Assembly (NCBI RefSeq): GCF_000003815.2
Contig: NC_049995.1
Location: 12,228,061 to 12,292,060 of the forward strand
DNA from: Branchiostoma floridae
Lineage: Eukaryota > Chordata > Leptocardii > Amphioxiformes > Branchiostomatidae
Reading direction: 5' to 3'
Length of the DNA: 64,000 nt
The notes beneath the pieces are model-generated. The model was not told the DNA's origin and made no database searches. It saw only the letters and a list, made by a program, of their open reading frames with translations. A program made the position numbers and the translations under genes. Below, piece after piece: positions 1-64,000 of the stretch; position 1 is the stretch's first letter, and each line of letters begins with the position of its first letter.

Positions 1-222
1 AAAAACCTCAATAAAATCATTTTAAAGGCAGATATGAAAAAAATGAAAAAAACGTCTAAGGGTATTAGCCCACTCTACCTTTGTGCGAAATTTCAAGTCA
101 TTCGGTCCAGGAACGACAGAGATAACGTGTTCCGAAGATTTGACAGGAGAAAGAAGAAAGAAGAAACATTACGAATACAATATATTTCACCATACCTATG
201 GTATGGCTGAAATATAATAAGC
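1..222 (-). repeat. Inverted copy of the repeat at 9070-9287
   Basis: This segment is a near-perfect reverse complement of 9070-9287. Its inner edge holds a palindrome (TATTTCA, CCATACC, then GGTATGG, TGAAATA). The outer edge runs off the window. The partner continues into a 163-bp tandem array, so this copy probably does too. Host exons lie between the two copies, so they are dispersed repeats and not the two ends of one transposon. Confidence 0.8.
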
Positions 223-404
223 AGTAATAATTCAAAATAATGCCCTGTTTATTTAGTGTGAGATACTGTGTTTAACTATAGTAGAATAATGGAATGTCTG
301 CAATTTGCCTTGTCCTTAAGAAGATATTAGTAAGAAAAGCTTAAGATAGCTTTGCTTAGTGTTCATAACACAAGCAAAGTAGTCAGAATATACTGTTATA
401 TTAG

Positions 405-740
405 TTGATGCAAGTTCGTTATTGTGCTTTATCGTCATATACACTACCTGTCCTTATTGTAACATTCATGACTCATACAGCTGTCAGCATGGCATTTATT
501 AAAAATGCACAAACAAAAATACATGCAAGCAGTGTCTCAATGTTTTGTCATAAGTTACCACAACAGTCTTATAATATACAACACTCAAGACAATTATTAA
601 CTACAGCAGCTTTTTGGACGGATGGCTTTAAAGTAGAACGAAAAGTTTTAACTCCAAGTTTGAGCAGCAACCTTGCAAAAAAAGATAATCGTTTTTGGCG
701 ACGCCTCAGAGGTGGGCCTGATGATATAAAAACCGTTTAG
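405..740 (+). CDS. Hypothetical small protein, possibly secreted
   Basis: I do not recognise this 111-residue single-exon reading frame. The first 30 residues contain a hydrophobic run (TLPVLIVTFMTHTAVSMA) that could act as a signal peptide. The C-terminus is basic and holds a dibasic site (DNRFWRRLRGG). An AATAAA at 1051-1056 could serve as a polyadenylation signal. It lies beyond the 3' end of the minus-strand death-domain gene and would be convergent with it. It could equally be a chance ORF, a retrocopy or the last exon of a gene beginning off-window. Conservation is the missing evidence. Confidence 0.3.
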   Translation: MMQVRYCALSSYTLPVLIVTFMTHTAVSMAFIKNAQTKIHASSVSMFCHKLPQQSYNIQHSRQLLTTAAFWTDGFKVERKVLTPSLSSNLAKKDNRFWRRLRGGPDDIKTV

Positions 741-1440
741 CTTTGCTTTGGTGTTAAAATTCTCATTTGAAATTCATAATCTGATGTTTATACACATTGT
801 TTATATCAAAGTATACCGTGCTATGTTTCCTGGGTGACCAACATAGCAGCCATGGTTTGAAACCTTATATACATGTTTGTGATATCTCAAATCTCATTTG
901 CATATTTGTGATGAAGACAGGTGCCCTTTGATGAACCTTTATGGAGGCACTTAATTTTTAAAACCTCATGCTTGAGTGTAACATTTCTTATGTGTGTATT
1001 TCCAACATACGTATGTAATAAAAAGTCACATTGTATCTCCCGCATTTCAAAATAAAATTGCTATAAACGTACAACTTCACCGCTCAAGTGAAACAAAAAA
1101 CTGACAACATAGCAACGAAATTCGCCAAGCAAAGCTTAAAACATGCATGCATTCTACAAGCAAACACATGACTATCATCTTTGTAGATCTCTATATATTT
1201 ACATATCTGCCTTTTCAGGTTCTGAAGTTCTCAATACTTTGCTTCTCATATAATCTCTTTAAGGTCAAGGCCAATGAGACACAACTAAAGCACGTCTGGA
1301 CATGCCACATTTATCAATTTGTATGCAGAATTCGTTTGACGTTTCATAAAACATAGCCTTGCCATAAATAGATTTGGGACCAGTTCCAGACTGGTCTTGG
1401 ACCAATACAAGTGCCGTCAACTCAATTGTACCAGGAACCT

Positions 1441-1658
1441 TAGCCTCCATAGCAGGCTCCCTGGGCCGTTTTTTCGTCGTTTTGGGGTCATAAAATACAC
1501 TTAATGGCCGTTTCTTGCACTGGGTCTCTTATACTGGCGGCCTGTAGAAATATAGCAGTCCGAGCGACCAAGTACAAAAAGAAATGACCAGCAAAAGCTT
1601 ACTGTATTATGAGTCAAAAAAAGACGAAAAAGGCCCAGAGAGCCTGCTATGGAGGCTA
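1441..1658. mobile_element. Palindromic MITE with TAGCCTCC ends
   Basis: The left end TAGCCTCCATAGCAGGCTC is matched by its reverse complement at 1640-1658, and the inverted match continues inward through GGCCC and a T/A-rich stretch. I see no clear target-site duplication. The TAG...CTA termini recall the 9-bp-TSD family found elsewhere in the window, but membership is uncertain. Confidence 0.6.
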
Positions 1659-2169
1659 TAGCTATGCCTACAGATTCTGCGGGTACCTAAGACCACCACA
1701 TTGAAGACAAGAAAACAGTGAATGAGAGTTCTTAAATGTAGCATAGGTAATCCACAAATTGTGCACACTTTAGATAATCCAGGTGGTCAACGCACTTGTT
1801 CAACGTGGTTGTCTTAGAATTGTGAGAGTTCATGTAATCAAATTCTCTGCTGAGATGTACATTAAACGGCAAGCTGGACGGATAACATATTTCCTGGACG
1901 GATAGCCCTTTTATTTACAAGTATCTTATAGCATATGACTAATATCTAAACACATACTACCTCACGATTTAAAAGTTCTTTTTACACTTAAAATATTAAA
2001 ACTGTACATAGGACGGAAAAACGCACCTCCAAGCATATCATACGGTAGTAACGTTAGTATCAAAAGCTGGCAGAGGAGTACAGCCGGCATAGGAGTGTGG
2101 GTGCTCCGGAGCCCGTCTGACTCCCTTAGGTCGGCTATATTTCTTGGCCAGTTTGGATACTATCTTATG

Positions 2170-2500
2170 GCACCGTAGGATCTGCTTGGAGATTAGATAA
2201 ACTGTAGGTAACCGTTCAGGAGATCATCAACACAGTTGGCCGTGTCCAGTACCCAAACATCTTAAAATCTTGTACAGTGTTTACCTCATGATTTTACAGC
2301 TTGTATATTGTGCGATGTCAGATGAACTTTAGGTAACTGTTCAGGAGATTGTCAACGCAGTTGGCCGTGTCCAGTACCCAAACATCTTGAAAACTTGAAA
2401 CAGTGTTTGATTTTACAACTTGCACTTTGTGAAATGTCAGATGAACTGTAGGTAACTGTTCAGGAGATCGTCCACACAGTTGGCCGTGTCCAACACCTCC
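2170..2500 (-). repeat. Three tandem copies of the death-domain gene's C-terminal tail
   Basis: A block of about 135 bp occurs three times. Read on the minus strand, each copy encodes a variant of VLDTANCVDDLLNSYLQFI followed by a stop. The copy at 2437-2500 is the tail of the gene model. The other two lie downstream and would be 3' UTR unless used as alternative ends. Confidence 0.85.
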
Positions 2501-5500
2501 GGCACCAAGCTCAACACTCCGCCGTAACACTTCATCTCAAACGGCTTCAGCGTGTTCCCGAAGTCCGCTTTTGTCGTCTGCAAGTCCGAAAAGTCCGTTT
2601 CCTTTGCCAACAGCGCGCCCCACTTTTGTAAAGACGCCCAGATGTCCTCCTTTGTCTTCTTCTGCGTTCTTCCCTCCATCTTTTGACTCGAGCTGATCTT
2701 GGCCCAGATGTTTTCCAAGACGTGTACACGGAGTTTGCTCAAGTCGCGCACGATGTGGAGAAACTCTTCGACCATGTGGACGCTTTTGGAGCCCTGGTCT
2801 TTCAGAATCCGCTCGAAGTCCTCGACCTCCGTCAGTGTTGAGATGGTCTTGGTGCTGACTGGCTTCACGGACTTCAGGGCTTCCACGAACCGCCGGACCT
2901 CCAGGGCGAAGTAACTGCCGGGGCGAACAGAAAGGTATGCACCATTAGCATTAACCAATCTAACACAGAGTCTATGCTATAGACCAGGCCAGGGAGAAGG
3001 AATAGGACCTGGTCCCTTCAAGAGAATAGCTACGAAAACACTTCAAGTATACCTAATGAATTAGGTACACATTCGAAATCAAATACTATAAGTCAATACT
3101 AAAGAAGCATTTTCGAGAGTTCTAAATTGTTTAAAACATAGGGAATGATGATGCCCCTATTTACATTTCGTACCCGAGCACACATATAATTTTTGCGTTT
3201 TATCAGCAAGTTTGAAAGTTGTAAATGGTTATTTCCTGGAGGGTCAGTTTTAGATACTGGAGGTGAAATTGAACATAGATTGAAGATAATTACGTTAACG
3301 CGTTAGAATATTATTTACCTGTATGATTCCTCTGCCGACTTGATGCCCCTACAGAAGTTCCTCAGGTGCTGCTCCATGCTGATCTCAACCGCCTCCTCCC
3401 CTTCTCTGGGCGATCTGCCCTTCCCTCGGACAATTTGCTAACGAAAAAAAACCAGAGTGATCATACTTTTCTGATACTGATACATGCGCCAGGCAAGGTG
3501 TTGCTATTTCAGTATATAATACCTTTTTTCAATTCTAAGTCGATGAGTTCCATGCGTTTATGGTTGACACTGACATAGATTCGTTATATAGGTGTTAATT
3601 GGCATAGAAAGATACCTGATGCTTTTAAGTTATGTAGCTATAGTTTGATATAGAACGGTTGACAAATGTTATAATAGATCAAAACTCAACGACTTTCAGC
3701 TAATTCACTACAGTCATTATCAAGCAATTGGGGGGGGGGGGGTGCGGTCTGGCAGATAAACTGTCCATCGGTTTGGAAATGTTACTAGCATAAATTGAGT
3801 TGCTGTTTACTCGTTATGCCTTACATGGCAAAGAAAAAGTAATCAAAATCAGAAAATGAGGGAAAGGAATCTTGCTCACCCTTCTGCCGGTCGGCCGTTC
3901 CCGCGGAGAGTGGCGGGGAGTAGACTTGGGGGTGGGGGTGGGCGGTGCCGGAGCGTGCAGCTGTGCGACTATCGGTGTGGCGGGAGGGGACAGGAGACCC
4001 AGCGGTGACGTGCTCGGTCTGCTCAGGCCTTTACTGCCTCTCAGTTGTGACGAGCATCTGGAAAATGATTTTGGATCATTATACATGTATTCAAGCGTCT
4101 TCACCAAGCAATGACTATAAGACTTGGCAAGAATGTTACTATTCACAAATGAATGATTTGATGGTGTCATTGCCAACCAAAAGAACAAATTCGATCGATA
4201 CGTTTTTCTCTCTTTCTCTCCTTTCTTCCCCTCAGTCTCTTCCCCTGCTACTATCTCTTTCCTAGATCCTTCTATCTGTTACTCTCTGCTCCCCCTCTCT
4301 CTCCCTCACTCCCTGTATTAATGATAGCTAACGTTAACCTCATTACACTATCAGCTATTGAGTCATCAAAGAAAAAGTATTACGCTTCGCCTCACATATT
4401 ACGCTTAGAACTTTACCGGATGGTGAGAGAGAGCAACATATATCTTCGTTCCCCACCTGTGGTATTGTTCCTCCTCTATGGCTGTCTGCAGCACGATTTC
4501 CCGCGCTCCGGCTGCCTTCAGCGTCCTGTCGTTCACCAGTGAGGACTGCATGAGCTCGTGTAGCGTCCCGCCCAGGTACTGGTTCCACAGCGTACGCTGC
4601 GACTCTATCCCGTTACAGCTCACGGTCAGCATCAGGGACCCTCGTCGTACCCTGCAGAAAATAGTAGAAAGTTTTAGAAAAAAATGCCAGGTCAGTTCTG
4701 AAATATGGCCGCTAGGCGGACCAAAGCTTCTTATAAAGTTAATCTATCTATCTATGGTACTGACTCCACAGCGCGCGCTGTGACTCTATCCCGTTACAGC
4801 TCACGGTCAGCATCAGGGAGCCTCGTCGTACCCTAAAGTGGATGATTTTTTACATAAATGCCCCTGCAGTTCGCTAAGATGGCCACTAGGCGGCTTTAAG
4901 CTATACCAACCCTTACAAGTCCCCCAATCTATCTATCTATGCAGACATTAGCTGTCTCTCTCTCTCTCCCCCACCCCTCCTCTCTTGTTTATGTTTTGGC
5001 CAAATATCCCACCTGCAGACGACAATTCCGTCCGTGCGCTCGAGCTGTTCCACAACGTGGTTGATCTCCTCCATCCGGGTCATCAGGAAGCTGAAGAAGC
5101 CCTCGTTGATGTTGGCCAGGATGTCGTGCATATCGTCGGGAGGGGTGTCGTCTGATGGAACAGCCCGGTCGATGACGGTGTGAATGTCCATGAAACCTGG
5201 GAACGAGATTCATGTGACGTCATCACTGAGTCCGACGCCATTTTGGTGTCCTTATTTGCATTAGTCATTAAGCTCAATAATTTTCTGACGTTTAAGATCT
5301 TCTGACTATCTTAAATAACCACTATTGAATGCTTACAGCTCAAACATGAAAATTCCAAGAGAATACTTGCAATCCATTGAAATGCAAATTGGTACACCAA
5401 GATGGCCGCTTCATCGATATACAAATTACTGAAAACGCTCTTATAGAGGGCATCATAAATAGTCTGTAATTATGATTTTCTTACGTTTTTACACAATTTC

Positions 5501-8500
5501 GTACAGCCCTTAGATTTTTATTTTTGGTGTTCACCTATAGGATTTGATTTATAATACATATACTTAATCACATTTCAAGCATTGTCCTCACCTATTCTCT
5601 TGAAGGGTCCTATTCTCTTTCTTTGTCCAGGTGTTCCCAGTCTGGATGGAGGTCCTCTCGACTGCTGGGTTTTCGGTCGTGTGGAATCTGGGGAAGTGAA
5701 TAAGATGCCGCGTTCAATGATGTTAGAAAGACTTCTTTTTCTGATAGGGCTGTCTTTAAGTATTATGTTCACCGATTTATTAGTGTACTGTTAGAATGTT
5801 CCGGTATCTGCATATATATCAGTAGATTAGCGAAATGTAAAAAAAAAAAACATCATGCACACCAAGTCTAAATTGGCTTTTTAAAGTCTATCTTATGAAG
5901 AAAAACCCCGTCTAGGGGCTCAGTGCCTAAGCTCAAAGGACTTTTCGAACTAAAGCGTTCTTCACTGTAAAAGGAAAAATCTCGATCAAAGTAACCTTCT
6001 CCGCCTTTAAACTTAATTTGTTTTGTCTTTTGCTTCGACCTCAACCAAGTTCCAGCAAGTAAAACCCTACCTACTAAACTTTAAACGTGGTGAAAAACAC
6101 TGCACAATTGATTATGTAAGTTTGAAAGCAACTAGACACGATGGACCCCCTAAGATGTTTACAGTAAACAAGCCTTATACAATCTTGAAGTAGTTTGTTG
6201 TTGTTCTACTTTAAATGGCCAATAGAAACTACCAACTCCCTGCATAGCGGTTGGCTCTTCGTAGGGTTTAGTAAGACCATTATTGGTCGTCTGCATGCAA
6301 CCCTGTTTATATCAATCCGCCGTACAATGTGGTCAGAACTATTTTTATCCGCCACAATCCTTGTATCAATACGCCATAATGGTACCAGGTAATGTATATG
6401 GAAATCGTGCAACAAGGCACCGAGGGCCTTTTTTGTGTCGTCTTTATACGCAACGGATTAAATTTCATTCTTGAGTTAAAAAAAGGGATTTTTGCTAGGA
6501 AATTATCACGTATTTGAGACTCAATGTGTTGGCGTATCGAAAATACAAGGCAATTCAGTTTCTATTCTGTTTCTTTTTATTATTCATTTATAACTTCCGA
6601 ATTGACTTTCCTCGTAAATAGCATCACATTTGACAGAGAAGCCTCAGACTATGGCACAACTTAGCAGGAAAAATACCGTTGTATTTCTAAGCCCTACATT
6701 GACACCACAATGGATCATAAAGGTTTAGGAGATACATATCGAGTTATGCCACTGCTCGAAGGAAAGGTTTTAATACATTTGGCAATGTCGCAATGTTAAA
6801 AGAGTATCACGTGTCGAAGTTTTTCTATACTCGTTCTAAGTGTGCTATGATTCTCTACATTTGACTTAAGAACTCCTACGCACTCTTTGTTTCAGTCGAG
6901 CTTGTTTTGTGGGCCTTTTACGCTCGCTCTCTCTCCCTCTTGCAGACCAACTCAGTCCGATTGCATCAGCGTAGAGATTACAGTTTCTGTCGGCGACTTC
7001 CATTCAGTTCAAAGGAACAAAGTGCCTTAATACCTTAATTAGGTCACATGTCTAGCGTTTCGTGAAGAGGTGAGGACAGATAAATGGTAGGGTGATTGGT
7101 AACATTAACTCAATTAGGTCAATAGACAGCGTCTCTAAAGGTCTTTCACATAAGAAATCAGGGTTTTGTCATGTCTATTCATCCTGAAGCGCGCAAAAAC
7201 CTTGAAGTTATGAACATTTCAGCACAGGTCATCAACAGTTTGCATTTCGTTTGCAATTTTGTACCTAACATTACAGCTAAGATGATCTTTTTTTATATAA
7301 AACTAGGGCTTGGTCACATATATGTTACGGTCGTTGTTCGATCGCAAACTAAAGGCATTCTTGGAATAGGCGAGCATATGCTTTACAACATCGATTAGCT
7401 GTCTTGTTATGGAAAAGGCTATCTTAGTATTTGTTTCTTTCACAACCTGTTTGAAAAGTTTACGGCATAAAAATTGAATATGACCGCTCTGTGACAGACA
7501 AAGATATGCTGGTCTCGTATCTTATTTGTCAATACAACACGGGACTAAGAAATATAAAAATAAGAAATTAAGGTCTGCACTCAAAACCACCAAAAGCAAT
7601 GTTTTTCATTTTTACCCAATTTCCATATACGGGAAGGCCTAATTATATATATAATTACACAGATGCTTCTGAACTATAGGGACTACGCTGTTTGACATGA
7701 TTTCACCTAACAAGTTAATCCCTGACAGGTGCACGGTATTACCTTTCTTTAACAAAATATCCATCAACAAAACGACTCAGATTGTTAACGGCCGTTTTCA
7801 ATCAACATTCACTAATGCAAACAGACTTCAGATTTTTTTCACTCGGTAAAAATGTATTATTGAACCTAAATTTAGGTTATCTAAATAAAATGATACAATC
7901 TTGCCGCCATGATCCGATTGTTGAGATGAAAAGCGGGTTACGTTTCGTTCGTGTGACACATTTGGTTCAGTGTGACATACCGTTGCTATGCAACGATAAT
8001 TGATCGACAGAAATTCAAGCGATTAGACCACCAGAAAGAAAAAAAAAGTTGTATACGTCACTAACCAAGTCACTAACCAATGGTACACGTTATATATTTC
8101 TACTGTAATTAGGAATTCAAAGATAGTGACCAAAAGATTTGATTTTATTCTTTACAAAATATTTCTCGTTTAGTGGCAAAGTTGATATCAAATTAACTAA
8201 AGCAAGAATTAGAACGTCATGATTTTTTGTCCAGTCGTGACGTTGGATTTCTTCACCTAAATGTTAGTTATAAACTCATAAGTTATGGCACGGTTACATT
8301 TGTCATAAACCTTCACAAGGCCTTCCTATGGGGCACTGTGCTATGGGGTATGGATGGTAAAATTTCGGCAAAAGAAGAATAATGGCCCGTCTGCGGGAAT
8401 GTTACACCTCTTCCGTGCATGCAAGCTGTGATCCTCCAGCAAGTTATCTGTCTATTTAGTCAATTTCTACTATTTTTCAAGCGACCTATGGATATTCTAT

Positions 8501-11500
8501 TAAAATTATTCGTCATCGGCAATCGTACTATCAAGCAAGATGTCCTGGCTAAATTTTGAAGCACACGTCACATGCAAGACTATATCCAAAGAATTCCCTC
8601 GCGACATTTTGCGACAGTCGTACGACTAATTTTCAACACGAGGCTTCTTCAACACCCAAAATTCTTCTAACATTTAAAAGCTGTACAATAATGTTACTAT
8701 ACAAGCATTTTTTTTACTTCATGCCAGTCGTAAGACAGTTTTTACTTTAGATGCGTGTCACCCTGAGATGGTAGCGTGCCGCCATGACAACCAAACAATA
8801 ACTTCTTTCATGGCCTATTTACTTTGAGAGTATCTTCTGAATAGTATTGGATAGGAGGTAAACCAAAAAAACATGTTTTCTACCGTTTCAAGGCCAGAGG
8901 TATTGACACAGGTGAAAAAAGGGAACACACACGAAACAATTTCAAAAACAACAAGCTTTTGTTTTGTGGCTGTATCCAGTAGTTTCGTATGAATAAGGCC
9001 GTTAGATTTTATAGTATCGACTGGCTTTTGGACACTGCCTTGAAATAACATTTGTGTGGAGCCATGGTCATTATATTTCAGCCATACCATAGGTATGGTG
9101 AAATATATTGTATTCGTAATGTTTCTTCTTTCTTCTTTCTCCTGTCAAATCTTCGGAACACGTTATCTCTGTCGTTCCTGGACCGAATGACTTGAAATTT
9201 CGCACAAAGGTAGAGTGGGCTAATACCCTTAGACGTTTTTTTCATTTTTTTCATATCTGCCTTTAAAATGATTTTATTGAGGTTTTTGGCAATTTTTATG
9301 TATATTTTGGCTCCCTGTACCCTGGTATTACAGTCGAATGACCTAAAATTTGGTAAAGAGATGCTTTAATAATATGCCCACATAGATTCAATAACAGTTT
9401 TGGAATATGGTACAAGAAATTGCTTAATTTTGTGACTTTTGGTCATTTTTTTTACAAAAAAGGATATTTTTGGCTCCTGTACCCTCGTTTCACAACCAAA
9501 TGACCTAAATTTTTGTATAGGAGTGCCCTTTACATATGCGCACATGGATTCAACAACAATTTGGGCATACAGTACAACAAAATGCTTAATTTTGCGATTT
9601 TTTGGCCATTTTTTGTCAAAAATAGGACATTTTTGGCTCCTGTACCCCCGTTTCACAACCAAATGACCTGAAATTTGGTAAAGGGGTGCTCTTGATATTT
9701 ATCCAAATGACCTATGTATAATTTTTGGCATAAACCACTTCAAAATGATATATTTTGGGATTTTGTGGTCATTTTCAAATGGCCAGAGAGGTCAATGACC
9801 TCAAGGTCGTTGACCCTCCACCTGCAATCTGCACGTGTACATGTCTATACAAGACCTATTTGGCAACCTTTCGTGTAGGTTGATTTAATATTCTGAGTAG
9901 GTTACGGCAGCCAATCAGCGAGCCTGTATATATCTGGAAGAGTCCATTCCTGCACGGAGGGGTTAATTTTTATTTTTAAATTCATATTTGGACCAATGAT
10001 TATGTAAAGTCTTTTAGTGGGAGTATTTTTGGACTGGTCTATTTTGCAATTTTACATGGGATATGATGGAATAGTCCATTCTTGCACGGAGGGGGGGCAT
10101 TTTTACAAAAGGAATAATTTTTGGACTTCCATGACTATGTCAAGGTCCTATTTTAGAGGATGTATTTTTGCACTGGTCCATTTTACATAGGGGTATCACA
10201 GGAAGTGTCCATTCTTGGACGGAGGGGGATTTTTTCAAATTCAGGATGGATGGGTGATGATTCAAAATTTTATTTCTAGCAGATTGAAGTGTTTTTAGAC
10301 TGGTCTATTTTACCTTTTCATGCACGGGGGGACTCTTTTGCTGAGTCTAATTTTGAACTGGGTTTCTGATTCAAAGGCCATGTTTTCAGCGGGAGCATTT
10401 CTAGACTGGTCTATTGTGAAAACTCCAATGGGGTGCACTGAAAGAGTCCATTCTTGCACGGGGTATTTTTTTAAGATTCCTTTTTGGACTAAACTGTGCT
10501 TAGTAAAAGTGATTTTTAAGCAGAAGTGTTCCGTTTTCACACATGGGTGATTTTAGAACTGTCTACTGTTGCAACACTCCAACACTGTTGCATGGGGAGG
10601 GAGATGGCTGAAATATGCTGTATTTGCTCTCAAGCAAATGTCGGCCTTTCTAGTTTTAACAATCTCCATAGAAAAAGATGAGGGCTTGACAAGCCTGTAT
10701 CCTGTTTATTTTAGTAATAATACTGCTGTAGTACTACAGAAAACGCTTGGGGCCAATTATTTGAACTTGTCCGTAAGATCAGCAAATTCTCGAGTTATGC
10801 TGTCCACATACAAAGCCACCCGGCCCGTAAACAAAGTTTCATGGTGATGGTAAGTTTGCTGTATACGATATTGCAATGTTTTCTGTCTTTTGTCGCCTTG
10901 CAAACCACCAAAAGAACAAAAAGAAGACGAGTTGAAAATATTTTTTCCAAGCTATGTGCGTGCGACATTACATGGCCATTTTAGGAGGCTTTCTTCAAGA
11001 ATGCTAAATTCATCAACGGCTTCTCTTTAACGTTGAAATAGCAAAAATATATGGTAATACGGAATACTATAAAGCATCTTTCCGTTCCAAATACACTGTC
11101 ATAAGATATATGTTAAACCTTACATTTCAACTAAAAGGGATCTGGAATTTTTTCCTCCTTTTGGATGTATGAAAACATTGCATCAAACCGTTATTCCAAA
11201 TGTCCTTGCCAAGGTCTAGGCCGTTTCTAGGCGCATTGTTGGAAACAAAATAAACTGTTAAGGTGATACGAGACCCTTTGCATGGCATTGCTAACTTATA
11301 CCGAGGTGTTAAGAAAAGTTAAGAAAAGATGTAAAATACTTGCACTGACCCGTAGAGTCTTGTTTTCTTGCCGAGTCTCTGGTCTGTAACTTTAGACTGG
11401 ATCCTTTGATGGCGACACAGTTCGTCAGGGTGAACGGCCCGCCGGACTTCCGCAAATCTACAGACGTTTTTCTCTTAACTCCTGTGGAAAACAAAGAACA

Positions 11501-14500
11501 TGAGGAATAATTTATCATAATGCATAACATCTTGGAGAAGCTAAGTTGTGTCCGCGTTTTTCATTCGTGAAGTCGCCAGTCATTGTTTTAAAAATCATCT
11601 TATAGTTAATAGTAGTACTTATTTCTCTTCTTAGACTTAGTGTTTCGCACTTACAAGGAAGCGTATGGCAGTTGAACACACATAGCTGAAGTGTGTGGCC
11701 CAAGGGCCAAATAGACATAGAGATTGGCACCGCCCTTGTCTGTATGTACACCGAAAGGTAGAGTATGGATTCTAACTTAAACTGACAAAAAATGCTCAAG
11801 GTAGACCAAAGACTACATATTAATTAGCATCACAAATTTGTACATTTTTTGTTTTCTACAAGAATTATATCTGTGAGCACATTTTACTGCGAAAAAAAGT
11901 TAGTTATGTTCTAGTCTTGTTCAGGGCCGTCAGAGCCTTTCTGTCGTTGCTATACCAAGAGAAACTTTATCCACATACAAAGGGATTTTGTCTCCACGCT
12001 TGCTTAGACCTCATGAAAGGAACTCTAAATGCAGCACGTGCAGCGAAATAGCAGCATCTTTTTGGCAAGGTCATTCACTGTAAACAGATCTAGATATGTC
12101 ACAACGGTGCTATGTCAAGCGAAGGCCGTTTGAAGTATAGTTTTTATGACCATTTTTCTTTCTTCCCTTTCAACTTTTCTTTGCCAAGGACACGGTATAA
12201 AGTTACAGTTGGACGTACAATAACTGTTATAAGGACAAAATAGTATTTGCGAATGAAAATTGTCTTTCTCAACACAATTAAGTCGAATGAGACAACTGAC
12301 AGCAATGATAAACCACACTTGGGCATGTGATGAGAAAAGGATTCTGACTGTTTCTTTCACGAAGCTCAATAAATTTCTTACTCAATTGTCATCACATAAC
12401 AAGATCAGAGGGCTACTGCAAAGTAACAGTCTACGTGAGTAGTATTGAGACGGTATCTCTCGTCCTTTTATAGTATGAAGCATCATGAGACAAGCTCGAC
12501 TAGCTAAGAGTGAGAACTAACTGATCATGACCCAATAGTAGAAGGGGTTACGAAGGCTGCTCAAAAATATCCCAAATTTTGAAGTGAGTATAGTTTGTAA
12601 AAGTGCATTTCCCATGGTCAGAACATACAGGGTCTGTCAGGGGGTTTGAATCTAGAAATTCATGATTTAAGTACTCTTTAAAAGCCCGCGCGATGTCTGA
12701 TTTTCCCCGTGGAGGTTCTCCTTTATTCCCAGGTGTAGGGCAAAGGGCTTAAGTACCAGGTAAGTAAACTCTCCATTCTGGACTACAAACACAAAACAAA
12801 CTTGACCTCTGCTCGTAGTTACAGATCGTTTGCCGATGTTGTCCCCAAAATAGAGGCCCAGAAACACACGATATGGGTCTACCTGTGTGGTCATTGTTGT
12901 GTGTTGAAGTGTTATCCAATGGACTTGAGCATGGCGTGACCCAGGACAATAGGGGATCGCTGAGAGTTCATGTTCAGACCACGCGCTGCAGGTGCAGGTG
13001 TTTGTGTTAGGGAGACCGTAGAGATCAGAGTTGTGATCTGTAGTGACTTGAAACAACGGGAAAACTAACGAGATAAATCAAGATGATAAAAAATCTTTTC
13101 TTTTGAGTGTGGATCATGCATGGGTTTTGCCACTACACAAAGCTAAGCTTTTAGTGTTCTATTATCAGGGATGTAGCTTGGTTTCCTCGGCGCTGTAATC
13201 TATGTATGAAGATCAGGGTTGTAATCAGTAGTGGCTTGAAACAGCGGGAGAACTAGCTAAGAGATAAGTCAAGATAATTCTGAACTTTCCCCTATAGTTT
13301 GGACCTCGCAAACACACGCTTTTTTTGTCATAAAACAAATATCTAAGCTTCCAGTGTTCTACCAAGGCTGTAGCCATGTTGCGTCGGCACTGCAAGCTTC
13401 TATCACTACCTGACTAAGCCCATCCATTGTGTGTTTGTTTGTTTGTTTGTTTGTTGTTTTAGCCCACTTATAACAGTTCTGCTAAAGGTCCATTTCAGGG
13501 AGGGCTGAAGTAAAATTCTGCCGCAGTGATGTTGGCTCTAGAGCCCTAGAACTGTCCCGTGTAGGCCTTGGCAACAGTTTTAATTGGAGCCTATTACATT
13601 TTGCATGTTGTTTGTCTTTGTTTTCAATTTCTTAGGACTCATTAAAAAGTTTATTTGAATTTCTTAGGAGGCTTGGACGATTTCAAGATGTTCGTGAATT
13701 GTTCATAAGTATACACATATTCAGCAAAATTCTTGAAAGTCAAAAGTGTTGACGAATGGTACATGACATCGCCTGTGTTTATACACCAACATGAATGGGA
13801 CAATAGGGTGATAGTTGGAACGCAAAAAAACAAACTTATCTGTGTAACGTTACCTCATACGTGCATGGCTTGATGAAAAATGCACCATGGGATAGCTTTC
13901 ACGATGCAGAATTTACACTTTGTGCAAAGCGCCACCACTCTTATTTGGTCATCTTTTGCAGCAAACCTTGGACTCCAATGGATACTAGTAACGCTTTGGA
14001 GTTGTTCACAAATGATCATGGAAAAAAGAAGCATCATCGAGTAAGCAAGCTAAGAACAACGTACGTACGCAATAACTCCATAGGGGGTCATAGACAGCTA
14101 TCAGGTACCAAAAAGTGATTATCTGAATTTTAGTCGGCACATTCAGCGCTTTGTTAGTTTAATCTAATTCATTAGCTTCGGCCAAAGTCGTTGTTAAAAG
14201 TTAGACAGATACGTCAACAAGGCTTTCTAGTTTTATGGATATATAATTGAGTTTTTAGCAGACATATTTCATTATGAATGCTTACGCACAACTTTGACCC
14301 TTTGTGACCTTTGTTCAAAGACGAAGTAACGATGTTGACGGTTAATTTTCACCAAAAGAAATTGGTCTTTTGTGTAAGCAGTTTCCAGAATGACCTGATA
14401 TGACTTGTTAGCGTAGGTGTGCCTACTGGATTTCGAAATGAGTCTAAAACTTTGAACACCAAGAAATGACCGTTACATTTCTCTGAATGTTGACAAATAC

Positions 14501-16055
14501 ATGGCAAGGTGGCTTTATGGTTAGAATGGTTGGCTTAGATTCGAAAGGTTCTTGGTTCGAACCCCTAGCAGGCCCCAATGGTGTGCGCTGGGGAAAGAAA
14601 CGTTACACCAATTTCTTCACTTCTCCCACGTCACAAAGTGTAAATGGTTAATAGTAGGTTCGGTTAGAGACATCCTCGGGCTGGGACGTTAAAAAGTACG
14701 TCCCGTGTTTGAGGAGACCCACACCGTTAGCACGTTAAAGAACCCACCACACTTACCAAAAAGAGCAGAGTTTTACCCCAGTGCAAGTGAAAAAACAATC
14801 AGTCCGATCTGAAGCAAGTGCAAGACTTTGTCAACTTAAGAATTTATTTTACGTTTGGCTTTATTTTAGATACATTTGCAGTACAAGGTAGCCTGGGTAC
14901 CATCCGGGTAGTAGTTCTCTCCTGTATTCACTTCTACCTGTCAGAGAAGCGACTGTATATAGTGTATAATGAATTAAACGAATGGTACCCAGGCTATGTA
15001 CAATGACCTCTCAAATACTAATATCTTGTGCCCTCTATACTACTGACTTACCTGGATACACTATGCTGGTTGTCCCGGATATCCGGGGGTTGGACCGGGC
15101 GTAGGCTCGGACCTCCTCGGCTAGGAGAGCGAGGTTTGCCCGCTCCAGCGCCGAGCACAGCTCGTCCGGCGAGGCGGAGTCTCCCTTCTTGTGCTTCCAT
15201 AGCAAGAGCATCTGTTGTTTCTGTGTAAATAAAAGTTGTTATGTTTTTAAAATTGTTGAAACTCATCACAGTGGTCTCATTTAGGCAAGACAGGAAAGAC
15301 GTTAACCAAAGATCCCTTCCCTCAGATTCATTTTATGTTGATATGATTTTAAAATCGTTGTAAGTCAGCATAGTGTTTTTTTTAACAAGATAGGGAAGAC
15401 TTAAATTTAAGATAAATATAAGGATCCCTTCCTTCAGGTGAACGCTGTTATCATCATGGAAGCTCATCTGTGTACAATGCTAAACTTTCCTCCAACACAA
15501 AGGTAAGAACGGATCAAATTTTTGACGACCACTGTCACCTTCGCCAGGATCAATATTGATGACCAATCACTTTAGAAGGTAAACTCGTGAGATACAGACA
15601 CAGACACATCTTATTAGCACGTGATCTTGTGGATACATGACGTCAGCAATTGGTCAAACGTGCTAGGATGTGATTGGTCATCAGTGCTCATCCTGAAGAC
15701 GGCTACAGTAGTCGTCAAAAAATTTGATCCGCGTATACCTTTGTGTTGGAAAAAAAGCTAACGTTGCATAAAGGATTCCTTTATTTAGATTTATATCTTT
15801 ACGGTTTTCATTATATTGCCCATTCCTTACCTGCGCTAACAGATCTCCATGATTTTCGTACGCCAGCACGGCCAGGTCCTCATCATCCAGCCCCAGCAGC
15901 TTGGCCAGCGGTTTCCAGTCGCACTGCTTCAGCTCGGAGGACACGTCACGGAGGACTTTGTCAAACTCAGACATCGGGGGATCTGTTTTTAAAACACAGG
16001 AAAATCCAGGTAAATTACATAGCCTATCTTTTAGCATGCAAGGAAACTGGAAATG

Positions 16056-16107
<52 letters not shown>

Positions 16108-19100
16108 AACAGTTACATATGGCGTAGTGGGTACTGGTACCTCTATCCCGGGGGTGATACTTTAAAACAAGTTTTATAACTAAACACTTTGTAGTGACTC
16201 TGAACCTTACCACATTCATTCTTTAACTATCACGATTCGGGAGATTGACGTTGATTTTACATCACTAATCCCTGCACAACTATAGACAGCACGATCTAGA
16301 GGTTTGCCATGACTTTGTATTTGTTATAGCTTCCGTTTGATATTACGGCACTAAGTCCTGCATTGTCAAAGAAAACACGTTTTACGGTCTTAAAAGACAT
16401 CTCCTTAATCTTTTTACCTCCTTTACACACGATTTCCGTCACAATTTTTCACAACTTATGCTTCGCTTTTTTTTCTACACATTTGGTGTTGCTCATTACT
16501 AACTCCTAATGGCCAGGATAAGGTTGAGAGACCTTGGTTAGCTATGTGTGAAAGGGAGTTAAAACTAAACAGTACCTGTACGTGCGAATTTCAGGCGAGC
16601 AGAGCGTTACAGGCACTCAATATTGACGGAACCAAATCCTGTAAACACTAATACCTGACGAGTTGAAAGAAACCTTCCTTTAGAAGAGTTTTAGGTATTT
16701 GTGAACAGACATATCTAGCGGTCCGGGGGATTTCTTGTTGTTGGAAGAGTTTTGAATTAGCTGGGGAAGTGAATTAAGGAAGGCGAACTGTTCTGTAGAA
16801 AAACTACACCAACTGCATGTTAACTAATGAGCTTTCTTCGTACTTGTTGACCGGAACTGGGGTTAGAATTGATATGGTTTTGGTCAATGTTTCTTTGTGA
16901 TCTGTTTGCATGCATCTACGGGTATTGTATTCCGGTTACTTACCCAACTATTTGATGCTCTTTGTCTGTCTGTCTGTCTGTCTGTCTGCCTGCCTATCTG
17001 TCTGTCTGTCTCTCTCTTTGTCTGTCTGTCTGTCTCTCTCACACGAACGCACGCACGCACACACACACACACACATAAACAAACTCACACACACACAGAC
17101 ATATATGCACATAGATATATAACATACCAAATGACCTTAAACTGAACATTTATTATTGCGTTCAACGGCTGTAGTATTCTTCCGCAGACCAATTCAGTCT
17201 TGACGTCAGTTTTGTTGTGTCTTGCTACTAGTATAGTATTTAGTGTCGTCCCAAAAGGCTTAAACAAAACCCAAACCGACCGAAACCTATACACCACCAA
17301 CAATGGTCCCTGCAAACCTTGTTCTAACAGTTAGGCATCGTATATAAACGTTCTTTCACCGTCCTGGGTGCCTTGTTTTGTCTGTATGGTAGCGGTGTAT
17401 ACATAGCAAAACGTACCGTATCATAACAATCATCTAGATGGGATCTGACATGCGAACCTAGAGTTTTAAAGTTCACTTGGGACCCAAGCACACGCGCCGT
17501 ATGTGTGGTGGTCGTCCAACTATAACAAGATGTTTGTGATATTCCTGTATGTGTCATACCAAATTGATCTCTTTTGTTACCGTAAATGTTCTATCATGTT
17601 AGATCCTTGACAGCGGTTGGTTCTGTTACAGCTTGATTAAAAATCCTACTACGACAAAATCGTAGAAAGGTTTATTTGAACCTTACGCGATGCAAATTGT
17701 ATGATGTAGCCTGACAAACTTTTGCAATTGTACGAAAGTTTTGACAATGAAATGTCAGATCTTGAGCAAATAAAAAGAACGCCCGTTTTGTAAGATTGCC
17801 AGTAGCTCTTCGTTAATTAGTCTCTACCAAACTCCGGATCGCTGGAAAATCGTAGAAATGGAACAAATAGAGAGGAATATAACCGGCCAGGGAACAGCTC
17901 GCGATCCTGTTGCCTAGCCGGCTATATTCCTCTGGCCGGCATACTCCTCTATTTGTACCATTTCTACGATCTTTTCCAGCGACTCGGAGTCTGGTAGAGA
18001 CTATTCGTTAATGATATCAGAAACCCTGTGACCAAAGCTATGATCTACCCTCGCCCCTGCTGTGGCAAATACCGTGAACTGCATGACATATATACCATGA
18101 CCAAAGGTTCTGTCCATTCTGCCCAAATCATATTGAAGATGAATTTCATTTTATAATGGAATGTTCTAGATACGCTAGTTTACGCAACGAATTATTCATG
18201 TTTCTCTAAGCAAGTACAACATATTTCAAAAGACTCGATGCTACAGACAGATTTGCACATTTATTTAGATGTCAGAACTCCCATAATGCAAAAATAGGCA
18301 AATATATCAAGGACTGCTCTGCTATTAGAAAGAATACTGAAGCTAATGATTAGCCTACTTCATTATGATACTATATGAATGAATTATGCATATTAGCCCT
18401 TATTGTTATGTTAACTATGATGTTAAGCTTTATCCTATACCTCTATTTTGTACTTTATGTCATAGTTGTTGCCATACTTTGTACCATGTACAATTGTCGT
18501 GCAATAAAGTTCTTCTGTATAATGACCGACGGGTCAAGTAGGTACAAAATTCACCGGTGTCAAGAAGGTTTCGAGAGAGGAAAAAATAGGAAATTGTATT
18601 TGCCTTTGAAAAAATATGAAATTCTTTCATCACTAACTGAACCTAGGCTTGAACCCCGCTCTAGCAAATACTCTTCACTAAACATGCCCTGTAGGTCGAG
18701 TGACGACGAAAAACACATAGAAAGTCAAGAAAGCTTATGGAAACGCTTAGTTCTTTCGAAAAATACTGTATATAATAAAATCTATGATGGCAATAGCAAA
18801 TTATGTGTAGCAAATAATAGGAGCTCGCTGAAATAAAACGACTTATAGGTCGATTGGCTATGAAAAATCATGGTTGTCAAGGGAACACTGAATGCTTTAA
18901 ATAATAAAGAATGTGTGAACATTGATCTACCCATACCCCTCTAACGCAAATAATGGAAGGTCCCAGATACAAAACGACCTTTAGGTCAAGTGGCGATGAA
19001 AAATCACTGCTGTCAGCGGAGTTGACAGTCCGCTGTGTTCCGCTGTTGATTGTTTATAAAGGAGCTATTGGCACTCCCCCTACACACTCACTGTACAAAC

Positions 19101-22100
19101 ATTAAGGGTTGTAATCTACAGGCTCTAAGGAGGGGCACGGCTTGTCTGGACCTCCCGTCAATTATAAACACGTTGTCTTAAGTAAGCTATTACTAGAATA
19201 AATACAGAATTTTGGTTTTAATCCAACGTTAACGTTTTTTCTTGGTACATACTATCGCTAACCAAGTAAAAGCTGTTACGTTTAGTGTGTTACAACAGAA
19301 TACGCGGTACAATTGTTTTAAACGTTTGGTGATAGATCTGCATATACTGAAATAATCTAATCCTGAAATAATAACACAATACGTATCAATTAGTTATAAA
19401 TAAGATAAGAATGGGCTAACAATGTGCAATAATTCAAAGAGAAATATTGTAAAAACTCCAAACTAGCACGTATTGACAGTTTGTATTACTACAAGGCGAG
19501 AAGGCTAAGACCGGGCAAGATTTGCAGCTGTACAATTATCACATACTAGTACGATCACAAACCCAGAGCATTCTTACATATACAATAACTATAGGAGAGT
19601 CTGGCGTGTGTCGTGCAAAATCCAGCTGTATTGTTGCAGATCAAAAAGCCAGTCTTGGATACTTGTTAAATTCATAACTCTAAAATACCCCATGACATTT
19701 TTACCTTACGACGACCTAAGATACATGTGACCGTGCGTTCAGAGCCCACGTAATGTCCCCACCTAACCTGGTGCTAATTGATAGAAGATAAACTACCTTT
19801 ATTTACTGTCGGCAGGCCGAGACGGTAAACACGGCTGTGAAAAGGTCTAAAATGGCAGCGATTGCGTGTAAAACTTTGCCAAGTCATCGTTCAGTAACTA
19901 CAGAAACTAGCTTTAAGAAATGTTGCTCTGATAAATTCTGTCCCCTGACCCAACATTTGCTTGAAGAATAGTATTTTCTATGACTAGAAAAGCCGATATA
20001 AAACTCTAGGCCTAAGTCTGTTTAAATAGTTTGTGCATAAACTAGCTTTCAGTCATTAGAATTATTGAGTCCTTTCTGCATATTTCAGCGTAAAAATGGC
20101 CTCGTCCTTTCTAAAGCCACTGGGTCACACAGATCTCTGCAAGCACTACAGCCGGGAACTACGAGGGGCGTGCAATAAGTAATGGTCCTGACCCACTTCC
20201 AGTTGTCTGATCTAAATGAAATTTTGTATGTGTAATAATTCATATCTCTATGGGTTATGTTGCAAAAGACAGCTCTGAACTAATTGTGGTTTCTGATTTA
20301 CTGGTGTTTGAACTTAGTCAGGTGCGAAATGGACCAGGTGTGAAATGGAACCAGTTGAGTGTCGCGCAGTGATCCGGTTTTTGTATTTGAAAGGACGCAC
20401 ACCAAAGAAGACTTTTGATGAAATAAATGAAACTTATGGTGATGATGCCCCATCATATGACCTTGTAAAACGCTGGCATCCTGAATTCAAACGTGGCTGG
20501 AAGTCTGTGGAAACAGCTCCCAGACCTGGTCGTCCCTCTTGTGCCATTGATGAGGCATCAGTTGGAGGACCAACCTGGGGTGTCCTACAAAATCGGTGTC
20601 CAGAGCTGCATCAAACGATGGGAGAAATGCATAACTCTGGGTGATTCCTATGAAGAGAAAGACTAATAACTGTGCCAAGTTTCATTAATCTCCTTCTATG
20701 GGAAATGGGTCAGGACCATTACTAATTGCACGCCCCTCGTAGTCCGTTGGAGGCGATATGTGTTAAACTACCATTATATTTGTTATAGCAGCCATGTATA
20801 CGTACTGATCAGTGTGTATCGCTGTTTAAACTTTTTGGTATGAGATTTGAACCTACGACCTCTCTTAAATGCAAGGCAAGCACTGTACTATTGCACGGTG
20901 TTTCTGGGTCAACTAGTATTGATTTTTAGATATACACTGTCACTTATACTGTACTTTTACGCTATACGTTATTGACAAGACAACGACTAGACAGGCTTTC
21001 TCGGAAACCGAGACACTGCGATGGGAGTGTCACTACATGACAGAAACAGGTCAAATCACTTACGGACATGAAATATTGATATAAAATCAATGTTAGAATA
21101 TGAGCATCATTATTGGTACTTCTATGGGGAATATTGAGAGATGACAGGGAAAACTTTGAACTTAAAACATTTTCAATGGGTCCAAAAAGAGAGCAAGACT
21201 CATTTGTAGCGTGAAATATTGAAAATGAGACGATGGAAGGAAAATGATTTGATGAAAGATGATGATAAAAGAATAATAAAGCTTTCAAACGTGTAGATTC
21301 ATGCCTTTCGTTCTATTTAGTTTTAGATCAATTTCAGAGTTGTATGGTTCATTTTTCTACCTTAAATTATACTTGCCATAAAACCACATCAAACGAGGGA
21401 TAAAAGATATAACAACATCTTTCCTTAAAACTATCTTTGCGTTTATTATAGTTATATGTACATTTGGCATTACACACACAGCTACTGTCCTATAACAACA
21501 TTGTAGAAACACCTGTCGAAACTATTGGGCGTGAGAACGTCTCAAAACAATTACAAATACCCGTCTTTTGTTTTGTCTTGTTGCTCCATTCCCTTAGGAA
21601 TTCAGACAATTATGTCTTTCTTTCAACAAATGACGATCTATCTTTTAACAAATCACGCTACACCCTTTTCTTGTCATCCCTGTTCTTACTTGTTTAATCT
21701 GACGAAACATCTTCCCTTTCAAGACGTTAACATTATCTTAAGACGTAACTTAAAGACAAAAACCTGTTCTTATGCAGTGGCCCACTTCAAAGTAATTACT
21801 ACATTTTCCGCTTGGTTAAGGGTAAGCATAATTACGTACTTCTAATGATAGAGTGCAACATTTAACTGTAAGCACTTTACATTTTTGCGACTGAATAGAT
21901 TGCTAGATACTTTTAAATAGCCTATGTAGGCAAGTACCTCCGCGTTCGTGTACGTTGCTAGTCTCTTCCTGACTCGGGCCTGGCCAAATAGTAATAGGGG
22001 ACTTTGGCCAAGGTAGGAATGAAAGCCTAGTAGAAGTTAATTGACCTAGGAGTGAGCTGAACGGCCGGCGGATAGCTGGATAGACTGCAAAAGACTGACT

Positions 22101-23574
22101 GAGATGGCCATGGCAACTTACTTGTCCCTATTTGGCCAAATTCTTCTCTTTTACCATCCAGCTAACACGTCTGATTGGAGACTAGTACGTTGCATGGAAC
22201 TTAGGTGTTAAATCATTGCTAGTCTCTACCAGACTCCGGATCGCTGGAAAATCGTAGAAATGGAACAAATAGAGAGGAATATAACCGGACAGGGAACAGC
22301 TCGCGATCGCGTGCTGTTCCCTGACCGGTTATATTCCTCTGGCCGGCTTACTCCTCTGATTTGTTCCATTTCTACGATTTTTCCAGCGATCCGGAGTCTG
22401 ACAGAGACTAAATCATTGCTGTGACGACTGGTTTAACGTGTCAAAAAATAATTGGTCCCTTAGGGAGGTGCTATACATGGTCCATGTCCTTTTCTGTGAT
22501 GTGTTCTGGCCTTTGTTTTCTTTAGATGGCATTACTGAGAAATCCCCGGGTGATCTTTCGTGCGATATGGCCGTATTTCTTATGGGACTGCTGTCAGAAG
22601 TAATTTCGGTTGTGACAGTTCATAAGGGGGTCTTGTCACATCATTTGGTGATTTGTTCTGTCCATGCGTGCTAGCAAGCCTGTGCTATAATGTGAAGGTA
22701 TTTCGAGGGTGTTGTCACTCTTACGACTATTTCTGTGATTCTTGTAGACTAAAAAAGTAAGGGCATTCTCAAAAGGAAACGACTATAGATGTATGTCAGT
22801 TAACTTTCAACTTTTCCAAAATCAGCTTGAGTAGTAAAGAGACAAGATTTTTAACATATCAGTCATAAAACAATACGGCAGTGAATTTATTTTTTCAGTA
22901 ACAGCAACCCATGCTATAGATATCACATTTAGTCTTATACTGAAACATTCCTTCACATATTCTACTAAAGGGACTAAAGTAAACACTTTCCAGAATGTTA
23001 CATATGGTCAACTGTTCCTAGATTCCAATGTGCACCGTTGCTACTGTTCGAATGTTTCCGACCATATACTACGTCTTATTGTGCTTCATTTCTGTGTTAA
23101 TTTATCTTCATAAAAACTTCATTTTGTTGACAAATTTATTTAAACGTTTAGATGTTGAATGACAAAAATTATAGTAAAGTATCTTTAGATTGCGCTCAAA
23201 ATTGCATACACTAAATCATGATAACATTTAATGCACTATAAGTCAAATATGTTTAAAAAACTGTCTTTTGTGTTAGCTTACTATCTAGGAGACTATCTAT
23301 ATATAGAGAAGAACGTCTATTTTCTTGCACCATTTAGTTAGAAAGTGCAGAAAATGGGGGAGGTTTGACGCCACATTCCGAAATGTCAGACTTTTTCTTT
23401 CGTCAGGTAAAAAGACTCGGTGTCGCATGTCAGCACACGACATGGCGGCCATGACAGGTGAACACACCGCCAACCTTCCACGAGAGAAGGAAAAAAAGAA
23501 ATTTCTGACAGAAAAACGGAAGTATTCTTACCTCTTCCAACTCTTGACACCCCGACTGCACCCTCCACAGCCAT
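2437..23574 (-). CDS. Death-domain adaptor-like protein with TRADD-N-associated-like module (10 exons)
   Basis: Exons in order: 23574-23532, 15982-15831, 15220-15052, 11481-11350, 5687-5592, 5196-5013, 4651-4457, 4057-3880, 3437-3319, 2914-2437. All phases agree and give 581 residues. Residues 18-103 form a death domain, with the DWKPLAKLLGL core and the MLLLWKHKKG helix. Residues 259-323 match a pattern (RGSL..V.C, TLWNQYLGG, EEEQYHR) that I associate from memory with invertebrate death-domain and NLR proteins and the TRADD-N-associated type. Residues 324-383 are Pro/Ser-rich with SP and TP sites. Residues 423-581 look helical. There is no signal peptide or membrane helix, so it is probably a cytoplasmic adaptor in cell-death or NF-kB-type signalling (inferred). 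A TTTATT at about 1911 gives a minus-strand AATAAA. The start is the only ATG joined to the first donor. Confidence 0.83.
4575..4940 (-). repeat. Tandem duplication covering part of death-domain gene exon 7
   Basis: A unit of about 181 bp is repeated. Copy one (from about 4575) contains the 5' half of exon 7 and its upstream intron, including an ATCT run. Copy two (4756-4834 plus flank) lies in intron 6 and repeats the acceptor and the first 25 or so codons with few changes. The second copy lacks the rest of the exon and a clear donor, so it is probably a non-functional pseudo-exon. Confidence 0.85.
9070..9287 (+). repeat. Inverted partner of the repeat at 1-222
   Basis: Near-perfect reverse complement of the window's first 222 bases. 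It begins with the same palindrome and runs directly into the 163-bp tandem array. It contains a diverged copy of that array's core (CGAATGACTTGAAATTT), which suggests that it is the end of the array. Confidence 0.8.
9288..9800. repeat. Tandem array, period about 163 bp
   Basis: The block TTTTTGGCTCCTGTACCC followed by a CAAATGACCTGAAATTT-like core recurs at 9309, 9472 and 9635, exactly 163 bp apart. A fourth diverged unit lies in 9075-9287. Copies differ at many positions, so the array is not recent. Reading frames here are by-products of the repeat. Confidence 0.85.
9940..10560. repeat. Second tandem array, period about 131 bp
   Basis: GTCCATTCTTGCACGGAGGG or close variants recur near 9942, 10073, 10206, 10315 and 10445. 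Each is followed about 80 bp later by GGACTGGTCTATTTT-like sequence. Spacing is 131-133 bp except for one unit shortened to about 108 bp. It directly follows the 163-bp array, and the two may belong to one composite element. Confidence 0.8.
13010..13400. repeat. Diverged direct duplication, period about 190 bp
   Basis: The sequences starting near 13018 and 13203 share GATCAG(A/G)GTTGT, GTG(A/G)CTTGAAACA(A/G)CGGGA(A/G)AACTA, AAGCTT..AGTGTTCTA and GTAGC. They look like two diverged tandem copies. A GTTT microsatellite follows at about 13432-13456. Confidence 0.7.
14505..14860 (+). mobile_element. tRNA-derived SINE
   Basis: The head resembles a tRNA, with a degraded A box (TGGCTTTATGGTTAG, about 14511) and a perfect pol III B box GGTTCGAACCC at 14554-14564. 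A non-tRNA body follows, with CGTTAAAGAACCCACCACAC at about 14733. The motif TTAAAGAACCCGCCACACAT recurs at about 61047, which suggests a family. It lies inside intron 3 of the death-domain gene. Confidence 0.72.
14889..14996. mobile_element. Short MITE with TAGCCTGGGTACCAT ends
   Basis: The 108-bp unit has 15-bp terminal inverted repeats TAGCCTGGGTACCAT. Flanks AGTACAAGG and TGTACAATG match at seven of nine positions, in keeping with an old 9-bp target duplication. The same end sequence (GGATGGTACCCAGGCTA) is present alone near 61678-61694. Confidence 0.7.
16057..16102. repeat. (AC)n microsatellite
   Basis: An uninterrupted AC run of about 46 bp in intron 1, just upstream of death-domain exon 2. 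Reading frames of repeated Cys/Val or Thr/His here are artefacts. Confidence 0.95.
16961..17098. repeat. Compound (TCTG)n / (AC)n microsatellite
   Basis: Runs of TCTG and CT pass into AC-rich sequence over about 140 bp. All reading frames across it are repeat artefacts. Confidence 0.95.
17818..18003. mobile_element. Palindromic MITE, TAGTCTC ends, 9-bp TSD
   Basis: The 186-bp element is almost one long hairpin. Ends TAGTCTCTACCA and its complement are followed by about 80 bp of inverted match through CGCTGGAAAA and CGTAGAAATGG. It is flanked by a perfect 9-bp duplication, TTCGTTAAT, at 17809-17817 and 18004-18012. A close relative lies at 22220-22410. A 9-bp duplication is usual for Mutator-like elements, but no transposase is present. 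Confidence 0.9.
18040..18530 (+). mobile_element. 3' fragment of a LINE retrotransposon
   Basis: From 18111 the frame reads CPFCPNHIEDEFHFIMECSR followed by YASLRNELF, the zinc-knuckle-like C-terminus seen in many invertebrate LINE polymerases, ending at a stop. An A/T-rich tail with CAATAAAG follows. The polymerase core is absent, so this is a 5'-truncated copy. The 153-codon frame at 18375-18836 mostly reads this tail and is not a gene. Confidence 0.7.
18531..19030. repeat. Short direct repeats around TAGGTCGAGTG
   Basis: Variants of TAGGTC(G/A)AGTGACGA(C/T)GAAAAA occur near 18691, 18847 and 18982, with a weaker match near 18535, at spacings of about 135-155 bp. They look like a decayed tandem array next to the LINE fragment. 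Confidence 0.6.
20162..20739 (+). mobile_element. Internally deleted mariner transposon
   Basis: Terminal inverted repeats CGAGGGGCGTGCAATAAGTA (with small differences) are flanked by TA on both sides (20160-20161, 20740-20741), the mariner target duplication. The element is 578 bp where a full mariner is about 1.3 kb. It keeps the start and end of the transposase gene with the middle missing. It sits in intron 1 of the death-domain gene. Confidence 0.92.
20345..20671 (+). pseudogene. Mariner transposase remnant
   Basis: The first 75 or so codons give the mariner helix-turn-helix region (AVIRFLYLKGRTPKK, DDAPSYDLVKRW, APRPGRPS). After about 20580 the frame of origin is lost, and the transposase C-terminus is read in another frame (GVQSCIKRWEKCITLGDS, ending at a stop). 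The catalytic DDD region is missing, so the product cannot transpose DNA. Confidence 0.9.
21959..22184. mobile_element. MITE with TAGTCTC ends, perfect 9-bp TSD
   Basis: The 226-bp unit begins TAGTCTC and ends GAGACTA. GTACGTTGC is duplicated exactly at 21950-21958 and 22185-22193. The interior holds TTGGCCAAA-type inverted motifs but is less palindromic than its neighbours. The next family member starts only 36 bp downstream. Confidence 0.85.
22220..22410. mobile_element. Palindromic MITE, TAGTCTC ends, perfect 9-bp TSD
   Basis: A close relative of the element at 17818-18003. The 191-bp hairpin has a perfect inner stem (AGGGAACAGC and its complement around GATCGC). AATCATTGC is duplicated at 22211-22219 and 22411-22419. 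Confidence 0.92.
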
Positions 23575-23583
23575 ACTGATCAC

Positions 23584-23607
23584 CTAGGTAGCGTTGATAG
23601 AAGCCAT
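23584..23607 (-). promoter_or_regulatory. Upstream ORF in the 5' leader of the death-domain gene
   Basis: Ten bases before the proposed start codon ends a short frame, MASINAT-stop, whose ATG (GCGCCATGG) has a strong Kozak context. If the leader reaches this far, it could lower translation of the main frame. The transcription start is unknown. Confidence 0.5.
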
Positions 23608-23619
23608 GGCGCGGGAAAA

Positions 23620-25332
23620 ATCCACAAAACGTCGTCTGAAAGTCCTGACCAAAAAAAGTCGTCTGATCCGCCTGTCAATCTGTAGACGGAGTGATCGGGT
23701 CGTGCGGCGGCAGGAACCGGCGTCCGTATACAATGACCTGGGTGTTTATACTCCCCCACTCACTTGATACGCCCCTTGTATATCACTTTCCTGTGGTCCT
23801 GAATGCCTGTTTAGAAAGCCCCGGCGTCTAACGTTTCCCGCATCTTTTGTGTTTGCTCAAAGGGGTTTACAGCAAACGTGCGCAAGCCGAGAGAGAGGAT
23901 TGTGTTGTAGTACTAGTTCTGCATGGAGCCCTCAAGCTAAACTATGGGCACTGCGCATGTATGGACCCCCAAACAATGGCAGTCACGTGACAACAGGTGG
24001 TTAGACGTCTTGGCCAGGTGAAGGAGTGACGTCATGCCGACTTGCGTGTGGAGTCGGGGTTTTAATCTGTTGGCACAACAGAAACTGTCACAGCAAGAAT
24101 GACGGACTGCAAAATGGTGACCCTAAAAGTACCGACGATGTACTTAACAACAGTATTACGCGGTGTATTGTTAAAAGTAAAACAAATATATGATTCTTTC
24201 TTCTTTGAAATCAATCACATAAATCAATAGAGAACGATCTGTATACTAATATTTAGTTTAACCGCAAACTGTGCTGTGCTTTCATATTTGTACGGGAATC
24301 AAACCAGTGCCCGTCCATGTCCACAAATGATTTTGAATTTCAGTTTTTAAGACAAAAATGACCACAGGGCAGAAAGTTTCAGATTAGGTAAGACGCCATT
24401 CTATATTTCTGGCGTCAAATGAAATTATACTTTCATAAACGAATGGCAATCAAGTTGGGATTGAAATATACAGTGTCAATTTTAGTTGACCAAAGAAATA
24501 TTCGGAAAGGAAAACTACTTACCAAGTCGTGTAAATGTATCACACGTAAGTACATACAAACTCTACAAGAGTATATCACTTCGCTTGCAAAAAAAGCTGT
24601 CTTGTCGCAGTTTAGTTGAAACTTCAGTAAACTCACCGTAAGTTCACGTGTACAAAGGTCTCAGAAATTGAATCCCTAAGTCAATTGCAAACATCGAAAA
24701 GCCCTCGAACTTTGTAGTGTTTGCTCCCCTGTCATGCAAGAATTTCGCAAAGTCCAAAGGTTTAATTTGCTAGCGCCGGAGAAAATTCAAGTGGAGTGTG
24801 TAGACTATAATATGAAGTTGTTACATTTCTTAAGTTGTCAGTAAATAGTGACTTTGATTTTCTGTAGAACATATAATTGATAGAACGCAAGCAAGAGGGA
24901 CTATTCGTTTTCATGTTTTGGGAATACATAGTGATATATTACTTCAGATCTTTCATCCTGGCTTCCAAAAAAATCGTTCCCATAGCAACGGATGGAAAAA
25001 GGCGTCATGTGTCAACACCGATTCAAAATTGTCAACATCTTAATTACAACATTGAAGATAAAAGCCGGAATCATGCCTGGACAGCCATTCTAGACCTCCC
25101 CTTCAGTTTAGACCTCTCTCCTTTAGCCCAAAAAAAACCCCTTTCTCTCACTACCCCCTTCTACCCCTGTTATAGTCTAGGGGGTGGGTACCGGTACAGA
25201 ACATTCAGGTCCAGGTCCAGTTTCCCTACACAAAAATTTGTTTTGTAGTGTATCCGAGTCGCGACTCCCACTGGCGTTTTACAATCCTACAAGGCCTTTG
25301 TACGGTTGACTGCAAACCTATTAGAAATGACT
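23620..25332. other. Region upstream of the death-domain gene
   Basis: The first few hundred bases (23640-24050) are the most G/C-rich here and probably include the promoter. The rest is A/T-rich with no supported gene. Confidence 0.5.
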
Positions 25333-26072
25333 ATACACTGTGCGAAAGGGTGTGATTTCCGGACAAAGTCGGAGTTGACATATTTTTGGACATGCTAAAT
25401 ATTCGGACTGTGTCCGGGCACGATGTTCAATATTTCCCATATCTGGAAATATCATGAGTCAGGAATTGTCTTGTTATGTATCCGGACAAATAAGACTTTC
25501 CTGCTTTTCAAGATACGCGCCATTGACGTTTCTTGCCTCCGAATACGTGATATGTTCTACATTCTTTACATATCCAAGGTCCATATATTTCGATAAGGAA
25601 TACCCGGGCAAATTAGGAGTTTGCACGAAGCATGATGTGCATTATTTCTGGGCCATTGTCAGATGACATTTTCAATTCATTATGTCTCAGAATATCATGA
25701 GTCATGAAATGTTTCAGCACATGCCCGGACGGATAGAATTTCCCGTTCTTCCGAATACGTGTCAGGGACGTTTCATGTTTTCGAATACATACTATTTTCT
25801 TTTCTTTCCATTTACGAGACATATCCGCGACAGATATTCCATGGATTAGTTTTAGGACAGATTCGAAGTTAGCATATTCTGACCGTTACCGACAAAGGTA
25901 TTCTATACGTGAATTGTGAATCGGTGATTGTTTTATTGCGCATCTGAACAATAAGACTGCATTTTTTTGCCGAAATTTTCGCTCCTTCCGAATTCATATT
26001 CCGTTCCATTTACGACAGATGTCCAAAACAGAAACATTCCAGAGATCAGTTTTCGGACAACTTAATGGTTAA

Positions 26073-27019
26073 CCCTATTCAGACCGGGCTTTTTTGGTCA
26101 TCCCTGGACCGGGGGGGGGCCTTTGAGGCCCTCCACTTTGAAGTCCTCTAACTCTTGAACGACGTACCGTAGGGCCACCAAATTTTCAGGACATGATATC
26201 GACATAATATCTGACGAGTATTTGACGTTTGACGTTACGTTTACGTAAGATGACGTAATTATGACGTCATAAATTTGATTATATTGGCCGGACCCATGAA
26301 AAAAGGGTATTCTCAGACAACTTCAAGTTATACTACAAAAATGTAACAACAAGTGCAGATAACAGAATAATAATGTTTATTACGACTGGTATTGCCAATA
26401 GCAACATCGATGACGTCATAGTGACGTTATAAAATGACGTCATGCACATCTAAGATACGAGTTAGGCTCTGCCATATTATATCCACTACCTTGAATTTTT
26501 CAAACTACTTTTTTTGCAACAAATAATCACAAAGGGCAATGGAAATAGACTAAATTCATTCATTTAGATGGTCTTTGATGAAAAAATACCAGGTAGTTAC
26601 AAATTTTAAGGGATAATTAGCTTGTTATTCTTGATCTGGCCATACGGTCCGCCATCTTGGATTTTGGGCAGATGACGTCATCAAATTAGCATAATTTATG
26701 CATATATAATTATGAAAGATATGCTAAATAATATGAGATTTTATTTATGTAACAAAATAGCAGTAATATAGCAAATAAATGTGAAAAATACATTGTTAGA
26801 ACCAAAAATAGTGATTTTTGGCAAAACTGCCTGTCAGCAAACGGTTGCCATGGCAACACGAAAAATGGAAAATTTGTCAAACTTCGTAAAATTGTTGCCA
26901 ACAATATTTTAGGAAAACTCGCCAAATTTGGTGGCTTTAGCGTAAGGCGTTCTGGCGTTATAGAACATCGAAGTTGGCGCGGGCCTCAAAAGCCCCCCCC
27001 CCCCCCGGTCTGAATAGGG
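26073..27019. mobile_element. piggyBac-type non-autonomous element (nested)
   Basis: TTAA is present at both borders (26069-26072, 27020-27023). The inverted ends begin CCCTATTCAGACCGGG, followed by G-rich and GGCCT(T/C)..GAGGCCC sequence. TTAA targets and CCC ends are the mark of piggyBac elements. The 947-bp interior has many TGACGTCA-like motifs and no transposase. It was inserted into the CACTG element, so it is the younger of the two. Confidence 0.9.
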
Positions 27020-27324
27020 TTAACAAATTACTTTTCTTGTCATACATGAATCTGAGATTGTTTTGTTAGGTATCCTTAAAAAGGTTTCCTATCTTGTCAA
27101 ATACACGTCATTAACGTTTTTGCTTCTGTATATGTGTTTTTATTCTACAACGAGTATGCCCGATGTCAATGTATGTTTACTCTTTAATTTTCTGGTAATT
27201 GAAGCTTAAGCTTCCATATACATGTGCAAATATACTGACATCGACATTTACAATCAAATGACACAGAAAGCAATTTTTGCGATGGTAACAATTATGAGTC
27301 AAGTATTATTGTTTCTTTGCATGT

Positions 27325-27710
27325 CCGGACAATATCTTGAACAAAGTTCAGTCAAAACACTCCACCCCAGCGGTGCAGTTTGGGATAGGTCCATATCCGG
27401 ACAATATCTTGAACAAAGTTCAGTCAAAACACTCCACCCCAGCGGTGCAGTTTGGGATAGGTCCATATCCGGACAATATCATGAATAAAGTTCAGTCAAA
27501 ACACTCCACCCCAGCGGTGCAGTTTGGGATAGGTCCATATCCGGACAATATCTTGAACAAAGTTCAGTCAAAACACTCCACCCCAGCGGTGCAGTTTGGG
27601 ATAGGTCCATATCCGGACAATATCTTGAAAAAGTTCAGTCAAAACACTCCACACCAGCGGTGCAGTTTGGGATAGGTCCATATCCGGACAATATCATGAC
27701 AAAAACTCAC
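27325..27710. repeat. Five-copy 72-bp tandem repeat
   Basis: A 72-bp unit beginning CCGGACAATATCTTGAACAA is repeated about five times with very few differences. Because 72 is divisible by three, reading frames stay open across it and yield 24-residue protein repeats (QSKHSTPAVQFGIGPYPDNI), but no start or splice context supports coding. The unit includes the element's TATCCGGACAATATC motif, so the array probably grew from a subterminal repeat. Confidence 0.92.
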
Positions 27711-27764
27711 TCATGATATTGAATACCAGCGTTGCTGTGTGCGAATGGCCCACATCCGGACAAT

Positions 27765-27926
27765 ATCACGAGGCAACTTCACTCGTAAAGCGGTTATGCA
27801 AGCTGTGCAAAGTGCCGAGCAGACCAGTACGTTGGCATGTCAACGGTGCGCCTACTGGGACAGTCGTTGCAGATAACAGCCTACACCGAGCCACGGCGTT
27901 TGCTGCTGTGTACAACTTTGTAACTG
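27765..27926 (+). CDS. Possible exon inside the CACTG element
   Basis: An open frame runs to ...FAAVYNFVTG and then a good donor (CTG|GTAAGTA at about 27926). It contains KRLCKLCKVPSRPVRW. I do not recognise it. It may be part of a transposon gene or captured host sequence, continuing beyond the 28774-28873 gap. Confidence 0.3.
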
Positions 27927-28773
27927 GTAAGTACATGATGCATTTATTCACAAAAATAATGCACAATGCCATGTGTTTCCGTGAAACAGGCATGATGGAT
28001 GACACTAACTTGCTTGGAACCATCTGGAGGAGTCCTTAGGTAACAAGACTATATTAGGAAGTCACATGACTTGACTAGACCAATAGTAGACCAGCTGGTG
28101 ACAGCAGTTAGGTTTGAAACTAGATTTGAATCTCAGTTGGCGCTGCCGCTAGCCGCTACCGGGCCAAGAAGTGAGTAGTGTAGCTCTCTAGTACATAGAT
28201 TGTATATACACAGCAGTTACCGTTCTTAGTTCCGTATGTGTCTGTCAGCAATGTCTGTTATCCCTTCTTAGTGTTTTGTGTATTTAATAATTAGTAGTGT
28301 GATCTCTTTGTAAAGATTGTTGTATGATAGATCACTTCTCTTTCAGCTGGAACCCCCGCGTGTCATCCCCGGCTTGTTTACAAATTGCCCGTTCCATAGT
28401 TAGTTAAATTCTCATATTATTTTGTGCTGTATGTGCCGTAACGGCTGCTTCTAAACTTTCCTGTCCTGTTGTTTTGACTGGCTAAATCTTTAATAGAACC
28501 AAGGAGAAACTGTAATCTCCTCACTAGGACCAATGTGATTGTGTGCATATAAAATTCCATTCGTTCTCTGGGGGTCCTTATCTGTGCCATCTGTGTGGCC
28601 CGCACCCTTTGATGATAGCCGACTCCATATTCCTGCCTTTGTCCCCCGTCTTGTCCTGCTGTGATTTTTATGGCCGTGTTGTTTGAATAATTTTACATCT
28701 ACCGTTCATGGGTTCGGGGCAGTTACTAGCCGTTTTTTTTCATTCCAGCCGCTGAGCCTCTGTTTCCCAATCG

Positions 28774-28873
28774 NNNNNNNNNNNNNNNNNNNNNNNNNNN
28801 NNNNNNNNNNNNNNNNNNNNNNNNNNNNNNNNNNNNNNNNNNNNNNNNNNNNNNNNNNNNNNNNNNNNNNNNN
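28774..28873. other. Assembly gap (100 N)
   Basis: Exactly 100 N, so its true size is probably unknown. It lies between the two possible exons of the CACTG element. Confidence 1.
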
Positions 28874-28939
28874 AGAACAAATCTATCCAACATTCTTTGC
28901 CGACGACCGAGGCCTACCTCCTGGTAACACTTACGACAG

Positions 28940-29221
28940 TCTGTGCCCGGTGACGTTGCATCCTGCCAGAACTGTTTCTACTCTGAAGACGGACAGTGCC
29001 TGGACTATGCAATGGAGCGGACTGTCCTCGAGACGTGCCGTCGATATTGCGGGGTCTTGCCAGAGCATCTTCCGTCGCCAATGATCGTCCACTACCACAA
29101 AGACGCAGAAGAGGGCGCCCGGACGATGATTCCACAGTCAACACGATACGGACTTATAGAGGACTTGAAAATGGACTGTCGTACTGATTTCGTAATGACA
29201 TTTTTATCCTACGAATATTGA
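28940..29221 (+). CDS. Cysteine-containing terminal exon of unknown gene in CACTG element
   Basis: Following an AG at 28938-28939, an open frame of 93 residues runs to TGA. It has a Cys cluster (SCQNCFYSEDGQCLDYA, then ETCRRYC) and a regular C-terminus (LIEDLKMDCRTDFVMTFLSYEY). An in-frame TAA lies just upstream, so it would need the splice site. Amino-acid usage looks coding-like, but I know no family for it. It could be the end of a transposon protein or a captured host exon. Confidence 0.4.
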   Translation, partial: SVPGDVASCQNCFYSEDGQCLDYAMERTVLETCRRYCGVLPEHLPSPMIVHYHKDAEEGARTMIPQSTRYGLIEDLKMDCRTDFVMTFLSYEY

Positions 29222-29748
29222 TTTGTATGGTTTATAAACGTTAGACTTGTGTCGGATACTGTACATTTGATATCGTACATTTAAACTGATCAGTTTTGTT
29301 ATGATGTTATTGACTTGGGCCTGATATTATTGGATCTGACAGTGAACTGTTTAACTTTGGCTTCATTCGAGCTTCACTTTTTGTGAAGACCAATGAGGTT
29401 GTAGTGAGCTAAAACTTCCTTGGTAAGAATAAGAGACAAATGCATATTGATTTGCCCCTTGACGTTAACATGATCTGTTCCTCCACATAATGCATTTGTT
29501 GTGATACTTGTGTCATCTGATTTATACAGGAAAGTCTTTGAAAAGCTTTCACAAAATGTAGCCTTACCGAGTTAGCATTTTCGGGGTTAAAACGGACAGG
29601 AAACGTTAAATATTAGGTATTTAGCATGATCGTAAAGTTACTGGATATTCTGAAATAATGTGTTGTATTGTTCCTATGATGTTTCAGTATATCTTAAGTT
29701 TATGCAACCTTTCCGGGGCGTAATAGCCCCGAACGCGCTCAGAAAATA

Positions 29749-30110
29749 TGAAATATTCGGAACGTGTTTTGTCTCCAAAGAGTCCTAGAACGTTCCATTA
29801 CTTGAAATCCGGATATGCGACATGATTATATGGTCCCATTCTTGACTCCTGAAATTATCCGGATTAATACGAAATATTCGGAACGTGATTTGTATCCAAA
29901 GAGTCCGAACACGTTCCATTACTGGAAATCCGAATATGAGACGTAATTATTTGGTCCCGTTCCGGACTTCTGAAATTATCCGGATATATACGAAATATTC
30001 GGAACGTGGTTTGTCTCCAAAGAGTCCGAAAACGTTCCATTACTGGAAATCCGGATATGAGGCAGGAATTAAATGGTCCCGTTCCGGACTCCTGAAATTT
30101 TCCGAAAACG
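29749..30110. repeat. 120-bp tandem repeat, about three copies
   Basis: Units beginning CGAAATATTCGGAACGTG start near 29749, 29869 and 29989. Each includes TCCAAAGAGTCC, CGTTCCATTACT and ATCCGGATAT. They form the right-hand subterminal region of the CACTG element. Confidence 0.88.
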
Positions 30111-30228
30111 CAGGGGAGTCATGTCAGATTTCGTCCGGATATTGTCCGGATATATCCAGAAACGGTCCCGATCCGGATGAATACAAACATAGAAACGTCC
30201 GGAAATGATACCCTTTCGCACAGTGATA

Positions 30229-31893
30229 GACTGTACTCTACCTCGCTCTTGTTATTTTAATTTCCTCGACCGGTAAGCCCCGAAACGTGTGAATGCCTGA
30301 TGATATAACTGTTTATTGTCCAATAGGTCCAACATCCGATCCACCGATTTTTTCAGGTCTGTTTTCCTGGATAAGAAAACCCGGTTTTGTACCGGTGCAC
30401 CGTCACCGGTACCCACCCCTAGGCCCTATTACAGTCGGTAGAGTGCTTGGCGTGTTGTTGGACATGGGAGAATAATACGACTACAAACATGTCAAGTCTC
30501 TGCACGGATTGAACAAGCGAGCTGACAAGCGACTTCCTGGGTTGAGCAGTTCGCTATAGATGCCTTTTACCGTGTCCTGTAGAACAAATAGAGGAGTGGT
30601 GAAACGATTTGTTTGGTTGTCTATCTGTCAACTTTGTTGCAATATCTTTCTGACTTGCGGCAGTAGAATAATCCGTTCGATGATGGGTGTAAAACTTCTC
30701 GTTTAATAAACTATATAATTTGGTACTGAGATTCTCTTCTATCTGTTTGGTTTCTTTTGTGAGCTAATGTCAAAGAAGTAAAGGAAAATTTCTGGTTAAC
30801 ATGGTTCTGCTTAGCAATCCGCTCATTTATGCAGTTTTTGGTATTTCCGCTAGAGGTCACTCTTTGTACTGGAGTACTGTACTGAAGAGGGAATACTATA
30901 TAGTATATGCACCACATACAAAGATACTACATTTTACAGTATAAAGCTGCTTTCTTATGTTTACTGCCAAATATACTTTCATGATAAAACATATCCAATT
31001 AACTCTTGGACAAAGATATGCACATCTGGCTTTGTGCCATGCATGCTTTATGTCTTTGTCTTTAACGTTTCAACAATCAAATGTTCTATAGATAATGCAG
31101 TACATATCGATATATTGCGCAATATACATCTAGAAAAAAATCTTTACCTGAATGTAGCTATAGACTTGAAATGCATCCTTGTCAAGGACAATATGTCCTA
31201 AGTACTACATATAACTTCAAAACTGTCCTGAAATCTGCAAACTATTCACGCCATATTTCAAAACCTTATATATAGCCGATCGATAATGATGATAAACAGC
31301 CTGAAATAATGTACATGGTCTAATTTTTCAAAAGATTATCTGGTCATTGGTGACGATCCTAGCCTTCTATGAAATAACTGACCTCTTTGCGTTAAATGAT
31401 CCTACGATGGAGATTGATTGAGCATGCTTGCTTGCCTTGCCTACCTTTGGAACTAGCACGCCCATAGCGAAACAAACGGCAGAACGGCAATAAAAACAGG
31501 TGTCAGAGGTCATTAGGTCACCCCGGCCAAGTTCCTTATTAGTATTTCTCATCCGTGGCAGTTTGCAGAGTCGTGTAGGCGTTCTCACCCAGATGAGCCA
31601 GACTGATGTAGTCCTTTGTGTAGATAAAAAGAGCGCAAAAGAAAAAGGTAATTGAGCCACACAAACGTCACATAGAGGACACAAAACACTAATCATGGAC
31701 GCTCGCCAATAAATATAGTGTTCACCAATGACCAAAAAGACAGACCTCCACACAGCACACACTTAAGCTGACTGCTACAACGATTTCTTTTTCACCTAGC
31801 TCATACAGTTGCGCCCAATAAATTTGCTTGGTTTGTGAGCTTAGCAAATACAGATGACTATTAGCTTACAATCACTCAAAACAATAGTTGATC
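30229..31893. other. Spacer between the CACTG element and the kinase gene
   Basis: A/T-rich sequence in which I see no supported gene or clear repeat. The minus-strand frame at 31367-31762 has no recognisable motif. Confidence 0.5.
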
Positions 31894-31899
31894 TTTATT
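31894..31899 (-). terminator. Polyadenylation signal of the receptor tyrosine kinase gene
   Basis: AATAAA on the minus strand (TTTATT on the plus strand), 28 bases beyond the kinase gene's stop codon. This predicts a very short 3' UTR. Confidence 0.55.
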
Positions 31900-31926
31900 G
31901 ATTATTGATTGATTATGATCTCAACA

Positions 31927-34900
31927 TCATAACCAATGTAACTGCTTTCTACAGCACAATGAAATGATGTTGATTACAGTTATTTCACTGCACACTGATG
32001 GGTATTGAACTCTGCTCACGTGCTGAATCTCCATCAGAGTACGTTGGATTTTGTAGAACTCTGGTCTCTGGGCCGGATCAGCTTTCCAACAGTTCAGCAT
32101 TAGGGTGTATCTAGAGCATTCACAAAATAGGTCTCTTAAAAGAGTAGTTCCGTGTAAATCTAACTATAACGCAAGATGTACTCATTTAGAGATGTTTTTC
32201 ATAAAACTAAGAATTCATGATCCACTGAAAACGTGGATACTATTTATTCTGGTCGCCTATTCGCCCGGATGTTAGACACGTGATCCCTCCATTGTATAAG
32301 TATGCAGATTAGGGGCATCTCATCACTCGCAGGCCGCCTCCGACCACGTCTGGAGCTCAAGCTACGGCTCCTACGCAAAGCAGACAAAACTTCCCTGCGG
32401 CAAGATTGCGTTTGAACGCCGCAGGGTGGCTCGAGACAGCCCGTGGACTCCGGCGGTCACGGCGTGGTCACCGTCAGGTCGACGTTTGTTCTTTCCACGG
32501 AAGGTTTGGTGTCGGTTTCCAGTGGTCGGTTGGTACATTTTCTCCGCTTCTCCCGTATTGTAAAATTTTCTCGTGTATGTTGCGTTTTATAGAGCTTCGG
32601 AGCGACCCTTTTTGTTATGTTCTTTCGCCGTTTGTGATTTTCTTCTAGCACGCTGGATTTCTGATTGACAGCTGTATCGTTTTAATTTTGCATTTCTGTC
32701 GCTTATTCGTATGTATGAGCTTCTAGCCACGTGGGAGGAAAGACCCTAGTGCAGACAATGGCTGCTTTACACCTTGTTCTCGTTTTACAGTTTCTTCCCT
32801 TTTTATCCTAGACCGGGTCGAGTTTAGGACGTTTTTAGTTCACATTGGCGTTTTGCTCCGCTTGGAGCTGAGCGACTTTTGTGTGATTTCCTGACCTTGT
32901 GTACGTTTTTAGCAGGATCCGACAGCTACTCCAAGCAGATAGTTGGTGCCCACATGGCAAGATGGGAATTCTTTTGTCCACGCTATGTTTTTTGTATCTG
33001 TCCCAATCCTCTGCGAAGGGAAGCTGTGGGTGTTGGCATTCATTGCTAAGGCGTGGAGCAGAACGAGAGTTTCCAGATTTTTATTTCATTTTTTGATTTT
33101 CGTGAATATTTCAGGCAGGAACAGAGGACGACGAGGGCATGATCCAGGAGGCAAGATGGCGACCCCCCCCCCCTGGTTCTTTGTTTTCCAGGACTACTTG
33201 TCACCCCTCTGGGAGAGCCTGGCGTAGCGTTCAGCCACCCCATCTGAGCTTGGAAGGCTGCGGCTGGTACGATTTGGGTGTCATTTTCCGTTTTTGTGGC
33301 CAGGTAGAATTTTTTCTTTTGCTTTCCTAGATTGAACGTCGAGGCTGTGTATGGGGTTTCCTGCTACCATTTGTTTCAGTTTGCATGTGTATGAGTGTGC
33401 ACCTGTAAGGCGTGGTGACTGAGTTGTGGACACGCGTGGCCCACGACTACTCCACGTAACGCGGCTCGCTCGCATGTGGGATCTGGGCGGTGTGGAAGTT
33501 GCGTATGTTTTAAACTTGTCTGTCTGGGACCGGACCTGTTGCCGGGCGCCCGTCCCTCCCCACCATCTCATGGTTCACGTGTTGTTCATACAGGTCTGAC
33601 GCTCTCCCCCTCCGACAGCAGGGATGCGCGGGACACACCACTGCCAGCTACGGGACACGCCACCATCAACCTCGCCAGATGTGCGGCCATGGGACGCGTC
33701 GGTGGCATGCACAAGCTACAGCAGCAGAGAGGGGACAAGACGCGCCAGGGAACCTGTTAGGCTGTGATGTTTTGTTTTGTGAACCTTGTTTCTTTCACCG
33801 ATTAGAGTTGTTGAAAACAGATACCAGAGAATCCGAGGAGGTGGCTTCAGGGCGCAGCATTATGAGGAACAGCAGTTTGAGGATCAGTCCCGGCTGGCGC
33901 TCCGGCCCCTAACACCACCCAGCCCGCCAGTTCTTCCGACTTCACCGGCAGCTCAAGGAACGGACTGTGAGTCTTTTGGCTTCCTTTGTTAGGCAGGTCC
34001 CCCCCCCCTCCTCTCTTAATTTGTGAAATTCGTTTTCCAGTGCGATGGGGTGCCGCGGAATGCTGGATTGTTCGGTATTATTCGAGTAACCCTGCGTTAG
34101 CCTGACGTCCTTGTGAATAACACGTCGAGTTACCCGTTTGTTTCTAACGTTATTCCAGTGCGGGGATCCGAGAAGGTGTAGGACGGTGTATCCTTTCTCA
34201 GTACGGTGGAATATCATTCAGTGCGACGGGGTGCCGCGGAAAGCTGAATGATTCGGAAAGTATGCAGTTGTTTTAGCCGGTGTGGCATTATCCAGCGCGA
34301 AGGGTTTCCGCGAAAAGCTGGGCGATCCAAAAAAAAAAAAAAAAAATTGGGCACGTTTTTTCGTGACACACTGTGACGACATCCAGTGCGAAGGGGTTCC
34401 GCGGAAAGCTGGACGATCCGAGAAGTCTTGTACGTTCATCTACTTTTGTGACTTAATCCAGTGCGATGGGTTTCCGCGGAAGGCTGGATGATTTGTTAAG
34501 CGGAAGTGCGTAAGGACCTGGGCCGGACTGAGGCCTGGCTAAGGAGCGTGCGCGGGAAACGGGCTGTGAGGACAGAAGTGAGCAGCATGTTGTGCGTTTG
34601 TGCACAAATGATTTTGTATCGCATAGTGCTGATTTACCAGAGGCAGTACAGAGCACGGTTTTAGTTATGTCTGGTTCCTTCTTCATGGTTTGAGCGCTGT
34701 GTAAGATTAGAGTGGGTAGATTAGCGTTGGGTAAACGAGAGTGAATACTTAGGAATGTGTGGCTTTACGTAGTGAAAAAGTCCAGAGAAGGGCAAGATGT
34801 AGTGAGGGGGACAAGTCGAGAACAATGAGAAAGGGATAAGATGAGTAAGGGGAGAGGAAAGCTGAAAGAGCGAAGATATTAGGATGGGAAGTTGTTGACA

Positions 34901-37900
34901 GGGACAAGATAGGAGATGATTGGAAGAATGAACAGGAAAAGGAGCGAGACNNNNNNNNNNNNNNNNNNNNNNNNNNNNNNNNNNNNNNNNNNNNNNNNNN
35001 NNNNNNNNNNNNNNNNNNNNNNNNNNNNNNNNNNNNNNNNNNNNNNNNNNCATAGGAGAGTGTCATCGGAGGAGATATTAAGTGACAGGAAGGAAAGGCT
35101 CTGAAGCCAGAGAGGGCAAAGGCGGAAGACGACGATTCCCCATCACTTTATAACGGAGGGCGGATAGATGACCAGGACAAATAGGATACTATTTATTCTG
35201 GTCGCCTATTCGCCCGGATGTTAGACACGTGATCCCTCCATTGTATAAGTATGCAGATTAGGGGCATCTCATCACTCGCAGGCCGCCCTCCGACCACGTC
35301 TGGAGCCTGAAGCGACCCACCCGCCCAGCCCTCGGTAAGTTTTTTCTGCTTTGCGCGGAATTAGACGCCCGCTTGTAGGCGGTCGTCTCAGCGCATAGGT
35401 GACTTTAGGCTCCAGACGACGATTCCCCATCACTTTATAACGGAGGGCGGATAGATGACCAGGACAAATAGGATACTATTGATACTGGATTTTAAAACCT
35501 TGTCAATAACTATTGCTGTTTCTGATAAGTGTAGTATAAAGTAACTTGTATAATATCGAAAAACAATTGTACAAGGTACAATGTATGGCCTCTTCCGCTA
35601 TAAAATGTCTGACCATTTCTACGAGACCAATCTACCTTACAAAGGACTTATAATGCAGCACGGGATGGCAAAGTGCTTTTACAATTTTTGGTGGAACTTC
35701 TAACGCTTAGTCATAAGCAATGCATTAATATAAAGGAAAAACCATATAAGATTTACAGTTTGTCATCGCACTGTTTTGGTTTCTCCATCCTGCGTCCCTG
35801 CTGCACGCCATCCATCACTTCTCGTTTGGACATACCGGGGTACGGGGTGGCACCTGGTTGAAAACATACAAAACATACATGTAAATAAATATGACCGATT
35901 TTTTGGTTCACAGTTTTTAACATGTTTTTTATTTATCTATTTATTTTATTTATTTATCTCCAGACATGTGGGTAGCTTATTTGAAGTTGATTTCCAAGGG
36001 GGCCCACTACATAAATAACAAAAACGAAACGTGTTACATTCAGTAAGACAACCAGAGGACAACAAACAATATATACAAATAAACCGAAGCGCCATTACCA
36101 AGAACAGTTGTCGATGTCAACCAAAAACGTCAACGGTAGAGGTCAGAGGTCAATGTGCGGAGGAGTGTGTTTTAGGGCAGCTTTAAACTGCAGTAGAGTT
36201 GGTGCATGTCTAATGTCCACCGAAAGTGTATTGTAATATGTTGCTCCTCTGTATGCAAATGTGCGGTGGCCAGCTGTATTTATGTAATTGGGTTTATGGA
36301 GCAAAGAGACTTGTCTGGTGTTATGGCTGTGTAACAGGTGGTTGTGTACAAAGGTGGTATCCAGGTATGTCATTTTGTTAATATCAAGCTGTAGACTTCA
36401 ATGTAGCTTTTTTGTATGGGACTGCAATGTTATTAGCTGGCTATATCAAGACACACAAAAGACGATAAAGGTAGAATGTCACATGTGACTTTGCCTCTAG
36501 TTGGCAACAGTCTAGTAATGAAGATTGAAGTTATTTACAAGAAAAGTCAACCCACCTAGTGTGGCGATCTCCCAGAGCAGCACTCCGAAGGCCCAGACGT
36601 CCGTCTTGGTGGTGTACTTCCGGTGGAACAGCGACTCGGGGGCCATCCAGCGGATAGGAAGGCGGGTCTGGGGTAGATAAATTTAGCGACTTTATTGATA
36701 AAGAAGAACTTTAATGCATGGAAAGTAAGAGGAGACTGAGCAATCATTCAGATCAGTTAATATCTCCTCCTTATTTAGGCCAAGAAGGTTTCTATCAATC
36801 ATAGACATATGCTAGCTCAACGAATCTGGGCTAAAACAAACCGAATGGTGCGTGATAGGTACCTCAGTTGTCCTCTCGTACTCATCCCCCTCCCGTGAGA
36901 AGCCGAAGTCAGACACCTTACAGGTCTTGTCTGCAGCAACCAGCACGTTTCTGGTCGCCAGGTCACGGTGGATGATCTGAAATAATGTTGGATTTCATGA
37001 CCTTTTGGCATGCTGTGACTAGAAATCATGGACTAGAAATCATGTATATTTATTGTATTCAGACGTGACTCACAATTGCTTACCATTTTGGAAGACAGAA
37101 AGTTCATCCCCTTGGCCACGTCCCAGGCGAACTTGGTGAGGTCACGTGATGAGAGGGACTTGCTGCCGCCGTGTAAGTTCCCGTATGTTTGCTGGGTGCG
37201 GCTGGTGCGGAGGTTGGACTGGAGACTTCCTCCGGATACGTACTCTAGCAGCAGGTAGAACGGGTCTAGAAAAAAGGCCGTAACATATATATATATGTAA
37301 ACAAAGTTAAGGAAATCAGTTATGCCATAATTAACGTATTGTTTATGTTAAACACCGTGTGACAAGTAACTTGCCTGTGTCTGTGCAGCAGCCAAGGAAA
37401 GAGACGACGTTGCGATGAGTCCCGAGCACCTTCAGGATAGCCAACTCCTTGTTGAAAACAGTCAAAGGAGCTGGCCAATTGTTCACTATGAAAATTCAGA
37501 ATAGAAAGCAACATTTAGTCTAAACATGAGTAGAAGATAACAGTTTTTTTAGCCGCTCCCGATCCCTCTTAGTCTATATAGCTATATTTTTTAATAATAT
37601 TCATACAACGATATAGTTTATGGTTTTCCGCATATAAATTATGTGTATTATACTTCAAGTGAAATGCTTTGTAAATAGGGCAACGAATTTTACATTAAGT
37701 CTATATCTAGCTTACTTTTAACAGTCTTCACGGCAACCGTGGTTGTTCCTGGTTTACCAGCTATTCTCCAGGCCTCAGCTTTGTAGACTTCCCCGAACTC
37801 GCCTTCTCCCAGCCGTTCTTTGATTTCCAGACGATCTCGGGGAAATTCAAAGGGCAGCTTCACATCTTCATAAGTTGCACCTGGTGTTGTCTGTATCAAA

Positions 37901-40900
37901 GTACGTCGATATGATGGATATATCATTAAAAAAAGGTGCATTTGTACATAAGCTGATAGCGTATATGAATATAATTGATCCAAATGAATGCGAAAATAGG
38001 ATAAATTTGCTTGGTTGCAAACAATACCTCGTTCTCAATAGCACTGTGTGCTGTCAGCCCCTGATACGCAGACTGCACAAATATACAGACAGAATTGGTT
38101 AGCATTTTACCAGGAGCCTGGTACATGTACAGCCCAATTTCCTTCACATAGCTTAGAGGTTCCTACGGGGAAATACCAACTATAAGAAAACAATGAGATG
38201 GGTAAGGTCCATAGATAAAAAAAAAAAAACTCTGTTATCTATGAGCTATGCTTATGATATAGTCATGCACAATCCAAGGTTTGACAGATTTACACATGCG
38301 CATGCTTTGCTATGTTTTCCATTCAAATCAACAAAATCAAGTCATTCTTAACTACGATACTTACTGACTGCGGTATCCTTAGACTTTGGTACCCATCATT
38401 GCTCTATACGAAAACACACACACACACAAAAAAAACAGTTATTGTGGTACTTGTAGCTAGCGTGTTCTGGTACATGAATGTCAAGTAAATTGTAATATTA
38501 CTATTATTCCGGCAAATGTAAGATATAACAGTGACTATACACTTTGCATATAGATTAAGAACATTGTAAAGTTTATATGAAGTTTTGTCGTTTGTCAAAA
38601 TTGAAGTGATGCTTTTGCTCCCAGAAGTATATTAAGTACAAAACCACTCCCTTACCACCTGGTCCAGTGCCAAGGTGTTGTGATGATTTTCGGCGGGTTC
38701 TTCTGAAAAAAAGTTAATGATCATCATAGTGCAATTATAAGAGAAGAAATGGAGATAACATACACAAGAAATAATTTTGTCTTTTCAAAGGATTTACCGT
38801 TTACTTCTAATGCATTTTTTGTTATTGCTAACTTCATTAATTATCATGCTAATATACGTCTGTCTACATCACTAGCAGACAGTTCCTTGGAATTGAATTA
38901 AAAAAAAAAAGCCCCTAATGTCATAGTAATGTTGAAAAAAATGAACCAATGGGATCCTTGCAAAAAGCGGTTGTCATATGGGATATTAATGACCTATGGG
39001 GAAATTAGAGCCTTCTGATTGGTCAACGTCATTTGGCTATATGGTAATAATTTTTGAAGGATTTCATACCATGCCCATTGGCTGACTTCCGTCTCTTGAC
39101 AACAACCAGTGTGACAGCAATGATGGCCACAAGTACCATTACACACACCACCACTACAATGATGATGACGGTGGTTTTGTCATCACCTGCTACAAGGAAA
39201 CAAAAAGGAAAAGTCATTGAGAATGAAAGATGCATATTGGTGTATACCTTTGGCTAAGGTGCATATGTCACAAGTATCTAATCCCACCATTTACCAGTAA
39301 ATATTTGTGGTACTTTTCCATACTTAAGTCTTATACTTTTTTTGATAATTAGTATCTGTTAATGTCCCACCTTTTGTCCCACCAGTACTTTCTGCAGTAG
39401 TAGCGTTTATCGTTTGTCGTTGTACATGTGTTGGTGATGTGAGTGGTAACCCCGCGGTGGTTTCTGCGGTGCTGCGTATGGATGATGGCGGCGGTGACGC
39501 TGAAGACGAAACAAAAACTAGAGTTGGAGAAAGAACTAAACTGCTGTGGTCCGTGGTGTGAGGTGCTGCAAGAAAATTGTTGTGCCCAAAGTAGAAAGAC
39601 TTAAACGCAGGCGAACTTAATCGTGGTGTGTTGCTAGATGTTGCACATGCAGCAGAACTCGAAAGCGTTCACTACTAGAACACCAGGCAGTACTGGATGG
39701 CATAGATGGACAAAGTTGATTTGCCTGGTTCAAAAATGCTTGCTAATTGTATTACGTCCAAAGTCCCCACACGCCTATTACATATTATAGTCTCCTCCAT
39801 CGGCCTCTCTTTGGGCATTGTTGTGCGTAAATTGTTGAGGGGGAAGGGGGTTGTAACGGGGAGGGTGATTCGATATTTTCAACCGGGAAGGTTCTTATGC
39901 CGGGAAAGGAATACATGCCGGGAGGCGAGTAGTCTGCCCACCGCTGTATACGCACCCTCAATAACTTACGCCAGTGCTACAGAGAGGCAGATGGAGGAGA
40001 CTACCTGTGGGCACGTCGCATTCCTCCACGTTTTGTCCGCCGAGCGAGTAAAGGAAGTTGTAAGGGACTGTATTGATTATCAACTCAGAGACACATCCCT
40101 GGAAGTCGTATACAGGTAGGCTGGATATCAGAGGGTCGAAGGTCGGCGGAACTCCTCCCATGTACACTGGCCCCATCTGTTCCCCAACGTTGTTGAAGAA
40201 GTAAGACGGACGCCCGGCTTGGGCGGGGGTACCGTTGTCAATGGTTACTGTTGCTTGGCAACCAGGATGGGAAACGTGCCTGAAGTGTGGAAAATGATTG
40301 TTGACTGTTATCAATGATTATGCAACAGTTGCAATACAAAATGAAACCATTTTATGGTAAACAAGAGATGTTTAAAGAAATACCAACACAAATTCTTATT
40401 TTTAGCACTTACTCAATGGTGACAGAGATATTATTTCCATGATTCACAAGAGTGTTGGTATCCACAAGGAAGCGCTCGATAAAACAGGAAAAGTGGTACT
40501 GTAGAATGGAAGAAAACATCAGCACATTCAGAAGGCCTGGCCTTGTACATATTCCTAACATGAAGGCATGTCAAGATATGATTTTTCAAGGTACTATCAC
40601 AATAGCATTATCTTAAGATATGGCAATCCATCAAACAAAAAAACAATACTAATCTTGTTTTTCCCCTATTTCACTATTTTTAGAGTCTGCTGAGGATGTT
40701 ATCCGTAACAAGGAACACGAGACCACACATACCCAGACACATTGATAACTCAAAACCTTTGTACACGAAGGCAACAACAATGGCGTCACTAATGGATTTT
40801 CTAATAAAGTCTCAAAGTCACTTACATAGAGGACTCCATTCTCCACATACAGGTGAATGAAATAAGCGGCTGCCTCTGGTATTCTGTAGTCCTGTACCGC

Positions 40901-41436
40901 GTACAGCAGTGTCCCGTTCTCATGGGCTGTACGGAAGCTGACCTGGATGGTGTTACTCTCCTGGACAGTGTAGGCAGGAAACTCCAAGTACGAGTTGGTC
41001 AGGAACTTGGGGGTCACCACTCTCCCTGTAGAAGACAAAAGCTCATTTTCTATTGTCAGATTCGTCAATGCCAGGCTACGCAACTGAATTATTAGGGTTG
41101 ACATTTTGATTACAGAACAGAAAAGAACATAAAAACTGTATCTTGTAACTTACTGGCCTTGGAAAAAAAGAAGTTGACTTAAAAGTCAAATAGAGATTGG
41201 ACATTCCATATGATTCAAAGTAGGAAATGTCAAAGATGATATCTCTCACCTGAGCCGCAGAACAGTCCAGTATACCACCACGTACATTCACAACGTGTGA
41301 CCATCTGTCCGTTTACGAACTCATCGATACAGGTAGAACCGTACTGACATGCATGGGTCGTCCTGACACGTGAACACGGGGGTAGGAGTGGGGGTTGGGG
41401 TGATGGTTGGCACCGGGGTGGGGGTAAGTGTCGTCT
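31927..41436 (-). CDS. Receptor tyrosine kinase with EGF-like and laminin-G domains (5' end missing)
   Basis: Exons: 41436-41250 (Thr/Pro linker, EGF-like), 41025-40826, 40498-40413, 40279-40005 (laminin G), 39565-39371 (Ser/Thr stalk), 39186-39070 (membrane helix, then KRRK), 38702-38656, 38403-38365, 38162-38028, 37890-37716, 37485-37375, 37265-37084, 36976-36863, 36667-36556, 35853-35757, 32110-31927. From 41025 on, all phases agree. Kinase motifs: GEGEFGEV loop, VAVK lysine, [49 protein letters not shown] and WMAPE mark a tyrosine kinase, and all catalytic residues are present, so it should be active. The signal peptide and any further N-terminal domains are not found. The EGF exon has a frameshift (see findings). 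Confidence 0.9.
34037..34490 (+). repeat. Array of hairpin-forming repeats
   Basis: Five full units and one partial unit start near 34037, 34153 (partial), 34212, 34288, 34379 and 34454. Each reads about CCAGTGCGAAGGG, then TTCCGCGGAA, then GCTGG. The outer arms pair in every full unit, and the centre contains a CCGCGG palindrome. In the unit at 34212 both arms have changed together (ATCATTCAG with CTGAATGAT), so pairing is kept. Confidence 0.75.
34951..35050. other. Assembly gap (100 N)
   Basis: Exactly 100 N, within transposon-like unit 1. Confidence 1.
35190..35470. mobile_element. Transposon-like unit 2 (281 bp), short relative of unit 1
   Basis: Its first 115 or so bases and last 58 bases are nearly identical to the ends of unit 1, but the interior is only about 100 bp. 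It follows unit 1 directly, separated by a shared GGATAC (35184-35189), with a third GGATAC at 35471. It looks like an internally deleted copy inserted beside the larger one. Confidence 0.72.
35916..36373 (-). mobile_element. LINE 3' end with (TAAA)n-type tail in a kinase intron
   Basis: The minus-strand frame 36373-36143 reads [26 protein letters not shown] and LLQFKAALK. This matches the familiar C-terminus of invertebrate non-LTR polymerases (HNTR, then R.F.YRG..LWN.LP, then FK..LK). About 185 bp of 3' UTR follow and end in a TAAA-rich tail at about 35932-35958. It is a 5'-truncated insertion in the same orientation as the kinase gene. Confidence 0.8.
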
Positions 41437-41999
41437 CTGAAAGAGAACCAACGCTCTCTTTGGGGGCTGTGAGAATAGATCTATCCTGACTGTCCATCAC
41501 AATCATTCAGGGTGGCGGCCGGTTGAGGAGAAGAACTCAAGTTGAAGTTCCCTCACAGAAATATCCGGTTGAAATATCCGTAACCAGTCTGGTTACGTCA
41601 AAGAACAAAGGACAGATCGGAAAAAGCCCCCACTCACCCAAATGGTTGCGCCAGTATCACGATTGCCAATGTCGAATAGATGTGGCCATGCCACCGTTGC
41701 TACTATGGCCATGCAACGCCAGCATGTTGTTTGTGCAAATTACGTGACCACACGTCACAATATACCGGGTGAGTTCCCCCATTGTAGTGCGATCCTTTAG
41801 CAACTTATTACAGTACTGCAGCGGAAATTCCGGTTTTGGTATTCTATGTTCTGAATAAGCTTTAGTCCCGATTTTTGGTGATAGACAGCTCTTGGAAGTC
41901 CGTCCAACCATCCGTCCGTCGGTCCATCCCGTGGCTAACAGCGTAATCAGTCTGGCAGAGACAAGCTATTTAGAATCATTCTGTCATACATGTAGGGAT

Positions 42000-42957
42000 C
42001 GATCAGCTGCCAGCATGACGAAATACGAATAATGCAAAGAAGGATTTACTTTTGCATTCATAGTGAGGAAGTTTAATTTCTGTGTTTCCGTGGTAGGACT
42101 TTAACGTTAATACATACATGACAGGTGGAACAAATACAATTACGTTGGCTAGCCGACAACGTTACCTAGAGGCAAAAAAAGTCATTTAAAAATCCATCCC
42201 TGCTTCACTTATCCTATTTCAAAGCTTGAAACTCAAACACGGTCACTGAGAAGCTTTGTGATAGTGTTTGCTGTTTGTATATATAGTAACGTACTATACA
42301 TATCATAACTTGTTAACAGTTATACATAACGTCTATAACGTTTATCTATGCCATACATGTAACGTTATGTCCTGGGCCGCGATGATGTTTAATACGGGTG
42401 TTCCAGACCGGATAATTTTCCGTATAATAATAACAGATGTCAAGAAATTTGATATATATGTGGCTTCATTCTAGGTCTTTTTTTTAAAGAAGTGATTACG
42501 TTTTGATGATTGAAGGACTTTTTTGGTTATAATTTTTGACCTCAGTAAAATTTACAGCGAATATGAATTTTTGAAACAAACCGCTAGATGCCGCTCTATT
42601 GTGGATAATCCATTTTCCGAACGGGGGATACGAGAATTTTAAGTTTTAACTTATTTTCCGCAGAAAAAGATGTAACGTTATAGCTGACCAAGGCTCAATC
42701 ATACATTCTATAAAATAAAATAAAATGAACATAACAAATAACATTTTCTATCTATATTGTTCGAAAATGACACGATATATGAATGGAAAAAAATCTAGAC
42801 TTCCCCTATTTAAAGTGGTATCACCCAACAATTTGTGTAACCTTCCTTTTCGTAACTCGTGTTGTGTAAGAAGTGACTTTGTGAGGACAGTGGGCGATAT
42901 AAGAGGAAGATATAACACACAAGAGTAGGAAAAGGCAGCCCATACCGGTATCTGACG
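42000..42957. other. Spacer upstream of UQCC1
   Basis: A/T-rich sequence between the last recognised 5' kinase exon and UQCC1. It probably contains the UQCC1 promoter and perhaps unseen 5' exons of the kinase gene. I found no exon with a signal peptide here. Confidence 0.4.
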
Positions 42958-45900
42958 ATGTCTTGCCTCAGACCGATGCTGAACACCGCTATCCGCTGTC
43001 ATTGTCGGGCCTTGCAGCGGGCCGCAGTACAGGTATGTGCCCCCCTCCCCCTTTCCAAAATTATGTCGGGGAAAATGATATCTGATGGTTTATCAAACTT
43101 TGGTAGCTGTAGCTGTGTTAAGTAGTTAACCACTTTCTATGAATATTCGTGAAACTGAGAACGTACTTGACATCTGATTGTACGCCACTGCAATACTAGT
43201 ACGCATTTATTTTCTTTATTGAATTATTCTGAAGTTTGTTACTAGTACCCGATAATTTGTATCATGCACTAAAGATTTCTGAAAATGATGATTAGCAATT
43301 TGCAAATCATGCCCCAAAGTTGCTTGGAACCTACCATACCCAAAGTCAGAGGTCTTGCATTTTTTTCAAGGGAAGTTGTAGGTACGGTTTCTAATTTGTT
43401 TATCTTTTGGAAATGTTTAGAGGGATGAACCTAATTTTTCTTAGAAATTAAAATACATGCCGTTACGGTCATTGGACAGAAGAGGTTTATGATACAATTA
43501 ATTTATTTCTTAATTTTTTATTTCCAACCCAGAGTTGCGCACTAGGAAGTACCTGTTCCACCACTACTGCCATCCAGATGGTCAACTTACAACAGACGTG
43601 TGACCAGTACAGACCTGTACACATGTACACCAGACATTTCTCTTCTCTATCTTCTGTACAGGTAAAGGTAGACACAATTCACAATTGCTTATAAGATTTT
43701 CTGGCAGTTTTCTTTGAGATGTTTACAAATAAATGTGTGTTTCTGGCATGTAGAGAAAGATGGTTGACCTCAAAATGTATAAATGTTTTCATCAATAAAG
43801 CAAGTTTCAGTTCAGTTCATCCTCTGTAGAGAGGTGACAACAGGATTTCCACACAGGCTTTTAGCCAGGCATGCGTCAACGCGTCATCTGGACGCCCTTT
43901 TCTTAGAATAACAAGAAATTTGATGCCCCTGGATGCCCTATTCTGGGGAGAAAATCCTCTGACAAGCATGAAATTCTGATTGGCCAGGGATGCAACCAGG
44001 TCATCTGTGGTCACAGTCTTCTACTGTGATATCTGTAACAGTACATTGTGTATTTTTGCCTCTTGGGATACCTTAGAATGCACTTTTTAAACTTAAAATC
44101 ATCAAAAACTCTGCACCATGGAAGGTCAATGCCCCCAGACCCCTCCTACAATAGTCACTTACCGCGACTCACCAGTAAGTTTGGACTCCCTATTATAAAA
44201 TCCTAGCTAAAAGCCTGTTTCCACAATATCCTGTCCAGCATGACAGAGCAACGCTTGTGCCCCCGAAGTCCTACATCTCCTCTATGAGTAACTTGGTGAC
44301 CACACCTGCGAGGGTTGTCAGCTCCTAGTACAATGCTGCTTTGTTACACTTACAGCTTACATTTTCAGCCAGGAATTTACTGCTTGCCCTGATGTTAATT
44401 ATTACATGTATTGCAAAAACAATGTACCCATTTCTAGCAAGTTTTCTACTGCATGTCTTCAGTACCAGAGTGAAGGAAGCACCACTCCTTACTACGCACC
44501 TGCAGCTGAGGAGAAGCCAGGTCTGGGGAGGAGGATTCTCAAGAAACTGGGCTTCACTGGGAAACTACGTGTCAACAAATATGTAAGACATCATGTATTC
44601 TATCAGACCATATTAGAGGTTTGTGCCAAAACAAATTTCAGGTACAGGTACAGCAAGGAGGTTATTTGATATAACCTCCTTGGGTACAGGTACGTGGGTT
44701 TAGGTATATGTCCATACCTTTGCAAGAAATTGGGCTTTACTAGGAAACTTTGTGTCAACAGATATGTAAGACTTTTTATTGTATAGATCATGGGTCTGTT
44801 AATTGGCCTTTTGCCCCTCTTTACTTGCACAAGATCGAGAGGCCCATACTATGGACACTAGATGTCTGGAATTGCACCCTCTGCTACCATTTGTTAATTG
44901 GCCTTTTGCCCCTCTTTTCTTGCAGAATGATTCACACGCAAACACGCGTATACAAAACAACTTGTAATGTTGTATTCAAATTGAGTTTCTATGTCCAGAG
45001 TATGTTCTACTGCACATATGCATACTAAACAGTGGAAAATCTGTACTACTCTAACAATGTCATAATAATTTTTTTGCTTCTATGCAAGGAGCTTTTAAGC
45101 TCCTTGTTCTATGTAATGGAAGCTTAAACTTCCTCTAATTCTTCCCACAGAGGTTGCGGAATTCTGGACTGCACATGTACGCATGTTGCACCGATGGAAT
45201 CGACTTCAGCGACTTTTTTGAAGGTAAGGGCAAACCACCTACCATGCCAGGTGGACTAGTCCCCTGCTGTAGATATTACACAACTGTGTGGCTCTAGGGC
45301 TATAGAAGATGGGCACTGCCCTATGCACCATAAAATGTAGAAATGTGTTTTTAAGGCAAACCATTGAAACCTTTTTCACTGAAACCTTTTTACCAAATGA
45401 TTAATTGCCTATTTCAAACCATAAACCGTTTAAAAATGCATTTCTTAGTACACTTTCAGTGATTGAATTTCCCTTTGTTAGGATCTACAATTTTGGATGA
45501 TAATGATGTAAAAGTTTAATTTCCATCTATTTCAGCCTGTGGTCTGCCTGACACCCTGAATTCCTGGTTCCTTATCATGGAACTACACGTATGGTGAGCT
45601 TACTTATTTATTTATATGAGGTAATATCTATTGAGATTTACCACATTTTTAGAAGGATAACATAACAGGTGACTATCACATTTTCAAGACTCATAGTCTG
45701 TAATACTGATGGGACTTACACAACGTTACATCACAGAGCACAGAACATATATTGGACTCAACATGCTACACTCAAAGCCATATGTGGAAGTCTTCCACAG
45801 CTATCTCAGAAACTGACCCACTGAAGGGTAAAATTTGCGGGACACTGTTGCCGAGCAAAACAGGAATTAGTGTCTTCTGTTCTTCTATGGAAACCAAGTG

Positions 45901-47865
45901 GCCGGGTACATTTATTTGCAGAAGTTTGACTTTTAGGCCACTTGAACTAGAGACTCTGGTATTGATTTTGAGAACCTAGAGCAAGCTATGTCGGATAGGG
46001 CCCTATGGGGTGAAATGTGTAATCGGTAGCCTGGCCTGATGTATATATGTGTGTAATACTGATAGTGCCATGTGTTTCAGGATGTGTCTAGTGAGAATGA
46101 AACAGGAAGGAGAAGAAGGAAAGATTGTGTGCCGGTGGCTGGTGGGACTTGAACCCTGGACTCCTAGTCCTAGTCTGTATTACTGACATTATTGTATGTT
46201 TCAGGATGTGTCTAGTGAGAATGAAACAGGAAGGAGAAGAAGGAAAGATTGTTTGCCGGTGGCTGGTCTACACTATGTGGGAAGACATCAGGACAAGAGG
46301 CAAGGCTATGGGGGTACGGAAGACTTCGTGATATATTTAGTATATGGAGAGTAATTCTGTTCAAACGTATTTCTGATTTCTAACACATAACCTAAGTGGG
46401 GCTTACCAAAATTTTGACTGTACGGCAGGCTTTTAGCCAGGCAGGCGTACAGGCGTACACTGTACAGCCTGTTAAAAAAATAACTGAAATTGTACGCCCT
46501 TACACTGGGGAGCACATCCTCTGACAAGCATGAAATTCTGACCAGGGGTGCTACAGGTCACATGTGGCCTGTGACGTGTCTGACAGTAAATTTGCTTCAT
46601 TCCCCCAAATTTGCCAATATTTGTCAAGAAATGAGCCATCCACTGCTTCTGTCACGCCACATCGTGGAGATAGAACATGTTACTTGATGAGTATGGATCA
46701 TAAGTTGCAGGAAGTTTCTGTCTCTGTTGATGGATATTGTCCATCTGGATCTACTTAAACTCTCTGCAACTTCTACTGTTCACCAAACGGGCTCGAAATA
46801 CTTTTTTTTGCATAGCTGCACTGGTGCAGGTATCATTGAAAATTACCTGCACCAGACAAATTTACCTGCACCACTCTGAATTTATGAACTATGGATCATA
46901 TTAAAACNNNNNNNNNNNNNNNNNNNNNNNNNNNNNNNNNNNNNNNNNNNNNNNNNNNNNNNNNNNNNNNNNNNNNNNNNNNNNNNNNNNNNNNNNNNNN
47001 NNNNNNNGTAGCTTTTGATTTAAGGAGAGTTAGTGTAGCTTTTGGCCCTTTGCAGCTTGTTTTGGAACTGTTGTGTGCTGTGTCCTTCGCAGATATCGTC
47101 CTCCCAAATGACTGAAAGCCTGAACGTGTGGACGGAGCAGTTTTACGCCATGATATTCTCGTATGATGAGGGGATCATCTGTGATGACAGGACGCTCGCT
47201 GGCGCCGTCTGGAGAACTGTCTTTAACAAGAGCTGTGACGATCCTGAGAAGATAGAACGACTCGTCGCATACATTAGACATCAGGTAAAGAAATAAAAGT
47301 GTAAAGGTAAAGCTACATAAAACAATTGTAGAAGTATTTAAATACATTTTGATAACACACTAGGTGCTTATTCAAGCTTTTGCGTATATTATTGGCAAAT
47401 GTTCAAATAGAAATACTGTTGATGTTGAAATTTTTGCGGTTTTGCAATGTTTTTGTTTTATTCTGATTAAGCCTTTACTATGAAATTGCTTGTTCTTTTG
47501 CCTGCCTAACCCTTCATTTCAGCAGAAAAATATGAATTGTCGCAAAACACTCCATTTTCTCACCACCTTGAAACTAAATCCTTGCAACCTTGAAGGCCTT
47601 TACAGTAGTTTCTAAATCAAGTGAGGCTATCGGGAGCAAACAGAGCTTGAATAAGATTATGAGAGGACATGCAAAATGAAACAGTGTCACTTTCTATTAG
47701 CTTGTCATTATGTTAAGACTACAATGTATGTTGAAATGCAGAAGTTTTTAAAAGCCTTTTTTCAAATTTCAGATGCAGCACGTTGATGCCCTTGACACTG
47801 AACAGCTGCTGAAGTACGGCAAGGTCCCCTGGCTGCCCTTTGACCCTAAAATGCCATTGGAATAG
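42958..47865 (+). CDS. UQCC1: Ubiquinol-cytochrome c reductase complex assembly factor 1 (8 exons)
   Basis: Exons: 42958-43032, 43533-43661, 44463-44582, 45151-45223, 45536-45593, 46205-46313, 47093-47284, 47773-47865. All phases fit and give 282 residues, close to the roughly 300 of the human protein. Family signatures are the KLGFTGKLRVNKYRLRNSGL segment, FSDFFE..GLPDTLNSWFLI, LHVWMCLVRMKQEG, MWEDIRTRGKAMG and YDEGIICDDRTLAGAVWRT. Together these are the CBP3/UQCC1 chaperone domain. UQCC1 helps make and assemble cytochrome b of complex III in mitochondria. The N-terminus is rich in Arg, Cys and Ala and poor in acidic residues, as expected for mitochondrial import. A gap of 100 N lies in intron 6. 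Two exon fragments are duplicated in introns. Confidence 0.94.
44724..44766 (+). pseudogene. Duplicated 3' part of UQCC1 exon 3
   Basis: This repeats the end of exon 3 with several base changes and keeps the donor (GATAT|GTAAGAC). It would read KKLGFTRKLCVNRY. No acceptor or upstream half is present. It lies 142 bp beyond the real exon in intron 3. Confidence 0.85.
44800..44926 (+). repeat. Direct repeat inside UQCC1 intron 3
   Basis: TTAATTGGCCTTTTGCCCCT followed by CTTT(A/T)CTTGCA occurs twice, near 44798 and 44894. With the neighbouring exon fragment, it shows repeated local duplication in this intron. Confidence 0.85.
46081..46143 (+). pseudogene. Duplicated 5' part of UQCC1 exon 6
   Basis: This is identical to the start of exon 6 (46205 onward) over about 63 bp except for one base, and the preceding TTTCAG acceptor is copied too. 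After CGGTGGCTGGT the sequence diverges and the frame meets TGA about 17 codons later. Splicing into it would truncate the protein inside the chaperone domain. Confidence 0.9.
46908..47007. other. Assembly gap (100 N)
   Basis: Exactly 100 N, in UQCC1 intron 6. Confidence 1.
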
Positions 47866-49987
47866 GTAAAAAAACAAATTTCCCCCAAACAGAAAACTAT
47901 ATGTAAGATTTGTTTGAGTCAAAATAACTGTATGAAATGATGACTGTCTTTTGCACAGTAAGTTGGTATGTACAAATGCTATAAAAGAAGTTGTTTTACC
48001 CGGTATTTGATTATACTGCTGCTGGGGTCCCTGACACAGAGGTGGACAGCAGTCGGATAGTCTTCACACTGCACTTCCAAGCCGCTGGTTTACACTGGCA
48101 AGACCACAAAGTTTAACATTGATGTCCTTTTTAAGACACTTCTACCAACATTTCCTTGGTCTCCCACGACCTCTGTTGCCTGGTAACTGCCATTTAAAGA
48201 TGGCTCGTTCAAACCATTAATACCAATGGAGTGAAAGTTGAAAATTTTTAGAATTTCCCTGAAAGATTGAATTATAACAATTAAGATATCTTTGAGGGGA
48301 TTACAAGCTGTGAAGTCAATGAAGTCATTTAACTACCTCGAGAGAAGAAACTAACTAGGAATGTGTTGTTGGGTATTGAATCTAAAGTTTAATTAGGACA
48401 AACTTTATTTTGAAAAGGCATGAAGACTGGTACCAAGGGTTAGACGTATATATGTGTCTTTGTCTTGTTGGAATTGAATTAAAAATCTGAAGAAGTTGGT
48501 TGACATTTCTTAGCCAAGACTGTATAGTACCGTCTCATAATTATAAAATGTTGATAAACTAGTTTGTTTTCCTTTGATTTTTTGTGTAGTGTTTGAAGGT
48601 TAAGTTTTTTTCAACTTCACATGCAGAAGAAATACTAGTAGTCACTTTCTTATGTTTTGTCTTTCAAAGTCTTAAAAAAGATGCCTAAGATGACCCATTG
48701 ATTTCTAAGAGTCCAACTGAAGAGGCTTTTTTACTTCTCCCCAAGCGAATGAAGTATTGCCGTTGGCCTGTCTGTCTATCTGTCTGTGTGTTGTCGACAA
48801 TTCCGAATATCCACAATACAGCAAGTGTTGCTCTACATATGCAGTGCTGGAATTTTTGTCTGTTTGACTTGAATGGTCATGAAGCCTTATGGGTAAAGGG
48901 GTGAAGTCTGCCATCTCTGATTACTTTGCTTAAGCCTTAAGGTAATACGTGGTTGAAGATTAGGCATCCAGGTACTGGTAATAAGATACACCTAATTACA
49001 ATTACGCAAGCAACTGGATATGATTTTGATTACCTTGCGTAAGCCTTAAGATATTTTGCATACATTTTACCTGATTTACTAAAATGGCCACACTTAAATT
49101 CATTGTCATGACAAACAATGTATCCATTTTAATCACAACTTTATTATACCACAACACATCACAACACTTCATGGTACTATGCCAAAAACATAGTTTTCTC
49201 TCTTGGTTTATTCACCACACTATATACCCTTACACGTCTCATATTCTACGTTTCATTGATTTAAGTTACATTTATTCACTGATGAAAGAATAAATGAATG
49301 AATAAATGAATGCCACCATATACAAGATACTAAATAAAGATGCAGAACTCTTTGAAGAGCTTTATCCACTCTCAATCTCATAATTCCTCAGGGCACACAT
49401 AGATTTGAGACTCACACATTAAGAAAACCTTGTCATCGAGGCCTTCTCAGGAATGTGTTGAACACCTGGATATGTGAAGTGTGCATATCTTAGAGATTGC
49501 TGATGCTGCATTGGCAGATATTTTTAAAGTAACGTTTTTAAAATGTGGCAGTCCTTGGAAACATGGTAGAATTATGACATTAATTCTGCCATGGTCATAA
49601 TTTTCTCATCTTTGCTCATCTACATAATCTTACAAAGTCTACATTGTACTTCATTCTTCTTTTTGATACAACGAACATCATAAGATTTTACAATATGATG
49701 AGCTTAATATAATGATGAAGAATAAAGACGTGTAACTTTCTTCAAATCAACAGGCTCTCATCTATTTCGATAACAAGCGAGTAATTGCACGATATTTCAC
49801 TCCATCCTTAACCACAATCTTACACTAAACCATCTGCTACATGGAAATACAACCAGATAGAGGTGAAATAGTTATGTTTTTTAATAACGTAAAATAAGCG
49901 CTACTTTAGCAGGTCGTTTTGTAATATACATGTCTGTTCTATTGTTTTATAATTATCATCATATAAGATTTAGAAGTGATAATGGTT
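47866..49987. other. Spacer between UQCC1 and the LRR gene
   Basis: Contains the UQCC1 3' UTR and the 3' side of the LRR gene, which are convergent. A fragment of the CAAGCAACTGG repeat lies near 49007. I see no other gene. Confidence 0.5.
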
Positions 49988-51223
49988 TCAGCGCTGCCTG
50001 TTTCTTACGTGTAAAAAATGTATCTTAAAACAACTGAAGACAATGCCCACAATTGCCGTCGATATAATCATAACCAAGCCGTGTATCTCTACTTGGAGCA
50101 TATCATTTTTCCAATAAGCTATATTGTTTCCATTCAAATATATAACGTTACTTACATTGTACAGCCTCGTAAAAGAAACAGTAGAAATAGATGTATTAGA
50201 AAAGTTCTTTTTCGTCGGGATGACTTCGCGAGTTTTCGTTGGGTCTTCGGACGGCGTCGGGATAACGTCGTGAGTTGTCGGCGCCTCTTCGGATGGCGTC
50301 GGGCGATCGTCGTGGGGAAAGATCACCTTTCGTAGAATGTTCGGGTATGTTGGATGAATATATTGTCTGTTGTTTGAACAGCTGATTTCCACCACATTTA
50401 CATACTGAACTAAAGTCATTTCAGGGCAGCAAGATAAAAATGCTTCGCCGCTTGTCTGTTTCTCAAGCGATGGTTCGCAATTTGGAATTTTTGTACTGTC
50501 CAATTGCAAGCGGATGTCATTTTCTGGATTAACCGTAGAATTGCCCATACAAGTCTTGTGTAATGGATTGCCAAACACATTGATGTAAACAGGTGGCGCA
50601 AAAGTTTTAATTTTTTCTTGAAAACCTGCGCTCAAGATTTGATTAAACTCGATAACGAACGCAACTGCCCTACGCATAGTACTGGTGTATTTGATGTAAT
50701 GATTTCGCAGCAGAGAATGCCACGGAACAAAAATAAGACGGTTACCAGAAAAGTCGACTTTGGAAAGCGCTTTGCAGCCTTCAAAAGCCTCTCGCTCCAC
50801 GCACTCGATCACGTTTCGTGACAAGTTCACCGACTTCAAATCCTCAAGCCCCGAAAAATAATGCTTAAACACTCGTTTTAACAGATTTCTCGAAAGGTCC
50901 ACTGTCATAAGTCGAACACAGGTGGTGATCGTACCTTCAAAAATTGTGGATATTTTGTTGTTCGTCAGATACAACCCCCTCAGCTTGGTTAAATCGAGGA
51001 AAGAAGTTTTCTTTAGCTCGGTGATTTGCCCGTCCTCTACGATCAACGTACCGACTGTACGGGGAATGTTGGCGGGGATATCGTCGAGGCGGCCCGACGA
51101 GCAAATGACGGAACGTCCGTTGGAGGTACACAGGCAGCGGGAGTCGAAAACGCACTCCTGAAAACCGTCCGTCAGAAATACACACGCCGACAATACCATC
51201 AATGCTTTCGCTAGTTTCCTCAT
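49988..51223 (-). CDS. Single-exon leucine-rich-repeat membrane protein
   Basis: The protein has 411 residues from the methionine just before the signal peptide (MRKLAKALMVLSACVFLTDG). An in-frame ATG lies 19 codons upstream but adds a basic segment unlike a leader. Residues 24-41 form a Cys-rich LRR N-cap. About four or five LRRs cover residues 58-170 (LRGLYLTNNKIS, LMTVDLSRNLLK, LKSVNLSRNVIE, LSKVDFSGNRL). A Cys-containing segment follows, then a Pro/Thr stalk with three PTPSE-like repeats. The membrane helix is residues 382-403 with an eight-residue basic tail. It is a type I surface protein without a visible signalling domain. Its ligand is unknown; immune or adhesive roles are common for amphioxus LRR proteins. 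Confidence 0.88.
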   Translation of the reverse strand: MRKLAKALMVLSACVFLTDGFQECVFDSRCLCTSNGRSVICSSGRLDDIPANIPRTVGTLIVEDGQITELKKTSFLDLTKLRGLYLTNNKISTIFEGTITTCVRLMTVDLSRNLLKRVFKHYFSGLEDLKSVNLSRNVIECVEREAFEGCKALSKVDFSGNRLIFVPWHSLLRNHYIKYTSTMRRAVAFVIEFNQILSAGFQEKIKTFAPPVYINVFGNPLHKTCMGNSTVNPENDIRLQLDSTKIPNCEPSLEKQTSGEAFLSCCPEMTLVQYVNVVEISCSNNRQYIHPTYPNILRKVIFPHDDRPTPSEEAPTTHDVIPTPSEDPTKTREVIPTKKNFSNTSISTVSFTRLYNVSNVIYLNGNNIAYWKNDMLQVEIHGLVMIISTAIVGIVFSCFKIHFLHVRNRQR

Positions 51224-51316
51224 CGTTCTGGAAATGAGTCGCCGGGTTCTGTCTCTTATTAGTGCGTTAGGCCACATCAAGTGAATTCTATGGAGAGTGC
51301 GTGATTTCGCCAGATG

Positions 51317-51993
51317 NNNNNNNNNNNNNNNNNNNNNNNNNNNNNNNNNNNNNNNNNNNNNNNNNNNNNNNNNNNNNNNNNNNNNNNNNNNNNNNNNNNN
51401 NNNNNNNNNNNNNNNNNNNNNNNNNNNNNNNNNNNNNNNNNNNNNNNNNNNNNNNNNNNNNNNNNNNNNNNNNNNNNNNNNNNNNNNNNNNNNNNNNNNN
51501 NNNNNNNNNNNNNNNNNNNNNNNNNNNNNNNNNNNNNNNNNNNNNNNNNNNNNNNNNNNNNNNNNNNNNNNNNNNNNNNNNNNNNNNNNNNNNNNNNNNN
51601 NNNNNNNNNNNNNNNNNNNNNNNNNNNNNNNNNNNNNNNNNNNNNNNNNNNNNNNNNNNNNNNNNNNNNNNNNNNNNNNNNNNNNNNNNNNNNNNNNNNN
51701 NNNNNNNNNNNNNNNNNNNNNNNNNNNNNNNNNNNNNNNNNNNNNNNNNNNNNNNNNNNNNNNNNNNNNNNNNNNNNNNNNNNNNNNNNNNNNNNNNNNN
51801 NNNNNNNNNNNNNNNNNNNNNNNNNNNNNNNNNNNNNNNNNNNNNNNNNNNNNNNNNNNNNNNNNNNNNNNNNNNNNNNNNNNNNNNNNNNNNNNNNNNN
51901 NNNNNNNNNNNNNNNNNNNNNNNNNNNNNNNNNNNNNNNNNNNNNNNNNNNNNNNNNNNNNNNNNNNNNNNNNNNNNNNNNNNNNNNNNNNNN
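51317..51993. other. Assembly gap (677 N)
   Basis: 677 N, starting 93 bp upstream of the LRR gene's start codon. It hides the promoter of that gene and the left end of the adjacent element. Confidence 1.
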
Positions 51994-52850
51994 ACTTTGG
52001 CTCCCGAACACTAGCCGACTCTTAGCCGACCCAAGTCGGCAGTAGTTCGGGAGTAGTCTGACCAGTTTAGGCCACGCCTATTTTTTTAGCGCCGAACATG
52101 TCCCGAACACCTCCCGACCAGTAAATGACTTACTCCCGACTGTGTCCCAAATGCTAACTAACCTATCACCAACCATCCCGACCTCTAGCCGCAGACTGCC
52201 GAATCACTCCTGACTGATCCCCAACCGATTGCCGACCCTTTTTCGACTTGAAATAGACATAATCAGCGATTTTCAAAAGAGTGCTCATTTTCGTTTTTAA
52301 TCAAGAATGTCCTTTGTTCTATTTGTAAACATCACCAAGAGATCAAATTTCGATCACATATAGCTCCAGCGCGGTATTTATGGGTCTTTTTGTTTTGGGC
52401 TGGATGTCGGTCGTGTGAAGTTCGGGAGTGATTCGTCTAAGTTCTGGCAATAGTCTTTTTGCATGCTTGGGAATGAGTTAGCAGAGATTTGTCTAAGGTC
52501 TTGGGGTGAATCATTGGTAAGTTGGAAACAAGCTGGGAGTAAATCAGCAATGTTTATGGCGTGGTTAAGAATTAATTTGACTGCTGATTTACTCCCGAAC
52601 ACCAACCGAACACTAGCCGACCGTGCCGAACACCAGCCGACCACCAACCGACCCATTCCAGAGTTGCCGTTCAGAGCCGAATGTTTTGAACATTTCAAAA
52701 CATTCGGATGGAGCAGCCGAACACCAGCCGACTCAGCCGAACGCCAGCCGAACGCCAGCCGACTCAGCCGAACGCCAGCCGACTACAGCCGACTAGCTCC
52801 CGAATCACTCCTAAACCATAGTCGGGAGAGAGTCGGGAGCCAAATTCGGC
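51994..52850. mobile_element. Element rich in AGCCGA motifs (left end in gap)
   Basis: AGCCGA, CCGAACACC and their complements recur many times, densest at 52600-52800. Near the right end GTCGGGAGCCAAATTCGGCT is the inverse of TTTGGCTCCCGA at 51996, so the element has inverted ends. Subterminal motif clusters of this sort are typical of some DNA transposons. The termini and target duplication cannot be defined because of the gap. Confidence 0.6.
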
Positions 52851-53440
52851 TATGTGTAACCTAGGCATTAGGAGTGACACTCGTGAGTTTGCCATGTGTT
52901 TATGTTTTTTTTTAAATTCTAACTTTGATTAATATTCTTGTTACAACATTTAAGGTTCCTATTATTTTAAAACTCTGTATCAATTTTTTTCTTACCATCA
53001 TAATTTTGATTTTTTTTTCATTGAGCTTTTATCAGAATTTTTTTGCTGAAAGCTCCTTGTTTTTTTGCCACGCTTATTATGCTTTAGACTTCGAGTCTGT
53101 AATGGATGTGAATGAACGAACTATGAACCCTGAGCTTTTACTCTACTTTATGTTTGTATACTATGTATATGTAATGATACATTATGATAGATTTATTATA
53201 TTAGGACTCGATTTAATCTGTATCTCTGTTACATTTTATCTGACCCTTACCTCCCTTATGGCGTTACTGAAAAGTGGCCTGCAGGCCGATTTGAGCTTCT
53301 CATGAATATATAACTGCTAAACCAACAAAAATGTCATCCATGAGTTTTACTTACTGCGGCCTTAAATGAAAAGTAATATCCTGGTGGCATGTCTGTGCAT
53401 GTGATGCTTACGTGAGCAGAGACACGACGGTCACGATTCC

Positions 53441-53636
53441 TAGTCTCCGTTGCAGTCTTCGTACGGGGCTCTTTTTATTTGGAGTGGGGCGTTGGTTTGC
53501 GATTTTCAATGTTGGCTAGGTTCCCTTGTGTCGAAGAAACGGGGCGAAACTCAAGTTAAGTTCCCGGCACAACAGAACCTAGCCAACCTTGGAAATCTCG
53601 AACCAACGCCCCGCTCGAAGACTGCAACGGAGGCTA
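53441..53636. mobile_element. MITE with TAGTCTCCG ends, imperfect 9-bp TSD
   Basis: A 196-bp hairpin. Inverted arms include CTCCGTTGCAGTCTTCG, GGGGCGTTGGTT and GTTGGCTAGGTTC. The flanks CACGATTCC and CACGTTTCC match at eight of nine positions. The ends and target size tie it to the elements at 17818, 21959 and 22220. Confidence 0.85.
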
Positions 53637-53837
53637 CACGTTTCCTAACATTGGGTCTTCACGTGGCCAAACAGGTGAACAACAATATATGTATGAGGAC
53701 ATATGAAGGACATCCTTCGATTATAAAATAGAAACAGTTGCTAGCAACAGACAGTGCAATTTTGCGACAAGTATCTTATAATTTAAAAAAAAAACTTATT
53801 ATGGAATCGACGCAAGATCGTGTTCTTCATGTACATA

Positions 53838-54540
53838 NNNNNNNNNNNNNNNNNNNNNNNNNNNNNNNNNNNNNNNNNNNNNNNNNNNNNNNNNNNNNNN
53901 NNNNNNNNNNNNNNNNNNNNNNNNNNNNNNNNNNNNNNNNNNNNNNNNNNNNNNNNNNNNNNNNNNNNNNNNNNNNNNNNNNNNNNNNNNNNNNNNNNNN
54001 NNNNNNNNNNNNNNNNNNNNNNNNNNNNNNNNNNNNNNNNNNNNNNNNNNNNNNNNNNNNNNNNNNNNNNNNNNNNNNNNNNNNNNNNNNNNNNNNNNNN
54101 NNNNNNNNNNNNNNNNNNNNNNNNNNNNNNNNNNNNNNNNNNNNNNNNNNNNNNNNNNNNNNNNNNNNNNNNNNNNNNNNNNNNNNNNNNNNNNNNNNNN
54201 NNNNNNNNNNNNNNNNNNNNNNNNNNNNNNNNNNNNNNNNNNNNNNNNNNNNNNNNNNNNNNNNNNNNNNNNNNNNNNNNNNNNNNNNNNNNNNNNNNNN
54301 NNNNNNNNNNNNNNNNNNNNNNNNNNNNNNNNNNNNNNNNNNNNNNNNNNNNNNNNNNNNNNNNNNNNNNNNNNNNNNNNNNNNNNNNNNNNNNNNNNNN
54401 NNNNNNNNNNNNNNNNNNNNNNNNNNNNNNNNNNNNNNNNNNNNNNNNNNNNNNNNNNNNNNNNNNNNNNNNNNNNNNNNNNNNNNNNNNNNNNNNNNNN
54501 NNNNNNNNNNNNNNNNNNNNNNNNNNNNNNNNNNNNNNNN
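53838..54540. other. Assembly gap (703 N)
   Basis: 703 N. Reading frames drawn across it are meaningless. Confidence 1.
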
Positions 54541-54896
54541 GCCGCGAACGGTTGAGCTTCTTGAAATGCCTACTAAAAAGTTCAAAGACCCCATACCTTC
54601 GCCAAGCAATATCATTTTAATTGTAGAGACATACTTGCCGTTTATAATTTAGTGTTAACTCTTCTGTAAATATTCATCTTGTTCATATGACTTGAAGTAA
54701 AGTATTTTAATTTGGCCTATAAAAGGCCAATTATCAGCACTGTCGGTACAAACATGCAGTTCCTTTGAGCTTTACCAGAGGGCGTATCGTAGAATAGAAA
54801 TATGGAACGTGCCCTCTGTTCTCGTTCGCGACGTGCCGCTATGCGCTACAGACTCATTACCGGCCGAAAAACATGAAAAAGGCTGTGTTTTTTTTG

Positions 54897-55084
54897 TAGT
54901 CCCTACCAGACTGACTAGCTGGCTGTTATAAGGAGAAAGAATTGTCAGGGGAGTTTTGCTACCAGAGGAGTTGGCCGGCAGGAGGGGAACATTAGCGTGG
55001 ACTGACTCCCCTGGCCAATTTCCCGATTTTTTTTGCCGAATTCTATGATTCATTCACCCCCGTAGGAAGGCCTGGTAGTGGCTA
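54897..55084. mobile_element. Probable degraded MITE with TAGTCCCTACCAG ends
   Basis: TAGTCCCTACCAG at the left and CCTGGTAGTGGCTA at the right are imperfect inverted repeats. Inside, TTGGCC..GGGGA and TCCCCTGGCCAA also pair. The flanks are T-runs, so a target duplication cannot be judged. Confidence 0.4.
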
Positions 55085-56227
55085 GCTTTTTTTGTCAGCT
55101 TCTGTCAATCAAAGCAGGAAGGAAACGTGACTGTGCGTTATGTAATTCGTCCCTTACCTAACGTTAGTGTGTAAGACAGACAGTGAAAGTTGAACGGTCT
55201 CTTTTCGACCATCTTTCGACCAAGTTCTTCGATATCATTCCGACCAACCGATCCTTTTTACTTAGACACGTTTACCGTGCCGAAAGTTTTTGCATAGTTA
55301 TTTACAAAGCCCACGACTTCTATGACAACACCTGCCTGTATTTTATAAGGGACCGCCAGAATACCTTCGGTTGTATATGTTGAAGGCCGCGGGATTTCAA
55401 CATGTCCAGAGAATTGAAGCGTATTTTTCACATGAAGATCTAGTCTGTAACATTTAACGTGCCAAGAGAAAATCGTTCAATCCTCAAAAAGTGGAGCAGT
55501 GTCCGAGGGAGCAACGGTCGTATTGCTGGCAGTGTCGTGCGTACGGTGAGCTACTTTCCTGTTGTATGATACCGGTTCAAATCACTGTTGCCGTGGAACC
55601 CTTTTTGTTGAAAAATATTAGGGACGTTTTTGCATTGCCTTTCTTTAAATCGGACTTGAGTGACTACAAGTGCCTGTATTAGAAGAGTGAACGGGGATAC
55701 GATGTGAGGTCAACAGAGACATTGCCGTTTGGAAATCCTGTCCGCGTCGGTGTAACGGGGTATGGCGAGGTTAGGTTCGTCTCAGGACGTTTGGCTGTTT
55801 TGATGCAATTTTAAAAGCAGGCTGTGATAGAAAGAACTGCTGACAAGGATCCACGACAGTTTTTTTTTTCTAACAAGACATCCGACAGGCTTGTACGAAT
55901 CGTGCACGACTGTATATACCAAGAATGCCTGCAGTTTGCGATCGCACTTCTTATGTGGCTGGGCTCTTACGTGTGAGTTTTTAAAATTTCCCAGTGTTAA
56001 GGTGATATTCTTTCAATCTTTCTCCGAATTGCAGGTTAGGGAAATAGCATTTTTTTTCAAATAAATCTCCGTAAATTGTAGAGAGAATTCATTATTATGC
56101 AAACTAGCATAAACTCTTTTAATTTCGATATGTAAAACTCTTAATCTGATATAGAAAATTTACAAATATTTTATCATAATTATTGGATGATATTCAATGT
56201 TTTGGCTCAGTTGAAAGAAACACTAAG
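55085..56227. other. Region upstream of the LRR-Ig gene
   Basis: No gene that I can support. It presumably holds the promoter of the LRR-Ig gene, and A/T content rises sharply from 55980 toward its start. Confidence 0.4.
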
Positions 56228-57856
56228 ATGAATTACGCAACATTATTATTAGTGTTAAGCTGCTTTGTATATCATGGTACAAGCCGTTGTTTAAACTTAG
56301 ATTATTGTACCTGTCAAACTAAAGTAAGATGTGAAAGTACAGTCAACCATACTTATCATTCTATTCCACATGCTTTGCCACAAGACACAAAAGATCTGGA
56401 AATATTGTCACAAAATATTGAGAAAATTGCACCAAGCGATTTTTCTTACTTGCCAATCTTAACAAGATTGATAATACGACAAAGCGGGCTGAGAAAACTG
56501 CTCCCAAAATGCTTCGAAAACCTGCCGAATGTCTACGACATTGACCTTTCAGAAAATGACATTAGCATGGTCGTAAATGACACCTTTATTGGATTGGCAA
56601 AACTTCGTACCCTACGTTTAACAGATAACAAAATTAACTATGTTGCTGATCGTGCATTTTTTGGGCTTATTCATTTGACACATCTCTATCTCAACAACAA
56701 CGACCTAAAACGTATTCCTTCTGCCATTGCGTCTCTTTCTGCCTTAAATTTTCTCATACTAGAGAGAAACCAAATAGAACTATTTCCCGAAGATCTAGAA
56801 TTCATAAAACACGTTCGAATGTTGAACCTGATGTATAACCCTGTCAAATGCAACTGTAACCTTCGCCCGTTTCAACAGTATTTTTTGTTACAAAAGTTGG
56901 TCGGAATCTATAAGCGTTGGGGAATATTCTGTGAGAACGACAGAGGAAAAACAGTCACCATAGAAGTAGCACGTTTGAAAACCCTCCCATGCAATGCATA
57001 CACCGTCCAAGTGTTTCCGAAGAACATTTCTGTAAGCGTAGGAAGTAACGCGTCTTTGTCGTGTAAGATTGTTAAGTGTAAGGAATTCGAGGATCTTCGC
57101 TTTACGTGGTTCCAACCAAACGGAAACGTCATCAAAGAAGATCATTCCTACGACTTGGTGGGAATTCAGGACAATGTTACTGATGGACAAAATTCATCCA
57201 TGTTGATGACAACCCGTGGTGAAACATGTGCCTCTGTGCTATATCTCAAGCGAGTGTCGCTCAACGAGACAGGCACGTACACGTGTGCCGTCAGCGCTCC
57301 AAAAATCCACACGGTAAAGGCCAGTGCCCTATTAACTGTCTGGGCGCCAAAAGGCAATGCGACTACCAATACTACCCTGGAAAATCTGCACGTAAACAAT
57401 ACGGCTACACCGGATACATTGTCAAACCGTAGCCGAACTGTTGTTTTGCAACAAAACTCTACACAAACCAACGTGAATGTTCAAACAACACCTAAAGGGG
57501 TGAAAGACGACGGCAACCTAACTTTTATACTGCTGCCGGTGAAAGCGAATGAACAATTTGCTGACTATATCCGCTTTGTAATGATTGTGGTTGCTATTTC
57601 TGTATCTGTGTCTTTATTAGTAGCTGGGTTTGCAACTCTCTTTAGCGGTCAATGGTCACGTAGAAGTCTTGAAGAAAATTTGAGGATGGCTAAGGTTGAA
57701 GGAGTCGTACTACAGATAGGAATACGTTTCTCGAGTGTCCTTGTGTTGAGTTCGATGTGCCACGGACCAGCACACCACTACGAGAATGATGACCAGGAAT
57801 CACTGGCACATAATGGCGGTGCCGACCACATCTACGAAAATGCTCATGAGATGTAG
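56228..57856 (+). CDS. Single-exon LRR-Ig transmembrane receptor
   Basis: The protein has 542 residues, starting at the methionine beside the signal peptide (MNYATLLLVLSCFVYHGTS). Domains: LRR N-cap Cys cluster (21-35), about six LRRs (54-205; for example LRTLRLTDNKI, LTHLYLNNNDL), LRR C-cap (CNCN...C...C, 208-255), one Ig domain (258-371, Cys 279, Trp 294, ETGTYTCAV), and an Asn/Thr-rich stalk with many N-glycosylation sites. The membrane helix is 450-472, followed by a 70-residue tail. The tail ends with two HxYEN motifs (Tyr near 518 and 536). It belongs to the LRR-Ig class that is greatly expanded in amphioxus and is proposed to act in immune recognition or adhesion. The partner is unknown. 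An AATAAA lies at 58572. Confidence 0.93.
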   Translation: MNYATLLLVLSCFVYHGTSRCLNLDYCTCQTKVRCESTVNHTYHSIPHALPQDTKDLEILSQNIEKIAPSDFSYLPILTRLIIRQSGLRKLLPKCFENLPNVYDIDLSENDISMVVNDTFIGLAKLRTLRLTDNKINYVADRAFFGLIHLTHLYLNNNDLKRIPSAIASLSALNFLILERNQIELFPEDLEFIKHVRMLNLMYNPVKCNCNLRPFQQYFLLQKLVGIYKRWGIFCENDRGKTVTIEVARLKTLPCNAYTVQVFPKNISVSVGSNASLSCKIVKCKEFEDLRFTWFQPNGNVIKEDHSYDLVGIQDNVTDGQNSSMLMTTRGETCASVLYLKRVSLNETGTYTCAVSAPKIHTVKASALLTVWAPKGNATTNTTLENLHVNNTATPDTLSNRSRTVVLQQNSTQTNVNVQTTPKGVKDDGNLTFILLPVKANEQFADYIRFVMIVVAISVSVSLLVAGFATLFSGQWSRRSLEENLRMAKVEGVVLQIGIRFSSVLVLSSMCHGPAHHYENDDQESLAHNGGADHIYENAHEM

Positions 57857-59575
57857 AACTATACATCAGTGCTCAAGGAAAGAAAAGGCGTACAGACAAA
57901 AGAAAATTAAAAGGGGGGATATTCGCATTGCGAAACAGCTAAGCAAAGCGTGTACTCCAAACAGCAGTTACTCAACCCACTGAATATGATTTTGGAAAAG
58001 CATGTACACAAAAAAGCAATATTATGACAAGCAACTGGACATGATTTTGGAAACGGTCAGACGTTTCAGATAGCATCCACTACCTTTCGACAGTGACACT
58101 GCATGTATTTCTTCAGGCAGCATACTCTTTTCAAAGTAACTGCTGTAAGTAAAGTAATATCAATACTTAATCAAACCTAGAAAATGATATTATACACCGA
58201 TCTAAACTTGTAATGTTAGACATTTATATTTATGATAATTCTAACTTTTACCAAATATTTAGTAGATGAATATTACCAACGAGACAAAAATGTATGTTTA
58301 GGTGGATATACAATGCTTGCCAAATTTGCTGTAGACTGAAGCATTCTGACAATTATAGCATATATCAGAGTCTGTACAGTAACCGGTAGCACGTAGCTTT
58401 AAATTTGGTAGACACATTAGATGTTCAGGACGAGTTACTCGTCCATATTCATGTAGTATGTAACGTGTTCGCAGACATGTGATGATACAACACGTTGTTT
58501 CCTGTACTGTGCTCGTGGGTTTTCAGACATTGTTTCTTACGTTGTTCTTGCAGAAAATATCTATTCTAAGAAATAAAAGAGATTGGACTGAGAAAAGCAT
58601 TCAGAATATATTGTGCTTGTGTGAGATTAATGAAATAAAATAGATGGAAATAGTTTGTTTTTGTTGTAGAAGTTGCGCACTTTCTTTTACATAATAATGA
58701 TCGTAATGTGTTTTCATCACACGTACAGAACAGATATGACGTCATTGCAGATGTAGTTATCGCATATTAATTATTCCCAATCAATCAAGCAAGCAAGCAA
58801 TTAATCGAGCAAGCAAGCAAGCAATCAATTAATCAAACCATAGTTACATAAAATGAGTGCAAATGTTATATTTGTTGTCTTTATTTGAACGCACACAACA
58901 AAAGCTCTTAGATAACGCTGATGTAACATATAACATATTATCTACTAGTATACAGAGACACAAAGTACTGGTGCAAAGACATGTATACACCATTTGGCCT
59001 GAGTACCATCAGAATTTATTTTACCGGGGCTCCCAGCATTAATGAAGATGGAGTACGGAATGGAAGCCCCAGTAAACTATTGGATGATACTCTGGTTATA
59101 CACCAATGACTTGTTTTTCCACAAATGCTATTCACATCGTACATAAAAAATACAAAAATACACATGATATGTTCATGACCTAAACGCAATACCATATACA
59201 CATGTATTTCCACTATGAATTCGCTGTGTTTTTTATGCTATTTATGGAGTTTGCTACATCTAATACAATTGTATGAACACCCTGTATTGCCATAGGCAAT
59301 GTAGTGGTTTCTTACAATGTATACTTTTGTCAGTACACTAGTTGTATCTACGCTCAGTGTCACCAGAGGGCGTGCTTCCACTGCATACATACCAGCTCAG
59401 TCATGCTAGGTATAGCTTTAGGATGGCTTCTTTCCAAGGGTACAAACTTTCACCGTATCATATCAAAAATGATATATTTACTTTGCTTCTTACAACTGCG
59501 CACAATAAAAAAAGAATGAAATGATTCTTAGTTCCAGTCGGTTAACGAAAATAGGGTAAACTATAGTTGAGATAT
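57857..59575. other. 3' flank of the LRR-Ig gene
   Basis: Holds the LRR-Ig 3' UTR (AATAAA at 58572-58577), a copy of the CAAGCAACTGG repeat at 58028-58112 and an AAGC/AATC-rich simple repeat near 58785-58840. No other gene is supported. Confidence 0.5.
58028..58112 (+). repeat. CAAGCAACTGG dispersed repeat, copy 1
   Basis: CAAGCAACTGG(A)ATGATTTTGG, then TTTCAGATAGCATCCACTA and CAGTGACACTG. The same sequence is inverted at 63811-63896. Shorter pieces occur near 57963, 49007 and 62328. Confidence 0.85.
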
Positions 59576-59712
59576 CTAGACTGTAACTGTCATGGTCCTT
59601 GTTTTTGTGAAGTCGTAATTGTATTCCGTGGTGACAAAATTATAATCATCGCTAGACAGGGAGGGACGGGGGGCGACATATTCTTCCTGGTACGTTGACC
59701 AATCGCTGGAGT
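59576..59712 (-). CDS. Candidate alternative terminal exon of the CARD-DD gene, Tyr-rich
   Basis: After a good acceptor (AAAGAAAGACAG), a frame of 45 residues runs to TAG. It is acidic and Tyr-rich (DSSDWSTYQEEYV, SSDDYNFVTTEYNYDF). Its phase (1) fits the donor at 60580, skipping the 59790-60085 exon, and also a weaker donor inside that exon near 59855. Composition looks coding-like, but the exon is unproven. Confidence 0.5.
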
Positions 59713-59789
59713 CTGTCTTTCTTTCTTGTCGTTTAAAACAGCCCACCTATATACAACATGTACATAACTATGTACATATATAGAGAGTA

Positions 59790-62700
59790 TTAGTTCGCTT
59801 CCACTGACATAGCCACGCCTGAATCCGGCGTCTGAACTTGTCGCTTCTCAAAACCTTTCCTAAAACCCGAGGCTCCTCCTTTTACGGGATGCAGCGTTCG
59901 GGACCGAGTGGGCCCGAAGTATCCCCCGGTTTGTGCCGACGCCGACCGACTGGACCCGACGTGGACTCCGGTGTCTGCCGAAGCTGTTCGGCTCTGCCCC
60001 GAACTGTTTTCGCTTCTCACAACGCTTCTTCTCCCGTTGGATCGGCCGTCTACGAGCTCACTCTTGTCCAAACTGACGTCTTCTTCTACAAGGTATACGG
60101 AAAAAAGTCACCACGTAAATGATAACAAATTAAATAACTGATAATCTGCAATTTTATTAACTCCATGTCTTTAAAGAAAATGGTAAAAGTAGTAGCACAA
60201 AATGTATGGCGCGGGAGTTGTGTAAAGAGAACTACAGGGTTTATTTAGAAAACGTACACATTTTGACAGATCTAGAATTAGATATGAAACAAAAACATGG
60301 CCGTCGTAGCGCCAAGCATATTGCAGATGAACAGATAACAGTGTAATATCTGTCATTATTGAAAATCAATGATTGTTTAACATGGTCTTTAGTAATAGTA
60401 GTGATCAATCAAAGATATTAGATCAGATTAGACCGGTCTAAGATATTTCAAATATTAGCTACGCATGCGCGTTGACAATTCCGTCAATTTTGTGCGCCAT
60501 TTTGGAAAGCAATCAAACGCCTTGTTGTTACGCTTTTATTTAACCTTGACGTTTGTTTTGACCTTGACCTCGCTCTTACCTGTCATGACGCTGTCTGCGA
60601 CCTCTGACCCGGGCACCTTGGTGTGGACGGTGGTCTTGACCACGGGGATGTCCGCGGCGGTCAGCTCGGAGGTCTCACTCTCGCCCTCCTGTGGCATGGT
60701 CACTCTCAGCGCTTCCACACCAGCTATGTGGGGATAAGAGCACGTTAAAGGAAAGCTGCACTATAAATGGAAATATACCCCAACGTAAAGTTCTCCCCTA
60801 TTTTACATAAGTCTGTCATAGTTTAGAGCTGTCTCACTGTTTGAAACTTGCGTCATGTTGACGGCTACTCATGATCACCTTACGATTGAATTTCGTGACG
60901 TCAGTGATCTAAATTTCTTATGCAGTATGACTAGTGCTTCTTAATCTGGCTTTGTTGTGGATGGATTTTAATGAACATTCCGATGAATTCGAGGGAATTG
61001 ACAAATTATCGGCATTTTTTAGATTTGTTTTTGTGCAGCTGTCATTTAAAGAACCCGCCACACATATTGACTAGAGTAACGTTAGGTGTCCTTCCCGGTG
61101 TGAGTGATTCAAAACCTGCTGTCCTATTGACACAACTGGGGCAATTACTGTCATATTGAGGTCACCTGAGTTAGCGCCAAATGGCAGCCGCTCCATAACC
61201 TTGCCATTTAGCCCCGGCTATTGTAAGCTCCTCCAGATACCCTTGAACCACCTCTACTGTTCTCCCTTTTAAATTAACCAATCAATATGGCGGATGCTAC
61301 TAGTACTAGTATATTACGTTTAAGCACTTGACTGCAAACACGCACTAGTACTTGACTTACTTGCGACGTATCCGAGGTTGAGTCTGTAGAGCGAGTTGAC
61401 CAGCTCGTCCAGGAGTCTCTCGGCGTCCGTGCGACAGTCCATCCAGCGGATCAGGCAGTGCACCAGGCGGTGGGACCCCAGTCTATTGAGGGGACAGACC
61501 ATTAGTTTTCATAAGGGACAGTCTAAGGAAGGGACCGTTAGTTTGTATGTGGGATAGTTGGATCAGGAAGTGCACCAGGCGGTGGGACCCCAGTCTGGAA
61601 AAGGCCGAAATGACAGACCATTAGGCCATATTCTTTTTTTTCATTACAAAGAGCGTAAGGAGCCCCTGTAGAAAGCGGATGGTACCCAGGCTAGACGCAC
61701 TGAAGCTCTATATATTCACATCTACCCTACTCGTTTGTCTGCAGCTGCATACACAGGGGATGTAGCTCAGATGGTAGAGCGCTCGCTTAGCATGCGAGAG
61801 GTACGGGGATCGATACCCTGCATCTCCAACTTTCTTTTACTAAAACATTTTTGCTCTGGAGAAGCACCTTATTTTTTCATCATCGACCATAAAAATCAAT
61901 CGTAGTGTCCAACAAAGGAAAATAAGATAAAATTTGAACCTATAAGCTGGTTTACGGATTAAACTTCGCATGTGCGGCGAGATGCGTTATAGGTATTATG
62001 TCAAAGGTAACGTCCTCTTATTACTTGTTTATACTATCCCACTATAATACTAATAATACATATTCCGACATGTTTTTCTTCATATTCCTTTCTTCTAATC
62101 TTTTTACACCTAACTCACTGCATCCAGCCCCAATGGGAAATGAAAGTGCAATAAACTTCATTGTCATTCTTATTTTCACATGGGCCCTCACCTTTGACAT
62201 ATTACCCAAAATATACAGCTTATTGCGCTTTCAGTTACTTATCAACTCCAATGACTGACTGTCAGGTACGTCGATGAAGTTAAGACATCCATGTTTTATG
62301 AGATGAAATACGACAAATAGCAAAGACTCAAGCAACTGGAAATGATTTTGATTGACAGGTACTGACCTGTTCTCCCGTTTACACGACTCGATCACTCTCA
62401 CAGGTACGCCCAAGTCTCGCGGCAGCGCGGCCCAACCGAGAGGTCTCGCGAGAGCCACGTGATAAGACACGATCTTGAAGATGTCTATGAGATCTGTAGT
62501 TCAGGAGAGTTTAAAAAAGGTGATATTTGATTAAACGATTCAAGTTTATGCATACTCTTACTGGAATTGTTTTAGCTATTATCAATATCATAAATATCAA
62601 AATGGGAGTAATACAATAAAATGTCATTTTGTACAATTACGCCAAGCTATTGACACATCTTCATCAAACTAATATTACAATGTGAATTTGCGTGCATATT

Positions 62701-63048
62701 CAAGGAATTCGACATTCGAAACGTCTTAAGCTTTCAAAAGCAGCTCCTTTCAAAGCAATGAGAAACAATACTGTTTTACTTGTGAATTTGCGTGCATCTC
62801 CGAGGAATTCAACATTCAAATCGTCTTTAGCAGATCTTAAGACAACTGTTAGCTTCTTCTGAATCATTGAGAAACAACGTTGTTTTACCTGACATATTTT
62901 CCCCTATCGTGCCCTCCAGTAGTTCAGCCAGGTACCCCTGGTGAGCCCCACACCGCGATCTCAGTCCGTCACAGAACGCCTTGAAGGCGCGGTCTCCTTT
63001 CAGTTTCAGTATGTGGAGAAAAGCTGCGTTCACTGCAAACTCGGAACT
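59790..63048 (-). CDS. CARD plus death-domain adaptor, RAIDD/CRADD-like (5' end off-window)
   Basis: Exons: 63048-62889, 62493-62367, 61482-61361, 60723-60580, 60085-59790, with consistent phases. The first visible exon encodes the second half of a CARD (FLHILKLKGDRAFKAFCDGL), comparable with the matching part of RAIDD. The next two form a death domain (LARPLGWAALPRDLGVP, then LIRWMDCRTDAERLLDEL). The last two encode a Ser/Thr-rich tail of about 145 residues that RAIDD lacks. RAIDD links PIDD to caspase-2 through these two domains, and a similar bridging role here is inferred. The first half of the CARD and the start codon lie beyond 64000. The tail could instead end with the exon at 59576-59712. 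Confidence 0.85.
61756..61828 (+). tRNA. tRNA-Ala(AGC): tRNA-Ala (anticodon AGC)
   Basis: A 73-nt cloverleaf. The acceptor stem GGGGATG pairs with CATCTCC (one G-U), the D arm is GCTCAGATGGTAGAGC, and the anticodon stem CTCGC/GCGAG encloses TTAGCAT with AGC. The T arm is CGGGGATCGATACCCTG and the discriminator is A. AGC read as IGC serves alanine GCU/GCC/GCA. No intron. It lies on the opposite strand inside an intron of the CARD-DD gene. Confidence 0.97.
61829..62366. other. Intron sequence downstream of the tRNA
   Basis: A/T-rich. A stretch near 62145-62170 (GTGCAATAAACTTCATTGT) resembles the tail of the LINE fragment at 18500 and may be another LINE 3' end. Nothing else is supported. Confidence 0.4.
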
Positions 63049-64000
63049 CTGAAAAACATATGCATTTGTTGAAATAAGGCTAACTTGTTTATGAGCTATG
63101 CCGTATCAATATGGATGATTGGATTAAGGCCTTTATTGTACATTTTTGGGCTAAGTACATTGGCATAATAACACAGAGTCATACACATTTTTGTACATAT
63201 CTAAACGTCCAATCTACTCTAGTAAAGTGCACATTCGACTTCCTCTCGCTTCTTGGTATTGTCATGCAAAACGGAAGACTTTATTTGACCGTCTATAGCA
63301 TGCTACAAATAATACTTAATATTACATTATATCAGTATGACAATTCTTATACCTTACATTTTGAAACACATTACATTAAATATTTGTATCCAATATCATT
63401 AGTTGCGATGATTGCAAGGGTACTATGTATTTGGCAACATGTGTACAAAGGTAAATAAATAAAGCGTTGCCCCTTTCATTGATACCACCGGAGAGTTTAT
63501 TTGTTGACATAACCAACCCTTGGCACACGAATATAAACAAAACAAAATCCCTTTTCTCTATCTCACGACCTACCCTCAACCCCTGCCAAGCCATCTTTTA
63601 TGTAGCCGGTAAGAACGATACAATATCAATAAATCGCTACACAATTGACGAGTCAACAAAAACTATAGGGGTTAACTACCTGCTACGCTCAGTGAAATAT
63701 ACAATACAAACTATCTTCAGCTTGACTTTGTCTTACAATGCTTCCTATTGGACATCTAAAATTGTCTTAATTCATAATTAGGGCATAAAAGACCAGTTTC
63801 TTCCAGATCATTTCAGTGTCACTGACGAAAGATAGTGGATACTATCTGAAATGTCTGATCGTTTCCAAAATCATATCCAGTTGCTTGAGTAACTGCTTTT
63901 TTGTCATACAATTATCTTTACACGTAGTGACCGACGAAAACCGAAATTTTCACAGATTTTATTTGGAAATAAGCTAGTTGTATTTACTGTAAATATTTGT
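63049..64000. other. Intron at the right edge of the window
   Basis: Presumed intron of the CARD-DD gene. No exon for the first half of the CARD is visible. It contains the second long copy of the CAAGCAACTGG repeat. Confidence 0.45.
63811..63896 (-). repeat. CAAGCAACTGG dispersed repeat, copy 2
   Basis: Inverted relative to the copy at 58028-58112 and about 90% alike by eye, including the TTTCAGATAG(T/C)ATCCACTA core. Confidence 0.85.

Follow-up and report, generated by a model that had tools for sequence, protein, structure and literature searches.

A probable chimeric receptor tyrosine kinase gene with an EGF–laminin-G ectodomain in the amphioxus Branchiostoma floridae

Introduction

The ectodomains of receptor tyrosine kinases differ between families, being built of immunoglobulin (Ig) domains in FGFR and VEGFR, of cadherin domains in RET, and of Ig, EGF and FN3 domains in TIE. 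The TAM receptors (AXL, MER and TYRO3) carry two Ig and two FN3 domains outside the cell and the motif KW(I/L)AIES in the kinase. GAS6 and protein S, by contrast, are secreted proteins with a Gla domain, four EGF domains and two laminin-G domains, in which EGF precedes laminin-G. The emergence of new receptor types is as a rule deduced from domain shuffling so old that the donors have been lost.

Here we describe a locus in a 64,000-nucleotide stretch of Branchiostoma floridae DNA (contig NC_049995.1, positions 12,228,061 to 12,292,060; termed the window, with coordinates counted from its first letter), at which a first-pass annotation had proposed a receptor tyrosine kinase with EGF-like and laminin-G domains. 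We consider it likely that the locus is one gene encoding a chimeric receptor, made of a membrane, juxtamembrane and kinase half from a multi-copy family and a duplicated EGF–laminin-G half from a gene on the same contig. Those parts of the literature that were searched contain no description of this receptor, which is no proof that it is unpublished.

Structure of the gene

On the minus strand, 15 exons from 41,025 to 31,927 are in phase, and the frame runs uninterrupted over 659 aa, beginning with the first laminin-G exon and closing at a TGA stop codon (31,927–31,929; Table 1). In order, they encode a complete laminin-G domain, a linker rich in S and T, one membrane helix (19 residues with a mean hydropathy of 3.8), a juxtamembrane segment and a complete tyrosine kinase with a kinase insert and intact catalytic motifs (K, HRD, DFG and APE). 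This is the layout of a receptor tyrosine kinase, with a single helix between the extracellular part and the kinase, and it agrees with the in-phase reading from laminin G to kinase given by the first-pass annotation. With the EGF exon included, the final model has 16 exons separated by 14 GT-AG introns and one GC-AG intron, and every junction is in phase.

Both domains exceed their Pfam cut-offs in the same spliced reading: the kinase matches PK_Tyr_Ser-Thr at 300 bits (cut-off 23.1), and Laminin_G_2 is matched at 43.7 bits (cut-off 22.9) over profile positions 1–124 of 126. The scanned query carried a provisional juxtamembrane exon (38,162–38,111), which lies outside both domains and was dropped for 38,072–38,028 after comparison with relatives. 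The laminin-G domain was present as annotated, but its second exon (40,498–40,413) had been overlooked, and without it the domain is incomplete and out of phase.

Table 1. Features of the predicted receptor gene, in coordinates of the window
Feature	Position	Strand	Remarks
P/T-rich linker and EGF-like exon	41250..41436	-	Phase 1 at start and end in the relative-derived reading; frame shifted by CATG CATG duplication at 41348-41355
Laminin-G exon 1	40826..41025	-	Phase 1 to 0; 95% aa identity to C17:2.43 Mb copy
Laminin-G exon 2	40413..40498	-	Phase 0 to 2; 90% aa identity to C17:2.43 Mb copy
Laminin-G exon 3	40005..40279	-	Phase 2 to 1; 91% aa identity to C17:2.43 Mb copy
EGF–laminin-G unit, outer limits of DNA similarity to C17:2433439-2436110	39983..41452	-	blastn blocks
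S/T-rich linker exon	39371..39565	-	Phase 1 to 1
Membrane-helix exon	39070..39189	-	Acceptor at phase-1 intron, likewise in five relatives
Juxtamembrane exon 1	38656..38702	-	
Juxtamembrane exon 2	38365..38403	-	DGYQSL
Juxtamembrane exon 3	38028..38072	-	AYQGL
Kinase exon K1	37716..37890	-	YEDVK, glycine loop, VAVK lysine
Kinase exon K2	37375..37485	-	GC-AG donor
Kinase exon K3	37084..37265	-	Kinase insert (YGNL)
Kinase exon K4	36863..36976	-	11 protein letters not shown
Kinase exon K5	36556..36667	-	APE, DVWAFG
Kinase exon K6	35757..35853	-	
Kinase exon K7	31927..32110	-	Last kinase exon, with stop codon

The kinase family in the same genome

The first-pass annotation had suggested that the kinase may belong to one of the lineage-specific families reported in amphioxus, and it is a member of a multi-copy family in this genome. 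Its kinase exons recur in no fewer than 11 relatives with introns and 2 without; those of Ig, cadherin and laminin-G/EGF type are located at C17:13.2–13.35 Mb (C17 being the contig of the window) and on C7, C12, C15, C10 and C16. The window gene bears the marks of this family (shared kinase and juxtamembrane exons, the YQSL/YQGL pair, YEDV and a YxNL insert), and in a tree with four human reference kinases the family comes out as a single clade (100/99).

The extracellular parts of these proteins are diverse. Ig domains are found in 8 of 13 relatives (in some, together with FN3-like or EGF domains), cadherin in two and laminin-G/EGF in one; two have none that was recognised, and the 7.5 kb upstream of the C17:13.350 Mb kinase held a reverse-transcriptase match and no ectodomain family. 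Even copies with closely related kinases have unlike ectodomains. Direct evidence that an extracellular part is joined to the kinase cassette comes from one of the intronless copies, where a single 624-aa frame holds the Ig domains, the helix, the juxtamembrane segment and the kinase; for the relatives with introns, the joining of ectodomain and kinase is suggested by order, strand and phase.

Homogenisation between copies is clear in K3 and K5, weaker in K4 and K6, and not seen in K1, K2 and K7. The window kinase appears as sister to the Ig-type copies on C7 (90/87), at a fork that is not starred and in a placing that homogenised exons may affect; in a tree without K3–K6 it takes no resolved place.

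Origin of the EGF–laminin-G unit

By blastn, the window matches C17:2433439–2436110 in three blocks (41,452–40,817, 40,539–40,376 and 40,295–39,983) at 80.7, 86.1 and 84.9%. At the DNA level the EGF–laminin-G unit is an 80–86% copy, including one intron (EGF-LG1), of a unit belonging to a gene 9.8 Mb away on the same contig. That gene continues with a second EGF (27.5 bits) and further laminin-G-like stretches, and among the matches listed there is no kinase match within about 240 kb of it. The linker exon has no relative among the relatives' loci compared.

Phase-1 introns flank the unit on both sides, and a phase-1 intron also precedes the membrane exon, so that inserting the unit there preserves the frame without further change. 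The proportion of synonymous differences (pS) is 0.25 for the ectodomain copy versus 0.46–0.90 for K1, K2 and K7 against relatives; since it is higher in these kinase exons, the copying of the ectodomain seems to be more recent than the kinase lineage.

The EGF exon and the integrity of the gene

The frame of the EGF exon is broken by a 4-bp tandem duplication, whereas the related copy is intact. As assembled, the exon gives no EGF match in Pfam, and its frame yields only a chance zinc-finger match; frame-adjusted, it scores 14.8 bits, below the EGF cut-off of 21.5. The corresponding exon at C17:2.43 Mb reaches 23.9 bits when scanned alone, above the cut-off, and gives no EGF match in the whole-frame scan at E 0.01. 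The EGF identity of the window exon can be confirmed, at the level of sequence, only through this relative, and the EGF-like domain of the first-pass annotation holds in that form, not for the exon as assembled. A message entering the assembled exon in phase 1 would stop inside the EGF domain.

Upstream of 41,436, nothing was assignable to the receptor gene. A signal-peptide scan of 41.4–50 kb, a region that includes a 100-N gap at 46,908–47,007, returned no convincing first exon. A leucine-rich (LRR) exon at 51 kb was rejected as a possible N-terminal part, being a separate 411-aa single-exon gene.

The CATG duplication and the lack of a signal peptide exon, with the first exon perhaps missing, would both fit a structure that is truly chimeric in a copy that no longer makes a receptor, either a null allele or a young pseudogene. 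However, the other exons are all open, their splice sites are canonical save the one GC-AG, and the catalytic motifs are kept. Pairwise dN/dS is 0.11–0.22 for the kinase against 11 relatives and 0.19 for the ectodomain copies (dS 0.31, over 215 codons), values that include constraint on the relative. Moreover, the extra CATG may be confined to one allele or stem from an error of assembly. We regard loss of function as unlikely, although it deserves real weight.

A second alternative, that a laminin-G fragment lies beside a kinase gene starting further in, draws on the duplicate origin of the laminin-G unit, a copy from within another gene, and on the gene model being built from genomic sequence. 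Against this, all junctions are in phase, and the linker exon, 0.44 kb from the last laminin-G exon and 0.18 kb from the membrane exon, reads without a Met. A start at the in-frame ATG directly before the membrane exon would yield a receptor without an ectodomain, and the minus strand between 31.9 and 41.6 kb holds no further recognised extracellular domain beyond those of the model. Two separate genes are therefore improbable.

Placement of the kinase

The kinase tree proposed in the first-pass annotation was built, on the scale of nine kinases with one sequence per family and no fork starred. The window kinase groups with FGFR1, RET, VEGFR2 and TIE2 (93/96), excluding AXL, TRKA, INSR and EGFR, and is 46% identical to FGFR1, 45% to RET and 40% to AXL. 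It is not specifically with TIE2 in this tree, and no Ig or FN3 match occurs at E 0.1 on the minus strand of 31.9–60.7 kb, so the gene is not of the TIE type. In the tree with four human references, TIE2 adjoins the whole local kinase family (94/90), at a point where long branches meet.

The first-pass annotation had drawn a link to GAS6, protein S and the TAM receptors, and a fusion of TAM-ligand-type domains to a TAM-type kinase does recall the EGF and laminin-G order of those ligands, but it can be dismissed as exceedingly improbable: the kinase stands apart from AXL and reads RWMAPES where AXL has KWIAIES, Ig and FN3 are lacking as above, only a single EGF and a single laminin-G were found, and a different gene of the same contig supplied the unit. 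Nor is the gene of the GAS6/protein S type, as it has a membrane helix and a kinase, one laminin-G domain, and no Gla match on the minus strand of 31.9–60.7 kb.

Discussion

Under the chimeric-receptor reading, an existing receptor would have exchanged its ectodomain when a phase 1-1 module came to lie ahead of the phase-1 membrane exon, presumably in a single event. The laminin-G domain may bind a matrix component, a glycan or a protein ligand. Clustering would activate the kinase through phosphorylation of its single activation-loop tyrosine (EYERTT), and phosphotyrosines of the juxtamembrane YQSL and YQGL and of the kinase-insert YGNL may recruit SH2 proteins. We take the YxN of the insert to fit a Grb2 site. 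The paired YxxL motifs, spaced by 7 residues in the window gene and by 11 in seven relatives, would fit the spacing of an ITAM and also a YxxL endocytosis signal.

More tentatively, the family may represent one signalling cassette, whose phase-1 intron ahead of the membrane exon serves as a docking place for extracellular 1-1 modules, such that Ig, cadherin and EGF–laminin-G receptors sharing one intracellular output keep arising. Exon-limited conversion, possibly by way of cDNA, might maintain the likeness of the central kinase exons across chromosomes, and the window gene could be a recent product with a donor that is still identifiable. As the acceptor family, the likely donor gene and the module limits (to within tens of bases) are readable in one genome, the origin of a receptor with a new binding specificity and a kept signalling output becomes testable.

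Among the closest known systems, the Ig-, cadherin- and laminin-G/EGF-type relatives share the kinase exons of the window gene and, where found, its membrane and juxtamembrane exons, and differ from it in the ectodomain. The EGF–laminin-G gene at C17:2.43 Mb shares one unit (amino acid identities of the three laminin-G exons in Table 1) and similar intron DNA, but has its own second EGF, more laminin-G-like stretches and, among the matches listed, no nearby kinase. With the FGFR, RET, VEGFR and TIE group the window gene has the kinase grouping in common and likewise a kinase insert, whereas its ectodomain is EGF–laminin-G rather than Ig, cadherin or Ig/EGF/FN3. Like GAS6 and protein S, it places EGF before laminin-G; unlike them, its protein is predicted to be membrane-bound with its own kinase, and its one EGF and one laminin-G domain form a unit copied from a gene on the same contig.

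A probable single gene for a laminin-G domain and a tyrosine kinase

The minus-strand exon chain was read from the raw sequence, corrected, and then checked with exact coordinates. It comprises 16 exons and 15 introns (14 GT-AG and one GC-AG) whose phases match at every junction, and it leaves open a stretch of 659 residues that starts with the first laminin-G exon (41,025) and runs as far as the stop codon (31,929-31,927). In this single predicted protein, Pfam recognizes both domains above its cut-offs, Laminin_G_2 at 43.7 bits against 22.9 and PK_Tyr_Ser-Thr at 300 bits against 23.1, bearing out the first-pass annotation, which had the exons running in phase from laminin-G to kinase. The laminin-G exons it had named are present, but it had overlooked one that encodes the middle of the domain, and the phases fit because that exon is included. 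The nearest relatives of the ectodomain in the Protein Data Bank are laminin alpha-2 and neurexin. The catalytic motifs of the kinase are intact, and the nearest among the best 60 of its 2633 Protein Data Bank matches are FGFR1 (269 bits) and RET (260 bits); the top row is an EGFR construct whose score adds up two copies. The GC-AG donor (CAG/GCAAGT) lies inside the kinase.

The EGF-like domain also claimed for this receptor stands only in part. CATG occurs twice in the exon, and the frames before (to CQDDPC) and after (from QYGSTC) differ; even when frame-adjusted, the exon scores 14.8 bits, under the Pfam EGF cut-off of 21.5. In a related copy at 2.43 Mb of the same contig, C17, CATG occurs once, the EGF reads through, and the exon alone passes at 23.9 bits. 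Upstream of 41,436, the minus strand gave no Ig, EGF, or laminin-G match as far as 60.7 kb; a search for a signal-peptide exon yielded no convincing candidate, and nothing there was assignable to the receptor gene. Room for its 5ʹ end is limited by a chaperone gene and a separate leucine-rich repeat (LRR) gene.

Features of the window and their positions
Feature	Position	Strand	Basis or detail
Middle laminin-G exon	40,498-40,413	-	overlooked in the first pass
GC-AG donor	37375	-	
Ubiquinol-cytochrome c chaperone gene	46,206-46,349 + 47,099-47,293	+	two exon matches, Pfam PF03981, 23 and 52 bits
Separate LRR gene, single exon, 411 aa, apparent signal peptide	51,223-49,988	-	
Single-exon LRR + Ig protein, membrane-helix-like stretch	56000-57800	+	
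Tandem repeat	27320-27703		72-bp unit, 5.4 copies, 96% matches

A kinase family with several ectodomains

The genome (513 Mb in 431 contigs, the window being C17:12,228,061-12,292,060) returned 148 matches to the window kinase, from which the following counts are lower bounds. At least 11 more intron-bearing copies share 72-92% identity over kinase exon K3, and at least two intronless copies share 68-69% over the whole kinase domain; the remaining kinases among the matches listed share 31-45%. A genome-wide scan gives 141 matches to PF07714; the majority sit in long frames without introns, and many of these span 900-970 aa and stand in tandem clusters on contigs such as C7, C8, C10, and C12, a large single-exon kinase expansion.

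For exon comparison, 10-20 kb was taken around each of the 11 intron-bearing copies, whose best-matching exons are 82-97% identical to the window. Counting the window, the juxtamembrane YQSL exon was matched in 11 of 12 intron-bearing copies and the YQGL exon in eight, plus one weak match, both exons being short and some matches having E of about 1. The kinase-insert motif YxNL occurs in all 12 and in neither intronless copy. A search for the membrane exon matched it in the window plus six relatives; by eye, a phase-1 intron precedes it in the window and in five relatives with Ig or cadherin ectodomains, the sixth relative being the C10 copy. In that C10 copy, three separate DGYQSL-like matches lie upstream of the kinase exons (locus L036, 3929-4881), a pattern resembling a multiplied juxtamembrane exon.

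Outside the membrane, the 13 relatives differ. Ig domains lie upstream of the kinase in eight relatives, each of which passes a Pfam Ig cut-off: four C17 copies, two C7 copies, a C12 copy, and an intronless C16 copy. The intronless Ig copy carries Ig domains, helix, juxtamembrane region, and kinase in one frame, with an EGF match (27.6 bits) upstream in another frame. FN3-like exons stand beside Ig in three C17 copies, with Pfam scores below cut-off in both of those scanned. Two C15 relatives have cadherin domains that pass (59.5 bits, and 49.2 bits at 4.007 Mb); at C15:4.007 Mb, two other short segments fall below the cadherin cut-off, and an in-frame stop in the passing segment (locus L034, 5628-5852) possibly marks a pseudogene or an assembly error. 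The C10 relative has laminin-G (Laminin_G_2 matches of 58.2 bits, passing, and 19.1 bits, failing) and several EGF domains. No ectodomain was recognized in the 7.5 kb upstream of the kinase at C17:13.350 Mb, where a reverse-transcriptase match (RVT_1, 135.7 bits; locus L026, 800-8298) was found, or at the second C16 intronless copy, which adjoins a run of N. In the intron-bearing relatives, the joining of ectodomain to kinase is inferred from order and strand. Judged on sequence, the family combines a common intracellular part with a variety of ectodomains.

Copies on different chromosomes resemble one another much more closely in exons K3 and K5 (both within 36556-37265 of the window) than in K1, K2, and K7; K4 and K6 show this less. 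For the seven copies on C17 and C7 compared with the window, pS values are 0.12-0.19 for K3 and 0.07-0.25 for K5, 0.23-0.59 for K4 and 0.18-0.36 for K6, and 0.54-0.70 for K1 and 0.58-0.84 for K2. K3 pS reaches 0.43-0.74 in the C15, C12, and C10 copies, so the low values elsewhere do not reflect a general limit on synonymous change. The likeness mostly ends at exon limits, crossing the K3-K4 intron in the C7 copies and C17:13.350. Exon-limited conversion, possibly via cDNA, might be guessed at.

Probable origin of the EGF-laminin-G unit

The stretch at 40,800-41,500 has one other match in the genome, C17:2,433,439-2,434,056 (81%), and of 11 protein matches to EGF plus laminin-G, only those at the window and at C17:2.43 Mb are strong. 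Amino acid identity between the two is 77% for EGF and 95%, 90%, and 91% for laminin-G exons LG1, LG2, and LG3. DNA likeness runs from 16 bp before the EGF exon to 22 bp after LG3; the EGF-LG1 intron lies within it, and the intron stretches between LG1, LG2, and LG3 are partly unmatched. At C17:2.43 Mb, a second EGF (27.5 bits) follows the unit, as do further laminin-G-like stretches (25-40% identity; E, 1.9e-5 to 0.008), two of which gave no Pfam match when scanned alone. This locus is likely a tandem EGF-laminin-G gene, its later laminin-G domains putative; the nearest kinase matches among those listed are about 240 kb off and of a distant single-exon sort.

Over 215 codons, the two units differ by dS 0.31 and dN 0.058 (ratio, 0.19), whereas 46-90% of synonymous sites in K1, K2, and K7 differ between the window and its relatives; the ectodomain copy therefore appears younger than the kinase lineage. 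In the family tree, the window kinase adjoins the two Ig-bearing C7 copies (90/87), with the C10 gene that has laminin-G lying outside the rest (81/77). With moderate support, this placement favours laminin-G having been gained independently by the window gene rather than passed down from a C10-like ancestor. Without K3-K6, the window kinase has no settled place.

Proposed working and comparison with known receptors

Given a probable donor and a family, a chance join of ectodomain and kinase is unlikely. With domain order, frame, catalytic motifs, common juxtamembrane tyrosines, a probable donor, and the family established, a working can be proposed: the laminin-G domain would bind a ligand, clustering would activate the kinase, and signals could leave through YGNL in a Grb2-type manner and also through paired YxxL motifs, ITAM-like or endocytic, which by eye are spaced 7 residues apart in the window and 11 in seven relatives.

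The available text of the literature searched holds no description of this receptor. Ryk is discussed in the accessible parts of work on lancelet proteomes (PMC4967905, PMC6071037), and the title of the former argues that high lancelet proteome innovation may stem from gene-prediction errors, a caution that applies to the present gene model, read as it is from sequence.

The suggested TAM-type link (AXL, MER, TYRO3) is argued against by the placement of the kinase. A tree that also included eight reference kinases, each representing a different family, groups it with FGFR1, RET, VEGFR2, and TIE2 (93/96), apart from AXL, TRKA, INSR, and EGFR, with none of the forks reaching the star threshold of the tree tool. 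Identity is 46.0% to FGFR1, 44.6% to RET, 42.6% to TIE2, and 40.9% to VEGFR2, and 40.2% to AXL, 38.4% to TRKA, 36.6% to INSR, and 33.2% to EGFR. The simplest account of the gene's anatomy would be a module swapped at a phase-1 intron; the available text of PMC8662651 describes extensive ectodomain shuffling among holozoan tyrosine kinases in general.
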